A stretch of 64,000 nt of DNA from positions 110,195,319 to 110,259,318 of the forward strand of contig CP136066.1 in the NCBI GenBank assembly GCA_032622095.1, given 5' to 3'. Below are positions 1-64,000 of the stretch, in pieces (within the stretch, counting starts at the first letter, position 1; the number at the start of each line of letters is the position of its first letter). The notes beneath the pieces are model-generated. The model was not told the origin of the DNA, ran no database searches, and worked only from the letters and a program-made list of their open reading frames with translations. A program made the translations under genes and the position numbers. The stretch comes from Siphonodentalium dalli. Lineage: Eukaryota > Mollusca > Scaphopoda > Gadilida > Siphonodentaliidae.

Positions 1-1335
1 CATGTTCCCTAGGTGTCTCACAATCAGATTTGTTCAATTAAGTTCATCACATCAAATACATGTAGGTGCCAAGCCAGGGCCATAACTCTTTCCCTCCATA
101 GTAAGTCTTAAAACAGTTTTTTCTCAAGAACCATTAGGCCTATATAGCTTATATTTGGTATGGAGGGGCCTTGGGTGACTGGGGTTCAGATTTGTTCATG
201 GGGTCATTTTTAGGAAATGAGGTCCCCAGAGGGTGAATTCGGTGATGTTAGTCCACTTTGCGGAATATTGTCATTAAATTCTCCTGCAAAGGTCAGACAC
301 TAAATACAGACTCGGCGGTTCCAATATTAGTTTCTTAACCAGCACTTATCCAGGTGAAATCATACCCTGATTTTTCAAAGAAAATTGGGGGGATATATTG
401 ATATTACTAGATGAATGGATCTCATAGATGAGGATTCACATTTGTTCTAATAGGGGCAGAGGTAAGAGATTTAACTCTCCTCTATGCTGTTTGGTACTGG
501 TATAATAATATTTATTTCTAGACAGCCTGGGTGGGGGCAATGTTTGAGGCTATGGGGAGGGAGTGTAGAGGGGTGGAGATTTGACCCCCTATTTTGATCA
601 AAAGTTAAAAATTTCATGCCCAATACTAAATTAGTTGTAGATTAGATGTTCACATCAAAAATAAGTTAGAACTGTTCTCGTAGTTTGGTTTGATTTTCTA
701 ACATGTATGTTTTTAAACCATCAGTCCATATGTTTCTACTTCAGGTTAAACTGTTGGACCGAATTGGTCACAAATTTGAACTTTATGGGGGTGTCAGGTT
801 GGTAATTATCAAACGTTTGAAAGCTTGAAGTACTGGTACCAGTCGTAAAATTCAACCTAAGAGGAATGTACAAAGTGATTTTTGTGAACTTAGTACTGTG
901 GTATGGTTGTCCTCTTTAAAAGGTAAGAGGTTGGAAATTTGTCAGTGATGTGCAATTAGAAATTTCAAGGTGAAGAGCCTTCTCTTTTGAGAACATCCAG
1001 CTATGTCCATGTTTAGAACTTAAGTGATTCTGTCAAGTACTGACTCTTGTAGTCTTCAGAGTCCCTGTCTTCTCAGTCCTTACAGTCTGGTGAGGGACCC
1101 ACAGTCATTGACTGTCTTGTTTAAAATTAAATCTTATTATGGCCCGACATGTTAATCATCAGATTTGTTTGTCCTTTGGCATGGGGATAGCACAGTTTGG
1201 GGGAAAGCTAGATACCAACATATTATGGGTTTTGATATGAATTTTTTTTTAACAGAGTTATGGCCCTTGTTTGATTTGGAAACTTAGGAATTTTGTGTCA
1301 TACCGGTACAAACATTTCAGCTTGTAACTCGGGTG
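1..1335. repeat. Diverged dispersed repeats, no gene
   Basis: No coding region can be supported here. The stretch is made of degraded copies of the repeats seen better preserved at 2.3-10.5 kb. Examples are the phrases around 'CAGATTTGTTCA' with 'CATAACTCTTTCCCTCC', a fragment of the GAATGAGGTCCCCAGAGG MITE near 228-302, and from about 1140 a unit of the ~170-bp repeat family described at 9692-10575. Confidence 0.6.
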
Positions 1336-2000
1336 TTAAAGATACGGGCGGCGTTGGCGGTGGGTATGCTGTTAAAATATTCACCTCCGTCAAAAACCGC
1401 CATAAACAGATATAATAGTAAAATATAGACAGACCTTGTTCTTATACCAATCTGAAATATGGCATAAACAGTATGTTATTGTCAAATGTTTTTCCTTTGT
1501 TATGTAACAGAACCTGGCTTTTGTTTAGAACCGGATATGGTAAACATAAAGAGGGTTATTTGTTACTGTTTTCTTGATATGGAAATAATAAAGAGCGTTT
1601 ATATCATTTGTGTGTGATTAACCAATAGAATTGCGCTGTGTTATGTAAACAGAAGCAAAACTTCTGTAACACGAGCAGGCTCTTGTTTACATACACCATC
1701 GTATGTCTTGATGACAATATACTATTTAGTAAATAGTATTTACGCGCTGATTATGTTTGGCATATGAACAAAACTATATATATTTTAATATTCCTTCTGT
1801 TGATGGTGATTTGAACAAATATGAATATTTTTGCAATGAACACCGCCCGTGCCTTTAACTATTGGATTCAATTGTCCTTTGGCACGGTGGTAGCACAGGC
1901 TGGGGGAAAGAATACCCAAATACTATGTTTTTTTTTACATCATTGTCACCAGAGTTACGGCCCTTGTTTTAGTTCTCTGAGAACATGAATTCCAGGCACG
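1140..2000 (+). repeat. ~170-bp family repeat interrupted by a MITE
   Basis: The phrases TTTGGCATGGGGATAGCACA, 'ATGGCCCTTGTTTGA' and 'CAGCTTGTAACTCGGGTG' match the tandem ~170-bp units at 9.7-10.6 kb. The copy is split by the TTAA MITE at 1336-1858: the sequence left of the MITE continues directly into the sequence right of it when compared with 9830-9865. Confidence 0.7.
1336..1858. mobile_element. TTAA-flanked MITE (piggyBac-type target), copy A
   Basis: A ~520-bp element bounded by TTAA on both sides (1336-1339 and 1855-1858). Its ends are imperfect inverted repeats: left TTAAAGATACGGGCGG, right reads TTAAAGGCACGGGCGG on the other strand. The unoccupied site is visible at 9832-9862, where CTCGGGTGTTAACTATCGGA runs through with a single TTAA. 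This shows precise insertion with TTAA duplication, the target preference known for piggyBac-type transposases. It has no ORF, so it would be non-autonomous. A second copy lies at 58270-58771, and a related, inverted, internally deleted stretch lies inside the Polinton-like element (about 49530-49869). Confidence 0.85.
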
Positions 2001-2293
2001 TCCCTTTTGATGGAAACTTTATATGACTGAATTAATGCATTTCATCATCAGTTGTCTGCAATTAAATGAAATTGGTAATACGGTATTAGTGGAATGGATA
2101 TGCTGTTCGTGTGGGTCACAGTGCACTGTTAGTGGCCAGAGGATCTTGGTTGTGAGTGGTGTCTTACTTCAATTGTTCAAAATTGCATTGGTGTCTAGTA
2201 TTTTTGAAACAATTCTTCCTTAATATACAATTGCAGCAATTAAATATATTATTAGCTGTAGCCTACCGTATATTCATAGTTCCAGCCCTTTTT

Positions 2294-2652
2294 AGCTCAC
2301 CTGAGACGAAGTCTCCGGTGGAGCTATAGTCATCACTCCTCGTCCGTCGTCCGTCCGTCCGAATGGGTTCATATTTGGTGTGGATGTTCCCTAGGTGACT
2401 CACATTCAGATTTGAGGTCAAATGAGGTCACTGGGTCAAATAGCTGCGAGCCAGGGCCATAACTCTTTCCCTCCATAGTAATTCTTTTAAACATCTTCTC
2501 AAATACCATCAGGCCAAATGGGTTCATATTTGGTACGAAGGATCCTTTTAGATTTAGTTTAGATTTAACTCTTTAACCGAAAAAAAAGAAAGAAAAGAAA
2601 TAATATATTAAAAAATAAAAGAATATTTAAAAAAAAATTTGGAATTGTTTTT
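2294..2652 (+). repeat. Partial copy of dispersed repeat (also at 7315-7670)
   Basis: Begins with the TAGCTCACCTGAGACGAAG block and CCGTCCGTCC microrepeats. From about 2380 to 2652 it matches 7315-7670, including the unusual A-rich stretch around 'AACTCTTTAACC' and the poly-A/poly-T run just before 2650. No coding potential is seen. Confidence 0.65.
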
Positions 2653-4380
2653 TTTAGCTCACCTGAGACGAAGTCTCCGGTGGAGCTATAGTCATCACTC
2701 CTCGTCCGTCGTCCGTCCGTCCATCCGTCTGACCGTCCGTCCGTCAACAATCATCTTCTTCTCCAGTATCATAAGGCCAAATGAGTTCATATTTGGTGTG
2801 GATGTTCCCTGCTTGACTCAGACTCAGATTTGTTAAAATAAGGTCACTGAGTCAAATAGTTGCGAAGCTAGGGCCATAACTCTTTCCCGCCATAGTAATT
2901 CTTAAAACAACTTCTTTTCAAGAACAATCAGGCCTATTTAGCTTATATTTGGTATGGAATGTCCTTGAGTGACTGGGGGTCAGATTTGTTCAAATGGGGT
3001 CACTGGGTCAAATAGGGGCAGAATCAGGGACATAACTCTATTCTCCCTAGTAATTATTAGAATGACTTCTTCTCCAGAATCATCAGGCCGATTTAGCTAA
3101 TATTTTGTATGGTGGGTCCTTGTGTGACTGGGGTTCAGATTTGTTCAAATGGGGTCAGTGTGTCAAATAGGGGCCGTGTCAGGAACATAACTTTAAAAAA
3201 AAAAAAAAATTATTTTTAAAAATATTGTTAAATTTAAATCCTTACTCAATTCAAAAAACAAATCACAATTCAAAATGAACCAATACAAAAATATTTTTTT
3301 CATTTTAACCCCTGATTTTTTGTATTTTTTTAGACACAAAACTCCCCATTCCACCCCTTTCACTCCTCACCCCTCTACACCCCTGTCCCCACTACCACCC
3401 CCCCCCCCCCCATTCTGCGCCGCCCTGCACCCACTGCAGTCAAGAAAAAATTAATTAGAAAAACTGACACCTTGTAACATCCATAAAGTATGGTATTAGC
3501 CCCAGACAGAAAGAGTTAATAAGTCATCAATTCAGATGTTATCTAGCTGGCTGACAGCTAGGTGTAAACAGTCATGCTCTGTGTGTATCATTAACATATC
3601 ATATCAAAACAAAATGCTGTATGTCTGACATTTGCAGAATGAGGTCCCCAGAGGGTGAATTTAGTGATGCTACTCTGCACAGTAGGCTAGCATCACCAAA
3701 TACACTCTCCAGGGACCTCATTCTGCTTAGGCCTCATCTTCAGGGAAGTATACAGGTCTTAAATTGACATTTCTACTTACTTTTTCCCTTCTGTTCAGTT
3801 TCTATATTCCCTAATTTGCTGTCAGAAGATAAAATTGATAATTGAAGTGCCCAATGGGTGCACATCACCAATTAACTGGACAACTTCAATCTGTTCCTAT
3901 GTCTCCCATGGCAGTTGAGGCCTAAGCATAATGAGGTCCACAGAGGGTGAATTTGGTGATGCTAGCCCACCTTACAGGATTGCAGCACTAAATTCACCCT
4001 TTAGTGACCTCATTCTGCAAAAGTCAGACACTATATTCAGGCTTGGCTGTTCCACTATTATATTCTTAACCACCACCTATCCAGTTGTACTCATTATACC
4101 CTGATTTGCAAAGAAAACTTGGGGGGGGGGGGGTATATTGGATTGAATTTGTCTGTCCATCCGTCCATCAATTTTGTTCTTCTCCACATACATATTAAAG
4201 ACCGAAATGGTTTATATATTTTGACTCACATTCAGATTTGTTCAAATGAGTTCATCAGGTCATATAGGTGAGAAGCCAGGGCCATAACTCTTTCCCTCCA
4301 TAGTAATTCTTCAGAAACCATCAGGCCTATTTAGCTTTTGGTATGGAGGGTCCTTTGGTGAGTGGGGTTCAGATTTGTCC
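2653..4380 (+). repeat. Tandem duplication, unit 1 (~1.8 kb)
   Basis: This unit is repeated almost base for base at 4473-6216. The shared order is: TAGCTCACCTGAGACG block, CCGTCCGTC microrepeats, three 'GGTCACTGGGTCAA'-type blocks, an A-run, a C-run (about 3401-3411), the ~409-bp MITE, and a G-run near 4121. The offset is about 1820 bases at the left and about 1842 further in. The difference comes mainly from extra CCGTCCGTCTGA microrepeats in unit 2. Confidence 0.9.
3622..4030. mobile_element. ~409-bp MITE with GCAGAATGAGG inverted ends, copy 1
   Basis: The outer arms TGTCTGACATTTGCAGAATG and CATTCTGCAAAAGTCAGACA are imperfect inverted repeats. Inside are two shorter hairpin modules (3634-3726 and 3926-4018), each pairing GAGGTCCCCAGAGGGTGAAT-type with ATTCACCCT...GACCTC-type sequence. 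No ORF. Further copies are at 5464-5872 and 8171-8585, with fragments near 228-302 and 8041-8091. Confidence 0.75.
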
Positions 4381-4472
4381 ATCATGTCATAGCATGCGAC
4401 TTCGGTAAAAATGGCATTGTCTGTGTAAAAGTGCTGTCGGTAGGAGATTCTTTTGAATCTCCCCTGTCAGTT

Positions 4473-6216
4473 TTTAGCTCACCTGAGACGAAGTCTCCGG
4501 TGGAGCTATAGTCATCACTCCTCGTCCGTCGTCCGTCCGTCCGTCTGACCGTCCGTCCGTCCGTCTGACCGTCCGTCCGTCCGTCCGTCAACAATCATCT
4601 TCTTCTCCTGTATCATAAGGCCAAATGAGTTCATATTTGGTGTGGATGTTCCCTGCTTGACTCAGACTCAGATTTGTTAAAATAAGGTCACTGAGTCAAA
4701 TAGTTGCGAAGCTAGGGCCATAACTCTTTCCCGCCATAGTAATTCTTAAAACAACTTCTTTTCAAGAACAATCAGGCCTATTTAGCTTATATTTGGTATG
4801 GAATGTCCTTGAGTGACTGGGGGTCAGATTTGTTCAAATGGGGTCACTGGGTCAATTAGGGGCAGAATCAGGGACATAACTCTATTCTCCCTAGTAATTA
4901 TTAGAATGACTTCTTCTCCAGAATCATCAGGCCGATTTAGCTAATATTTTGTATGGTGGGTCCTTGTGTGACTGGGGTTCAGATTTGTTCAAATGGGGTC
5001 AGTGTGTCAAATAGGGGCCGTGTCAGGAACATAACTTTAAAAAAAAAAAAAAAAATATTTTTAAAAATATTGTTAAATTTAAATCCTTGCTCAATTCAAA
5101 AAACAAATCACAATTCAAAATGAACCAATACAAAAATATTTTTTTCATTTTAACCCCTGATTTTTTGTATTTTTTTAGACACAAAACTCCCCATTCCACC
5201 CCTTTCCCTCCTCACCCCTCTACACCCCTGTCCCCACTACCACCCCCCCCCCCATTCTGCGCCGCCCTGCACCCACTGCAGTCAAGAAAAAATTAATTAG
5301 AAAAACTGACACCTTGTAACATCCATAAAGTATGGTATTAGCCCCAGACAGAAAGAGTTAATAAGTCATCAATTCAGATGTTATCTAGCTGGCTGACAGC
5401 TAGGTGTAAACAGTCATGCTCTGTGTGTATCATTAACATATCATATCAAAACAAAATGCTGTATGTCTGACATTTGCAGAATGAGGTCCCCAGAGGGTGA
5501 ATTTAGTGATGCTACTCTGCACAGTAGGCTAGCATCACCAAATACACTCTCCAGGGACCTCATTCTGCTTAGGCTTCATCTTCAGGGAAGTATACAGGTC
5601 TTAAATTGACATTTCTACTTACTTTTTCCCTTCTGTTCAGTTTCTATATTCCCTAATTTGCTGTCAGAAGATAAAATTGATAATTGAAGTGCCCAATGGG
5701 TGCACATCACCAATTAACTGGACAACTTTAATCTGTTCCTATGTCTCCCATGGCAGTTGAGGCCTAAGCATAATGAGGTCCACAGAGGGTGAATTTGGTG
5801 ATGCTAGCCCACCTTACAGGATTGCAGCACTAAATTCACCCTTTAGTGACCTCATTCTGCAAAAGTCAGACACTATATTCAGGCTTGGCTGTTCCACTAT
5901 TATATTCTTAACCACCACCTATCCAGTTGTACTCATTATACCCTGATTTGCAAAGAAAACTTGGGGGGGGGGTATATTGGATTGAATTTGTCTGTCCATC
6001 CGTCCATCAATTTTGTTCTTCTCCACATACATATTAAAGACCGAAATGGTTTATATATTTTGACTCACATTCAGATTTGTTCAAATGAGTTCATCAGGTC
6101 ATATAGGTGAGAAGCCAGGGCCATAACTCTTTCCCTCCATAGTAATTCTTCAGAAACCATCAGGCCTATTTAGCTTTTGGTATGGAGGGTCCTTTGGTGA
6201 GTGGGGTTCAGATTTG
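4473..6216 (+). repeat. Tandem duplication, unit 2 (~1.8 kb)
   Basis: Near-identical second copy of 2653-4380. It differs by additional CCGTCCGTCTGA microrepeats at its start, by homopolymer lengths (C-run near 5246, G-run near 5964) and by scattered single bases. The ~90 bases between the units (4381-4472) are unique. Unit 2 leads at its right end into a repeat continuation that unit 1 lacks, so the duplication boundary falls inside a repeat. Confidence 0.9.
5464..5872. mobile_element. ~409-bp MITE, copy 2
   Basis: Same structure as the copy at 3622-4030. It was carried along by the tandem duplication, so it is not an independent insertion. The hairpin modules are at 5476-5568 and 5768-5860. 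Confidence 0.75.
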
Positions 6217-6548
6217 TACACGTGAGGTCATTTTTAGGAAACTTTTGAGGAAAATCAGTTTTCTTCAACTCTTAAAATCTACCGTTTGAAATTTCTAGAT
6301 GAATAGATCTCATAGATGGGGATTCACATTTGTTCAAATAAGGGCAGAGATAAGAGATTTAACTCTCAACCACCCACCCTACCTGTATGTATGCTGTTTG
6401 ATACTGGTATAATAATATATAGATTCCTATTGATTTCTAAGCTGCCTGGGTGGAGGCAATGAGGCTGTAGATTTGATTTTTCAACCAGTAACAGTCCACA
6501 TTTTCCTACTTCGGGTTAAACTGTTCGACCGAAATCGCCACAAATGTT

Positions 6549-7303
6549 AACAGGTCTATTTTGCTGATATTTAGTATGAAGGGTTCTTTGGTGTCTGGTA
6601 TTGAAATTTATTCAGATGTGGTCACCAGGTTAAATAGGGTGGGACCAGGGACATAACTGTATGTCTCTATAGTCATTCTTAAATTGTCTTCTCAAGAGAG
6701 GTTGGACTATTTAGCTTACATATAGTATGGATGATCCTTTAGTGACTGATATTCAGATTTGTTAACATCAGGTCAACCTGTTAAGAAATGACGGGGGCTA
6801 TGGGGAGTTAACAATTTTGTGTTTAAAAAATCATTGAAATACCAAATTCATTAAAACATCTTCCTTGGAACTACCTAACTGATTAATCTGACATACATGT
6901 ATGGCGTTTTGGGTCCATGGATAAATGGGCTTCAAACATGTCTAAATGGTTTTATAAAAAGGTGCTTGTGAGATTGGAAATTTCCAAAAATTGAGAAAGT
7001 TTGAGATGTCGGTTGTGAAATTCCAACCCAAGACTTGGGAGTCTAGAGCCCGGACGGGAGGGGACTTGTTGAGCTGGAGGAGGGGGGTGATCAGTAGTGA
7101 ACAGTGGGCAATTTCATGGTGGATATTCACCTTGAAATTACCCACTGTACACTACTGAAGCCTCTCTAGCCACATATCGTGTTTAGATCTACTTTTTTCA
7201 AAGTGCTTATGAAAAGTTCTGACTATTGTGGTCTCCAGAGTCCCAGTCTCATCAGTCTTTGCAGTCTGGTGAGCGACCCCACAGTCTTTGACTGTCTTGT
7301 TTA
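6549..7303 (+). repeat. Long direct repeat, copy 1
   Basis: About 750 bases that reappear at 9085-9791. The matching order is a 'TTTAGTATGAAGGG' block, 'AGGTTAAATAGGGTGGGACC', 'TCTCAAGAGAGGTTGGACTA', 'GACTTGTTGAGCTGGAGGAG' and a final 'CAGTCTGGTGAGCGACCCC'. No ORF above noise. Confidence 0.8.
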
Positions 7304-7314
7304 TTAAAATATTT

Positions 7315-7670
7315 GGTGTGGATGTTCCCTAGGTGACTCACATTCAGATTTGTTCAAATGAGGTCACTGGGTCAAACAGCTGCGAAGCCAGGGCCATAAA
7401 TCTTTCCCTCCATAGTAATTCTTTTAAACATCTTCTCAAATGCCATCAGGCCAAATGGGTTCATATTTGGTATGAAGGATCCTTGGGTGACTGGGGTTCA
7501 GATATGTTCAAATGAGGTCACTGGGTCAAAGTGGGCGGGGCCAGGGACATAACTAAAACAATTTTTTTATAGATTTAACTCTTTAACCAAAAAAAGAAAG
7601 AAAAGAAATTATATATTAAAAAATAAAAGAATATTAAAAAAAAATTTGGAATTGTTTTTTTTATTAAAAT
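7315..7670 (+). repeat. Dispersed repeat copy (matches 2380-2652)
   Basis: Repeats the GTGGATGTTCCCTAGGTGAC...CAGGCCAAATGGGTTCAT order and the A-rich tail seen at 2560-2652. It shows that the 2.3-kb segment is a dispersed unit rather than part of the 1.8-kb tandem pair. Confidence 0.75.
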
Positions 7671-8170
7671 ATTTAAAACAAAAATAAAAAAATTGTGTTT
7701 AACTCCATGGTCAATTATATATATATATATTGTTTAACATTTTTTGAAAATTGAAAAATTAATGCCATTACATTTCTGAAGGTTGTGCCCTCTGGCCCTT
7801 CACTCAAGTTCACTGCTTCTGGTCCCAAAAATAAAATTTACTCAAATTCTTGACAGAGAATCATTAATAAGAAGCATTTACTTTGGCTCTAACGGTATCC
7901 CGACTCTAACTGTATGCTGGGTATGCCTACACATGTCAAGTGAAATTTTTATAAATTCCCTGGAGATCTGCTAGAAGTCATTAATTCACAATTACAACAA
8001 TCTATCATATATTGTTCAAATCGTTCAACAGGGCAAATAGTGTGCCTGTCATTTGCAGAATGAGGTCCCCAGAGGGTGAATTTAGTGATGTGGAGAAAAG
8101 AAAAGTGGTTGGCATGCTGTTATTATAATTATATACATGTGATCCCTGCTAAGTTCAAGTCTGAGTTTAG

Positions 8171-8585
8171 TGTGCCTGTCATTTGCAGAATGAGGTCCCT
8201 AGAGGGTGAATTTAGTGATGCTAACCCGCATAGTGGACTAGCATCACCAAATTCACCCTCTGGAGACCTCATACTGCTTAGGCATCATCTTCTGGGAAGT
8301 ATATATAGTATCAAATTAACATTGTTGTTAGGTACATTTCCCTTCTAGGAAGTTTCTATATACCCTAATTTGCAGAAGATAAAATTCATAATTGAGGTGC
8401 CTAATGGGTGAACATCATCAACTTCAACTGGGGAACTTCAATCTGATCCTAGGTCTGCCATAGCAGTTGAGGGCCTTAGCAGAATGAGGTCCCCAGAGGG
8501 TGAATTTCGTGATGCTAGCCCACTGTGCGGGATAGCAGCACTAAATTCACCCTCTGGGGACCTCATTCTGCAAATGACAGGCACA
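8171..8585. mobile_element. ~415-bp MITE, copy 3, next to a partial copy
   Basis: Terminal arms TGTGCCTGTCATTTGCAGAA and TTCTGCAAATGACAGGCACA are perfect reverse complements over 20 bases, so this is the cleanest copy of the family. Inner hairpins lie at 8185-8277 and 8479-8571. A fragment of the same left arm sits just upstream at about 8041-8091, which suggests a second insertion or a local duplication. Confidence 0.8.
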
Positions 8586-9084
8586 CTATCACACTATTTC
8601 AAGGCTTGATTGTATAATACATTGTGTTGCTTGAGGCCAGGCAGTCAATGTAGGAACAGACATGCTATTTGCAGGCTTTCTCCTTTGGTGATTGTGATTC
8701 AGATTTGTTTAATCAGGGTCACCAGGTCAAGGAGGTGCAAGGCCAGCTGCATTATTCTTTCTCTCCATAGTAATTCATGATATGTCTTCTATGCAAGAAT
8801 CAAATGGCCTATTTTTGCTTATATTTGGTATGAAATTACCTGGGTGACACATTTGTAAACATGGCATCACAAAGTCGAATAAGGGCAGTGCCAGAGACAT
8901 AACTATTTCACCACATAGTAATTCTTAAAATATGTTTGGAAGAGCCAAGAACTAGTTAGCGTATTTAGCATGGAATGTTCTTGTTTGACTGCAATACAGA
9001 TTTAAAAAAATGGGGTCACCTGGAAAAATAGGGACCAAGCGAAGGACAGTTTCCCTCTTAATATGCTTCCTTCACAAGGACCAT

Positions 9085-9791
9085 CAGGTCTATTTTATTG
9101 ATATTTAGTGTGAAGGGACAATCTTTGATGTCCGGGATTCAAATTTATTCAGATGGGATCACCAGGTTAAATAGGGTGGGACCCGGGACATAACTGTATG
9201 TTTCTATAGTAATTCTTAAAATGTCTTCTCAAGAGAGGTTGGACTATTTAGCTTACATATAGTATGGAGGATTCTTTAGTTACTGAGATTCAGATTTGTT
9301 AACATGATGTCAACCTGTTAAGAAATGACGGGGCTATGGGGAATTAACACTTTTGTGTCTTAGAAAATCATTGAAATACCAAATTCAATAAAACATATAC
9401 CTTGGAACTAACTGACTGATTAATCTGAGATACATGTATGATGTTTTGGGTCCATGGATAATTGGGCTTCAAACATGTCTAAAAGGTTTTATAAAAAGGC
9501 GCTTGTGAGATTGGAAATTTCCAACAATTGAGAAAGTTTGAGATGTCAATTGTGTAATTTCAACCTAAGACTTGGGAGTCTGGAGCCCAGTCGGGAGGGG
9601 ACTTGTTGAGCTGGAGGAGGGGGGGGGGTTGATCAGTTGTGTACAGTTGGTAATTTGGCCACATATTCTGTTTAGATCTACTTCTTTTTAAGTGATTATG
9701 AAAAGTTCTGACTGTTGTGGTCTCCAGAGTCCCAGTCTTTTCAGTCTTTGCAGTCTGGTGAGCGACCCCACAGTCATTGACTGTCTTGTTT
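9085..9791 (+). repeat. Long direct repeat, copy 2
   Basis: Second copy of 6549-7303, with small indels. For example, a segment around 7100-7160 of copy 1 is missing near 9650. It runs straight into the ~170-bp tandem array at its right end. Confidence 0.8.
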
Positions 9792-10575
9792 ATTTGGAAA
9801 TTTGGGAATTTTGTGTCCATACAAACATTTCAGCTTGTAACTCGGGTGTTAACTATCGGATTCAATTGTCGTTTGGCATGGTGATAGCACAGGCTGGAGG
9901 AAAGGATAACCAAATACTATGGGTTTTGTCCATTCATTGTAATCAGAGTTATGGCCCTTGTTTGACTTGGAAATTTGTGAATTTTGTGTCCAAAAGAACA
10001 TTTCAGCTTGTAGCTTTGGCAAGCATCTTCTGATTCAGGTATGCTTTGGTATGGTGACAGAACAGCTCAGGGAAAGGATACCGACTTTACAGGTTTTGTC
10101 CATTCATTGTAATCAGAGTTACGGCCCTTGTTTGACTTGGAAATTTGTGAATTTTGTGTCCAAAAGAACTTTCAGCTTGTAGCTTAGGCAAGGATCTTCT
10201 GATTCAGTTATGGTTTGATATGGTGATTGCACTGCTTGGGGAAAGGATACCGACTTACTGCAGGTTTCGTCCATTCATTTTTACTAGAGCTACAGCCCTC
10301 GTTTGACTTCAAAATTTGTGAATTTTGATTCACGAACATTTCAGCTTGTAATTCTGGATTGGATCATCAGATATGGTTGTGCATTGGTGTGGCGATAGCC
10401 CCAGCATGCAGTAAAGGATACCCACATACATGTACTACGTGATTGGTCCACAATTTTTTACCAGAGTTACAGCCCTTGTTTGACTTGGGAATTTCTTAAT
10501 TTTTAACCTTATGAAAATTCCAGCATCTAATTTGGGCATGGATCATCGGTTTTGGATGTGCTTTGGTGTATTGAT
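9692..10575 (+). repeat. Tandem array of ~170-bp units
   Basis: About five diverging units. The phrase CAGCTTGTA recurs near 9831, 10005, 10173 and 10342, and each unit carries 'GGCCCTTGTTTGACTTGG' followed by 'TTTGTGAATTTTG'. The ORFs that cross it are in-frame artefacts of the repeat. The unit also occurs singly at 1140-2000. Confidence 0.8.
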
Positions 10576-12528
10576 AGCTCAGTATAGGGAAACTATTTAG
10601 AAAATAACAAAAAGTTTCCATCCAAACAAATATTTAGTATTCCCCACTCTATAATCTGAGCGTCGGGGGCAAATATTACACTTTGCAATGCACTTGTTTA
10701 ATATTGTCTTTGTCCCATTTGGCATATAAACTTGCTTATAAATACTAGAGAAGTTAAATATATATTTTTAAATATGCTATGCTACATGTATGTTTGATTA
10801 TCATTGTCCCTCTAGATCAGCAAAAATGTATAAAATAGGAAAAAAATAATCTATATAAAATATCGAGAGTAAAAATGCTGGTTTATTCTGAAACAACACT
10901 ACAGGCTTCACTAACGATAACTAACGCCATTCATAAGAAATGTATTATGGACCACTTGCATATAAATTCTAGATGTCTAGAAGATTTCCCCAGAGCTCCA
11001 GTCTTATTCTATTGCCATACAGAAATATACTTAATTATTCTGAAGCTATATTGAAGATATTGACAATGCATATGCACTTAATAGTTGCAGCATCTAGCTA
11101 TAATCTTGAGTGATCACTCAGCTTAGCAGCTGAATCGTCATCTCGGTTTGACGCCAGTATTGATCCTATATGATATGGTGATTCCTACAGCACAGCTGAT
11201 TGTTATGCCTGTTAGGAATACCCATGTGGGCAGTTCTATATGCTTATGGAAAGATTACTAGGTCACAGTACAGTTGTTAAACCATGATTTAATATGAAAG
11301 CAGTATGTCTCTCACTTAAAGGCATATTGTGCACTATTTTCAGTAATTTAAACTGGTACCTCTATACTCAGCAGTAAACCTGCTCTGTTAATGCATTAAA
11401 GCCACATGTGATTTGCACTCCAAAACACACCTAATAATATTTACTTTTAGAATTTTTCCCAGTATCAAAATTGATTGATAAATACCTAAATTTCTTTCTA
11501 CTACTATTATATGTCCCAGAAAGACATAATGTAGTCATAAAAAATACCAATTCGAACATTATGTTTGGGCCCAAACACTTGGTATTTGAATATCCGGTAT
11601 CAGTATTCCGCGACTTGGAAAACGTATATTGCGTTATCTTAACTGGAAACTATTTTAACTTCACACACTGCTTTCTCTTCATTTAAATCACCAAAATAAG
11701 GTAGCACCATAAAAGTTTCAGAGCAATAACAGCTCCAGATTTTCCTGTCATTGGCTACAGGTGAACAGTAATGCCCTAAGTAATCGACCTATTAACCACA
11801 GCAGAATTATGGGTAACTTTTCAGGATTTAGTTGGAAATATGGCTTGATGCCATTCATCGGAAAGCTCTCCCCGAGAGCTTTCCGATGAATGGCAACAAG
11901 CCATATTTCCGACTAAATCCTGAAAAGTTACCCATAATTCTGCTGTGGTTAAGAGGTCGATTACTTAGGGCATTACTGTACTTCTGCATAGGTATGTTTT
12001 GAGATACCTCTTTCCAAAATTCTATATGCATTATTTTGGGGTTCCAACGAGCCATATCCGTTTAGCATATAACAGTAGTTGAAATATCCAACCACATCAG
12101 TTGTATCATCTCGGTAAACTTGACTACATTAAAATTTACTGGTAAAATTAAATATTTAGATATAATTATCCACTGCTAAAATGATTCTGCAAACAACAGT
12201 CACTGAATGTTCTTGTACTTGTTCCCCAAATAAGATTTTTGGTGGACTATTGAATGAGGGTGTCTGACTATTGAATGAGGGTGTCTGTCATTCTGGGCTT
12301 CTGTTTGAAACATTTTTGCCTGCAGGATGATAACTTAAACAATATTTAACGGAATTTATAAATTTGAGAAATAACCAGTGAACATTTGATTATGCCCCTG
12401 TTTGACATAGAATTTGCTATTTATTTAAATTTCACAATTTTATTGTTTCATGTCTATACTATTAGGTAATTTTTCATTAATAACTGCAGATGGTTTTCAT
12501 ATTTCCCTTCCCTTTATTGTTTTTACAG
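10576..12528. other. Non-coding, presumed Rab27 intron or upstream region
   Basis: AT-rich sequence without a credible exon. Because the Rab27 exon at 12529 begins in mid-codon with a splice acceptor, this stretch is probably intron; the exons for the N-terminal half of Rab27 were not found in the window. The only structured feature seen is the long hairpin at 11765-11979. Confidence 0.5.
11765..11979. mobile_element. Long-arm hairpin MITE (ACAGTAATGC ends), copy 1
   Basis: Two ~100-base arms facing each other around a few central bases near 11870. The left arm runs ACAGTAATGCCCTAAGTAAT...GAAAGCTCTC and the right arm is almost its exact reverse complement. Other copies are at 29151-29294 (right arm shortened) and 34252-34468. 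All are flanked by TA, as expected for a Tc1/mariner-type target (inference). Confidence 0.75.
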
Positions 12529-12756
12529 ATTTCGAAGTTTGACTACAGCATTCTTCCGAGATGCGATGGGATTTCTTGTGCTATTCGATTTAACCAATGA
12601 GCAGTCTTTCCTGAATATACGAAATTGGTTGACACAGTTGTCCACACATGCATATTGTGATAATCCAGATATAATATTATGTGGAAACAAAGCTGATTTA
12701 GATGACCAACGAACTGTAACTGTTGAGAGGGCAAAAGAAATGGCTGATAAATATGG
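12529..12756 (+). CDS. Rab27: Rab27-like small GTPase, penultimate coding exon
   Basis: This exon encodes the middle of a Rab27 GTPase, which recruits effectors to secretory granules and melanosome-like organelles for docking and exocytosis (family knowledge). The exon starts after the acceptor TTTTTACAG with one base of a split codon. It reads [15 protein letters not shown], the switch II/RabF region, then [10 protein letters not shown] and the guanine-specificity motif NKAD (G4). It ends in KYG with the last Gly codon split at the donor GTAAGC (12757). The 75 full codons match Rab27 closely, including the FFRDAMGF and HAYC...PDI stretches I recognise as Rab27 rather than other Rabs. The frame joins correctly to the exon at 17311. 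The P-loop exon(s) are not in the window or were not recognised. A reverse-strand ORF over the exon is a shadow. Confidence 0.92.
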
Positions 12757-13650
12757 GTAAGCTTATTTACATCTGAACATATATGTAGATGAGACCAAAG
12801 CTTGCATGTATCAACAAGTTTCTCACCTAATATTCCCACTCTGGATCCATAGCTTTTAAATTTTAGATTTTCATAAAATTTTATAAAAATTTAGTTGTTT
12901 CCATTGAAAAAAATAAAAATCTCAATTTTAAGTCTAGATATGTGATTTTGGAAACAATTATATTTCGAAGTGGTTACTGCCACATAAATTTTTTAAGTAG
13001 CAGCAACATTTTTGTTGCTGCCATGTAAAATCGTGTCCCGGCTTGAACATGCAGGCAATTGGGAAATGTTGTTAAAGTTTAAGCTCCAAGGTCGAAGAAC
13101 TGCACGGAATTCAAATGAAATTCATTGTTTATGATAATGATTACACTCAAGCAAGAGTTTTCTTTGTTCATAGACGTAGAAGGAAGTATTGGGGAACTGC
13201 AGAGGCACAAGGGATAACTTATTCCAGGGAAGATTCCAGACTACTCAATTCCAACTCTAGTAGTTCACAATTACCGATTGAACGATAGCCCACTCTAAGA
13301 GTGAATCTGACTGGCTGTTGTGATATAAAAACATTACGTGGCAGCAACACAGCAAATTCTTGATTATATTTTTCCAAAAGATGGACAACTTGCATTGAGT
13401 TACAGACTTTAATAAAGTCATAAAATTGAAACTCACCAGCAGGAGTGGAAAGGAATTGAAAGTGGAAATAAAGAGAGCTCAGGGAATCCCATTAATTAAA
13501 ACAAATATTTCGTCAGTGTCAACCAACTACATGAAATATTATTAGCAGAAGATAATTGTGTGTAATTTGCGGTTGGCTGAGACTGACATAATATTTATTG
13601 AACCCTTTCATAATTGGAGCTGTGCTGGTGCAGCATTAAAGATTCTGTGC

Positions 13651-13685
13651 TAGTGCATTCTCTTATATATGTGAATGCACTGGCT
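13651..13685. repeat. Short copy of GCATTCTCTTATATATG hairpin
   Basis: A truncated version of the hairpin family: GTGCATTCTCTTATATATG followed immediately by GAATGCACTGGC. It sits behind a degraded AACCCTTTCATAATTGGAGC end, like the complete elements listed below. Confidence 0.6.
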
Positions 13686-13739
13686 TACAAGGTCAAGGTA
13701 AATACACCTGCCCTACCTCAAAATATGGATTTCTGGTCA

Positions 13740-14004
13740 TTAAACCTTTCCTGACTGGAGCACCTCTGATGCAGCATTAAATATCCTGCGCCAGTGCATT
13801 CTCTTATATATATGCGAGTCTCCCATAGGGAGCCTTGCATATATAAGAGAATGCACTGGCTTACAAGGTCAAGGTAAATATTGTTAGGCCAATGTACTCT
13901 CTTATATATGCAAAGCTTCCTATCAGAGACTTGCATATATAGGAGAGTGCATTGGCACCGGGTTTTTGCCAAATTTGAGGAAGCTCCAGTCATGGAATGG
14001 TTAA
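13740..14004. mobile_element. TTAAACCTTT-ended MITE holding two hairpins
   Basis: Outer ends TTAAACCTTTCCTGACTGGA and TCCAGTCATGGAATGGTTAA are imperfect inverted repeats beginning and ending in TTAA. Inside are two hairpins of the TCTCTTATATATGC family, 13790-13860 and 13887-13956, separated by CTTACAAGGTCAAGGTAAAT. The same architecture is seen at 18982-19380 and 31899-32155. Confidence 0.7.
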
Positions 14005-14653
14005 AGGAATGGGATTATACTTGCTATGTGTTTCAGACTATCAAACATATACATGTAGCTGCTCTAGATAGTATGGGTTCACCCAGACTGAAGTGAAAAG
14101 TTTTTCTCACTACCATGCCAAAATTTAAAAGTAGAACTATGTTACTTAGGCCAAAACAAATTGAATGCGTGTTTCCCGTAACGAGCCCAAAAAAAATAGG
14201 GGCGGGCGGTAGGCTTTTCATTTTATTTTATTTTTTTATGTTCTCGTGTGGGCCATGCCAAACCACCATACAATGACCCAGAGCAACCAACAAATTGGTG
14301 ATAAAGCTGATATATTGAGGGGGAAACATATAAAACAGATAACAGTGGACAGTTTACTAAAATTACTTTAATACAGGGTTCGCACGCATGTACTGGAAAC
14401 TTGAAGATACTGGAAATAGGAAAATAATACTGGAAAGTTATGGAAAAATCACTCCGCGATGTCTGAGTACTTGAATATACCGGAATCGGCCGATTTTAGG
14501 TAGCACCGGTCACTGGCACCAGTTGTTATTTTTCGTAACACCGGTAAAACACAACGCGGTGCTTCCTGTTTGTCCATTTATTTTCTCGTGTCTTATGTCT
14601 ACAACACCGGTTTATAAATTTAGAATAGAAGTGCAGTTCAGCGCGAATTCTAG

Positions 14654-14839
14654 ATGACAATCGATAAGCTGGATGAACTCAAAATTAAGAAAAAGCTTCT
14701 GGAGCAGGACGTTGATAGCTTAGTTAAAGCTGCCGATACTATGGTCGAGAAAGCTGAAACGACCCGTAAGATATCATTGGTGACACAGTCAAATAGTTTG
14801 CGTAATTTATGCGACATAGACCTTCACAATCATACATGA
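14654..14839 (+). pseudogene. Coiled-coil ORF remnant in the CAGGGTTCG transposon
   Basis: A 61-residue ORF beginning MTIDKLDELKIKKK, with heptad-like Leu/Ile spacing and the phrase TQSNSLRN. I have a vague memory of such a coiled coil with an 'SNSLR' motif in repeat-borne proteins of invertebrates, but cannot name it. Directly upstream in another frame the DNA reads YKFRIEVQFSANS, so the ORF may be one piece of a longer, frameshifted or spliced protein. It ends at a TGA, and the 3' part of the transposon has no continuation. It probably has no function now. Confidence 0.35.
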
Positions 14840-15104
14840 CAAAAATTACGCTAAAAAGTTTGACATGTAGTGAAAATGTATTAAACTGGTATATTTGCAT
14901 GGTTTTGGGGTGCTGTTTATAGACAGTGACCTAAATATCACTGACATAATGAAACCAACACGTGAATTATCATTAAAAAGGATGTTTGGGATAGTTCATT
15001 GGTTCAAATCTTGGTAAATTTTGGTGGCCGTAAGGAGTCGTAATACTGAAGTTGGGGGCCGTAGAGACTCCCATCACCTCTCTGGCTAAGTCTGTGACAG
15101 TACA

Positions 15105-15182
15105 TAACCCTAACCCTGGGATCGAGTAGAGTAGTCCTAACCCTAAACCTGGGATAGAGTAGAGTAGTCCTAACCCTAACCC
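15105..15182. repeat. Interstitial telomere-like CCCTAA tract
   Basis: Several CCCTAACCCTAA runs alternating with GGGATCGAGTAGAGTAGTCC-type spacers. It is a short, degenerate TTAGGG-type tract inside the transposon at 14374-15273, not a telomere end. Confidence 0.7.
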
Positions 15183-17310
15183 TAATTCGCCATACTGGAA
15201 ATTCATAATATCAGTACTGGAAATATACTGGAATATACTGGAAAATGATTCCAGACAGGGTGTACGAACCCTGTTAATAAACTCTACAGGCCACAGCAGT
15301 CGTGAATTATGCACATGGGAATCGACCCATGTGCGACCGCCATTGTTGAAAAGAACTTATTCCCGTGTTCGAATTTCAGTTCGAATCAACCTCGGAGAAC
15401 ATCCATGTTATAAATACTCCATATCAACACAAACACGTGCTTCCGGTCAGCGAAGAGGAACGATAACTCGTGATCTTCCGGTATAGCATCCGGTCGTAAT
15501 TTGACTTTCCGTTTGAAGAGTGACAATGTGGTTTGCGAAAAATATATAAATATATCAAAGATATCATTTATCTCGCGAGGTGAATCAGATAAAATGGAAC
15601 CACGCGTACACAGTTTGGTTAACGGTCGGTTTATAGATTGATTTTTTTTTATTTAAAACCAATAAAATGAACTTGGGTCGGGGGTTTTGAAGACGATCGG
15701 TCGGGTTACGGGAAACACGCATTCAATTTGTTTTGGCCTTATCATTTCAGTCAGTCCTTTTCAGTCCTTCAAATTTAGAAGAAAAAAAATGCACAGTTAA
15801 TTGTGTGCCTAATTTTGGTTCCAGGTGCACTATTTTTCTTTGGCTCGCCTATTGGAATAATTAGGCCCCTGCAAGTATTAAATTTTTATTTTATTACTTT
15901 ATCTGTTCCCTCAAAATTATTGCAATTAAATTTATTTGGTATACTGTACCATAATCTGGATAACTTATTATCAAGTTGACTAGTATCATGAAATGAAAAT
16001 TACATCTAAAATATTCAGAAATATGTTGTACATGTAATTTCATATAAACTCCCATGGAACAGTAATTTTATGGCAATGAGCATATGACCAATGTTATTCC
16101 ATTCATACAACATTTATGTTAGAAAAAACTACTAATATAATGGCAATTGCTCATATGCACGTCATCATAAAATTCATATGCTGCAAATCTCTAGTTAAAG
16201 ATAAGCCATTTTTCAACATTTTTGTTCAAAATCCGAAATTCTTGTTTCAACTTTAGACCATGTGATTCATGACCTCAATTAATATTTGAATAAATTTACC
16301 TTCAGATATATATTTGTTCTTGAATATATTTATATAAATTTGAGTATGATTATTTGAACAGAAGTAAAATTTCAATGGACAGAGCAGGCAATTGCTGCTA
16401 ATTTGAACATAGCCAACATTAACCATTTGATAACTTAATATTTGCTGATGTGTAGACAGTTGAATCCCATTGTTTCATTTGAAGGGGAAAACATTCATTT
16501 TATATTTCTGAATTTGTTTTTCCAAAACATTGGCCAAATTGGAAAACAAAAATATTTTATCATCGAGAGAACAAAAAAAAAATTAAGATAAAATAAAAGA
16601 AGAGAATAAAGCACACAATAACAAAATAACTGATAAAATTCAACTGTAAATGTGTACCAATGAGATCGTCAAATCCGTAATATAGGTCTAGTTGGTATGT
16701 TATATGAGAATTAGATGAGGAAATTCATTCAGCAATCAAAAGGAAAAGAAGGTATGTGCAGGGATATGTCTAGAGGGTCTCCGTAGGGGGGGGGGGTTGA
16801 AATTTCCAGTTGCACCCCGCCCCCTTCAACAACCAGACATAACACTGCCAAGTTCACAAAATTCTATTGCACACCCTTTCCCCCACCCCCATTCAGTTGC
16901 AATATTTCAAGTTTCTAACTGTTGGAAATTTCCAACTTGGCACCCCCTATGTTTGGAAAATGTCCAAGTGATGGTTATTTCAATCCAAATTTTTTACCAA
17001 ATGTAGGAAAATAAGTGAATGTCTAAAAAAAACAACAAATTCCACACTAATTACTTGTTGGGAAATCAAATTATGAGTACAGTTACAACCTATTTTTGTT
17101 GTGAAATTTTCAACTAATGTCGGGCATAAAATTTCCAACTATTGGAACATTTTGACCAAAGTTGGGGGATGTCTACTCCCTCCCCCATTCGCCACATCAC
17201 TGGGTACATTTGTAAATGTGCTTTGTGACCATGTATTGTGACAAATAAATATTTTTAATCTAATAGGTTAAACATTACCAAAATGAATATCAATTTCACT
17301 TCTGTTGAAG

Positions 17311-17497
17311 GCTTCCATACTTTGAAACGAGTGCTGCTACTGGTCAGAATGTCGGTAAGGCTGTTGATTGTTTACTTGATATGGTGATGCTGAGAATGGA
17401 ACAGTGTGTGGACAAGACACAACTTCCGAACTCGCGGCGACATATACGCAACCAGGAAATTGACGATCTCAGTAACACGGAAAAATGTTCTTGTTAG
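17311..17497 (+). CDS. Rab27: Rab27-like small GTPase, terminal coding exon
   Basis: The last coding exon of the same gene. One base completes the split Gly codon, and then LPYFETSAATGQNV gives the G5 motif ETSA that contacts the guanine base. This is followed by the alpha-5 helix (KAVDCLLDMVMLRMEQC) and a hypervariable tail ending in CSC before TAG at 17495-17497. The C-X-C ending is the double geranylgeranylation site of Rab27 and anchors the protein to granule membranes (family knowledge). The exon is 187 bases: one base, 61 codons and the stop. No frame breaks are seen. It was not reported as a stand-alone ORF because it lacks a start codon of its own. Confidence 0.92.
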
Positions 17498-18481
17498 ATG
17501 ATGTTAACCTGGAAACTATAAGCTGGCATAATTGTGAGTCTTATCATTACATATTGCTTGAGCATATGATATATATCAGATTTATCTGGACTCAGCATGA
17601 GCGCCCATTGCTCCAAATATGCCTGCCTCTGTGAGCATGGTCAAATTCTCATTTGTTATTGAAATGACTCTGTATCGATCGGAATGGCATATTGAGATGT
17701 CCCTCAACTCAAATCAAGCTTGAAAATCGGTCCCGTCTGGACCAGACTGTGATGATCTTTTCTACGACCTAACCACCTCGGCTATTGGGACATCCTTAAA
17801 AAGAAAGCCCTTTCGCTGAAAGTTTGGAAGCATATCAGTCTGAACACGGGTTCGAATATTGACACAGAACGGATCTACCATTATATTGGAACAGCACAAT
17901 GCACTTCCTCTGAAATTGGATCTGTGACCATACGATCACTGGTACTGGTGTATATATATATCAGATTTATGATATCAGCATGAGCACCCATTGCTCCAAA
18001 TGTGCCTGGCTCAGTGATTGTGAACACATTCTCATTTCTTATCGAAATGGCCTATGTTTGACTTGTGTGCATTCTTTTATTTCATTGGCCGATAGCTATT
18101 CTACATAGGGCCGTCTTCATTTAAACCCGTGATATATCCACCAAACCACTAACAAAATTTCCTGTATCATGTGGTAGCATCGTTAAGGAAATTACAACCC
18201 CCAGAAATTCCTGTATCATGTAGGAGCCTTGTTGCGGAAAATCAATTTACTTTTGGGTTGATATGATATAAAAAGATATGTCCTATCATAATTGCTTTTA
18301 TTTGATGTGCTACTGTGAACTGAAAATCAATAGATAAATATGTTAACCCATATCTGTTCACATAGTACAAGTTTTACCTGCCCTCAGCCAACCTTATCTC
18401 AAGCAGTCTTTGTCCTCATGGGATATGACTGGCTGAGGGTAGGTGAAACCTGTACTACATGAACAAGACGTGGGATAACTA
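17498..18481 (+). other. Presumed Rab27 3' UTR and intergenic sequence
   Basis: No ORF of note. It holds a degenerate direct repeat: a segment with CAGCATGAGCGCCCATTGCT near 17593 recurs with CAGCATGAGCACCCATTGCT near 17968. No AATAAA was found close behind the stop, so the 3' UTR end is unknown. Confidence 0.45.
18363..18459. repeat. Hairpin, ~28-base arms
   Basis: TAGTACAAGTTTTACCTGCC and the following CTCAGCCA pair with TGGCTGAGGGTAGGTGAAAC and CTGTACTA across a ~40-base loop. Probably a small MITE remnant. Confidence 0.55.
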
Positions 18482-18786
18482 TTAACCTCTGGTCTGCTAT
18501 AGGTCAGTACTGAGTACGGCCGTAAAATGTCACGCTGTGTGCTATACGTCTGTACTGAGTATGGACTTACTTCAGTACACTAGCACTCAGTCATGATTCA
18601 TAACTGGAACTCAGAGATTGGTACATCAGAACAACTGTATCTCAAAGTTTCAAACATTATATGAAGTTCCACGATTATGAATGATAATATCCATTCAACT
18701 GAGTCAGTTTTATTGTTTTTGTGATATTCCCGTTATATTTTTCCATTGGAAAATGGCCATAACGTCATGAGCAGTGAAGAGGTTAA
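18482..18786 (-). mobile_element. TTAACCTCTT-ended MITE, copy 1 (inverted)
   Basis: Bounded by TTAACCTCT at the left and AGAGGTTAA at the right. Its reverse complement matches 26110-26402 through phrases such as 'TGACGTTATG', 'CATTTTCCA' and 'CCATACTCAGTACTG'. No ORF. Confidence 0.65.
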
Positions 18787-18981
18787 CTAATAATATTTAA
18801 AATCCCTGTATGTGGCTGTTTGAATACTCAAATATTTTTCACTTTTGTTACAATGTTGTCAGGTTCCGGGGATCACAATAAGTTGATATTAATTACTTTT
18901 ATACAGACTAATACTAATACTATATGCCGCAGAAAAAGTTACTAAAATTTTAGAATTTGAGAAGACAAGTCCTGATTTTGT

Positions 18982-19380
18982 TTAACCCTTTACCCAACAG
19001 AAGGGCCCTGTGCCAATGCATTCTCTTATATATGCACGTCGACCATAGGTCGCCTCGCATATATAAGAGAATGCATTGGCTTAACACATTAAAAATTATA
19101 AAATTGTTAAAGAATGTAAGAAAAAATGGTAAAAAGTGTTAAAAAAAGATTTTTTTTAGGCCAATGCATTCTCTTATATATGCGAGGCGACCTATGGTCG
19201 ACTCGCATATATAAGAGAATGCAATGGCACAGGGCTAACTGTAACTATCACAATGTGGTCAAGGAGCCAGTTCCAATGATATCCATATGTGTATGGTTCT
19301 ATTGAGACAGACCGAAGATATTTTAGGCTGTTGAAGCTTTATTTGGCCGGTTTTGGCCGGTTTGTTGGGTAAAGGGTTAA
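18982..19380. mobile_element. TTAACCCTTTACCCAACA-ended MITE with two internal hairpins
   Basis: The ends TTAACCCTTTACCCAACA and TGTTGGGTAAAGGGTTAA are perfect 18-base inverted repeats. Two hairpins of the GCATTCTCTTATATATGC family lie inside (19012-19080 and 19159-19228). Their stems pair over about 30 bases, with central GTCGACCATAGGTCG or CGACCTATGGTCG loops. The element as a whole is therefore an inverted repeat that itself contains inverted repeats. Confidence 0.75.
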
Positions 19381-19529
19381 AACATGCCAATAAAGAGCAT
19401 TCCTTGTTAGTCCATTCCTGATGCGGTAAAATAAAGAGCCTTTATCTCAATTCTCTGAAAACAAAATTAGAAAATTGCTATGGCTTTGGTATTTGTTTTT
19501 CAGAGGATATAGAGCCTGTTGGTTGATAT

Positions 19530-20120
19530 TTATTGTAATTTTAGCTCAACTTGAGAAAGTCAAGTTTAAGATATTGCCATGGAATGGCATCCATCATCCG
19601 AGCATGCATCCGTCAACAATTTCATTCAGCACACTCTACAGGCCACATCCTTCATCTGATTGTCACCAAGTTACTAAGCTTCATATGGATCTTCAGGGTG
19701 ACCTCCAGATGGGAGCCATCAAATAATTTTTTCTGACATTTTGTTAAAAACATGGCCACCAGCATCCATCTCTGAATTCAAATTTGAATCTATCGGCACA
19801 TCCTGCAGCCCACATTTATTAGAAAAGCTACATTTATGGATAAATGTTTTGAAAATTGACAGGCATGTTTAGGATCACCTCTAGAATTTCGATCAATAAC
19901 ATGGCTGCTGGCAGCCATCTTGGATTTTATTCGTTGTATATCTAAATCCGTGACACACCCAACAGCCATCATTTTCATCAGATTCATCCAAAACTTTACA
20001 TGGATCTTTGGGATGAACTCTAGGTGGGACTATTGAATATTTCTGAATTTTGTTGGAAAATATGGCCACCATTCCATGGACACACCTTGCTGTCCACATA
20101 TCTTGGAGAAATGTTTGAAA
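19530..20120 (+). repeat. Dispersed repeat with ATGGCCACC/GCAGCCATCTTGG phrases
   Basis: Starts with TTTTAGCTCAACTTGAGAAA and 'ATTGCCATGG', then repeats blocks with 'ATATGGATCTT', 'GGGTGACCTC' and GCCATCTTGGATTTTA. A longer copy lies at 42655-43870. ORFs here follow the repeat and are not taken as genes. Confidence 0.7.
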
Positions 20121-21539
20121 TTAAAACAGATTCATCTACACAATACAATCCTTCCACTAAAACTTTTTGATTGTGCTCATTCTTGATCATTCCATTGACT
20201 GCTCAGCATAACATTTACGCCTCTCTAATTTTAGATACAGTGTCACTTGACACTTTCATTTTACCTGTCATGTCCCTCTCTCCGTATTGCAAAAACATAT
20301 AATTTGGAGGTTCAAATGAGCCATATAAGTTTAACTGGCTTACATGCAGTTGTAACCATTATGTAAATAGTTTTGCTTGAGTATCATCTTTAGCCACCAC
20401 TTGTAGATGGCATAATTGAGAGTCTTATCAGAGAGTTTTGGTTTAGTGCATGATCTTAGGGCCCTGCGAATCGGGCATTTTCATTTCGAATCGAATCAGC
20501 CAAAGTGATTCCAAATCAAATCAAATCTCGAATCGAATCATTGCATCAGTGGTATCAAGAGTGAAGGTATTGATATCACTGGACTGAGTGGCCGGTGTAC
20601 CGGGTATCAATTTGCTCACTTGGTAACGACGATAAGAGATCGTTGGTATATAATGTAAATATTATCCATAAATTAACCAATTAAGTGCACATTTGTTGTG
20701 TCCATCTCTGCTATAAAATAATGAAACAGTATCTTAAGCAATAATGAAGTCAGTAAGCAATCACATCCACGCAGCTGAAGTTCAACAGATATGAAATTTT
20801 GCTAGATGAGTTACATCAGTCATGCAATGCTTCGGTGGTCTATATAGTATAGCTTAGTCTACAACAGTGTTTGTGTGTGTGGTCTTTCATTGGTATCATA
20901 TCATAATCTATCTTTGCGAAAAAGCAAAGGTGTCCATTGAGAATGCAACTGGTGCCAATGATTCGATACTTTACTAATTTACTGATTACTATTAACGAAT
21001 GCTATGGTTTGAGTGAGATCTGGTGGTATTATATAGAGGGGATTGGAATTTTAAATTTCTTTAGCCATTCTCGAAAAAATCTGACCATTGGTCAATTTGG
21101 CCATCAACAGCTTGAACGCTGATTGTGAGTCATATAAAAACTTGTGCTCGAACAGATGTTCTCTATAATCTCGCCATCAGTCATAACTGGCATACATGTA
21201 TTTGTGAGTCATAACAGAATGTTTTGGTTTGGGATAAAAATTGTGAACAGACAAATAGACAGATTCTACTCTTTTATATAAATACTAGCTGATGTGTCCG
21301 ACTTCGTCCAGGCTATTTAGGGATTTCTTTGTGAGCACCTCCGTCTGGGCAGGATATATATTGACTTTGATTGGTCCAGATACATGCCTATATGAGTGTA
21401 TATGTGCAAGGTCAAGGAGACGGTCGATCATGAAATTAGACCCACCCATTATGATCTCAGCATGAAAGTAGGCCTACATATCAGATTTAAGTCACATCAG
21501 TCAAGCTGTTTTTGAGTCTATAACATACATATTTACAGA
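20121..21539. other. No gene seen
   Basis: Unremarkable AT-rich sequence. The only pattern noticed is a short run of GAATCG/AAATC near 20468-20545. Confidence 0.5.
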
Positions 21540-24260
21540 AGTTCCATAATATATAATAGACTAGCAGGTTAGCCCGCCACTGGCGGCGTCGGTCAGAAAC
21601 ATGACATTTTTTTGGCTTTTCAACGAGTTAATTGTGCCTTTTTAATCAAGAGAAATTATGGTACCCGTCCCTAAAAGATTTAAGGTACACCGGGCGGAAA
21701 GAACTGACCCGATGAAAAATTGTTGAGCCCGACGTTGTCCGGGCTATTCAAAAACCAAATTTCAAGTCGATAGCTCCACCCGTTTCCGAGATCTGGTCTG
21801 CGCATGCGCGAAGCTGGCGTCGCACGGGCTCGGCGACCCGATAAAATTCGTATCCGGGGCAAGATACATTCACATACCAAATTTCAAGTCGATAGCTCCA
21901 CCCGTTTCCGAGATCTCGTCTGCGCATGCGCTGCATGGGCGTCGGGCGTCGCCAATACGACAACGACGACCACCTGGTCAAACTACACTCACGTACCAAG
22001 TTTCGTCCCGATCGGTCGAGGTGTTGGTATCTGATGCAAAAGACGAAATTGTGAGTGTTGGTTTTGTAACCGGGATTTCTGAGAAGCATTATGCCTATAT
22101 CCACACTAACTACCCCCCCCAAGCCCTGACCTAAGTGTCATACATACTATAACAATGATGTTGTAAGAGTACTATGGCATCCAATAAATCTCCCCGCATA
22201 GCTAACCACTCAAAAGTATTGTTCCCGTATATCTCTCTGCAGATGCTAATAACGTTGAATGGTAAATAGACGCTCTTTATAGCGATACGTCAAAAACAAA
22301 CGCTCATTAAATTATCATTTGATTAACCACCGCAGTGCCGTTTTTTGTGACTGAGATTGGAGAACGGGTGCTCTGAGCTTCTCCAAAACATGACGCCGAA
22401 GGTGTCCGTGGGATTTTACCCTTAGATAGGAAGTTTGAGCTCAATCCGCGCAGCCGTATTCGATTGTATGAAGTACCCACACACATATATATATACGGAA
22501 GTTTCAAAATATATAGGAGACTAGCAGGGTAGCCCGCCACCGGCGGCTTGTCCGAAACATGACATTTTTTGTTTTTCAATGAGTTAATTGTGACATTTGT
22601 TTATATTTTTTTTTAATTTTTAGCTCCACGCGTTTCAATAAGAAAAAATTGTACCCGGTAGCTCCACCCGTTTCCGAGATCTGGTCTGCGCATGCGCGAA
22701 GCTGGCGTCGCACGGGCTCGGCGACCCGATCAAATTTGTACCCGGCCCAAGATACATTCACATAGCAAATTTCAAGTCGATAGCTCCACCCGTTTCCGAG
22801 ATCTCGTCTGCGCATGCGCTGCACGGGCGTCGCATGGGCTCGGCGACCCGATAAAATTTGTACCCGGTGCAAGATACATTCACATAGCAAATTTCAGGTC
22901 GATAGCTCCACCCGTTTCCGAGATCTGCCTTTCTGCATAATATTTCGAGCGATAACATTGCATTGAAATGTCAGACTCCCATCGTGAACCTCAACACGAA
23001 GTAAACACGTGTTTCGAGCGATAACATTGCATTGAAATGACTCCCATCGTGAACCTCAAGACGACGTAAAACACGTGTTGCGTTCTAGGAAATGCACTCA
23101 ATGCAGATGCTAATAACGTTGACTTCGTATATATATATATAATGACGTTATTAACCCCGGCCGTGCCGTTTGAGCTGATTTTTATGACTGGGAGTGGAGT
23201 ACGGGTGCTCGGAGCTTCTGGAAAACGCGTGGACGACATCGTACGTGGTATTTTACCTTTAGATAGGAAGTTTGAGCTCAATCTGTCCAGCCGTTCCCGT
23301 CCTAATGTACTATTTCGAGCGATAACAATTGTCAGACTCCCATCGTGAACCTCAACACGAAGTAAACACGTGTTTCGAGCGATAACATTGCATTGAAGTC
23401 AGACTCCCATCGTGGACCCCCAAGACGACGTAAACACGTGTTTGTTCCGGTATAACTTTGGAGACTCTGACTTCATATATATATATAATGACGTTATTAA
23501 CCCCGGCCGTGCCGTTTGAGCTGATTTCGATGACTGGGAGTGGATAAAGGGTGCTCAGAGCTTCTCGAAAACACGATTACGGCGGTGTCGGTGGGATTTT
23601 ACACTTACATACGAAATTTGATCTCAATCTGTACACGCGTTTTGGATTCTATGAAGTACACACATATATACACACATATATATACGAAGTCTCAAAATAT
23701 ATAGTATAGACTAGCAGGTTAGCCCGCCACCGGCGGCTTGTCCGAAACATGACATTTTTTTATATATTTTTTTAATTTTTAGCTCCACGCGTTTCAATAA
23801 GAAAAATTTGTACCCGGTAGCTCCACCAGTTTCCGAGATCTGGTCTGCGCATGCGCGAAGCTGGCGTCGCACGGGCTCGACGACCCGATAAAATTTGTAC
23901 CCGGCGCAAGATACATTCACATGCCAAATTTCAAGTCGATAGCTCCACCCGTTTCCGAGATCTCATCTGCGCATGCGCTGTACGGGCGCCGCACGGGCTC
24001 GGCGACCCGATAAAATTTGTACCCGGCGCAAGATACATTCACATAGCAAATTTCAAGTCGATAGCTCCACCCGTTTCCGCGATCTCGTCTGCGCATGCGC
24101 TGCACGGGCGTCGCACCGCCTGGTCAAACTACACACACGTACCAAGTTTCGTCCCGATCGGTCGAGAATCGTAGATTTGTATGAAGTACCCACACACACA
24201 CACAAACATAAATATATAAGAGAGATATGTAAATTAGATAGATTGTATCAAAATATATAG
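21540..24260 (+). repeat. CpG-rich repeat cluster, three or more copies
   Basis: Repeating blocks, each opening with 'ACTAGCAGGTTAGCCCGCCA' (near 21561, 22519 and 23710). They are followed by one to three units of 'AGTCGATAGCTCCACCCG', 'TTTCCGAGATCT' and 'TGCGCATGCGC'. Blocks close with 'GTTTCGTCCCGATCGGTCGAG' and a CACACA/TATATA tail. The base composition is much richer in CG than the surroundings. The overlapping ORFs on both strands are translations of the repeat. Confidence 0.75.
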
Positions 24261-24399
24261 GAGAGATATGTAAATGATCTACACACCATTACTGGTGTTT
24301 GTCAAAGTTTAGTGGGGTATATCAATACTCATTCACGATCATATCATTGAGGTCCGGAGGGTGTGGGCTATCTCTCGAATACACGGAGTTCTCAAAATA

Positions 24400-25680
24400 T
24401 ATAGTATAGATAGACTAGCTGGTGGACCCGACTTCGTCCAGGCCGTTTCCCCTCTGCTTTTCAGCTAATTGCGCGATTTGACCTTGAATTGTCCATTTTG
24501 AAGGTCAAGGTCCGGTCGGGGTCACGATTTGACCCGTCCACGAAATCCATCCGGTTTTACCCGATTTGACCTCGAATTGATCATTTTGAAGGTCAAGGTC
24601 AGGTTTCGGCGAATTGCGCGATTTGACCTTGAATTGTCCATTTTGAAGGTCAAGGTCAGGTGGGGTCACAATTTGACCCATCCAAAACACTCAGTGGACA
24701 AAAGTAACCCCACGTATCAAATTTCGTCGAAATCCCATCAAAATTCGCGATTTGATCTTGAATTGACCCGATTTCAAGGTCAATGTCACGTCGCACGGGC
24801 AAACTAATAGGCTTACGACACACCCCATACGAAAGTATCCACAGACACTAATTTTCATCGAAATCCCGTGATACTCAGGCGTTCGACCCCGAAATGACCC
24901 GATTTCAATGTCAAGGTCACGTCGCACGGGCAAATTAACAGGCACATGCCACTCCACGGCCGAAAGTACCCCCACATAACAAGTTTCATCGAAATCGGCT
25001 CGGCTGTTTTTGAGTCCATCGCGAACACACAGACAGACAGACAGACACACACACAGATCTTCCAAAATATATAATAGATAGCAGGTTAGCCCGCCACTGG
25101 CGTGGTTGGTCAGAAACATGACATTTTAAAAATTATTTTGTTTGTATTTAATTTTGTTTTTTTCGGGCGGAAAAACTGACCCGATGAAATCCCCCCTTCC
25201 CTTCCTATGAACGACAGCACAACACGCATTTTTTGTTTTTCATGAATTAATTCATGGTACCCGTCCCTTAAAGACTGACCCGATGAAAAATTCCCCTGTT
25301 CCTAGGACATGACACAACAACCCATTCTGCCTTTTTAATCGAGATAATTGCATTCCGCGTTTCGTTTTGCATCCGTATTTTACGCATGGGTAGCCGTTTA
25401 GCAGCTTCGATTGTAATAAAGAGCGTTGATCCTTAACACCTCCGAATATGGTCAATATAAAGATCGTTAATGCCTTAACCCCCGAAGTGGCGTTTGCGGT
25501 GATTTTGATGATTGGGAGTGGAGAATCGGTGCTCAGAGCTTGTCCAAAACGCGACGTCGATGATCCCCGTGGGCTTTTACACTTATATACGAAATTTTAG
25601 CTCGATGGGTGCAGTCGTTTTCGATTCTATAAAGGACATACAGACAGACAGACAGAGGTCTTCAAAATATATATGAGATG
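24400..25680 (+). repeat. Related repeat block with GACAGACAGACA tail
   Basis: A variant of the neighbouring cluster. It has GACTTCGTCCAGGCC at the start, repeated 'TTTGACCTTGAATTG...AAGGTCAAGGTC' units (24476-24920) and 'GTTTCATCGAAATCGGCTCGG'. It ends in CAGACAGACAGAC near 25030 and again near 25640. The alternation of GGTCAAGGTC with ATTTGACCT produces long but spurious ORFs on both strands. Confidence 0.7.
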
Positions 25681-25784
25681 TTATCCAAAAAATCGGGTCA
25701 TTGGCCACCGACAGTGTGAACCCTGTTTGTGAGTCATAATAGAAAGTTGTACCTTAGTATAAGACCTTTAGAAACCCCTTATAT

Positions 25785-26100
25785 TCTTAATAGTGGTAAG
25801 ACAAGTCATGCCAGATATTTTATCCTACAGTACAGTGGACTTAGTATTATGTGCCTGACCTTTTAATAATTTGAAAATGATGGGAAGGGTAAACTGATGG
25901 ATCAATTGTATCATTGTCTGCCTGTTTAATTTGTACTAAAGTCCAATATTAATGTTCCCTTTAAAAACACTTATATCCTGAATAGTTGTAAGACAAGTCA
26001 TACCAGATATTTTAGCCTATAATGCAGTGGACTTAGTATTATGTGCCTGTCCTGTTAATAATTTGAAAATGATGGGACAGGTAAAGTGATGGATCAGTTG
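25785..26100 (+). repeat. Direct repeat pair, period ~200
   Basis: The segment AAGACAAGTCATGCCAGATA...TTTGAAAATGATGGGA...GATGGATCA occurs twice (about 25790-25910 and 25985-26100) with minor changes. Confidence 0.65.
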
Positions 26101-26109
26101 TCTGCAAGT

Positions 26110-26402
26110 TTAACATCTTCACTGCTAATGACGTTATGACGTTGAGTGCTGGGTCAATGACATTATGACCATTTTCCAGTAGAAAAATATTACGGGAATA
26201 TCCGATATTGCGAAAACCTCAAAACTGACTCAGTTAAAAGGTTATACACATTCACAATCGTGTAACGTCATACACTGTTTGCACCAGTTGCCAAGTTTCA
26301 GTTATGAATAATGGCCGACTGCTAGTGTGCTGAAGTGGAAAGTACACGGTGTGGCAATTTACGTCCATACTCAGTACTGATGTATAGCAGCCAATAGGTT
26401 AA
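26110..26402 (+). mobile_element. TTAACCTCTT-family MITE, copy 2
   Basis: Ends in TTAA at both sides (26110-26113, 26399-26402). It is the reverse complement of 18482-18786 across most of its length, with an insertion near the centre. Confidence 0.6.
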
Positions 26403-26433
26403 ATTGTACAAAAGGCCAATACTAATGTTCCCT

Positions 26434-26676
26434 TTAACCCTTTGAGTGCCAGGTCGATTTTTTTATCAACCCATATACCCTGTGCCAATGCATTCTCTTA
26501 TATATGCGAGTCGACCATAGGTCGCCTCGCATATATAAGAGAATGCATTGGCCTAACAATTTTGTTTTTGTTTTTTATTTTTTTACAATTTTAATAATTT
26601 ATTCTTATATTCTTTAACAGACTTATTTTGTAGGTTTAGGGCCGATGAGAGCAGCCCCTGGCACTCAAAGGGTTAA
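26434..26676. mobile_element. TTAACCCTTTGAGTGCC-ended MITE with one hairpin
   Basis: The left end TTAACCCTTTGAGTGCCAGG and the right end CCTGGCACTCAAAGGGTTAA are perfect 20-base inverted repeats. A GCATTCTCTTATATATGC hairpin with a GTCGACCATAGGTCG loop lies at 26483-26552. The element shares its hairpin with 18982-19380, but its terminal arms differ after TTAACCCTTT. Confidence 0.75.
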
Positions 26677-29150
26677 AAAGAGGGGCTTATGCTTGAGTTG
26701 ACCTATAATAGCATGCTACACTACACTACAACATGCCTCTGATTTTTAACCCTTTGGTGAATAAATACTCATTGGTAGCTAACGGTAGCTCAGTTGGGGT
26801 ATGTTCAGACGATAAGATTAATAATTGATCTAAGGCTGTTTATAGAACTTATTACTTTTGTATCTAAACATTCCATCCAAATATTTGAATAAGAATTCTA
26901 TGTCATCTGCACTGTTTTATCAAATCAACCTTCCAAGTGAATAATAGACAATTCCAATGCATACTTTTACATGTATAATAACTCAATGGAAGAATCCATT
27001 TAGTAATGAAAGGGTTGAAAGATTGCAGTCTTTTGTTTTTCATTTTGCAGAGAAGGAAGATAGGTAGAACTAGGCTGATACCATAAGATGCTTCTAGTAT
27101 GTACCGTTATCAACCTCAGAATGCCTGCTGCTGAATGGAATGCATCTAGCTATTATAGCACAGACTTAGGCTGATCATGATAGATGCTTCAAATATGTAT
27201 CGCCAGATATCCTGCCGTTATCCGTCTCAAAACAACTGCTGCTGGAAACGAACCAACTAGCACAGGTTTACGATGACTCCCTGGATGTCAGATATCCTGC
27301 CGTCATCGATCTGTCTCAAAGGAAATGTTGCCGAGAGGGAGATATCTAGCACAGGTGTATGTTTACTTCACTCAGGTTCTGTTAGCATATATACTGGTTG
27401 CAGAGAACTGGTCAATTTCAATCGTTATCTTCTGTTTCCTGGCTTCTTTACATAAGGAGCAACTGCATAATATTACTGCGCAATTGGCCTTTGTGATAAA
27501 TTATCTAATTTTTTCCGAATATTTTCCAAAATTAGCCATGTTTAAGTTTAACTTGAGACCTAGCTCTTAACTGTATCCTGCTGATGCCAGTGAACTAATC
27601 TAACAATGTTTAAAGAAAAAGAGACCATTGGGAAGCTGAGGCCCGCTTGTGTCCAATTGAAAATTAAATGAACCCTGTCATTTATTGTAAATTGGTTACC
27701 AAGCAGGTCTTCTTATTTGCACGGAGGTCACAATATTGCAAAAAAAAATTGTAAATCTGTTATAAATTTTGAACTGGAGTTTAGATTTTTGTAGGATACT
27801 CACTTTGTTAAGAAATGTTCATGTTTATGGAAATAGTGTTTTTATGATGTTACAAGTTTTTCTCACATTGTTATTTTTCTAATGTTTATCTTTATTGTTG
27901 GTTGATATTTGTATTGCTTTATATCCCATGTCAGGCTCGATTTGAGATCGCATACAGGAGGATAATTCGGATGTCACCCCTCTACTTGAGCTGATGGGGT
28001 CACTAACACCTAAAAAGTGTTGGGTACACAGGTTCTGAAAATGTGCTTAAGGGTACAAAGGGTTCGCTAAAATGTGCTGAAGGGTACACAGGTTTTGAAA
28101 TGACGTTGTTTACGTCTGCCTCGATTTCTGCTCAAATAACAAATTGGTGATGGGTGCCAGACTTTCAGTAACATGGTTGACATAACTGTGTCGGTGCCGA
28201 TAACTGATAGTCATATCCTAAAAAAAGCGTTTATAATTATATGAACCTGATCAGTTGCTTTCAAATTATAAATATACTACTCAGCATCAGCAAAGCTTCC
28301 TAATTGCAACGTGTAAGTGCCCTTGAAGCAAAGCAGCAATGTATGGGATTTTATACGACAGCGCACAGGGTTTTGATTTTATTTTTATCCATAAAAGTAC
28401 AAATTGCCAATTATTTTGTTGAGGAATCAGTGTCAGTGTGTTGGTAGTATCGATGAACAAGTGTTATCGGCAAAATCTGTGTTCCATTCAGCACATTTTA
28501 GCAAACTGTGTGCACCCTTCAGCACATATTCAAAACCTGTGTATCCTTCACCACTTTTTAATGTGAGAGTGGCCCCTTCTGTTCTAGTAGAGAGGCCGTA
28601 TCCCTTGAATCTCCTCAATATCAGTTAATAGAGAGAGATGAATCCTGCAGAGTTAAGAAACTATTGAATACAACACACAGATTTTACTCATGCTACTTTT
28701 CGCACCTATTTCAACATATCAAGGATATTGATTTTCATCAAAATTTGTCATTGAGCGAAGAAAAAATTAACACAACTGGGACCTCCAAAAACCCATACTA
28801 ATGGATACAACTATGTTCACTTATCTTTGATTTGAAAACCGAGCAGGTTAACATTATATCTACGAGAGATTGACATAAGATTCCATGGTTACAGTTAAAA
28901 ATAGAATCAGTTTCCATGCTTCAAAAATTAGCCAGCCATTCAAATCGCCGCAACCATTAACATAACAGAAGAAGTATATTATTTGTACAATGCAATAATT
29001 AGAAAGAGACAGGGCCTGTCTTGTCATGCAAGATGATGCTTTTCTTTTATAGTTTCAATATCATTATCGATGCCAGCGTCATTTGCGTCGATGTCGTCTG
29101 ATTCCACACACATCACTTGGAATAGGGTTATACCACCCAAGATGATGGAA
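26677..29150. other. No gene seen
   Basis: AT-rich sequence without a credible ORF. Noted patterns: a degenerate internal repeat near 27160-27340 ('AGATATCCTGCCGT' twice), and three variants of 'GTACACAGGTTTTGAAA' near 28022-28100. A stretch near 26760-26850 recurs in diverged form at 29570-29650. Confidence 0.5.
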
Positions 29151-29294
29151 TACAGTAATGCTCTAAATAATCGACTCCTTAACCGCAACAAAATTTTGGG
29201 TAACTTTTCAGGATTTAGTCGGAAATATGGCTTGTTGCCATTCATCGGAAAGCTCTCACCGGTTAAGGAGTCGATTATTTAGGGCATTACTGTA
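29151..29294. mobile_element. Long-arm hairpin MITE (TACAGTAATGC ends), copy 2, right arm shortened
   Basis: The left arm matches 11765-11870 and 34252-34360. On the right, only the last ~35 bases of the arm remain, joined after GAAAGCTCTC at ACCGGTTAAGG. This probably arose by deletion within the palindrome. Confidence 0.7.
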
Positions 29295-29664
29295 CAATGC
29301 TTATGATTCTTTTTAATATATGTGCTTCACAAAAAAATGGCTGTGCAGTAAATGCGGAACTTGGAATATGCTCATGGCCTGACATATGGGATGTTTATTG
29401 TGATTCCTTGCCACAGTTTATATGAACATATATAACTATATATTTATCTTGCCTAGTTTTTTGTATGTCGGGTTGAAGGGTTTTATAACATCATATGTAT
29501 GAGACAGCAGAGTGGCTGATGGTGGTGTTGTAATGTTTATGCATGCATAACTTATTCTACTTTACCCTTTGATGGCTAAATACTCATTGATGAGAAGTTC
29601 AGTTAGGGAATATGTTCAGATAATAAGTTCAATAGATGATCCAGGGCATCTGACACCATAATAA

Positions 29665-30060
29665 TAATAATATTGATTCATTTATATAGTGCATTATACA
29701 GTGAAATTTTTCAATGCACTCTAACCAATTACTATCTCGGTATTACCATTGCCACTCCCATCCTCCAACAAGGAATCAATCCCAGCTGGAACGAATTTGT
29801 GCACATATCAAGGTTAGCATACCGTCAAGATCAATCGACACCCAGCCATGTACTCCCTTAATGCATGAGTGGTGGTGCGAAGCAGCCACAGTATGAGCAA
29901 ACTTGCTCAAATGTCACAACTATCTGCAAGATGTTAACAGTGTATTACTCTACAGTCCCACTCCACTTAGCTCAAAACCTATCCACTATTGTGAAACTCA
30001 GTGGTATGCGACTAGAGGTCTAACAATCTGACCATTGAGCTGCTGAGCTTCACATAAACA
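29665..30060. repeat. Probable dispersed repeat (TTTATATAGTGCATTATACA type)
   Basis: Starts with an AATAATAATAA run followed by TTTATATAGTGCATTATACA, and ends near 'CTAACAATCTGACCATTGAG'. I recognise this combination as a common invertebrate repeat by its look only. No ORF is credible. Confidence 0.4.
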
Positions 30061-31898
30061 CCATAAGCACGTTTATGATAACAGCGCCATCAGAACACTG
30101 AGGTGTGTCTCAAACCTTGTGTTGTTTTATGTTTTTCATTTATCATGGTTAGCCCATAATTTATTGTTTTGACTTATGAATTTTTCACTCTTTGTGTTGG
30201 AAAATATATACATCTCCACCTTCCTCCCTATTGGCATCAAAGCAAATGTTAGTAATCAGCATTCACAAATCCACATTATCATAAGGTCATTTTACTTATT
30301 GTTGAGAACGTCTTGTTATATTGAATCTCGGGCTGCCACAAATTATAGTGCTGGTAAAAAACATACCATAGCACCTTGGTAAAAATGCCCCAAATGTCAA
30401 TTAATTCGACAAAATGGACCATATCCAAGATTGTGAATCCATATTATTTTTACTAGCATTATCCTCAGAATTTGAGTTAAGAAAAATACATACCCGTTTC
30501 ATAACACCCAGTGAGTTTGTTGTTAAGTTTTTAAATTATAGTCAAGAAACTGTAGGTCCCTTTCTAATTTATTCTGTGACCTGTTATAAATAATTCTTGT
30601 TGTTAACCCTGTTACTTGTTCAACATAACCAGATACCGTAAGCATTCCCTGGCGGAGAAATCCATTCTTATTGCCTATATGTTAAAGCAAATTCCTGCAT
30701 TACTCGACCAATCCAGTAATTTATAAACTTTGTATTTATAAAAACGAATGTTATGTTATTTTAAATATTATTTCAGTGCAGTTTCCATTTGTTTCAATAA
30801 GCCCTATACATACATTACACAATACCAGTGATCTATGAGTTAATTCTTTTCTAGTTTTCAAGAAATTTGCTAACTTAATTTACTGTTTCTGATTGTCTTT
30901 GGATTCTAATCCTCATTGATGGAAGAGAGGTAACTCAACAAATATACTGGTTCCTTTTAATTTTAATGTATCTCTTTTATTTCATGATTAACTGGATGCA
31001 GGTAACTTCAGTTTTATCTGTTAAGATTTAATTCTAGGCTTATTCCTGTGGGGGTTTAAACCCACAACTAATGTTGATAAACAGAAATTTAAAGTTGCCC
31101 TGTCTGTTTTAACAACCCTAAATTATCATTTCTTTGACTTCGGGATGAAAAATATTTGATTTGAGTCCAGGAACGCACCCTTCAAAGCTCAGAGCTATTA
31201 GATATTGAATTTAAAATCTATTTATTATATGCACTGTGAATTCCATATGTGGTGATGCATGGTTCAAACTGGAATTCCCCAGCATAAACATCACAAATAT
31301 CACGTGTGATCGGCGTGGTATTATGACTTGTCTATATTCAAGCATAACATAATTATTGAATCAGGAATAAGTATACCTATGTATCCGCATACCGACTATC
31401 ACAATTTACTGTCAAATGGGATGGCAGTGCGGGTAATAGGTGCGTGTAATTCAATTTAGTTACCATTGAAAGCCTGAATGCGGTTAACTGATGTGGGTAA
31501 GGGTTTGAATTGATTGTGGCCTGTGTGGTAGGATAGCATTGTGGTGAACTACGGGTAATTGGTGCGGGTCATCAATGTGGTGGTGATGGTGGTCAATAAG
31601 CATGTGGGTAACAAATACGGGTATACAGGGGTGGCAGTAGTGTATTCCGGGATGGAGTGGGAAAGCACGATGTGGGTATTTGGACATCTAGGTATAGATG
31701 TAGTCCACGTAAGTGGGTGCAGGTAACAGTAGTCTAGGTCCGTTAATATCAGCTACTAGTATTTGTTGGCGGGGGGTATGCATGCTTCTTTTAGGGTCTT
31801 GTGTACTATATAACAGGCATGCAAATGAAATTGAGGTATTAAATCCTGATCCTACCATATCTGGATGTTGTCAGTGTTGTCACCACATCCAATAGAGC
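30061..31898. other. No gene seen
   Basis: AT-rich. A degenerate minisatellite based on GTGCGGGTAAT/GTGGGTAAC is visible at about 31425-31740. A segment near 31120-31200 (AAAGCTCAGAGCTATTAGAT) recurs near 38440-38530. Confidence 0.5.
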
Positions 31899-32155
31899 TT
31901 AAACCTTTCATGACTGGAGCTTCCTGAACTTTTTCAAAAAACTTGTGCCAATGCATTCTCTTATGTATGAGTCTCCCATAGGGAGCCTCCCATATATAAG
32001 AGAATATATTGGTCTAACTATATTTACCTTGACCTTGTAAGCGCATTATTTTATGTATGCAAGGGTCCCTATGGGAAACTCTCATATATAACAGAATACA
32101 CTGGCACAGGATTTTTAATGCTGCACCAGTGCAGCTCCCGTCATGAAAGGTTTAA
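31899..32155. mobile_element. TTAAACCTTTCATGACTGGAGC-type MITE with two hairpins
   Basis: The ends TTAAACCTTTCATGACTGGA and GTCATGAAAGGTTTAA are inverted repeats. Two diverged hairpins of the TCTCTTATATATGC family lie at 31946-32013 and 32038-32106. Same plan as 13740-14004. Confidence 0.7.
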
Positions 32156-32868
32156 AGCCGCATGGCAGATTGCACTCCAAAATACACCTTGTAATATTTT
32201 CTTTTTATTTGTTACGAGTATAGGTCGATAACTAGATGAACTACCTTTCTATGAGTATTGTATGTCCCAGAAAAAGGTATACATGTATTGCATTATCTTA
32301 ACATGAAATAATTTTAAAATGTTTAAATCTCCAAAATTATGTAGTACCATAAACATTTCAGAACGAAGACAGCTGTAGATGTTCCTGTGGTCTACATGTG
32401 CATATTTTACACGAACGCTGATTTGAACTGTCTCAAATTAAAAAAAATATATAAGAAACTGCTATATTGATGATATACCCAATTATATATATGTAATTTT
32501 GTGGTTCGAACGAGCCATGTTCGTTTAAACATAGTCCTGATAAAAAACTATATATACCAGATGTGCTTATTTTAAAAGAATTTACAGATTTCTCTGATTA
32601 CCATTATTACCCTTGTTATCCTATCCAGGGCTGTGAACTTCCTTCATTATTTGCACGAAAATGGCGGCAAGATGTCTCAAATCAAAGTTTTCCTTGTTTT
32701 CTTCAACTTCATAAATAAGCCAATGGAAAATGATAGGGAATGAGCTACTATCAATTTTTGCTAGTTCACAATGAACCCTGTCCCCATATAAATATGACCG
32801 TTGAGAAGATACAAGTGACTTCAGTTACCATTTTTCGAGGTTGTGAAATTTGAATGCCAAAATCTTCT

Positions 32869-33083
32869 TTAACCCTTTCAGTGCCAAGTCCGATTTTTGT
32901 ATCAATCCATATTTCCTTGATCATTTTTCAAATTTATTGATTATAGTAATGTGATATATTGATGGAAAGAGCTCTTGGAGCTCTTTCCATCAATATATCA
33001 CATTATTATAATCAATAAATTTGAAAAATGATCAAGGAAATATGGGTTGATACAAAAATCGGACTTGGCACTGAAAGGGTTAA
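32869..33083. mobile_element. Near-perfect long-arm hairpin with TTAACCCTTTCAG ends
   Basis: Two ~100-base arms, TTAACCCTTTCAGTGCCAAG...GGAAAGAGCTC and its near-exact reverse complement, meet at about 32976. The end TTAACCCTTT is shared with the MITEs at 18982 and 26434, but the interior is different. No ORF. Confidence 0.75.
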
Positions 33084-34251
33084 AACAAATCTGTTTGATA
33101 TCCAGATTTTTCAGTGTCGGAGATGAGTTGTTGGGAGGGATAGCTCCTTAGTCTAATAGCTTGCTGATGTCTTCAGAAAATATAGAAGAAAAAAAAAACG
33201 AATGTTGAAATGCCACCTTTTTCGAGCAACTTATGATGTAGGTTCTTGTCCATGCTATGTATGCTCCCTGAATATGAATCTCTGTTCCCTTGTGTCATCA
33301 ATAATTTGAATTTTGTTGATTTATTTTCTCATTTAAATATTCCTCATATGGTGTTTAAATACAAATTGAAAACATATTTTTATGTCTATTTTACCTTCGA
33401 TATTAAAGATGCTTTCAGGGTTCCAACCCCTAACATTACAACAACAACAAATATTTTTAAAGACACTTTAGCAAAATGTATGCTTTATTTCTTGGAAACC
33501 ACATGTTTTTGACAATATCATTATAGGCCTACATCTTTGAATCATTGAGCTCACATTGCTTATTTTTTGTGATGATTATTTGAAACAATTGTCTATTTGT
33601 ATAATATTTACCATCATATACCAACAATGAATTATTTTTTAAAAGCCTGTTTATATTGTACAGGAGAAGTATGGCCAAAATTGACCATCATCCTGTCGCC
33701 CTCTATGTATTTGAAATTCAAATGATAAATGATAATGTTAAATAGAAGAATATTTGGATGATAGAGTTCAAAATGGAAATCTCGGAATGTGTTACTCGGT
33801 AGCTGGCACTAAGCTGGCACATCATGTATTTACACACTATTCAACAACCTATATTAACGCCATGTAACCATATTTGCATATTATATAATGTCCAGACTTG
33901 TCCATTTTTTTATTCAGGCCTAAATTTAGTAAATTAACCAGACGCTTGTCCTGAATGGCAGCTTACAGAATAAAAGGCAAATATTTTAGCAATATTACAC
34001 TGGTTTTGTTCGAAACATGCATAAAATTTGTGCCATTTATTTCTGAAGTCTCTTTGTTTTTATGATACCGGGATTGTTGTTGTCGTAATGTAGGTTTGGG
34101 GGCTATCAGATTAGATTGTCTCCCTTTAATAGGATCCACAGATGAGTCTTGCAGCATCAAGACCCAGTTGATATGAATACATGATGAATACCAGTGGTCC
34201 AGGGTAGCAACTATTCTGTATGCCATTGCTTCATTTATGGCACCTTAGATA
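33084..34251. other. No gene seen
   Basis: An 88-residue open frame at 33246-33512 has low-complexity, repeat-like composition and no recognisable motif. It is not annotated as a gene. Confidence 0.45.
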
Positions 34252-34468
34252 TACAGTAATGCTCTAAATAATCAACTCCTTAACCACAACAGAATTATGG
34301 GTAATTTTTCAGGATTTAGTCCGAAATATAGCTTGTTGCCATTGATCGGAAAGCTCTCGGTGAGAGCTTTCCGTTGAATGGCAACAAGCCATATTTCTGA
34401 CTAAATCCTGAAAAGTTACCCATAATTCTGCTGTGGTTAAGGAGTTGATTATTTAGAGCATTACTGTA
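34252..34468. mobile_element. Long-arm hairpin MITE (TACAGTAATGC ends), copy 3
   Basis: Both arms are complete (about 105 bases each), with a central GAAAGCTCTCGGTGAGAGCTTTC. It differs from copy 1 by scattered substitutions, showing separate insertions. Confidence 0.75.
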
Positions 34469-37140
34469 GCTGTGAGCCTTAAATCATTCAATCTTATTTA
34501 ATGACATTATATTCTAGAGACAGGGCTCTGTGGAAAATAAATTACTGAAATACACTTTATAAGTTTAGAATGTATTAGTTTTTTTTCGCAAGACATGCTT
34601 ACTAAACTCCAAAATCCATAGAATAAGCTACCACTAAGAAGCCTATGCATATGTTTGGGTGCTAAAATGTGACCGTGCCGCGTAGGTGTCCCATTGCAAC
34701 AAAGTTTAAACTGCAGGCGGATGTTATTATTATGTAGAGTTTTGTGTACAGTGGTGTCGCAGCATAAATTTAATATATGTGGCTATATCAACGGCTCTGC
34801 ATATATAGGCACTTCGATTCTGATTTATCACCATTGTTTCTTCTCAGTTCATTGCACGGCATCATTAGTGTCTCATATGATACATCACAATTTCTGTGAT
34901 CTATAATATCCACACTCAAAAGTCACCATATGATTTCTAACTAACAAAGTATTTCCATGTCTCTGATTTCTCGATGTTAATGTATGACAGAGCCATATGA
35001 AATTGTCAATTAGAGCTTTGCATTACAGTGAGTCAGTACAATTCTACATTGTGACACACATTGGATCATCACCAAAATCATTAATCATCGCGTTGTGAAT
35101 TCGGCTTTGTTGCACCCCCATGTGTGAGCATATATAGGCCTACAGACCACGCATGACACGTTTTGCTCCTTAATAATGTATTTCACTGTAGGTGAAGGTC
35201 CCAACTAGAAATGGCACAATGTGAGCGATTTTGCTTTGCGTCGCTTACAATTATGGAATTTCTCCTGGGTAATTAGTTCAATTTTATTGCGATATTGGCT
35301 CACAAAAGTCACAGACAAGCATGCAATCCCTAAAATGAAGTAGTTTATTGAGGAATATATTCACTGCCTTGTTTGTTCAACGTTGATGACTCGGTCTCAA
35401 ATAAAAATGATGAATATTGAATAATATCATTACGTCTCAGGCCTGATGACAGGATCATCAGTTTAAACTGTAGCCCAAACTTTTTTACCAAGACGCATAA
35501 AATAAACAGACATATTCAGTTGGAATGAACTATTTGAGTTATTTTATTGTTTAAAAAACAGAATAATTTATGATTTGATACATTGTTCTTTTCGATGATA
35601 CTTGTGACATCTATTTATTGCCATAACAGAGTTTAGATAATCATGTATTCATTTCCACTGCTCGATACATCTCTTCCATATTAAAGACTATATATGATTG
35701 TTACTATTGCTGTATATAAAATTTTATAATTATTAAATTCTCAGCATTATTTCTTCCTATTTTTCCTGTGATACTCTTATTTTAATAAGCTATATCTCTA
35801 TCTGAATAAACTTATTCTTATTCATGTTTATTCTTGAAACATTTCAACTGTCATGTACTGAGGGAAGTTATGAATGGGAAGCGGTAGTTTCTACTTAAAT
35901 CAGGGTTAGAGGAACATTGCCTTATAAAATGGCAACAAATACCTCAAAGATGTGTTATATTATATTGCCATAAAAGAAATAGAGGATCTCTAATGAGTTG
36001 CAATTCAGTACAAAATTTATTTACCGAGTGCACTAAATTTGATTCGAGCCAAGCTTTTGTGAGGCTCGAATCGAATTTAGTGGAGGAGGTTAATAAATTT
36101 TGTATAGAATTGCGATGAATTGTGAAATCCATTTTTCACATAATCACATTTCAGCAAAGAAAAACGTTTTCAAAACGGGTGGGGTTAAAAAAGTTACTAC
36201 TGATTTCCTTATCACAACCAAAGAGGAATTAAAGGCACCTTCAACATAAAATATAGCTCCATTTAATTGTCTCTTTGCATGTTAACAAAATTGTTCAACC
36301 ATCTTATCACCCATGTTTATCTCACATTCAACACAAAATAAGCCAACAAAAATCGAATATCATAATTATATTCTAATTAACATAATAATAAAGTACCGGC
36401 ATTGACATCGACATCTTTGCACTAAGCTCTTACGTCATGGTGCTGATAATACACATGTGTCTTACTAAAAACTTTGAGACCGCTTTAGGGGCAAATTATG
36501 TGATAAAAGTATATCTGTTATTAATTTGAGCTTGGTCCTGTCAAGTGCTCTATATTGCTGTATGAGTACCAAAATTCTGCCTTTTTAGTAATTGTGCCAT
36601 AACATTTGACTGAAAAACTGCCATTTTCGGAAGTTGTGCCCCCTTGCCCCCAATTGTTTCTGACACCCTTGTCAAGAGTTGAGCATATTCTGATCAAATC
36701 ATGAAGGTCTACATTACAAAAAGTCTTAGCTATGAAAAATGTTCCAGAAAACACAGATTAAACATTTCATGTGCAATTATATTTGATGATGTTTGTTGAT
36801 AAAATGACATACATGTACATAGCATAAATATAAAAATGTTTGCATAAGTTATGGTTTCAACATGCGAAATCTTGTCACTGGAGTGTTGTCAATAATAAAA
36901 ATAAGTCCATCTTGTCGATCTTTAAATTAATAGGACTACAGCTCTTCACATTGCAGCAGTGTTGGACGATAATAAGGCCTAGACACACATTTCGCATAAA
37001 TTCAGACAAGATCTGCAAGAATTGTCACCAGGGGAATTTATCTGGAAGTGTTCTGCGAAAACGCCTGTATTTCACATAGTTATGTTAATTGCATATAGAA
37101 GATGAAATTATCTGGAAAAAATCAAACAGTTATTTATGGT
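34469..37140. other. No gene seen; one hairpin at 36000-36113
   Basis: The only structure found is the inverted repeat GCAATTCAGTACAAAATTTA (36000 on) pairing with AATAAATTTTGTATAGAATTGC (to 36113). A second stem, GATTCGAGCC/GGCTCGAATC, lies near the centre. The ORFs on both strands show no recognisable protein. Confidence 0.5.
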
Positions 37141-37149
37141 TTTTTTTTT

Positions 37150-40100
37150 TTTATATGCCCGTTTGAAAAAAAACAGACCATATTATGTCATCAGCCATAC
37201 TAAAATACAGGTCAAGTTCGAATTTGGCCGGATGATTTTTGCCTGTTTCGACTTGGAAATTTCAATTTAAAAGTAAACATTTTGGTTTCCGGATGATAAC
37301 TTGAGGTATGATTATTTGCTCACAATTAAACTTGGTATGTAGTTCAGTCATACCAAAATACAGGTCTAGTTTGAATTTGGGTTTGGTTCGATTAATTTTT
37401 CAAGAGTTGTGGGCCTTTTCGACTTAGAAATTTTGCATATTCTTGCTTTCCAGATGATATTTTGCGTTATTCTATTGGACTAAGATTTTGTATGTTAGTT
37501 TATTACAATACAGGTCAAATTCAAATTGGGGTTTGGTACCTGATTGCCAATTTAGTTTGATCGTAAATTGAAAGATGACAACTATTTATTTACTTTGCAA
37601 ACCGGTCCAACAAATATATTCCATCACATAATCAGCAGATGTGGTTATTATAAACTTCACTTTTGAAAAATAGATCATCGTAGCAGATTTTCATAGTAAC
37701 AGAAAACAGTAAAGTTAAGGAGGTTAAGTGAACAATTTTGAATGGGCATGCAATGCAAATAGTTAAGAGTTGCAACTTGAATATATCTCAGCATTACTTG
37801 ATGCGGTATTGAAAATAATACCCATCTTTCTGGCTTGAAACTTGTTCCATATTAAAGAACGTTGGTCTACTTACTTTTTAATTTTATATTGATTTTTCAA
37901 AAGTAGGTCAAGAGTTGAAGTTCCAAGAAATTATTCTCAAAATTTGGTATGTGATGTAATTACCATAGGTTAAGAGAAAATACTAACAGGATTTACAAAT
38001 ATTCACCTCTTTCAAAGAACAGTTATATTATGTACACGTTTTCTGTGTGATCATTTCCCAATCATGAAGTAACGTGGAATAGCTGGATTTTGAACTGACA
38101 GCGGGTAGAATGGGTTGATTAAAATAAAATTTGGTGATTTGAATGTGATTGTTGATGGTGCCAATAATTTGATATTCTCCTTCCACAGCGCAACGGAACA
38201 TTTTCATTGGAAGATCCGATAGTTCCGAGTGTTTGTCTATAAACGAGTGGTTCTGTAACATTTTTGATGTTTGTTTGCATAACAAAGTAAACAAATGGGA
38301 CAGTAACATGCAATGTACGCAATATTTATGATTGGTTTAAGAACAACACATGTCTATTATATAATATTATGTCTGGTTATGGCTCTTTTAGTGGATGTGT
38401 CTATTTTAAAGGTACTCAATCTGATCAGATGGTCCTAAATTATTATTTCTTTGGTTTCGGGGGCAAAAAATATTTGATTCGAGTTGAGGAACCCTACTCT
38501 TCAAAGCTCAGAGTGATCAGATATCGATTTTTGTCCCCCGAAAAAAAAAAATATATTGTGTGCGTCCGGAATTTTTTTCCGGATAATAACTTTAGTTTCC
38601 GTTATTAGATCAAAAGCAAATATCATAGGTGAGTTTATCAGCCCTATATACAGGTCAAGTTCGAATATGGGTACAATCCGCCCATTTTTGCTAGAGTTAT
38701 GGCCCTTTTTCGACTTAGAATCCTGTCAATTTCTGGTTTCAGGATGATAACTTTAGTTTGTGCGATCATATCTGAATCAAATTTGGAATATGAGTTTATC
38801 AGCTCGAAATACAGATCAAGTTCGAATATGGGTACGATCCACCCATTTTTGTCTGGTTGCTCTCAAATATGGAATATTGATTTCTTATATGAAAATATTA
38901 TATGAACTTTTTTCTGATGATTTCTTATATAGAACAATTTCAACTTTTTTTCCAATGATTTCTTTTGACTCAAAATTTAGTTTTTGACTAATAAATCATT
39001 GAGAATTATACTATTGTTTTTTAGATTTAGAATAATGTGGTAAAGGCAGGATTCCTACTTTCTCTGTCATCCAGTGATTTTGATTTTGACCAGCAGTGAT
39101 TTGATTTTGACCAGGAAATTTTTGCCATACTTTGCCATAGCAGAATCTTATCCCTTTTATATAAAACCGTGAACCTTAAATCCAAATGCAAAGTTAACTA
39201 AATCGTCATGTACAGGTGTATTGTCTTGACGGCAGTGTGATATGCCATTGGCTAAGTAACTACTTTTCAGTCTGAATTGCTCAAATATATTGAGTAGTAT
39301 GAAAACAAGACACCAATTGTTTCTGGCACTGGACTGCTGCGTTTATTGTCCCCCGAAATTTTCGGAGGACTATTGCAATCAGCCGCGTCCGTCCGTCCAT
39401 TCGTCTGTGTCCGTCCGGAGTTATAACTCCAGTAATGATCATCCGATTTGATTGAAACTTGGTATGTAGGTGTCTCAACCAAGAACACAGGTGCTCTGCA
39501 ATTATGGGTTTGATCTGATGTTCTTTTATGGAGTTATTTCCTTTTTTTTTACTTAGAAAATTTCTCACTTTTTCGGTTTCCGGATGATATCTCAAGTTTG
39601 GATCCTTTAATTGCAAATACCGTTTTATGTGGATCAGTCTTTTTTCGACTTAGAAAATTCAATTTTCTACTTTTTTCTTTGGTTTCAGGATGATAACTCA
39701 AGTTTTGATTGTTTAATTGGAAATTCTGTTTTTTGTTTGGGGTCGTTTATATAAAAATTTCTCACTTTTTCGGTTTCCGGATGATATCTCAAGTTTGGAA
39801 TGTTCAATTGAAAATTCCGGTTTTTTGTGAGTCATTGATATCAAAATACAGGTCAAGTTCGAATTTGAGTTTGATCCGATCATTTTTCTCAGAGTTATGG
39901 GCTTTTCGACTTAGAAATTCAATTTTACTTGTTTTTTCTTTGGTTTCCGGATGATAACTCAAGTTTTGATTGTTTAATTGGAAATTCATTTTTTTGGGGG
40001 GGGGGGGGCGTTTATATCAAAATACAGGTCAAGTTCGAATTTGAGTTTGATCTAATGATTTTTCCCAGAGTTATGGGCCTTTCGACTTTGAAAAACATTT

Positions 40101-40380
40101 TTTATAATTTTCTGTATGAGGGTATCTTCATGGTGTAATCAACTCCTCCTACAGTTTTGATCGTAGATATTTGAAACTTCAGAGTATTGATACCCACATA
40201 TTGGAGATGTGCAACATGTATATAGATGGCGGAAAAAATATTTCTTTACGAAATTATTAATCCTTTCGACTTAGAACATTTCAACAACATTTTTTTTTAT
40301 TTCTTTAACAAAGCGGCGTCAACTTGCCACGTTTTCGGGGGACACTGTGGTCGGCTGACCTTTTATTGAAGTTTGTTATT
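37150..40380 (+). repeat. Dispersed repeat array (ACAGGTCAAGTTCGAAT units)
   Basis: Many degenerate units with 'CAGGTCAAGTTCGAAT', 'TTTCCGGATGATAACT' and 'GAGTTATGGGC', most regular at 38600-38870 and 39340-40110. The outer phrases GTCCCCCGAAATTTTCGG (about 39350) and CGTTTTCGGGGGACA (about 40332) face each other. CCGTCCGTCC microrepeats occur near 39390. Confidence 0.65.
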
Positions 40381-42654
40381 TCTCGAGATCTGCAGAAATA
40401 AGTGGCCCAGAAACAGGCGGTCTTGCAGATAAAGATGGATTACTCTAATAATCTTTTACCCCTGAAGCCAAAGAAATTAGGAGCGTCTGATCGGATTGAG
40501 TACCTGTAACAGCAGTAACCACCATGAAGGCCGCCCATATCTGTAATGGTCTCTGGACAACTGTTTCATACCTCTGAGATTTGTATAGAAATTCCCATTC
40601 AAAATTTATCACTTGACCTCCCTTTTAATGAGTATAGAAAATGAGTTTATAAGTCAAAACTCTTAAATTATTCTTACCATAGTATGGTAAACAATATCGA
40701 CGTCCGGATTGGCCACTCGTCGTCCGTCTGTTCGTAGACACTTTACACATGGTGCGATAACTGAAACATTTTCTATCTGATCGGAACCAAATTTTGTACA
40801 AGTTTCTAAGCCCAAAAGACAGATTTAGTTCGAATATGGGTTTGATCCGACTATTTTTAACTGAGTTATTTTTCGATTTTTTTTCGATTTAATTCCTTGC
40901 TCAATTTAACAACAACAATAAAGTAGAAGAAAATAAAATAAAATAAAAAAATATAAGGCCAAAAAAAAAAAGTGTTTTGGTTCTCGGGCAATTTTTTTTT
41001 CAAATCAATGAGGGAGGGAGGGTTTTATTTTTATTTTTTATTTTTTTCTGCGCATAGTAAGCATGGACAAAGATACCTTCCTCTGTCTAGTAATAACCAG
41101 AAAGGTAGAGGGAACTGTTATGCATATAAACTCATTTAGTCTTATATAAAAATGACATTGTACTACCAGTGTATGACTGGGATTACCTAACAATATATAA
41201 TGCCCCTGACATTAACTACTGTTATTGTTGTCTAAAAACTGATAACTCCCCATTCTAATATGTGATCCTGAATTTAGTCCTGTGCCTTTCAATTGTATAA
41301 AGTTACAATTAGTGTAAGTTGTTCACAATGACTAATTGTAAGAAGAGCATGAGGATCAGCTAATCATTTTCTTAATTGTAGTCATCTACTTTATGTTGTA
41401 AGCCTGCAAGTCACTTTTTAACACATTACATGTTAGAGCTCAATGCACACTAATATTCAACACATATCTGCTATGGACATGTTGATTAAATCCCCAAAAA
41501 AAAAAAAATTTCAAATTTTTTTTTCAAATTTTTTTTGTCGTAACATCGGGCATTGCAATAAAAAGGCCTAATGCGGCCCTTTTTATTCAATGCGGCGGTG
41601 CCTGAGAACCAAAACCTTTTTTTTTTTTGGCCTAAAGTCAAAATTTTTTTTTTTAAAGTTAACAAAATTTTAAAACTAACACCATTATAACTCCGCAAAG
41701 GGTACCCCGAGTCACCACACCAAATTTGGTTTAAATTGGTCCAAAATCTTGTGTTATGTACCTGTAAATTTGTTTGGAGCGATATTAAACCCAATTCACC
41801 AATTCCGTCCCATGCATTTGGACTACTTAGCTATTAATATGTCTATATCATTTTAAGATGTCTCTTATACCAATGTGCAGATAACGAAAGCTATGGTATC
41901 TAACTTTTAAAAAGATGTTTCAACAATATACATAACATTGCACAGCTGAGTATATCACTCTACAGATGGTCTGATGTCATTATAAATGTTACAGGTTTAA
42001 TATAGATGCCAAGGTTTAGCATAAACAATGTCAATGATTAGTTGACAGCTCTTGCTATATAATTGATATAAATGGGTCAGCAGCGAGGTGGGCTTTATAT
42101 CTTGATGGCTGTGTTGTTGGTAGAATTTGATACATTATCATTGTAAACTTAAATTGCATTCTATTAACCGAAGTATTCCATGTCCGGGTCACCTTTTCAT
42201 ATTTAATCCAATGCTGCGCTGGTGCGGCATTACAGCTCATGTGCCAGTGCATTCTCTTTATATATATGCGAGTCAGTGGCCCATAAATTCCAATAATGTG
42301 TGTTATGTACATTTGTCTATAATAGTATATAACAGTATACCGATCATAGTAATTTACTATCGGCCTCTCGTTTTGTTGTGAGCGTCTCATAAAGTTCATG
42401 CACCTAATTTCAAGAATTATTTTCCAGTCAAGATTTTGCCAAAATGCATTTAGACAAAACGTGCATCTATGACTAATCTTCAGCAAGTATCGTGTGTCCA
42501 TATTTTTTGAACAATTACATTATATTTTCACTCACGCTTGCATTCGCGCTGCCGAACATAAATGCAACACATTGGTTGGAAATACTTCACTTGATGTCTA
42601 ATGGGTGCTGTTTGTGTTGCGTTCCATAGAGTATGGATGCAAATTGGTCTGACA
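40381..42654. other. No gene seen
   Basis: Contains long A- and T-runs near 40960 and 41500-41660. A half copy of the GTGCATTCTCTTTATATATG hairpin lies at 42242-42275, with no complementary arm. The 148-residue reverse-strand ORF at 42055-42501 overlaps this repeat and shows no known motif. Confidence 0.45.
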
Positions 42655-43870
42655 TTTTTAGCTCTATTTGACGAAGTCAAGTTTGAGTTATTGCCATGGG
42701 TTGGCGCCCGTCGTCTGTCGGGCCATTTAATCCACGCGCGGTCCATCGGGCCGCGCGTCCGTCCATCCATCAACAATTTGCGAGAGAGAGAGTTGGCAGC
42801 ACACGGAAAGCCAAGCCCGTTCACCCATCCAGGGACTAACCGAGCTCGACGTTGCTTAACTTCGGTGATCACACAAAGCGTCTAACGACTGTGACCAAGA
42901 TATCCAGACCTCCCGTGCAGTGAAGTCATCGGCCTAATATATTTGCAACGCGACTGCTGCACCGGCAACCATCTCATATTGTACTCTGCATTACTAAAGC
43001 CCGTGGCACACCCTACAGACCGCATCCCTCATCCGATCATCACCAAACATCATATGGTTCTTTGGGTGACCTCTAGAGTCTAGATGGGAGCCATAAAATT
43101 TGTTTTATTCTGAATTCGTTAAAAAAATGGCCGCCAGCAGCCTTCTTGGATTAAAAATTTCAATCCATCGGTACACCCTGCAGGCCGCATTTTATTGTTT
43201 TAAAATTTACAAGCGTGTTTAGGATCACCTCTAGAAGGGAGCTATCAAATTTGAAAATCTTTGATGAAAATTATGGCTCCCGGCAGCCATCTTGGATTTT
43301 AATCTTTGCATGACTGAAATCGTTGGCACAACACACAGACCACATATATCACTCCTCCGATCATTACCAAACTTCATATGGATCTTCGGGTTGACCTCTA
43401 GATGAGACCAATCAATTTCTTTTTTCCGAATTTAATTGTGAATCATAGCCGCAAGCGGCCATCTTGAATTTTGAGCTATCGGATTTGAACAATTTTCGAC
43501 GCAAAACATGGTCGCGGTCAGCCATCTTGGATTTTACTCTTTGCATGACTAAATCATTTGGAACAACCTACAACATCCCTCAACCGATCGTCACCAAACT
43601 GCATATGGATCTTCGGGATGACCCGATATGGGAGCCATCATTTCCCCCAAATTTCGTTGACAAATATGCCTGTCAGCAGCAATCTTTGATTTTACTCTCG
43701 GCATGACTAAAACCTTCGACACACACTACAGACGACATCCCTCAATCGATCATCACCAGACTTCGTATGGATCTTCGGGATGACCACTATATTGGAGCCA
43801 TACAATTTTCTCGAATCGTGGTGAATAACATGGCCACCAGCGACCATCTTGGATATATGATACCGGCATA
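42655..43870 (+). repeat. Long dispersed repeat, copy 2 (compare 19530-20120)
   Basis: Starts with TTTTTAGCTCTATTTGACGA and 'TTATTGCCATGG', and continues with at least five blocks around 'CATATGGATCTTCGGG', 'GCCATCTTGGATTTTA' and 'GCATGACTAAA'. It is more complete than the copy at 19.5 kb and includes a 5S-rRNA-like insert. Confidence 0.7.
42794..42883 (-). pseudogene. 5S rRNA-derived sequence
   Basis: On the minus strand this reads ...GTGTGATCACCGAAGTTAAG, then CAACGTCGAGCTCGGTTAGT, then CCCTGGATGGGTGAAC. These correspond to the central and internal-promoter part of eukaryotic 5S rRNA (canonically AAGTTAAGCAACGTCGGGCC, GGTTAGTACTTGGATGGGTGAC). The 5' ~25 bases of a normal 5S gene are missing or unrecognisable, and the 3' end is diverged. 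It is therefore a pseudogene or the head of a 5S-derived SINE rather than a working gene. Confidence 0.55.
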
Positions 43871-45018
43871 TCTTCATGTTGACATCTAGTATACATCACA
43901 TTTCAACTGTCCCCCATGATAATCGCTCTATTGTGTGTAACGCATGAAATTATCCCCTCTCCAAGTTGGGCTACAGTGCCATTGACACTTTCATTTCGCG
44001 TTCCGTGCACACAAAATGTGCTGTTACATTGTTATAATAATTTAGACAACGGGTTGTGTTCAGCATCATGCGCCTCCACCACATATTGGACGAACGGCAC
44101 TCAAATAAACGGATCATGTATACCAGAAACCCGGGAGCACACAACAACCCCGGGTATCCAATTTTCGTCGCTTCAGTGCTAAAATGTTCTATATCATTTT
44201 GGCGGGAAAATGAGATAACGTTATCGTTCGATTCGGCGCGGTATTTTCTGTCCGAAAAACACAAGATATTGAATATAGCATAATTATACTAGATATGAAT
44301 GAGGCTACGGAAATATGTTCCATTTCCCGAATTATAATTTTAAGTCAGTGCTGTATTCTCCTCTCTCCACTGTGGACAAATGAATTGTTTTTATTTGTAA
44401 CACATGATAGCATAAATTTCAGTGTTATATGATGTTATATCTCGAACCGACAATGGTAAGTATGGGAACTAATGGCCGCCAATATGCCTGACTTGAAATA
44501 GTGCTTTCGTTCTTTTATATATGGAAATCTTAATTCTAGCTGAATTCTTTTGGTTAAAATAGCAAAATGACATAATGTGCGAGTTTTGTACTTTGGAATG
44601 ATGTAAAAACCTAAAAGCAACTTTAGCACTGACTAAAAAGGCCAATTTGTTCAGCAAAGTGTTCTATCTCCAAACACATTTCAACAAATTACATGAATAA
44701 TACTGACATTTAAAGCAAGACAATTTAAACATATCAGTTTTTCGTTTCCAAGGATAAAATGAAAACCACATATAAGGTGAAATTAAAGCAGACATATACA
44801 CGAAAACCAGATGGCCAAATTAAAAAAAAATATGGACATAGAACATTAGATCACCGACGCGACTCGATGTACATCAGGGGCCTGATATATATTTCATCCG
44901 GGTTTCTTGTGTTATTCCGGGCTTCTTGGAGACAAGTCTGTGTGAACAATGCCGATTACGCACACTATTGCGCTTCATGAATCATGGTATGAAACCGACT
45001 TGGTTGATAATTTATAAT
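43871..45018. other. No gene seen (left flank of the Polinton-like element)
   Basis: Open frames on both strands around 43916-44283 lack recognisable motifs. The last bases before the element, ...TTGATAATTTATAAT, would continue into GATCAGAAGC (57634) in the empty site. Confidence 0.45.
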
Positions 45019-45024
45019 TATATA
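45019..45024. repeat. Target-site duplication, left (TATATA)
   Basis: TATATA directly outside the left AGTAGTGTATATG terminus, matched by TATATA at 57628-57633. A 6-bp duplication is the known Polinton/Maverick signature. TATATA is its own reverse complement, so the same six bases could also be read as the outermost part of the inverted repeat. Confidence 0.75.
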
Positions 45025-45485
45025 AGTAGTGTATATGATAAACCATCTCGTATACTTGACAGAAGGAGAGATATAGTAAGACATACTAATAACTATTTCT
45101 AGGCAGATGGTTATAGTAAGCAAACTATTTGTAGGTAGATGGTTATAGTAAGCAAACTATTTCTAGGCAGATGGTTATAGTAAGCAAACTATTTCTAGGC
45201 AGATGATATAGTCAGGCTAACTAGTAACTATTTGAAGGATTAGTACGCACGATTGAATATATGTATTGATATATAGGTTAGTTATGATAGATTAGTAAAA
45301 TAATAGTCGATGAATTATCCGCTAGTGAATAACCTCGTGCATGTAAAAAACCACAAGGCTAAAACACATGGAATATTTGTTAGTGTCGGAACTTTTTCTT
45401 CTTTATTGTAGATTTGTAGGTAACACTATTCGATCTCATAAAACTCGATATTACAGAGTCTCGTAGAAAACGAAATGTGGAACCC
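45025..45485 (+). repeat. Terminal inverted repeat, left (461 bp)
   Basis: Reads as the exact reverse complement of 57167-57627 from AGTAGTGTATATGATAAACC through ...CGAAATGTGGAACCC. Both arms are exactly 461 bases long with no indel detected by eye. Beyond 45485 similarity continues imperfectly for about 30 bases (ACACTTTAGTTC). It contains a 32-bp tandem repeat. Confidence 0.92.
45091..45218 (+). repeat. 32-bp tandem repeat, four units, in left TIR
   Basis: Units start at 45091, 45123, 45155 and 45187 and run AACTATTTCTAGGCAGATGG plus TTATAGTAAGCA. The second unit has two substitutions (TTTGTAGGTAG), and the last diverges at its end. Degenerate echoes ('CTATTTCTAGGTT', 'CAATTTCTAGGTT') continue at 45650-45720 outside the TIR. 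The mirror copy is at 57434-57561. Confidence 0.9.
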
Positions 45486-46390
45486 TTCACACTTTAGTTC
45501 ATTTAATGAATATAAATGTGAATAAATCTTAGTATACAAACAGATATCAAAAAACATAATCAAATCAATCTTTTGTTAAGATATGGACAGTCTGGTCTCC
45601 CCGTCGAAATATCTTCAAACAAAAATGTGTCAATATTTAAAGTCAGACTAACTATTTCTAGGTTGGTGTTTAAATACCTCTTCTAGGCTATACTCAAACA
45701 AACAATTTCTAGGTTATTCAAACATTTCCAAAAATATACTGAGTAAATCTACAAATATTAATTGGAATATAAAGAACAGAGTTAGCTCCCCTGTGCATTT
45801 GAATAATCTGTTTTATTAAGTTCAATTTAGATCTTAAACGATTGATATATGTTAATGAATGATACAGTGATATATTCGTTAGCGAATAAACCTATGCATG
45901 TAAAACCACAGGTCTAAACACATTGAACTTTTTTAGGAACGTTCTTCTGTAGATTAGTAGGCAACACATTTGTATAACCATGTATAACCATTATCGGTTC
46001 CTTTAAACATTATGAATGATGGAAATATATTCAAATCAATCAACTTATGTTGGAATATATAAAAATATGTGTATCAAGCATGTTAAATTGTGAATAATTA
46101 GTTATTTATATCACACCAACGTTAATTCATAATCTATAGTATTTTAGGAAAGAAAACTGGAACAAATAGTAACTATTTTCGGTTTATATCAAGACAACGT
46201 ATTTCAATTCCAACACAAATTCAATATTTCAGAAAAATAAAAAAAATCTCTCTTTTAATGAAATATGTAAAAGCACGATAAAGCAATTAAAAACACAATT
46301 TAAGTTACTTTTTCGTCAACAAAATTGAAGTTATATGTTATAATGCTTAAAAATACATGAAAATCCTTAATCAAATATCTCAATTGAAAG

Positions 46391-46432
<42 letters not shown>

Positions 46433-47610
46433 AAATGTTAACTTTATATGTTTCGCTCGCAAGCATCAAAAGTCCCTTTTTATTACCACAATAATTGTAA
46501 AAGACAATAAATGTTTTGTCTTTAATCAAAAAATGTAAAAATATTATAATCTTAGGAAAACACTAATGTTTTCGTCAACAAAATTCAAGCACAAACTTTA
46601 TATGTCAATAAAATAATATGAAAATTCAATAAAACTTTAATCAATTTATTGCTAAATTTTTGAAAAAATGTTGACTGTTGACGCAATCAACTGATATTCC
46701 AAATGTTTTTACTCTGCCTCAATTTTACCTATGCGAATGTATCTGTTTATATAAGGAAAATTCATTCTATCTTTAGTCCCAACAAATGATGTCATTCGAG
46801 CCAAGTCGAATAATCTACCAACATAGTCACAAAACATGATAATGTCTTCGTCGAGAATTCATGTCCACCTCTGTTTAACATAACAAGACTTACTTACCCA
46901 TTAAAGAATAGATAATTAATCGAAGTATAATACTCTCTCAATTTCACCTGTGCGAATGTATCTGTTTATATAAAGAAAGTCATTCTATCTTTAACCCCAC
47001 CAAATGATGTCATGCTACACAAGTCGAATAAACCACTCTTATTCGTCAAGAATTCATGTCGAGCTCTATTTATAGAGTAACACATTAACTCAATCTATCT
47101 ATAGTCACACAAAAAAATACCAACAAAACATGTACCTGTTTTCGTCGCATACTATCTCAAGTTGAATGTAATTGTCGTCGCATAGTTTATATGATTAATG
47201 TCATTCAAGCCTTACATACATCTCTGTTCAAGGCCATTAATATCCACCCCATCGTTGCTCACATGTCAAAATATCGTTAACGATGCGTATCTATGACCGT
47301 ACAAAACGAATAATTTATACTACACATGTCAAATTTGCATATGTAAGGTATGTTACGGTAAACATTCCAATGTATGCTATATAAGCCAGCTAAAATAGGA
47401 AATCAAAGCATGGATTCAATAGTCAGATAAGTTTATTATATTATGATTTCAGATGACTTTTAATTAATTCATATCTTATTCAACCTATGTTCTGTATAAT
47501 TTAAAACGATAAATTAGAATCAAGTTTGTATATTTATCGGAGCAAAACATATTGAGGAAGTTTGAAGCAGTTGTCTTAAAGTGACACTAAGATTTATTTT
47601 CTTATTTGCA

Positions 47611-48240
47611 CACAGTATACTTTGTTTAAACCAGATGTCTTAAAATGGCACTAAGATTTATTTTATTATTTTATACTATTTATAAACAAGATGTCTTAAA
47701 AGGGCACTAAGATTTCATTTAAATCTCCAAAAGTGTTTCAATATTACAGCAAAATTTGTTTTTTTAATAATTTTTACCTCAGAATTGTTAATAAATAGGT
47801 CTTCTTCACATCATAATTCTTAAAAGGGAGCTAATAATTTAACTTAAATATGATTGAAAAATTATCGTTAAAGAGCGTTTATTATCTGTTTGTATGCAAC
47901 TCTTTCAATCCCTCGTAATATTTAGATACAGTATACTTTGTTCATCCCAGATGTCTTAAAATAACACTAAGATTTATTTTATTAATTTATCCATCTATTA
48001 ACAAGATGTCTTAAAAGGGCACTAAGATTTCATTTTATAATTTCAATACCAAAAGTGTTTCAATATCACAGCAAAAAAAATTGTAATAATTTTTACCTCA
48101 GAAATGTTAATAAATATGTCTTATTCATATCTTAATTCTTAAAAGGGCGCTAATAATTTAACTCAAATATGGTTGTACATTTATCGATAAAGAGCGTTTA
48201 TTATCTGTTTGTATGCAACTCTTAATTATAAAAAAACGGA
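47611..48240 (+). repeat. Direct repeat pair, 316-bp period
   Basis: Two copies, 47611-47930 and 47931-48240. Each runs from GTATACTTTGTT through two GATGTCTTAAAA...CACTAAGATTT units and 'TTTTTACCTCAGAA' to 'AAAGAGCGTTTATTATCTGT' and 'TTGTATGCAACTCT'. A fifth, single GTCTTAAAGTGACACTAAGATTT lies just upstream at 47572. Confidence 0.8.
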
Positions 48241-49529
48241 TACTGTTACACTCAAATTTTAGATTACAGTATCCAAATTAACATTGTTGCAATTCAGATT
48301 CTACAGAAAGTTATCTTTAAACATGCAAACTAAAAACAATAATCATAGTTTTACAATTTTTTTTTTATGTAAAATATTATTTGTCTACACGTTGTGGCTA
48401 AGTATATCGTAACAGTATATTTACATTTATCTAGCAAATGCGCTCTAATTTCTACAAATTAACATTCAAATTCAAATTTTTTTTTTTAATTTTTGAAAAA
48501 ATAAATACTGTAACAGTTTTGTTTACATAATAAATAAAGATAACACTTAACTGATTGTGGCAAATAATTCTTCTCTTAATCATAATGGCAACATGAGTTG
48601 GAAAAAAACATGCTGGTTAATCCGTACGCAATTTAGCATTTAATGTAAACACGATCGGAGAAAAACAATGCCCGGTCGTTCGTTTTTAAACTGGAATCTG
48701 CACACATGCATAAAACTCATTACTCACCGCCATTTTGAAATTTAAACATTTAGAGTAATTATTTTTCTCGCATTTCTGTAAAGTATAATGATGAACCAGA
48801 ATATAAAATGCTTATGTTCACACACGAGCACATGTACTTGCAATCATATGGCTATCAATAGTATGCAATTATCTCATAGAATCAATCAAACAATAATATT
48901 AAGCCAATTAGTTGCAACATTACATCAGGAATTGCTCGATGTCGTTAGACTAGGTTAATGTGTGTTTTATATGCTTGTCCCCGTTCATTATCTGCACATT
49001 TTTAAATCGGCACGGAAATCTACCTAATAAAAACAATTGAGATAGTTAAATGGGTGGACAGCACTCAATTATATCTGCATACAATAGGTGTGCAGAGCAA
49101 TATTTCTGAACTTGTATTGCATATGGATGTTGTATCGAAAAGGATATAGAGATGTACGTGGCCGAGGCGGAAGAAAACAAACCCAAATTATCACCAGCAT
49201 GTTAAATTTCACTACAACAGTTTTGTTTACAATATACTGTAACAGCTTTGTTTACGCAATTATGTTCTATTTATAGATGGAACTCGATTTAGTTGGAAGT
49301 GTATACACAATCTCCAATCGGGCAAGTAATATTCGTATGTTGCCAAGCGCATCGCGCGTGGACTGGAGTAATTTCCATCATCATACGTGTGCAGAGCAAT
49401 ATCTATGAACCTCTATTCTAACAGCGATTTGGTTGAATTGTATAGACAAGATTAATCATCTGAGATATATGGTCCAACTTAAAACCAATATAGCACCAGC
49501 ATGTTAAATTTTATGGAATTATGTATGTG

Positions 49530-49869
49530 TCATGGCGGGATTTAATTGAATATTTGTTGCTGAACAGGATTATCGGGTAAACAGTATGTTATCAGAAACA
49601 CCTATGCAAACACTCTACTAATTGTGTTACAGAATACAGCAAAATGTTACTGACTAATCGCGCATAAAATGGAATAAACGCTCTTCATTACATATCAGGT
49701 ATTATACAACGCTCTTTATGTTTACCACAATAATATTTCAAACCCCGGAAATGTAACTTTTTAATGCTTTTGTTTACAAACGTATGACCAAAACATACTG
49801 TTTATGCGATTGTTTTTACAGGATACCCACCGACAAGGCCATCCTTGTCTGTAAACATGATGAATTTAA
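49530..49869 (-). repeat. Sequence related to the TTAA MITE family, inside the element
   Basis: Read on the minus strand it follows copies A (1336-1858) and B (58270-58771) in order: GGCCTTGTCGGTGGGTATCC, 'CGCATAAACAGTATG', 'GTAAACAAAAGCAT', 'GGTAAACATAAAGAGCG', 'CCTGATATG', 'GCGATTAGTCAGTAACATTT', 'GATAACATACTGTTTACCC'. It lacks about 110 bases present in A and B and has no clear terminal inverted repeat. It may be a decayed MITE insertion, or the source from which the MITE family derives. Confidence 0.7.
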
Positions 49870-49978
49870 CATAATTGAACTAAATTTGCGCAGATCCGAC
49901 TATAAAATGTTGAGTGCTTCATTCTTACTACTGCTGTAACAGATTTGTTTACGTATATAAATTGCACTTACCTGATTA

Positions 49979-50242
49979 TTAAGAAAACACATGTAGCAAA
50001 TAATTCACAATGCCAACAATAGATTTAAAAAAAAAAAACACACTGAAATAAAACATGAGGGCCTCCATTCCCTTTATTGAGAAAGTAGATGTTACACATG
50101 CAGGAGCGTCATGGAATTGATCATCATCTAATGTTTCGTCGAAACTATCGTCGACAAATTGATCAACAGCAGGCCGTCTAATCCATGATGGTGTTGTGTC
50201 CAACTCTATCGCGCTGATCAATCGTTCCCGAACACTATTCAT
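49979..50242 (-). CDS. Small acidic protein with C-terminal membrane segment (hypothetical)
   Basis: The only minus-strand candidate in the element. I start it at the ATG at 50240-50242 (MNSVRERLISAI), giving about 87 residues. Residues 1-60 are acidic, with a D/E-rich cluster (DDSFDETLDDDQFHD), and look like real coding sequence. Residues ~65-87 are strongly hydrophobic (FYFSVFFFF...), like a tail anchor, but this part overlaps an A-run and may be chance read-through beyond a splice site. It lies divergently from the ATPase gene, sharing the ~440-base region between them. I do not recognise a family. Polinton-type elements often carry lineage-specific accessory genes in such positions. Confidence 0.35.
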   Translation of the reverse strand: MNSVRERLISAIELDTTPSWIRRPAVDQFVDDSFDETLDDDQFHDAPACVTSTFSIKGMEALMFYFSVFFFFKSIVGIVNYLLHVFS

Positions 50243-50681
50243 GTCCTCTACCAATGTTTATAGTTGAACTATCTGTTCAACACGATAAAATCCTCTTTTT
50301 TTTACCGCAAACTTAAATTTACATGATATATCAACACCCTTCCGCGCCCCTATGTGGTAAATTTTTTATTTCAACTGGCTTTAGATTGGTTCCGCCATAT
50401 TAAACAGAGGTGACAGTTCGTAATGGATTAGCATGGAGTCGACAATGGGCGGTGGTCGACAACAGGTAGTAAAATTTGAATTCAATAGGTGTTTCGCGAC
50501 ATTAAACTGCCGATACGGTTTGTAACGCGATAGCATCGAGTCGACAAAGCGTGTGATTATATATGGCTACCCACTGTTATGTATACATCAGATTCTCTCT
50601 TGTCAATTTTGCCGGACATCCAGTGTGTGGGAAAACAAATTGTGTTTTACTGAATTAAAGAGCGTTTGACAATAAAACACA
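50243..50681 (+). promoter_or_regulatory. Intergenic region upstream of the late-type gene cluster
   Basis: About 440 bases ahead of the first capsid-cluster gene. They contain a degenerate direct repeat (ATTAAACAGAGGTGACAGTT...TAGCATGGAGTCGACAA near 50398-50442, and ATTAAACTGCCGATACGGTT...TAGCATCGAGTCGACAA near 50501-50548). The motif TTAAAGAGCGTTTGACAAT lies at 50655-50673, ten bases before the ATG. The same AAAGAGCGTTT motif recurs at several other places in the element. A promoter role is inference from position. Confidence 0.35.
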
Positions 50682-51278
50682 ATGAAAACGTACAATTACG
50701 TATGTTTTAAGGATATATTTAGGGCCATTATTAATGGTCCATCTGCGTGTGGGAAATCTACGTTTATATATAGTTTAATCGAAAATAAAGATAAATTAAT
50801 GTTCCCAGTTCCGGAAAAAATAACTTATGTAACTCCTAATTGTGATCAACAGGTGTCTGATAATGTAGAATTAGTAAACCAAATTCCAGAATCGTTGTGC
50901 GATTGCGATTTATTAATATTGGATGATATGGATCATATTGACAAAGAGATCGATAATGTAACAGATATATTCGCTAGAAAATCACATCACGAAGGATGTA
51001 GTGTGGTATACGTGACGCATAATCTTTTTGAAAGAAAATGTAGAAAATTATCGTTAAACGCGAATTATTTTATTTTATTCAAATCTCCTAGAGATTGTGG
51101 TCAGATAAATTTCTTATCTACCCAATGCGGTATTAATAATTTATCAAAAGCATATAAATTGTGTACAACAGATCCATATTCTCATTTACTGGTGGATTTC
51201 AACCAAACTTGTCCAGATAACCTTCGATTGAGATCAGACGTGCTCAGTGAAAATCCTACGATATGGGCCCCAGCGTGA
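50682..51278 (+). CDS. FtsK/HerA-type (A32-like) DNA-packaging ATPase
   Basis: The genome-packaging motor ATPase that pumps viral DNA into the capsid. The 198-residue protein has a Walker A loop GPSACGKST (residues 19-27), Walker B LLILDD (77-82) and a following SVVYVTHNLFE block (107-117). In the A32-like family this last block, with the SLNANYFILFKSPRD stretch behind it, holds the sensor region. This layout is typical of Polinton, adintovirus and virophage packaging ATPases. At 198 residues it is compact but has all core motifs. It is first in the + strand cluster and overlaps the next ORF by 16 bases. The ATG at 50682 is chosen because it is the first in frame and leaves ~18 residues before Walker A, as usual in this family. 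Confidence 0.93.
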   Translation: MKTYNYVCFKDIFRAIINGPSACGKSTFIYSLIENKDKLMFPVPEKITYVTPNCDQQVSDNVELVNQIPESLCDCDLLILDDMDHIDKEIDNVTDIFARKSHHEGCSVVYVTHNLFERKCRKLSLNANYFILFKSPRDCGQINFLSTQCGINNLSKAYKLCTTDPYSHLLVDFNQTCPDNLRLRSDVLSENPTIWAPA

Positions 51279-51580
51279 AATTAAGAAAAAATGCCAAATA
51301 TTTGAGAAACATGTTACGCACTGGAGACGTGAGGGCATTAAACAGACCGAGATTAGACAGTCTATCTGAATGTTGTAATAATTTGCTTAAAGGAAATGTA
51401 CCAATTTCGTCTAAAATTAAAGCTAATTTAAGACCATTTAAAAGTTCTATTCGTCATTTGTCAAAGAAGTCTAATCCTGTTAAAAGCAGGAAAAAAAATT
51501 TACAACACGGCGGTTTTTTGGCTGCACTGGCTGCTAGTTTAATTCCTGTTTTAGGAGATATTTTAGGCAAAGTTTTCTGA
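51263..51580 (+). CDS. Small basic virion-core-type protein with GGF-hydrophobic tail
   Basis: A 105-residue protein: a Lys/Arg-rich body (residues 6-78), then QHGGF (81-85) and a hydrophobic C-terminus (85-105: LAALAASLIPVLGDI...). Basic proteins ending in a GGF-plus-hydrophobic helix are recurrent in Polintons and adintoviruses, where they have been compared to adenovirus core protein X/mu or membrane-active peptides. I make that comparison by pattern only. It probably binds packaged DNA or disturbs membranes at entry (inference). The start overlaps the ATPase end by 16 bases (ATATGGGCC context), and its stop is followed within two bases by the next ATG, suggesting coupled expression. Confidence 0.7.
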   Translation: MGPSVKLRKNAKYLRNMLRTGDVRALNRPRLDSLSECCNNLLKGNVPISSKIKANLRPFKSSIRHLSKKSNPVKSRKKNLQHGGFLAALAASLIPVLGDILGKVF

Positions 51581-51582
51581 AT

Positions 51583-52206
51583 ATGGAAAAAATGGTTTTG
51601 GTGCCTTTTAAGACTTTTGCAAACTGGCAAAATTCTCAGTCTATTCAATCGTTGAAAACAGAGGATGTGAGACAAAAAATGCATCAAATATTAGACGATA
51701 AAGATATGCCCGAGTCAGTTAAGAAAAGAAAAATTAATTCCACGTCTATTGAATATGACATGGCTAAGAATTCTATAAAAACAACGCCGATTCCAGTTAA
51801 AATCACGAAAGAGCCCGCCGGTGACGTCGCTTTATCTGAACCTAACCAAATTGATTTAGCGATTGAGAGTTTGCCAAAAATTTACCAGAAAAAAGGCTCG
51901 TTATTTTTATCGCATTTAAAAAGAATGCCAGGAATTGACATTAACGACAGTGGAATGATTTCATTATCTGACAAGCCAATCGGAAGCATAACTGATTTGG
52001 TAAATGATATAATACCTTCTAGCAAGGTCAGGAAACCCAGTGCACTTAGAAATTGGGATAGTTTGTCCCGATCATTACGAGATAATAATATACCAACACA
52101 TTTCATAGGAAATAAATTTCGTAAAGCAGATCTGATGGTTGCAGATGCCCCCAAAGGCAAAAAACAGAAGCATTTTAAATGGACATCAGACTCCTCGTCA
52201 AATTGA
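51583..52206 (+). CDS. Conserved Polinton protein of unknown function
   Basis: 207 residues. The N-terminus (MEKMVLVPF) and a block at residues ~92-180 match a pattern I know from many invertebrate Polinton-like elements: LPKIYQKKGSLFLSHLKRMPGI, a short 'DSGMISLSDKPI' strand region, ITDLVNDI, then a helical segment ending NIPTHFIGNKFRK. The middle ~45-90 is low in conservation and charged. The pattern suggests a small helical DNA-binding fold, but no function is established to my knowledge. It starts two bases after the preceding stop and overlaps the integrase by 62 bases in another frame. Intact, no frameshift. Confidence 0.7.
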   Translation: MEKMVLVPFKTFANWQNSQSIQSLKTEDVRQKMHQILDDKDMPESVKKRKINSTSIEYDMAKNSIKTTPIPVKITKEPAGDVALSEPNQIDLAIESLPKIYQKKGSLFLSHLKRMPGIDINDSGMISLSDKPIGSITDLVNDIIPSSKVRKPSALRNWDSLSRSLRDNNIPTHFIGNKFRKADLMVADAPKGKKQKHFKWTSDSSSN

Positions 52207-53263
52207 TAATATATTATCATCGATTTATTATGATGCATCTCACCGCTCATCCTACGGATCTGAATATAATTTGTATAAGGAAGTAAAAAAAAAAATATCG
52301 AGAAAAAATGTTCGACTTTGGTTACAAAAACAAAATTCGTACTCGTTGCATAGGCCGAAACGAATAATATTTCCTAGGTCAAGAACAGAGTCTTATTCTG
52401 TAAATAATATATGGCAGATGGATTTGAGTGATGTGCGAAATATATCCAAGCAAAACGATGGTTATTGCTACCTGTTGTTTTGCATTGATTGCTTTTCAAG
52501 ATTTTTAATTGTTAAACCATTAAAGAACAAGACTGGTGTTTCCATAATGAAGGCTTTAGAAATGATTTTTAAACAGCGCAAACGACCGAACGGTATACAT
52601 GTTGATCGCGGAACCGAGTTCTACAACGCTAACGTTAAGCAATTTCTGAAGAAGAATGGTGTACATTTATATTCTACGGGAAATTATGACACGAAAGCCG
52701 CTTTGGTTGAGAGAGTACAACGCTCTTTAAAGTCTAAAATGTATAAATATTTCTTCAAATCTAAATCTATGCGCTATTTAACAGTTTTGCCTAAATTGGT
52801 GAATTCATATAATTCGAAGATACACAGAGCGATTAAAATGGCACCGAAAGATGTGTCGTGTTTGACATCGCAAGCAATTGCAGCTAGAAATGAATCGAAG
52901 ACTTATAAATTACCACTTACAAAAGCAAAATTTAAAGTGGGAGAGAGCGTTCGCTTGGTAAAATTAAAAAATAAGTTTGAAAAGGGTTTTTTGGCCAATT
53001 ATACTTATGAAGTGTTTAAGATTACGTCTTTGGTACCTGGTTCTAAACCACATAGATATAAAATAGCTGATCTCAATTCAGAGGAAATATTGGGTACATT
53101 CTACGAGAGCGAGTTATCACCTGTAACGATTGATTCCGATACTATGTGGAAAATTGAACGTGTATTAGAACGAGACGGGGATCAAATAAAAGTTAGATGG
53201 AGCGGCTATCCAGCCAGTTTCGATTCGTACATTCCAAGAGAATGGATCACGACCTCAGATTAA
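52145..53263 (+). CDS. Retroviral-type (chromodomain) integrase
   Basis: A 372-residue integrase that inserts the linear element DNA into the host chromosome and makes the 6-bp target duplication. Catalytic D93 (QMDLSDV), D154 (VDRGTEFYN) and E189 (VERVQRSLK) form the DDE core, with 34 residues between the last two. Residues 15-80 are the usual Polinton N-terminal helical part (YYDASHRSSYG...ISRKNVRLWL...SLHRPKR); an HHCC zinc finger is not evident. Residues ~260-325 resemble an SH3-like/GPY region. Residues ~335-368 are a chromodomain (WKIERVLER...VRWSGY...REW), which can direct insertion to modified chromatin. I place the start at the ATG at 52145; an upstream TTG two codons earlier is less likely. 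It overlaps the previous ORF by 62 bases and the next by 22. Confidence 0.93.
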   Translation: MPPKAKNRSILNGHQTPRQIDNILSSIYYDASHRSSYGSEYNLYKEVKKKISRKNVRLWLQKQNSYSLHRPKRIIFPRSRTESYSVNNIWQMDLSDVRNISKQNDGYCYLLFCIDCFSRFLIVKPLKNKTGVSIMKALEMIFKQRKRPNGIHVDRGTEFYNANVKQFLKKNGVHLYSTGNYDTKAALVERVQRSLKSKMYKYFFKSKSMRYLTVLPKLVNSYNSKIHRAIKMAPKDVSCLTSQAIAARNESKTYKLPLTKAKFKVGESVRLVKLKNKFEKGFLANYTYEVFKITSLVPGSKPHRYKIADLNSEEILGTFYESELSPVTIDSDTMWKIERVLERDGDQIKVRWSGYPASFDSYIPREWITTSD

Positions 53264-53511
53264 AACGACAATCGTCAAAATGGACTTTTTTCAATAATAA
53301 AGTTTCCAAAGGACAGGTTGTGTATATCAGTCAAGTATTTTTGCTTTATATAGTATGTGTTTCTGCTATATTAAATATTAGTATACACGGCGTGGACACA
53401 CCGTCTATTTGGATTAGTTTACTATCGGGTTCTGTTGGACTTTTGTCTCCATCTCCTAAATTAAGTAAACATGGAAGCAACGGGCCTGTTTTCGGTGACT
53501 TTACCGTCTAA
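53242..53511 (+). CDS. Small membrane protein (Polinton-type)
   Basis: An 89-residue protein if started at the ATG at 53242 (MDHDLRLKRQ); an in-frame ATG at 53197 lies deep inside the integrase gene and is less likely. A first membrane segment (VVYISQVFLLYIVCVSAILNI) spans residues ~27-47, and a second hydrophobic stretch (IWISLLSGSVGLLS) residues ~56-69, followed by P-x-P-K-L and a polar tail. Short two-segment membrane proteins ending in a 'LLxPxPKL' phrase occur at the same place in other Polinton-like elements as I remember them. It may act in virion membrane contact or egress (inference). It overlaps the integrase by 22 bases and the next gene by 41. Confidence 0.55.
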   Translation: MDHDLRLKRQSSKWTFFNNKVSKGQVVYISQVFLLYIVCVSAILNISIHGVDTPSIWISLLSGSVGLLSPSPKLSKHGSNGPVFGDFTV

Positions 53512-54559
53512 TGTTTCTGGTGATTTATTCAGAAATTCACTATCTGAATATACCGTGAGTTTGCCTAGTGAGATTCGGTTACAGGAGGATGATTGGTGTG
53601 TAGCTTTATCATCAGCCATTATTCCAACCAGATTTAAAAGCCCGCTCCTGGAACAAAGAAATTTTACCTTTTCCACAGATGATCAATCTTATGCATTTGT
53701 TTATGGAATAGTGGTGGATATGAATTTCTTGACGCCAGAAACTGATTTACCAATTGTTAGAGATCCCAATTACGGTATTATTGCTAGGAAACTTCGGGTT
53801 AAAGGTCCGATTAGATGGAGGAAAAGTGTATTTACAAAGATTGAATATGGTGTTATTTTTGATGACAAATGTTCGTTCGAAGATTTGATAGATAGGATGC
53901 AATTAGTTCAACGAAAATTAATTTTGCATTTTTACAAAGATTCTGAATTTATGTCAGAATTAGAAAAGACGAAATATAAATTAATCGAACCAGGTTTGAA
54001 TTCAATCGATGCGAAAGAGTCCCAAACCATATTTGAGGATTTAATCGGGGATGTAGTTATTGACATTAAGGTGAGAAAACGTCAAAACGTGAACTACCTT
54101 TGTTTCACTAGAATGGCAAACCATACAAGCATGTCTCGTTATTCGTTGGCGATGGATTTGCAAATTACAAGGACTTCTGAATTGGGATATCTGCTTAATT
54201 TGCGTGAAAATTATCAACTAAAATTAAAAGATACCGGTGGAAAATCCAAAGACTGTTTTTTAATTGTAACTAATCAATTGGATCATATAGACGCTCTTTA
54301 TATTTATTCAGATATATGTACACATAGTATAGTAGGCGATTCTAATTCACAATTATTGAAAGTAATATGCCCACGTTCTGATGATATTGTATCAACAACA
54401 TATTATGAATTCGCAAATTTGCAATTTTTTCCTATACATCATAAGAATTTTGACACTATTTCGATATATATTCGTGATTCTACAGGTATGCCACCTCCTT
54501 GGACGGATTATGGTAAAACTGTTCTAGTTTTATTATTTAAACGCATTTTGATTGGATAA
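53471..54559 (+). CDS. Minor capsid / penton candidate
   Basis: A 362-residue protein with the N-terminal pattern FSVTLPSNVSGDLFRNSLSEY...SLPSEIRLQEDDWCVALSSAIIP (residues ~7-52), broken here for brevity. This N-terminal block recurs in invertebrate Polinton-like elements in a gene just upstream of the pVI-like and major capsid genes, the place held by penton/minor capsid proteins in adintoviruses. I therefore call it a minor capsid candidate, but the jelly-roll fold cannot be shown by reading. The middle (residues ~55-300) is beta-rich looking, without recognisable enzymatic motifs. The C-terminus contains a DSTGMPPPW phrase. It would form the vertices of the icosahedral shell (inference). 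The ATG at 53471 is the first in frame and lies 41 bases inside the membrane-protein ORF. Confidence 0.6.
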   Translation: MEATGLFSVTLPSNVSGDLFRNSLSEYTVSLPSEIRLQEDDWCVALSSAIIPTRFKSPLLEQRNFTFSTDDQSYAFVYGIVVDMNFLTPETDLPIVRDPNYGIIARKLRVKGPIRWRKSVFTKIEYGVIFDDKCSFEDLIDRMQLVQRKLILHFYKDSEFMSELEKTKYKLIEPGLNSIDAKESQTIFEDLIGDVVIDIKVRKRQNVNYLCFTRMANHTSMSRYSLAMDLQITRTSELGYLLNLRENYQLKLKDTGGKSKDCFLIVTNQLDHIDALYIYSDICTHSIVGDSNSQLLKVICPRSDDIVSTTYYEFANLQFFPIHHKNFDTISIYIRDSTGMPPPWTDYGKTVLVLLFKRILIG

Positions 54560-54612
54560 GGATTGATATTAAATATAAATGTATATAAATAGATGTTTCA
54601 TTATTTAAAGTT
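54560..54612 (+). promoter_or_regulatory. TATA-like sequence before the pVI-like gene
   Basis: One of only two gaps of ~50 bases inside the cluster. GTATATAAATAG at 54581-54592 lies 21 bases before the ATG at 54613, in a leader without other features. It is close to the start codon for a metazoan TATA box, so it could be chance in AT-rich DNA. Confidence 0.25.
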
Positions 54613-54978
54613 ATGGCGAATAGTCCTATTCCTATTTTTATAGGAGATAGGTATCAGAGAGGTTACGGACTTGGTTCTATTTTTGGTAAATTAGCCAGAT
54701 CAATTGCGCCAATTGCAAAAAATCTGGGAAAATCTCTTTTAACGAAAGGTTTAGAAACAGCCTCTAATGTTGGTAGTGATATATTGAGTGGGCAAAATTT
54801 ATCAGAATCTATTCGAAATCGAGGTAAAGAAGCAGCTTTAGATCTTTTACGGCCTAAACGTAAATTACAATATAATTCGGATATTCCATCAAAACGACGT
54901 AAATTACAAGAATATTCGGATATTCCTTCAAAAAGACGTAGGAAGAGACGAAAAACAAAACGTGATATTTTTGAATAA
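54613..54978 (+). CDS. Adenovirus pVI-like minor virion protein
   Basis: 121 residues in two parts. Residues 10-75 are Gly/Leu/Ala-rich and could form amphipathic helices (GYGLGSIFGKLARSIAPIAK, LLTKGLETASNVGSDILSGQ). This resembles the membrane-active internal proteins that sit between the penton and hexon genes in adintoviruses and other Polintons, and are likened to adenovirus pVI or to core proteins. Residues 80-118 are strongly basic, with two copies of SDIPSKRR (89-96 and 102-109), probably a DNA-binding or nuclear-targeting tail. It stops exactly where the major capsid gene starts (TAAATG at 54976-54981). Assignment rests on position and composition, not on catalytic residues. Confidence 0.65.
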   Translation: MANSPIPIFIGDRYQRGYGLGSIFGKLARSIAPIAKNLGKSLLTKGLETASNVGSDILSGQNLSESIRNRGKEAALDLLRPKRKLQYNSDIPSKRRKLQEYSDIPSKRRRKRRKTKRDIFE

Positions 54979-56286
54979 ATGAATCCCAACAGCTGTCCAG
55001 TTTCTAAGAGCGAGGTGGATGTTTTTGAAATTCCGCCTACTGTGGTAACTATAACAGACGGTTCATTTACAGAGAAACATCCATCGAATTCAAATTATTC
55101 AAATAGTAACGTACTAGAGTTCTTTTTAGAGTCTCCATCTGCACATTATGTTGATCTTTCGGAAAGTTATTTGCAAACCGACGTTAAAATATCGAAAACC
55201 GATGGAACCGTTTTCGCAGGCGATCAACACGCATTTCCAATAAATAATTTTCTTCATTCTTTATTCGAGAGAGCTGATTTATTATTAAACGGTGTAGAAT
55301 GTGGAGTTGGTCGATATTATGCTTATAGATCTTACATAGAAACTTTCTTAAGTTCTACAAGAGAAAATCAATTAGAGAGAACAACTTTATTTATACCTCA
55401 GAAAGGTGGGACTTTGGATGATGTACCGGCAGACATTGCCAGAGGTAGGCAGTTACTTGGAATAATTAAAGACGGTAATATTGGAAAAAAAATTCAATTA
55501 TGCGGTAAACTACATTTGGACATGTTTAATCAACCAAAATTGTTAATTCCAAACGTACCCATAAAACTCAGACTGCATAGATCAAAGCCTACTTTTTGTT
55601 TACAAGGTAGTGCTGGTGATTATAAGATTGAGCTGTCAGATACTAAATTGTTTGTACGAACCGTAGAGTTAAGTGATGTCACTTCAAATGAAATAAGCAA
55701 AAAGTTATTAAGTGGAACCAATGCTCAATATCCTTTGGATAGAGTTTCGTTAAAAACATTTAGCGTAGCACCTAGGACTTTAAGCTTGATTAAAGACGAT
55801 TTGTTTTTGGGTGATCCATTTCTTCCTAAGAGAGTGTTAATATTTTTAGTAGATAATACAGCATTTAATGGTACTATAGCATCTTCTCCTTTTAATTTTA
55901 AACATTATGATTGCTACGAAATGGAATTGTCTGTTAATGGTAAAACCGTGAATGGGCATAAATACGAACAAACTTTCGATGATGATTTATATGTAGGTTC
56001 ATATTACACATTTTTGAATTCTATAAATAAATTATATTGCGAGCAATCTTTCAGAGTTAGCTTTTTTGATTATGCCAATGGTTTTACAACTTTCGGTTTT
56101 GATTTAACTGCAGATCATAATGCTGATAGTTTAGTTTGGCATCCAAAACAGCGAGGTAGTGCACGGTTAAGTGCAAAATTTTCAACAGCTTTACCAGATA
56201 CAGTAAATGTAATAGTATATGCCGAATACGATAGTTCTATAGAAATTAGCGGGGAACGTAGCGTTTACACGGGTGGAATATTTTAA
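54979..56286 (+). CDS. Major capsid protein (double jelly-roll, hexon-like)
   Basis: A 435-residue protein that builds the icosahedral capsid as pseudo-hexameric trimers. Signature blocks of the Polinton major capsid family are clear. Residues ~85-125 read FPINNFLHSLFERADLLLNG, then YYAYRSYIETFLSS. Residues ~390-418 read GSARLSAKFSTALPDTV followed by VIVYAEYD. Many invertebrate database entries of this family are labelled F54H12.2-like. Two jelly-roll domains would lie at roughly 50-215 and 225-425. Length is in the usual range, no frame breaks are seen, and the start ATG abuts the preceding stop. The protease gene follows after four bases, as expected for a structural module. Confidence 0.92.
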   Translation: MNPNSCPVSKSEVDVFEIPPTVVTITDGSFTEKHPSNSNYSNSNVLEFFLESPSAHYVDLSESYLQTDVKISKTDGTVFAGDQHAFPINNFLHSLFERADLLLNGVECGVGRYYAYRSYIETFLSSTRENQLERTTLFIPQKGGTLDDVPADIARGRQLLGIIKDGNIGKKIQLCGKLHLDMFNQPKLLIPNVPIKLRLHRSKPTFCLQGSAGDYKIELSDTKLFVRTVELSDVTSNEISKKLLSGTNAQYPLDRVSLKTFSVAPRTLSLIKDDLFLGDPFLPKRVLIFLVDNTAFNGTIASSPFNFKHYDCYEMELSVNGKTVNGHKYEQTFDDDLYVGSYYTFLNSINKLYCEQSFRVSFFDYANGFTTFGFDLTADHNADSLVWHPKQRGSARLSAKFSTALPDTVNVIVYAEYDSSIEISGERSVYTGGIF

Positions 56287-56290
56287 CATT

Positions 56291-56743
56291 ATGTTGAGCA
56301 ACTTAGATATATCTGATGCATTAAAATCAGACTCAGTTTTGAATTCTATGATAATAGGCGTTTATGCTTTGGACGAATTACCTGATACTATTAAGCCGAA
56401 CAGAGGTTTAATTTGTAATACTGACCCATCTTGGTTAGATGGTGAACATTGGATATGTATATGGAAACGCGATGATAATTTTATAATATATTTTGATCCT
56501 ATCGGATTACCTCCATCTGAGCAGTTGAAAAATATGTTAGCTAAATATGGTAGATTGTATTATAGTACAAATTATATTCAACATATATCTTCTTTTTTGT
56601 GTGGTTATTTCGTATTATATTATTTGTATCATACTTGTAGAGGATTGGACTGTCTATACGTTTTAAATAAACCCGGTTTTCATAATGATACTTACGTTTA
56701 TAATTGGTGTAAACAACATCTACCCGTGTTGTTCGATATTTAG
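56291..56743 (+). CDS. Adenain-like cysteine protease
   Basis: A 150-residue maturation protease that cleaves capsid precursors during virion assembly. The catalytic triad is H53 (GEHWICIW), D69 (YFDPIG) and C104 (SFLCGYFVLYY). Q97, seven residues before the Cys, fits the oxyanion-hole Gln of adenovirus protease. N-terminal GVYALDELP and the 'W-x-D-GEHW' context are typical of Polinton proteases. The start is the ATG at 56291; the open frame extends 18 bases upstream from a GTG, but that lies inside the capsid gene. It is slightly shorter than adenain but complete around the active site. Together with the capsid gene it forms the conserved structural module of adintovirus-type elements. Confidence 0.92.
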   Translation: MLSNLDISDALKSDSVLNSMIIGVYALDELPDTIKPNRGLICNTDPSWLDGEHWICIWKRDDNFIIYFDPIGLPPSEQLKNMLAKYGRLYYSTNYIQHISSFLCGYFVLYYLYHTCRGLDCLYVLNKPGFHNDTYVYNWCKQHLPVLFDI

Positions 56744-56796
56744 TTTTTTTTTGTGCTATAAATGAAATGCTTTTTTATAATATTTTTAAAATCAAA
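56744..56796 (+). promoter_or_regulatory. Leader with TATAAA before the zinc-knuckle gene
   Basis: A T-rich gap containing GCTATAAATG at 56755-56764. The ATG at 56767 would add ten hydrophobic residues to the next protein. I prefer the ATG at 56797, preceded by ATCAAA. Function of the TATAAA is inference. Confidence 0.25.
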
Positions 56797-57054
56797 ATGT
56801 CTTCTGACAGTGAATTCGAAGTTTCTCAGAAAGGAAAGAACAGAGGGAGTTTAAAAAGAAAACTTTTAGATAATTTGGCTGATATAGAAGAGATAGGACA
56901 ACAAATTTCAATATTAGCTGATAAAAATGCTAAAATTTTGTATAGGATATCTAAATTGAATTCAGCTGATAAATTTAAAAAGACTCGTGTTAGATGTTAT
57001 GAATGTAACGGAGATCATTTAAGACCAGACTGTCCATATCTTAAAAAAGATTGA
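56797..57054 (+). CDS. Zinc-knuckle protein (hypothetical)
   Basis: 85 residues from the ATG at 56797 (MSSDSEFEVS), or 95 from the ATG at 56767. It has an acidic start and a basic patch (KGKNRGSLKRK, 12-22). A predicted helix with heptad-like hydrophobics follows (LLDNLADIEEIGQQISIL, 23-40). A C-terminal knuckle is C67-X2-C70-X3-H74-X4-C79 (CYEC, GDHLRPDCP). Retroviral-type zinc knuckles have X4 before the His, so this one is one residue short. A nucleic-acid-binding role, for example genome or RNA binding, is likely. It is the last gene of the cluster, and an AATAAA lies ~190 bases downstream at 57245 inside the TIR. Confidence 0.6.
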   Translation: MSSDSEFEVSQKGKNRGSLKRKLLDNLADIEEIGQQISILADKNAKILYRISKLNSADKFKKTRVRCYECNGDHLRPDCPYLKKD

Positions 57055-57166
57055 TTTGATTATGTTTGTTTTATGATATATTTAATATATATTGATCAAA
57101 ATATTGATATAATTGTGTTTGTTTATGATATATATTATTAATATTCATTAAAGGAACTAAAGTGTT
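57055..57166. other. Short AT-rich spacer between last gene and right TIR
   Basis: Contains two degenerate 'TTTGTTTATGATATAT' phrases near 57064 and 57118. The left-arm similarity fades out here (ATTAAAGGAACTAAAGTGTT). Confidence 0.5.
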
Positions 57167-57627
57167 GGGTTCCACATTTCGTTTTCTACGAGACTCTGTA
57201 ATATCGAGTTTTATGAGATCGAATAGTGTTACCTACAAATCTACAATAAAGAAGAAAAAGTTCCGACACTAACAAATATTCCATGTGTTTTAGCCTTGTG
57301 GTTTTTTACATGCACGAGGTTATTCACTAGCGGATAATTCATCGACTATTATTTTACTAATCTATCATAACTAACCTATATATCAATACATATATTCAAT
57401 CGTGCGTACTAATCCTTCAAATAGTTACTAGTTAGCCTGACTATATCATCTGCCTAGAAATAGTTTGCTTACTATAACCATCTGCCTAGAAATAGTTTGC
57501 TTACTATAACCATCTACCTACAAATAGTTTGCTTACTATAACCATCTGCCTAGAAATAGTTATTAGTATGTCTTACTATATCTCTCCTTCTGTCAAGTAT
57601 ACGAGATGGTTTATCATATACACTACT
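57167..57627 (-). repeat. Terminal inverted repeat, right (461 bp)
   Basis: Reverse complement of 45025-45485; every stretch compared matched, including the substituted second unit of the 32-bp repeat. Ends ...CATATACACTACT. It contains AATAAA at 57245-57250 in the + orientation, which could polyadenylate the upstream gene cluster. Confidence 0.92.
57434..57561 (-). repeat. 32-bp tandem repeat, four units, in right TIR
   Basis: Mirror of 45091-45218, with the same variant unit in the same relative place. Confidence 0.9.
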
Positions 57628-57633
57628 TATATA
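57628..57633. repeat. Target-site duplication, right (TATATA)
   Basis: TATATA directly after the terminal ...CTACT, matching 45019-45024. The next base (G) differs from the mirrored left flank, so neither the repeat nor the duplication extends further. Confidence 0.75.
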
Positions 57634-58269
57634 GATCAGAAGCAAAATCGGACTGGGTTTATACATGGAAGCTGCAATTCCTGCTTCCGTATTAAGGGAT
57701 TAGTGTATGCATGGGGCACAATTGCAGAACGCAAACGACGAAACAATGAGAGAAAACAAGTTATACTATTTCTTCGGGAACCTGGGTGCTCGAGAAATTA
57801 ACCTGGTGTTGTTTGAGTCTACGCATGTCAAACAATAGGGCATATAGCATGATAATCCCTTCAGATGCTGTGCAATATACCTTCGCATTGTGTTCCAGTC
57901 TTGCATGATGCTGTGAAACTGGTTCTTACTATTGAATACTAAGTATAGCATTTTGGAATTCAACATGTTTGTATATACCTTATATATTCAGTGATTTTCA
58001 TTACCACAAGCCTTTGTACAAGTATACCATCTTTTGTTCAGTTTATAGTTTGCTTTTTAATAGACTGATATTGAAATGCGGGGATTTTATTTGATAAAAC
58101 AATTATTCTCCAAAAAGGTTGATTCACATGATCTTGGTGCTCTTTCTTCTCGGATAAGTGTGTCTTGGTTTCGTTCTCGGTCATGTGCCGTAGGTATGTA
58201 TGAATTGCTGCTGTATATGTATAATCAACCACCACGTCCTGAGATTGAAGCATATGCAAGTTGCACACA
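57634..58269. other. No gene seen (right flank)
   Basis: The 90-residue frame crossing the element boundary (57529-57801) is partly TIR translation and is not a gene. No structure noted. Confidence 0.5.
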
Positions 58270-58771
58270 TTAAAGGTACGGTTGGCCTTGGCGGTGGGTA
58301 TCCTGTGAAAATATTTCCACCCGTCAAAAACCGCCACAAACAGAACGAACACCAAAATGTAGACAGACTTTGTCCGTATATAAATAAGAAATATCGCATA
58401 AACAGTATGCTATTCTCATATGTTTAACCATTGTTATGTAAACAAAAGCATAAAAAGTTACTTTTCTGGTGTTTGTTTATATTATGATGGTAAACATAAA
58501 GAGCGTTTTTTGTTGGTGAATTCCTGATATGGAACTAATAAAGAGCGTTTATGCCATTTGTGTGTGATTAGCCAGTAGCATTGTGCTGTCATCTGTAACC
58601 CAATCAGGCTCTTGCTCAGGTAAAATATAGTAGGTATTTATGATAACATGCTGTTTACGCGATGGTCATGGTATATATGAACAAAACTGTATGCGTTTTA
58701 ATGTTTTTCTGTTTACGGTGCTTGGAACAAATATGAATATTTTCGACAATTAAGGCCTCACGTGCATTTAA
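58270..58771. mobile_element. TTAA-flanked MITE, copy B
   Basis: Bounded by TTAA at 58270-58273 and 58768-58771. It follows copy A (1336-1858) closely in order: GGCGGTGGGTATCCTGTGAA, 'CCGTCAAAAACCGCCA', 'GCATAAACAGTATG', 'GGTAAACATAAAGAGCG', 'AATAAAGAGCGTTTATGCC' and 'ATTTGTGTGTGATTA'. The left end TTAAAGGTACGG matches the family; the right end is degraded. It lies only ~640 bases from the Polinton-like element's right end. Confidence 0.8.
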
Positions 58772-59139
58772 GCCGATTATACACAATAGCTAACTGAGTC
58801 AAAAATGTTACTGATCAGTTGGAACTTTTCTTGCTGTTCCTTTCGGCGACGGGGCCGGGTGGGTCTCGCTTGGTCAGGCTCTATGTGCATGTAATTCAAT
58901 GCCGTGATGACTAATGCAACTAATTTGGGCACAAAACCTCTATACGGTTTGATCGTCTACTTGTAGTCGGAATTACCAGGTTACACATTGCAAGTTACGT
59001 TCACATGTGGATCTTGGATATGTTTATCACTGGAACGTGACAAAATCAGTAAATTACCAGGCTTGATATGACATCCCCTTATAAAACACTGGTAAAAGCC
59101 AGGTAAACTATGGTTTACATGGTTCTACTCCGTGTCTAT

Positions 59140-59525
59140 GTAAAAAGGACATAGCTTTGTAAATTCCAAGTAAAGGCATGGTGTACCCCACTTTACTCTC
59201 GCAAAATGCTGGGGAAACAGGACATAGAATGTGAATCAGAACATACTCGAGTATATTCTGGATGGAGTCATGATACGTGTAACATATTATACTCTGGTAA
59301 AACCATGGTAAACAAGTTAGTAAATACTCCGGTAAAGCACATGCAAAGTACACACCCTTGTAAATTCCAAGTAAAAGCATGGTGTACCCCACTTTAGTCT
59401 CGTAAAAGCTAGTGAAACAGGACATATATTGGTTTAACCCATGTAAATCAGAACATACTCTAGTAAATTCTTGATGGGAGTCATATGGTGCAACAGATTA
59501 TACCTTGGTGAAACGGGATATACTT
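59140..59525 (+). repeat. Direct repeat pair, period ~201
   Basis: TGTAAATTCCAAGTAAA(A/G)GCATGGTGTACCCCACTTTA and the following ~150 bases occur twice, starting at about 59157 and 59358. Confidence 0.7.
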
Positions 59526-60248
59526 TGGGACCACCTCTTTAAAATCACATCTTCGGGGGGGGGGGGGGTGCGCTCTTTAAATTTTTATTTCATTTTATTT
59601 CATTTCTGAATATCTCCGTTATTTAGTTGATATAGATTTTTTCGAAGAAAAAAAAACCGCTCTTTAAAAAACCATTTGCTTCAAAAGTCGTCAGTTACTT
59701 CAAAACATGACGGTACAACCATGGTGCTTTGTTATGGTTCCATTGTGGATAATTGAGTTCTACATTCCCTATATAGTCCAGGAGATATTGGTCGACCTCT
59801 GCACCCCCCCCCCCCAGGACTTCACCCCACTAATTTTCTTCCTTAAGGTCGCTTCTAATTTTTTTCACTTGTTAACAAGAAAAAAAAGTGGCCGCAGAGA
59901 CTCCAGACAAGATGGCGTCCATCATGGCGGCCATTTAAAAAAAATGCACCAGGTCTCTTTGATCGCCGTTATAGTAAAGATGATATCACATGCGGTCTTG
60001 TTTTCCGCTCGATTCGTTATGATAATATACAACCCTTACAAAGTAGCCAAAAATCCGACATCAGAATCCAATATGCAATAAACTAAGTCAAGTGGGTTGA
60101 ATATTACCCATTAAATGAGTTTTAGCGATATATAAAAATGGGTATAAATGTATGTATTGAAAGTTTTCTTATGGATGGCATATCGGCATTGTATAATAAT
60201 TTCATCTCACAATCGGCAGGGCCTGCCTGTATGTAGGGCAAGATTAAA

Positions 60249-60872
60249 GGGGTACTGTACCCCAATTTCAATAAATTCCCGGTGACAATAGCGATCTAAT
60301 ATCAATATTATATTTTAAAATAACTAATTTGAGTCGACGATGTCTACTGAAAACGTTCCGGTTAACAGAAAAGTAAAATTGAATTATTTAATATAAATTC
60401 ATTTATGGCTGGAGTCATAAAATGGCGAATTATGCCAGTACGAGTTACCGTTCTTGAAATCGTATCTGTTACGTGTCTTTTATCGACGGCCGTTCGCGAA
60501 CATTATTGAGTTGCACATAACATGTTACCTGCAAAAGAAAGGCCCGCTAAAACCGATTCGGAAAAAAGGAGAAAGAAACAAGAGTCATAAAGCGTCAAGT
60601 ATTTTTATAGGGAGTGAGATTGTTCGATGGAAGAGATTGGATGCATCAATTGAAGCTGTGATTAATGAACCTGAGTCTTCTCCGGTTAAGGTAAAAAACA
60701 TGGCGCGTAGTTTGAAATCGTAATATTTTTGTTTCCAAGATCAATCATATTTTCTTCGCTAAATTAGGTTTATACGAATTACGAAACTCATATAACACGA
60801 ACACTATCTAACTTGAAAGTTATTTCAATGGGAGTAAATACAAAAATTGTCTATCCCTGTGTACAGTACCCC
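60249..60872. mobile_element. Possible MITE-like unit with GGGGTACTGTAC ends
   Basis: GGGGTACTGTAC at 60249 and GTACAGTACCCC at 60861-60872 are 12-base inverted repeats. No target duplication is evident. The interior carries the ORF remnant described next. Confidence 0.35.
60522..60723 (+). pseudogene. Frameshifted ORF remnant with RRKK...FIGSEIVRWKRL
   Basis: Two overlapping frames look like pieces of one protein. The first starts at the ATG near 60522 (MLPAKERPAKTDSEKRRKKQ) and soon stops. The second, in another frame, carries SHKASSIFIGSEIVRWKRLD and ends at 60723. Phrases like 'FIGSE..RW..LR' after a basic stretch recur in uncharacterised, repeat-associated invertebrate proteins as I remember them. 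The continuation expected downstream is absent. Likely a decayed transposon or retroposed exon; function unknown. Confidence 0.35.
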
Positions 60873-60899
60873 GGTAAGAAACACAAATACGATGTAGGC

Positions 60900-61379
60900 T
60901 TTTCCAGCATAACAGTTACAAAAGTGCATTATTTTCATGCACTTATGTCTTATTTTCAATAAAAATATTTAGAAAAAAAACAAGCTTAAGTGGATGAACG
61001 CCCTATGCTTACTAATTTACTATTATCATCTAGAGACGATGTGGGTACTAGTGCTCCTATATCTCTTCACTGCTTGGAAAAATGATAACCAATTTTCCAT
61101 CTGAAAGAACCGATATTCACTCACAATAATGGAAGAATCGTTCACTTCCGGATTAAAGCACCAAACTTCGCACATATATTGTCCACTATATCCCTGATCA
61201 TAATCCAGCTGGTTCCAGCTTTCGGTTAAGTGGAACCTGTTAATTTCAAGATGGCGCCCAACATGGCCGCCGTTTTTAGACGGGTCACTAAGTCAGTTTG
61301 ATGCAAATTATAGTGAGACAATCTTGTCATATGTATACAAATGTATACATTTTTGTGAAGATAAGATAAAATGCCACCA
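60900..61379. other. No gene seen
   Basis: Unremarkable AT-rich sequence leading into the next tandem repeat, with one 'CAAGATGGCGCCCAACATGG' phrase. Confidence 0.5.
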
Positions 61380-62410
61380 TTATAAGGTAAAATTGGAACT
61401 CACCGTCCAAGATGGCCGCCAAAATGGCAGCTGGAATTGGAAAATTATATATTTCTCTAATATCTTTAAGATCAGTTTATGCTGTTTGGTACTGGTTGAA
61501 AATTGTGACTTTATGTTGTATCGTTCATGTTAACTGACCATTGGATCAATGGATTGTGCCATTCATGGAGTCAGAAATCATTTGAGTGAATCATTCCATT
61601 TTTATGCTTACTCCAACTCATTAGTACCAAAATTGTCACTTTAGCTCAAAATGGCTGCAAAACTGGTGACCAAGATGGCAGCCGGAAGTGGAAAATTTAA
61701 TTTTTTTCTCTAATATCTTTAAGATCAGTTAATGCTGTTCGGTACTGGTTGAGAATGTGACTTTATGTTGTATTGTTCCTGTTAACTGACCATTGGGGCA
61801 ATTAAACTGCCATTCATGGAGTCAGAAATCCTTTTGTTCCCTCAAAAATTCGATTTTACAGAAAGCGGTATAAAATTTTACCAAAAATCACCATTCTGAT
61901 TTCTAGTCATAGTTCATCAAGAAATTGGGGAGAACTACAATTTTAATGAAGCATTCCATTTCTTATGCATATTCCAACTCACTAGTACCAAAATTGTCAC
62001 TTTAGCTCAAAATGGCTGCAAAAATGGCGGCCAAAATGGCAGCCGGAAGTGGACAAATTAATTGTTTTCTCTAATATCTTTAAGATCAGTTGATGCTGTT
62101 TGGTACTGGTTGAGAATTGTGATTTTATGTTGTATGGTTCATGTTAACTGGCCATTGAGGCAATGAAATATGTCATTCGTGGAGTCAGAAATCCTTCTGA
62201 TCCCTCGAAAATTCGATTTTACAGAAAGCGGTATAAAATTTTACCAAAAATCACCGTTGTGATTTCTAGTCACATTTCACCAAGAAATGGGGAGAATTGT
62301 GCAATTTTAGTGAAACATTCCATTTCGTATGCATATTCCAGCTCATTAGTACCAAAATTGTCACTTTAGTTCAAAATGGCTGCAAAAATGGCAGCCAAAA
62401 TGTAGAAAAT
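61380..62410 (+). repeat. Tandem repeat, 361-bp period, about three units
   Basis: The phrase GCCGGAAGTGG occurs at 61681 and 62042 (361 bases apart), with a shorter first unit from about 61428 (GCTGGAATTGG). Each unit carries 'AATATCTTTAAGATCAGTT', 'TGCTGTT(T/C)GGTACTGGTTGA', 'CATTCATGGAGTCAGAAATC' and 'CAAAATGGCTGCAAAA'. The first unit lacks the ~100-base segment around 'TTTTACAGAAAGCGGTATAA'. Confidence 0.85.
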
Positions 62411-62849
62411 GGTAAATATTGCCCCATGCTGCGTGCCATGCATCCACATACAAGTTGTGGTTGATGACACAAATTCACTATTCTGTCTTACATAGATTGA
62501 ATACTAACATTTCTGATGCACATAACAAGTTGATTTTTCACATATATCCCAAACAATATTATCTGCTGTTCCAAAAAGTTAGCAAATTATGACCTACTTG
62601 GTTATTAAACATGTTACTTAAGCAAGTGAAAACTATTGGTTCTATTCTGGTTGTCCCAGTACCTTATGAGGCATGACAAATTCATTTTAAAGGATGCAGT
62701 ATGGAATTTTGGCAAAAAACTTCTTTTGAGATTCTGGCCATGTTTCTGAACGGAAATGGGCATGCAGAACTCCCAAACTGAGCTGAGCGGGGCCAATTTA
62801 TGTGGCTACTCTCACACATTAGCGTTAAAATTGATCAACATTGATCAAC

Positions 62850-63370
62850 TTAATACATGATGGTAGTCAGGGGAGGTTCTATGGTCACACATTATGTGAA
62901 TAGGTATACATGACGTATACTCACAAATGGTGTGATTGGTTATACAAGGAGTGTTTATATGGTCATGGGTGTGGTGTTCATGGTGAGATGCAGGTGTACA
63001 CGGAGTGTTAATGCATGAGGTGAGTGGGTATACGTGGAGTGGCTGTATGGTCATTGGAGTGGTGTATGAGTATAACAAGAGTAGCTACGTGGTCATCTGT
63101 GTGTTGTTTACGTATATATGTAATGACTTTATGATCATATGTTGAATGTACAGGTGTACATTGGGTGGCTGTATTGTCATGGATGGGTGTATATTTAATT
63201 ATGTATACATGTGTTGGTTGTATGATCATGGGTGGGTGTATGGATAAATATGGATTGGTTGTATGATTATGTGTATAATAATTATAGGTGTACATGGAAC
63301 GGCTGTATGGTCATGGCTGTTGAAGTGTATATGCATATAGTTTCATTGTGATCATAGGTGTATATGGTAT
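62850..63370 (-). repeat. Degenerate minisatellite (TGGTCATGGGTGTGG/GGTGTACATGG)
   Basis: Irregular ~40-base units alternating GTGTACATGGAGTGGCTGTA-like and TGGTCATGGGTG-like phrases. Reverse-strand ORFs rich in His, Thr and Pro here are translations of the repeat. Confidence 0.65.
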
Positions 63371-64000
63371 TTGTAATACGACCCTGCCTAACTATGCTTA
63401 AAAGGCATGTCCTGATTGGCCAGTGGCCCGAGTTACCATGGCTATCTCGTTCCAGTTTTGTGGTACAATTCTACTTTTTCCAATTGTACCACGAAAAAAA
63501 TCGGTTTATTCAGATCGCCGCACGCGACTTTTCCCGTCTTTTCTAACTCCGCGCAAACGGGGCATCAACGGAGTACACCCGCACCCGTAACTCTTTGAAT
63601 TAATTTGCTACATCTTGACAATCTTGCGAATTTTCTAGCGATTTTTCGCTTGAAACCAGTTTGGTTGCCAATGAATATGGTCCAAATGATGTTATTATAT
63701 ACTGATATATGTTACGACCAAAGAAAGTTACTTAATAAGTATATTAAATGACAAAATAAATCCATGGGGCCGGGCTGTGCATTCGTCGATTCGAATCTCG
63801 ATCATATTCGATATTTCGGAATCAAGTTGAAAATGAAAGCGCTTGTTCACCAGTACAGAAGGGGAATAAGATTAGTTTAGTAAACTAGATCATTTAGATC
63901 GCTTTGTGTAAGGAAAATGGTCCATAGTCGATGATAATATTCATGTTGTCACAACAACGTTCAACACAGAAATGACAGCAATCGTATTTCCTGTACAATT
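63371..64000. other. No gene seen to window end
   Basis: A short inverted repeat GGTACAATT...AATTGTACC lies near 63462-63491. No ORF of note. Confidence 0.45.

Follow-up and report, generated by a model that had tools for sequence, protein, structure and literature searches.

Structure of the element and its termini

The locus analysed here raises the question of whether an element with the appearance of a Polinton, but with no recognisable DNA polymerase B (PolB), is a single damaged copy or belongs to a family that spreads by means of a polymerase encoded elsewhere. We favour the latter, with a probability only slightly above one half: the element would belong to a Polinton/Maverick family that is non-autonomous, has no PolB and is moved by a polymerase acting in trans.

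The element comprises 12,603 bp and occupies positions 45025-57627 of the window (the whole stretch of 64,000 nucleotides that was analysed). Its first bases are AGTAGTG, at 45025, and its last are CACTACT, at 57627. It is flanked on both sides by TATATA (45019-45024 and 57628-57633), so that the terminal repeats and the 6-bp flanking duplication described in an earlier note on this DNA were exact in their coordinates. The left terminal inverted repeat (TIR; 45025-45490, plus strand) contains 3.8 copies of a 32-bp unit (45091-45212), and the right one lies at 57162-57627 on the minus strand. When the palindromic duplication is included, the inverted arms (45019-45490 and 57162-57633) reach 472 nt and are 100% complementary when rounded, with two mismatched bases near the inner edge. 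Further inward, a decayed extension of the inverted repeat (45521-45598) shows patchy inverted similarity to 57022-57165, including the end of the zinc-knuckle gene described below, with patches of 26-29 nt at 93-96%. The gene-side probes L012 and L020-L023 matched this extension, from 45521 or 45534 to 45598, at 86-91%.

The two TIRs are 100% identical over 461 of 466 nt, which form their outer part. Together with the patchy similarity inward, this fits a repeated homogenisation of the ends, as is expected from linear protein-primed replication; chromosomal conversion could be an alternative source of it. The pattern argues against a route in which the integrase excises or copies the element and host enzymes replicate it like an ordinary DNA transposon, making PolB dispensable. 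We regard this route as improbable, even though the integrase residues and the TIRs are intact and the element has reached many copies with no helper demonstrated.

Gene content

All genes of the right part are encoded on the plus strand. The first one (50682-51278) encodes a packaging ATPase of 198 aa, recognised by Pfam as Adeno_IVa2 (E 1.6e-5, 24.3 bits, cut-off 21). Both Walker motifs claimed previously were found, A from residue 19 and B from residue 77; a single homologue was detected (36%), and the comparison with solved structures gave no match for this protein. It is followed by a 105-aa basic protein with a hydrophobic end (51263-51580) and by a 207-aa protein (51583-52206). The gene at 52139-53263 encodes an rve (retrovirus-type) integrase (Pfam rve, E 4.9e-17) that matches eight integrase sequences with E values of 2.6e-7 to 2.9e-6. 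Its D-D-E residues, reported before as D93/D154/E189 from the ATG, correspond to D95/D156/E191 when counted from the TTG start. A motif resembling a chromodomain was observed by eye in its C-terminus, at residue 351; Pfam Chromo was absent from the matches of the integrase at E<=1.

The 362-aa protein encoded at 53471-54559 is a candidate penton (minor capsid) protein. Two unnamed homologues were aligned to it, and its fold model (pLDDT 36) was too poor for use; the name is our assumption, drawn from Polinton motifs and from the position of the gene. The next gene (54613-54978) encodes a basic protein of 121 aa with a glycine-rich stretch and no Pfam match above cut-off, which we take to resemble small virion proteins. 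The major capsid protein (MCP; 435 aa, 54979-56286) is of the double jelly-roll type, as indicated by 111 homologues and by a fold model with a mean pLDDT of 74, for which Foldseek returned the MCP of an iridovirus (E 2e-14), Sputnik (E 1e-13) and the mavirus MCP (E 4e-13); the previous assignment of this gene is thereby sustained. The homologues that bear names are F54H12.2-like, and an alignment-based search of viral contigs yielded nine pattern matches, none confirmed as a relative. The gene at 56273-56743 encodes a cysteine protease-like protein in which an H-D-C triad is present, given earlier as H53/D69/C104 from a later ATG and equivalent to H59/D75/C110 from the GTG. Polintons are expected to have a protease of the Ulp1/adenain type, and the matches of this candidate were weak: the best solved structure was SdeA (E 0.02), the cysteine protease S273R gave an E of 0.63, and Pfam SidE_DUB scored 17.7 bits, under its cut-off. 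The last gene (56767-57054) encodes 95 aa, among which a CX2CX3HX4C motif resembles a zinc knuckle. When five proteins were compared with PHROGs, only two weak matches were obtained, both of unknown function. The element presents hallmarks of Polintons/Mavericks, namely the 6-bp target site duplication (TSD), the TIRs, the rve integrase and the FtsK-like packaging ATPase.

The left half of the element

The region 45491-50681 showed neither a coding signal nor a detectable PolB. Its GC content is 25-30% in 45-49 kb and about 35% rightwards. A Pfam-A search of the six frames of 45491-50442 (with X in place of each stop, and without a positive control) found no PolB, and its sole match was Fer4_19 with an E of 0.26. 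No stop-free frame in 45491-50681 is longer than 92 aa, the length expected by chance, given that 200 first-order Markov shuffles gave a median of 93 aa and a 95th percentile of 130 aa. Both the absence of PolB and the statement that 45.5-50.6 kb holds no frame of the size of PolB, made previously from the sequence, were borne out by these searches. In the left-side probes, the frame lengths ranged from 62 to 129 aa (8 of 8), and an Rfam search of 45025-50700 gave no match up to E 1.

Within this half we observed an imperfect tandem duplication with a period of ~319 bp (47612-48223) and a presumed host repeat (49572-49818), an inverted copy of which lies outside the element at 58385-58663 (72%). 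A 91-aa frame on the minus strand (49979-50254) scored 16.3 bits with Pfam PutA_1st, under the cut-off of 27, and ~45 aa of it align within a 144-aa frame of the copy at C9:149.5 Mb. That the left half could be a captured host gene was not supported, given the length of its longest frame, equal to the shuffled median, and the lack of a credible Pfam match.

Copies of the element in the genome

The search for further copies of the same TIR, proposed in the earlier note, found matches at 40 or more main places. By opposite strand and distance, 32 of them were paired into 16 elements, 12 of which measure 12.0-12.9 kb, and 6 of the 8 single ends were probed. This number of copies is a minimum, since 40 of 370 TIR candidates were scored and the partners of the 8 single ends may be among the rest. 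The end probes matched the form of the window in 18 of 20 cases. Counting that of the window, 13 left-type ends were read; 10 belong to the noncoding type seen in the window and 3 to another type. The many TIR places and the matching end probes led us to reject an isolated accident affecting one copy. A duplication of host segments as the origin of the copies was likewise not supported: 6-bp TSDs were present in the three elements with both flanks available (3 of 3), and their sequence differs at the three sites.

Along their main stretches, the nine other left ends of the window type diverge from that of the window by about 5-17%. This divergence suggests that the layout was passed down through many insertions and was not made once. 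Identity bins for the left side were drawn from the best aligned stretch only, in seven copies. The window's element and that at C3:33.2 Mb are the only ones read at both ends; for most copies, the PolB-less interior rests on the total length and one read end. The capsid part is 99.9-100% identical to the window, and the protease 100%, in L014, L016 and L018 (on C4, C1 and C6), which points to a recent spread.

One near-identical copy sits on the window's own contig.

Conservation and decay of the genes

The coding part was compared in all ten gene-side probes, leaving out gapped codons; where a codon had changed more than once, the changes were taken one after another in a set order. For the MCP part, the summed dN was 0.009 and the summed dS 0.043, a ratio of 0.21 that was counted against a single reference in copies that are not independent of one another. 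In these 10 copies the MCP part has no in-frame stops, as read in the window's frame, in which stops past a frameshift go uncounted. The zinc-knuckle gene gave a ratio of 1.26, that is, no constraint; 5 of the 10 copies have an in-frame stop at its codon 8, and 3 of the 10 carry one-base insertions. Gaps in the MCP (L021, L022 and L023) or in the protease (L020) occur in 4 of the 10 copies. The constraint on the MCP could have been exerted in a PolB-bearing master lineage.

These gaps and stops agree with an explanation in which an autonomous parent of 16.5 kb lost its PolB region by deletion or replacement, and the short form was amplified passively, with no life as a satellite; the capsid genes would look conserved only because little time has passed since the split from the parent. 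The 5-17% divergence of the window-type left ends indicates, in contrast, that the short form is not brand new.

Longer forms and a mosaic

Two elements of 16.5 kb, at C3:13215361-13231864 and C3:235484258-235500719, carry the same TIR (96%). They exceed that of the window by about 3.9 kb, and a PolB gene would take up roughly this much space. The earlier note had regarded longer copies with PolB as the sign of a simple internal deletion. Longer copies with the same TIR do exist; however, in the two 16.5-kb elements and in a 14.7-kb mosaic, the outer left end differs from that of the window, the TIR being common to all. This other type of left end holds an open frame that spans 224 aa or more, for which Pfam gave no match (six frames of L013; three plus frames of L009 5170-7251).

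The 16.5-kb elements, with their additional length and their frame, favour the derivation from an autonomous parent described above. So does the 14.7-kb mosaic, in which the outer end of the long form is followed further inward by a stretch of 954 bp that matches the left half of the window's element (49052-50005) at 95.6%; hence the inner left half may be common to both forms, and this would bring the long form closer to a simple parent. Nevertheless, the outer left half of the window is not a shortened long form, since neither of the 2-kb probes L013 and L017 matches the window's element. A plain deletion is thus insufficient, and the outer sequence must have been replaced. On balance, we consider this derivation rather unlikely.

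The mosaic, which is the copy at C9:149.5 Mb, joins the gene block of the window to another outer left end; its breakpoint is sharp and lies inside the ATPase gene, with 6 differences over 50832-55172 and 20 within 50694-50831. The mosaic between forms is also compatible with a diverged or replaced replication gene that goes unrecognised and that the window form lost; in the long form, the frame of 224 aa or more might be this gene. Among the PHROGs, the long-form sequence gave just one weak match, to a family of unknown function (E 0.0047). Against this, the window's left half has no frame beyond chance length, and the gene-side frames of at least 150 aa, except for that of 207 aa, have had other functions attributed to them, in part provisionally. 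We give this explanation little credence.

A possible mode of propagation

Under the reading that we favour, of a PolB-less family served in trans, the integrase, the packaging ATPase, the protease candidate and the capsid proteins are encoded by the element itself. Its TIRs would most likely be recognised by a protein-primed PolB provided by a longer relative that carries this TIR, the candidate being the 16.5-kb form, or by another Polinton. The 16.5-kb elements and the 14.7-kb mosaic could represent a PolB-bearing helper or parent. The integrase would then insert the linear copies, leaving 6-bp duplications, and these copies may perhaps be packaged.

The earlier note had interpreted the element as a self-packaging lineage that depends on others for replication, comparable to a satellite virus. 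The undetectable PolB, the otherwise nearly full set of Polinton genes and the existence of many related copies, not one damaged copy, stood; the satellite life itself we can propose only tentatively. It would correspond to a virophage-like satellite in an animal germline: a recently spreading multi-copy family in which selection maintains the genes for the shell, for packaging and for integration, but which gave up its polymerase and lives on, and recombines with, a longer Polinton with the same ends. If the helper is confirmed, helper, satellite and their recombinants would be found within one animal genome, and the packaging of animal Polintons could be tested by asking whether selection acts on capsid genes that are no longer coupled to the polymerase.

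Comparison with known systems

The element resembles Polintons/Mavericks (Polintoviricetes) in its 6-bp TSD, long TIRs, rve integrase, packaging ATPase, protease candidate and F54H12.2-like double jelly-roll capsid, but it differs in having no detectable protein-primed PolB and in its length of 12.6 kb. Polintons are given as 15-20 kb (PMC4028283), and intact vertebrate Mavericks average 16.9 kb, with a range of 12.7-24.6 kb (PMC8097293). Polintons without a capsid are known (PMC4028283), and a Polinton with capsid and integrase but no recognised replication gene would be their reverse; the open-licence literature searched, in its accessible text, yielded no such element spread in an animal genome. 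With adintoviruses it shares an rve integrase, the end of which may be chromodomain-like, and a double jelly-roll (hexon-type) MCP. However, their definition (PMC11071296) includes a PolB with an OTU-like domain, which was not found here, and the label of complete adintovirus does not fit the element for this reason.

Polinton-like viruses (PLVs) have an MCP of the PgVV type; they mostly lack pPolB and the rve integrase, and usually the protease as well, yet have other replication genes. The window's element has an rve integrase and a protease candidate. Some integrated PLVs have been suggested to borrow the integrase in trans from resident Polintons (PMC4642659). In the open-licence literature searched, as far as its accessible text goes, the nearest precedent is the ciliate element Tlr1 of Tetrahymena, with an rve integrase, an ATPase and both capsid genes, and described without a DNA polymerase (PMC4642659). 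Tlr1 encodes a helicase that has since been interpreted as a pPolB-S1 helicase fusion (PMC11071308), whereas no replication gene was recognised in the window's element. Virophages are satellites with their own capsid that depend on a helper. The element differs from them in residing in an animal chromosome and in its Polinton-like gene set, but its logic would be comparable to theirs if the helper is confirmed.

Boundaries and gene content of the element

The Polinton/adintovirus-like element occupies positions 45025–57627 (12,603 bp), exactly the span proposed in the earlier note; it starts with AGTAGTG, ends with CACTACT, and is flanked on both sides by TATATA. Its inverted arms measure 472 nt including the duplication and are 100% identical as a rounded figure; the right terminal inverted repeat (TIR, 57162–57627) is 100% identical to the left one (45025–45490) across the outer 461 of 466 nt. 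The inverted similarity runs inward as three patches of 26–29 nt (93–96%), up to 45598 and 57022. This decayed extension (45521–45598 and 57022–57165) reaches the end of the last gene, and an inverted relic of that gene's end lies within it at the left end of the element. Judging from the patches and the relic, the inverted repeat probably extended farther in the past, identity having been maintained in its outer part only. In the three elements for which both flanks were read, the 6-bp target site duplications were all perfect and differed in sequence (TATATA, GACAGA, and AGTGCG).

The gene block, on the plus strand, encodes in order a packaging ATPase (Adeno_IVa2 profile, E = 1.6e-5), two small unassigned proteins, an rve integrase (E = 4.9e-17), a candidate penton with two homologues, both unnamed, a small basic protein, the major capsid protein (MCP), a protease candidate, and, as the last gene (56767–57054, plus), a zinc-knuckle-like protein. 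The integrase also matched eight solved integrase sequences, including PFV integrase (E = 1.2e-6). Most of the 111 MCP homologues are unnamed; those with names are mainly F54H12.2 or F54H12.2-like proteins of spiders, and Ciona, a skink, and a newt contribute one each. The structure model of the MCP (mean pLDDT 74) matched the double jelly-roll capsid proteins of an iridovirus, Sputnik, PBCV-1, and mavirus, and the protease candidate, 3' of the MCP gene, gave a weak match to solved structures.

The previously claimed absence of a protein-primed DNA polymerase B (PolB) was borne out. A Pfam scan of the six frames of 45491–50442, made with an X at each stop and without a positive control, gave no PolB match, its sole match being Fer4_19 (E = 0.26), and the longest stop-free frame of the left half (45491–50681) was 92 aa; in 200 shuffles, the median was 93 and the 95th percentile 130. 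The left half is AT-rich at 45–49 kb, carries an imperfect 319-bp duplication, and showed nothing up to E = 1 in Rfam. Copies of a dispersed repeat, 70–72% identical to one another, were found at 49572–49818, inside the left half, and at 58385–58663 and 1538–1648.

Copies across the genome

The genome comprises 2.23 Gb in nine contigs. Other copies of the TIR, which the earlier note had proposed as a check on its reading, do exist: the TIR query recognized at least 40 main places plus four fragments (40 of 370 candidates scored), including the ends of two 16.5-kb elements. Pairing by strand and distance joined 32 of the 40 places into 16 elements and left eight single ends; 12 of the 16 span 12.0–12.9 kb, and the remaining four 13.9, 14.7, 16.5, and 16.5 kb. 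Twenty probes of 2 kb each were taken just inside the TIRs of 14 of the 15 other pairs and of six of the eight single ends, the fifteenth pair being covered instead by three fetched sequences (L002, L003, and L009). Eighteen probes matched the element studied here, 10 on the gene side (95–99.95%) and eight on the noncoding left side (roughly 82–95% across the main stretches); the other two, L013 and L017, matched neither side. The same noncoding left end is present in nine other copies (the eight probes and the C3:33.2 Mb copy, L005). The element is not a single accident.

To evaluate constraint, 10 other copies were each compared with this copy as one reference; the summed values for the MCP part (dN 0.009, dS 0.043, ratio 0.21) are not independent. 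Over this part (1,095 bp), nine copies differed by 0 to 3.6% and L023 by 4.6% including gaps, and no in-frame stops were present in the 10 copies when read in the reference frame. The protease gave a ratio of 0.39 in the same comparison. Counting against constraint, gaps affect the MCP of L021 (2 bases), L022 (1), and L023 (20), as well as the protease of L020 (22). The zinc-knuckle-like gene is without sign of constraint (ratio 1.26, 10 copies); one-base insertions occur in L010, L020, and L021, and five of the 10 copies have an in-frame stop at codon 8. Since this codon precedes the second methionine (residue 11 here), the stop may reflect only a later gene start. In copies at three further sites (L014 on C4, L016 on C1, and L018 on C6, the same contig), the MCP part is 99.9–100% and the protease 100% identical to this copy, indicating that the family moved recently.

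The 16.5-kb form and a mosaic copy

In the probes (L013, L017), the two 16.5-kb elements show 99.9% identity, and over 1.5 kb they are 98.9% identical to the far end of the 14.7-kb element at C9:149.5 Mb; all three thus share a left end that differs from the one described here. L013 and L017 are regarded as left-type ends because they match this far end, which lies opposite the gene side of that element. Both contain an open frame, 224 aa or longer (L013 1329–2000 and L017 1327–2001, both minus), for which the scan of L013 gave no Pfam match.

In the 14.7-kb element, the gene block (L009, C9:149518250–149525500) showed only six differences over 50832–55172, and 20 differences were crowded in 50694–50831, inside the ATPase gene, forming a sharp breakpoint. 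To the left of it, 50463–50680 is strongly diverged, 50006–50462 is without match, and 49052–50005 matches again (95.6%); to the right of 55172, no match was found up to the TIR, and full MCP and protease frames are absent. Judged by this alignment, the 14.7-kb element is a mosaic, which shows that elements have swapped pieces with one another; the inner portion of the left half may also occur in the long form. A 91-aa frame at 49979–50254 (minus) aligns over about 45 aa with a 144-aa frame in the mosaic (L009 5631–6065, plus), and the two are possibly remnants of a left-half gene that is decaying. Immediately beyond the TIR of the mosaic copy lies a second Polinton-type integrase, with a chromodomain (L002 2110–3261, minus), which differs from that of the element; this copy may have inserted into another Polinton or next to one.

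Origin of the 12.6-kb form and known relatives

In the simplest account, the 12.6-kb form, which retains the TIRs as sites and the integration and packaging genes, would borrow PolB. Because it shares the TIRs and is long enough to accommodate PolB, the 16.5-kb form would be the prime candidate helper or parent. A plain deletion from the 16.5-kb form is not enough to produce the 12.6-kb form; the outermost 2 kb at the left of the longer form has no match in the shorter element, so that replacement by recombination would be needed. The proposal of a PolB-less satellite with capsid and integrase is supported in part, by the lack of detectable PolB, the presence of both genes, and the many copies; a satellite way of life is one possible reading.

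The available excerpts of PMC8097293, PMC3671162, and PMC6431247, and the matches listed from the open-licence literature, contained no polymerase-less animal element that has both capsid and rve integrase. In PMC11071296, adintoviruses are defined by the combination of PolB and hexon; also mentioned there are genomes whose virion proteins are of adenovirus class but in which neither PolB nor integrase is recognizable. Other reports describe Polintons that have lost their capsid genes (PMC4028283), PLVs, most of which lack pPolB, and Tlr1, in which integrase and capsid genes accompany a helicase that is now interpreted as a pPolB–helicase fusion (PMC11071308, PMC4642659). The single occurrence in PMC9341505 of a term that starts with Polinton-1N suggests that non-autonomous Polintons may exist by name.
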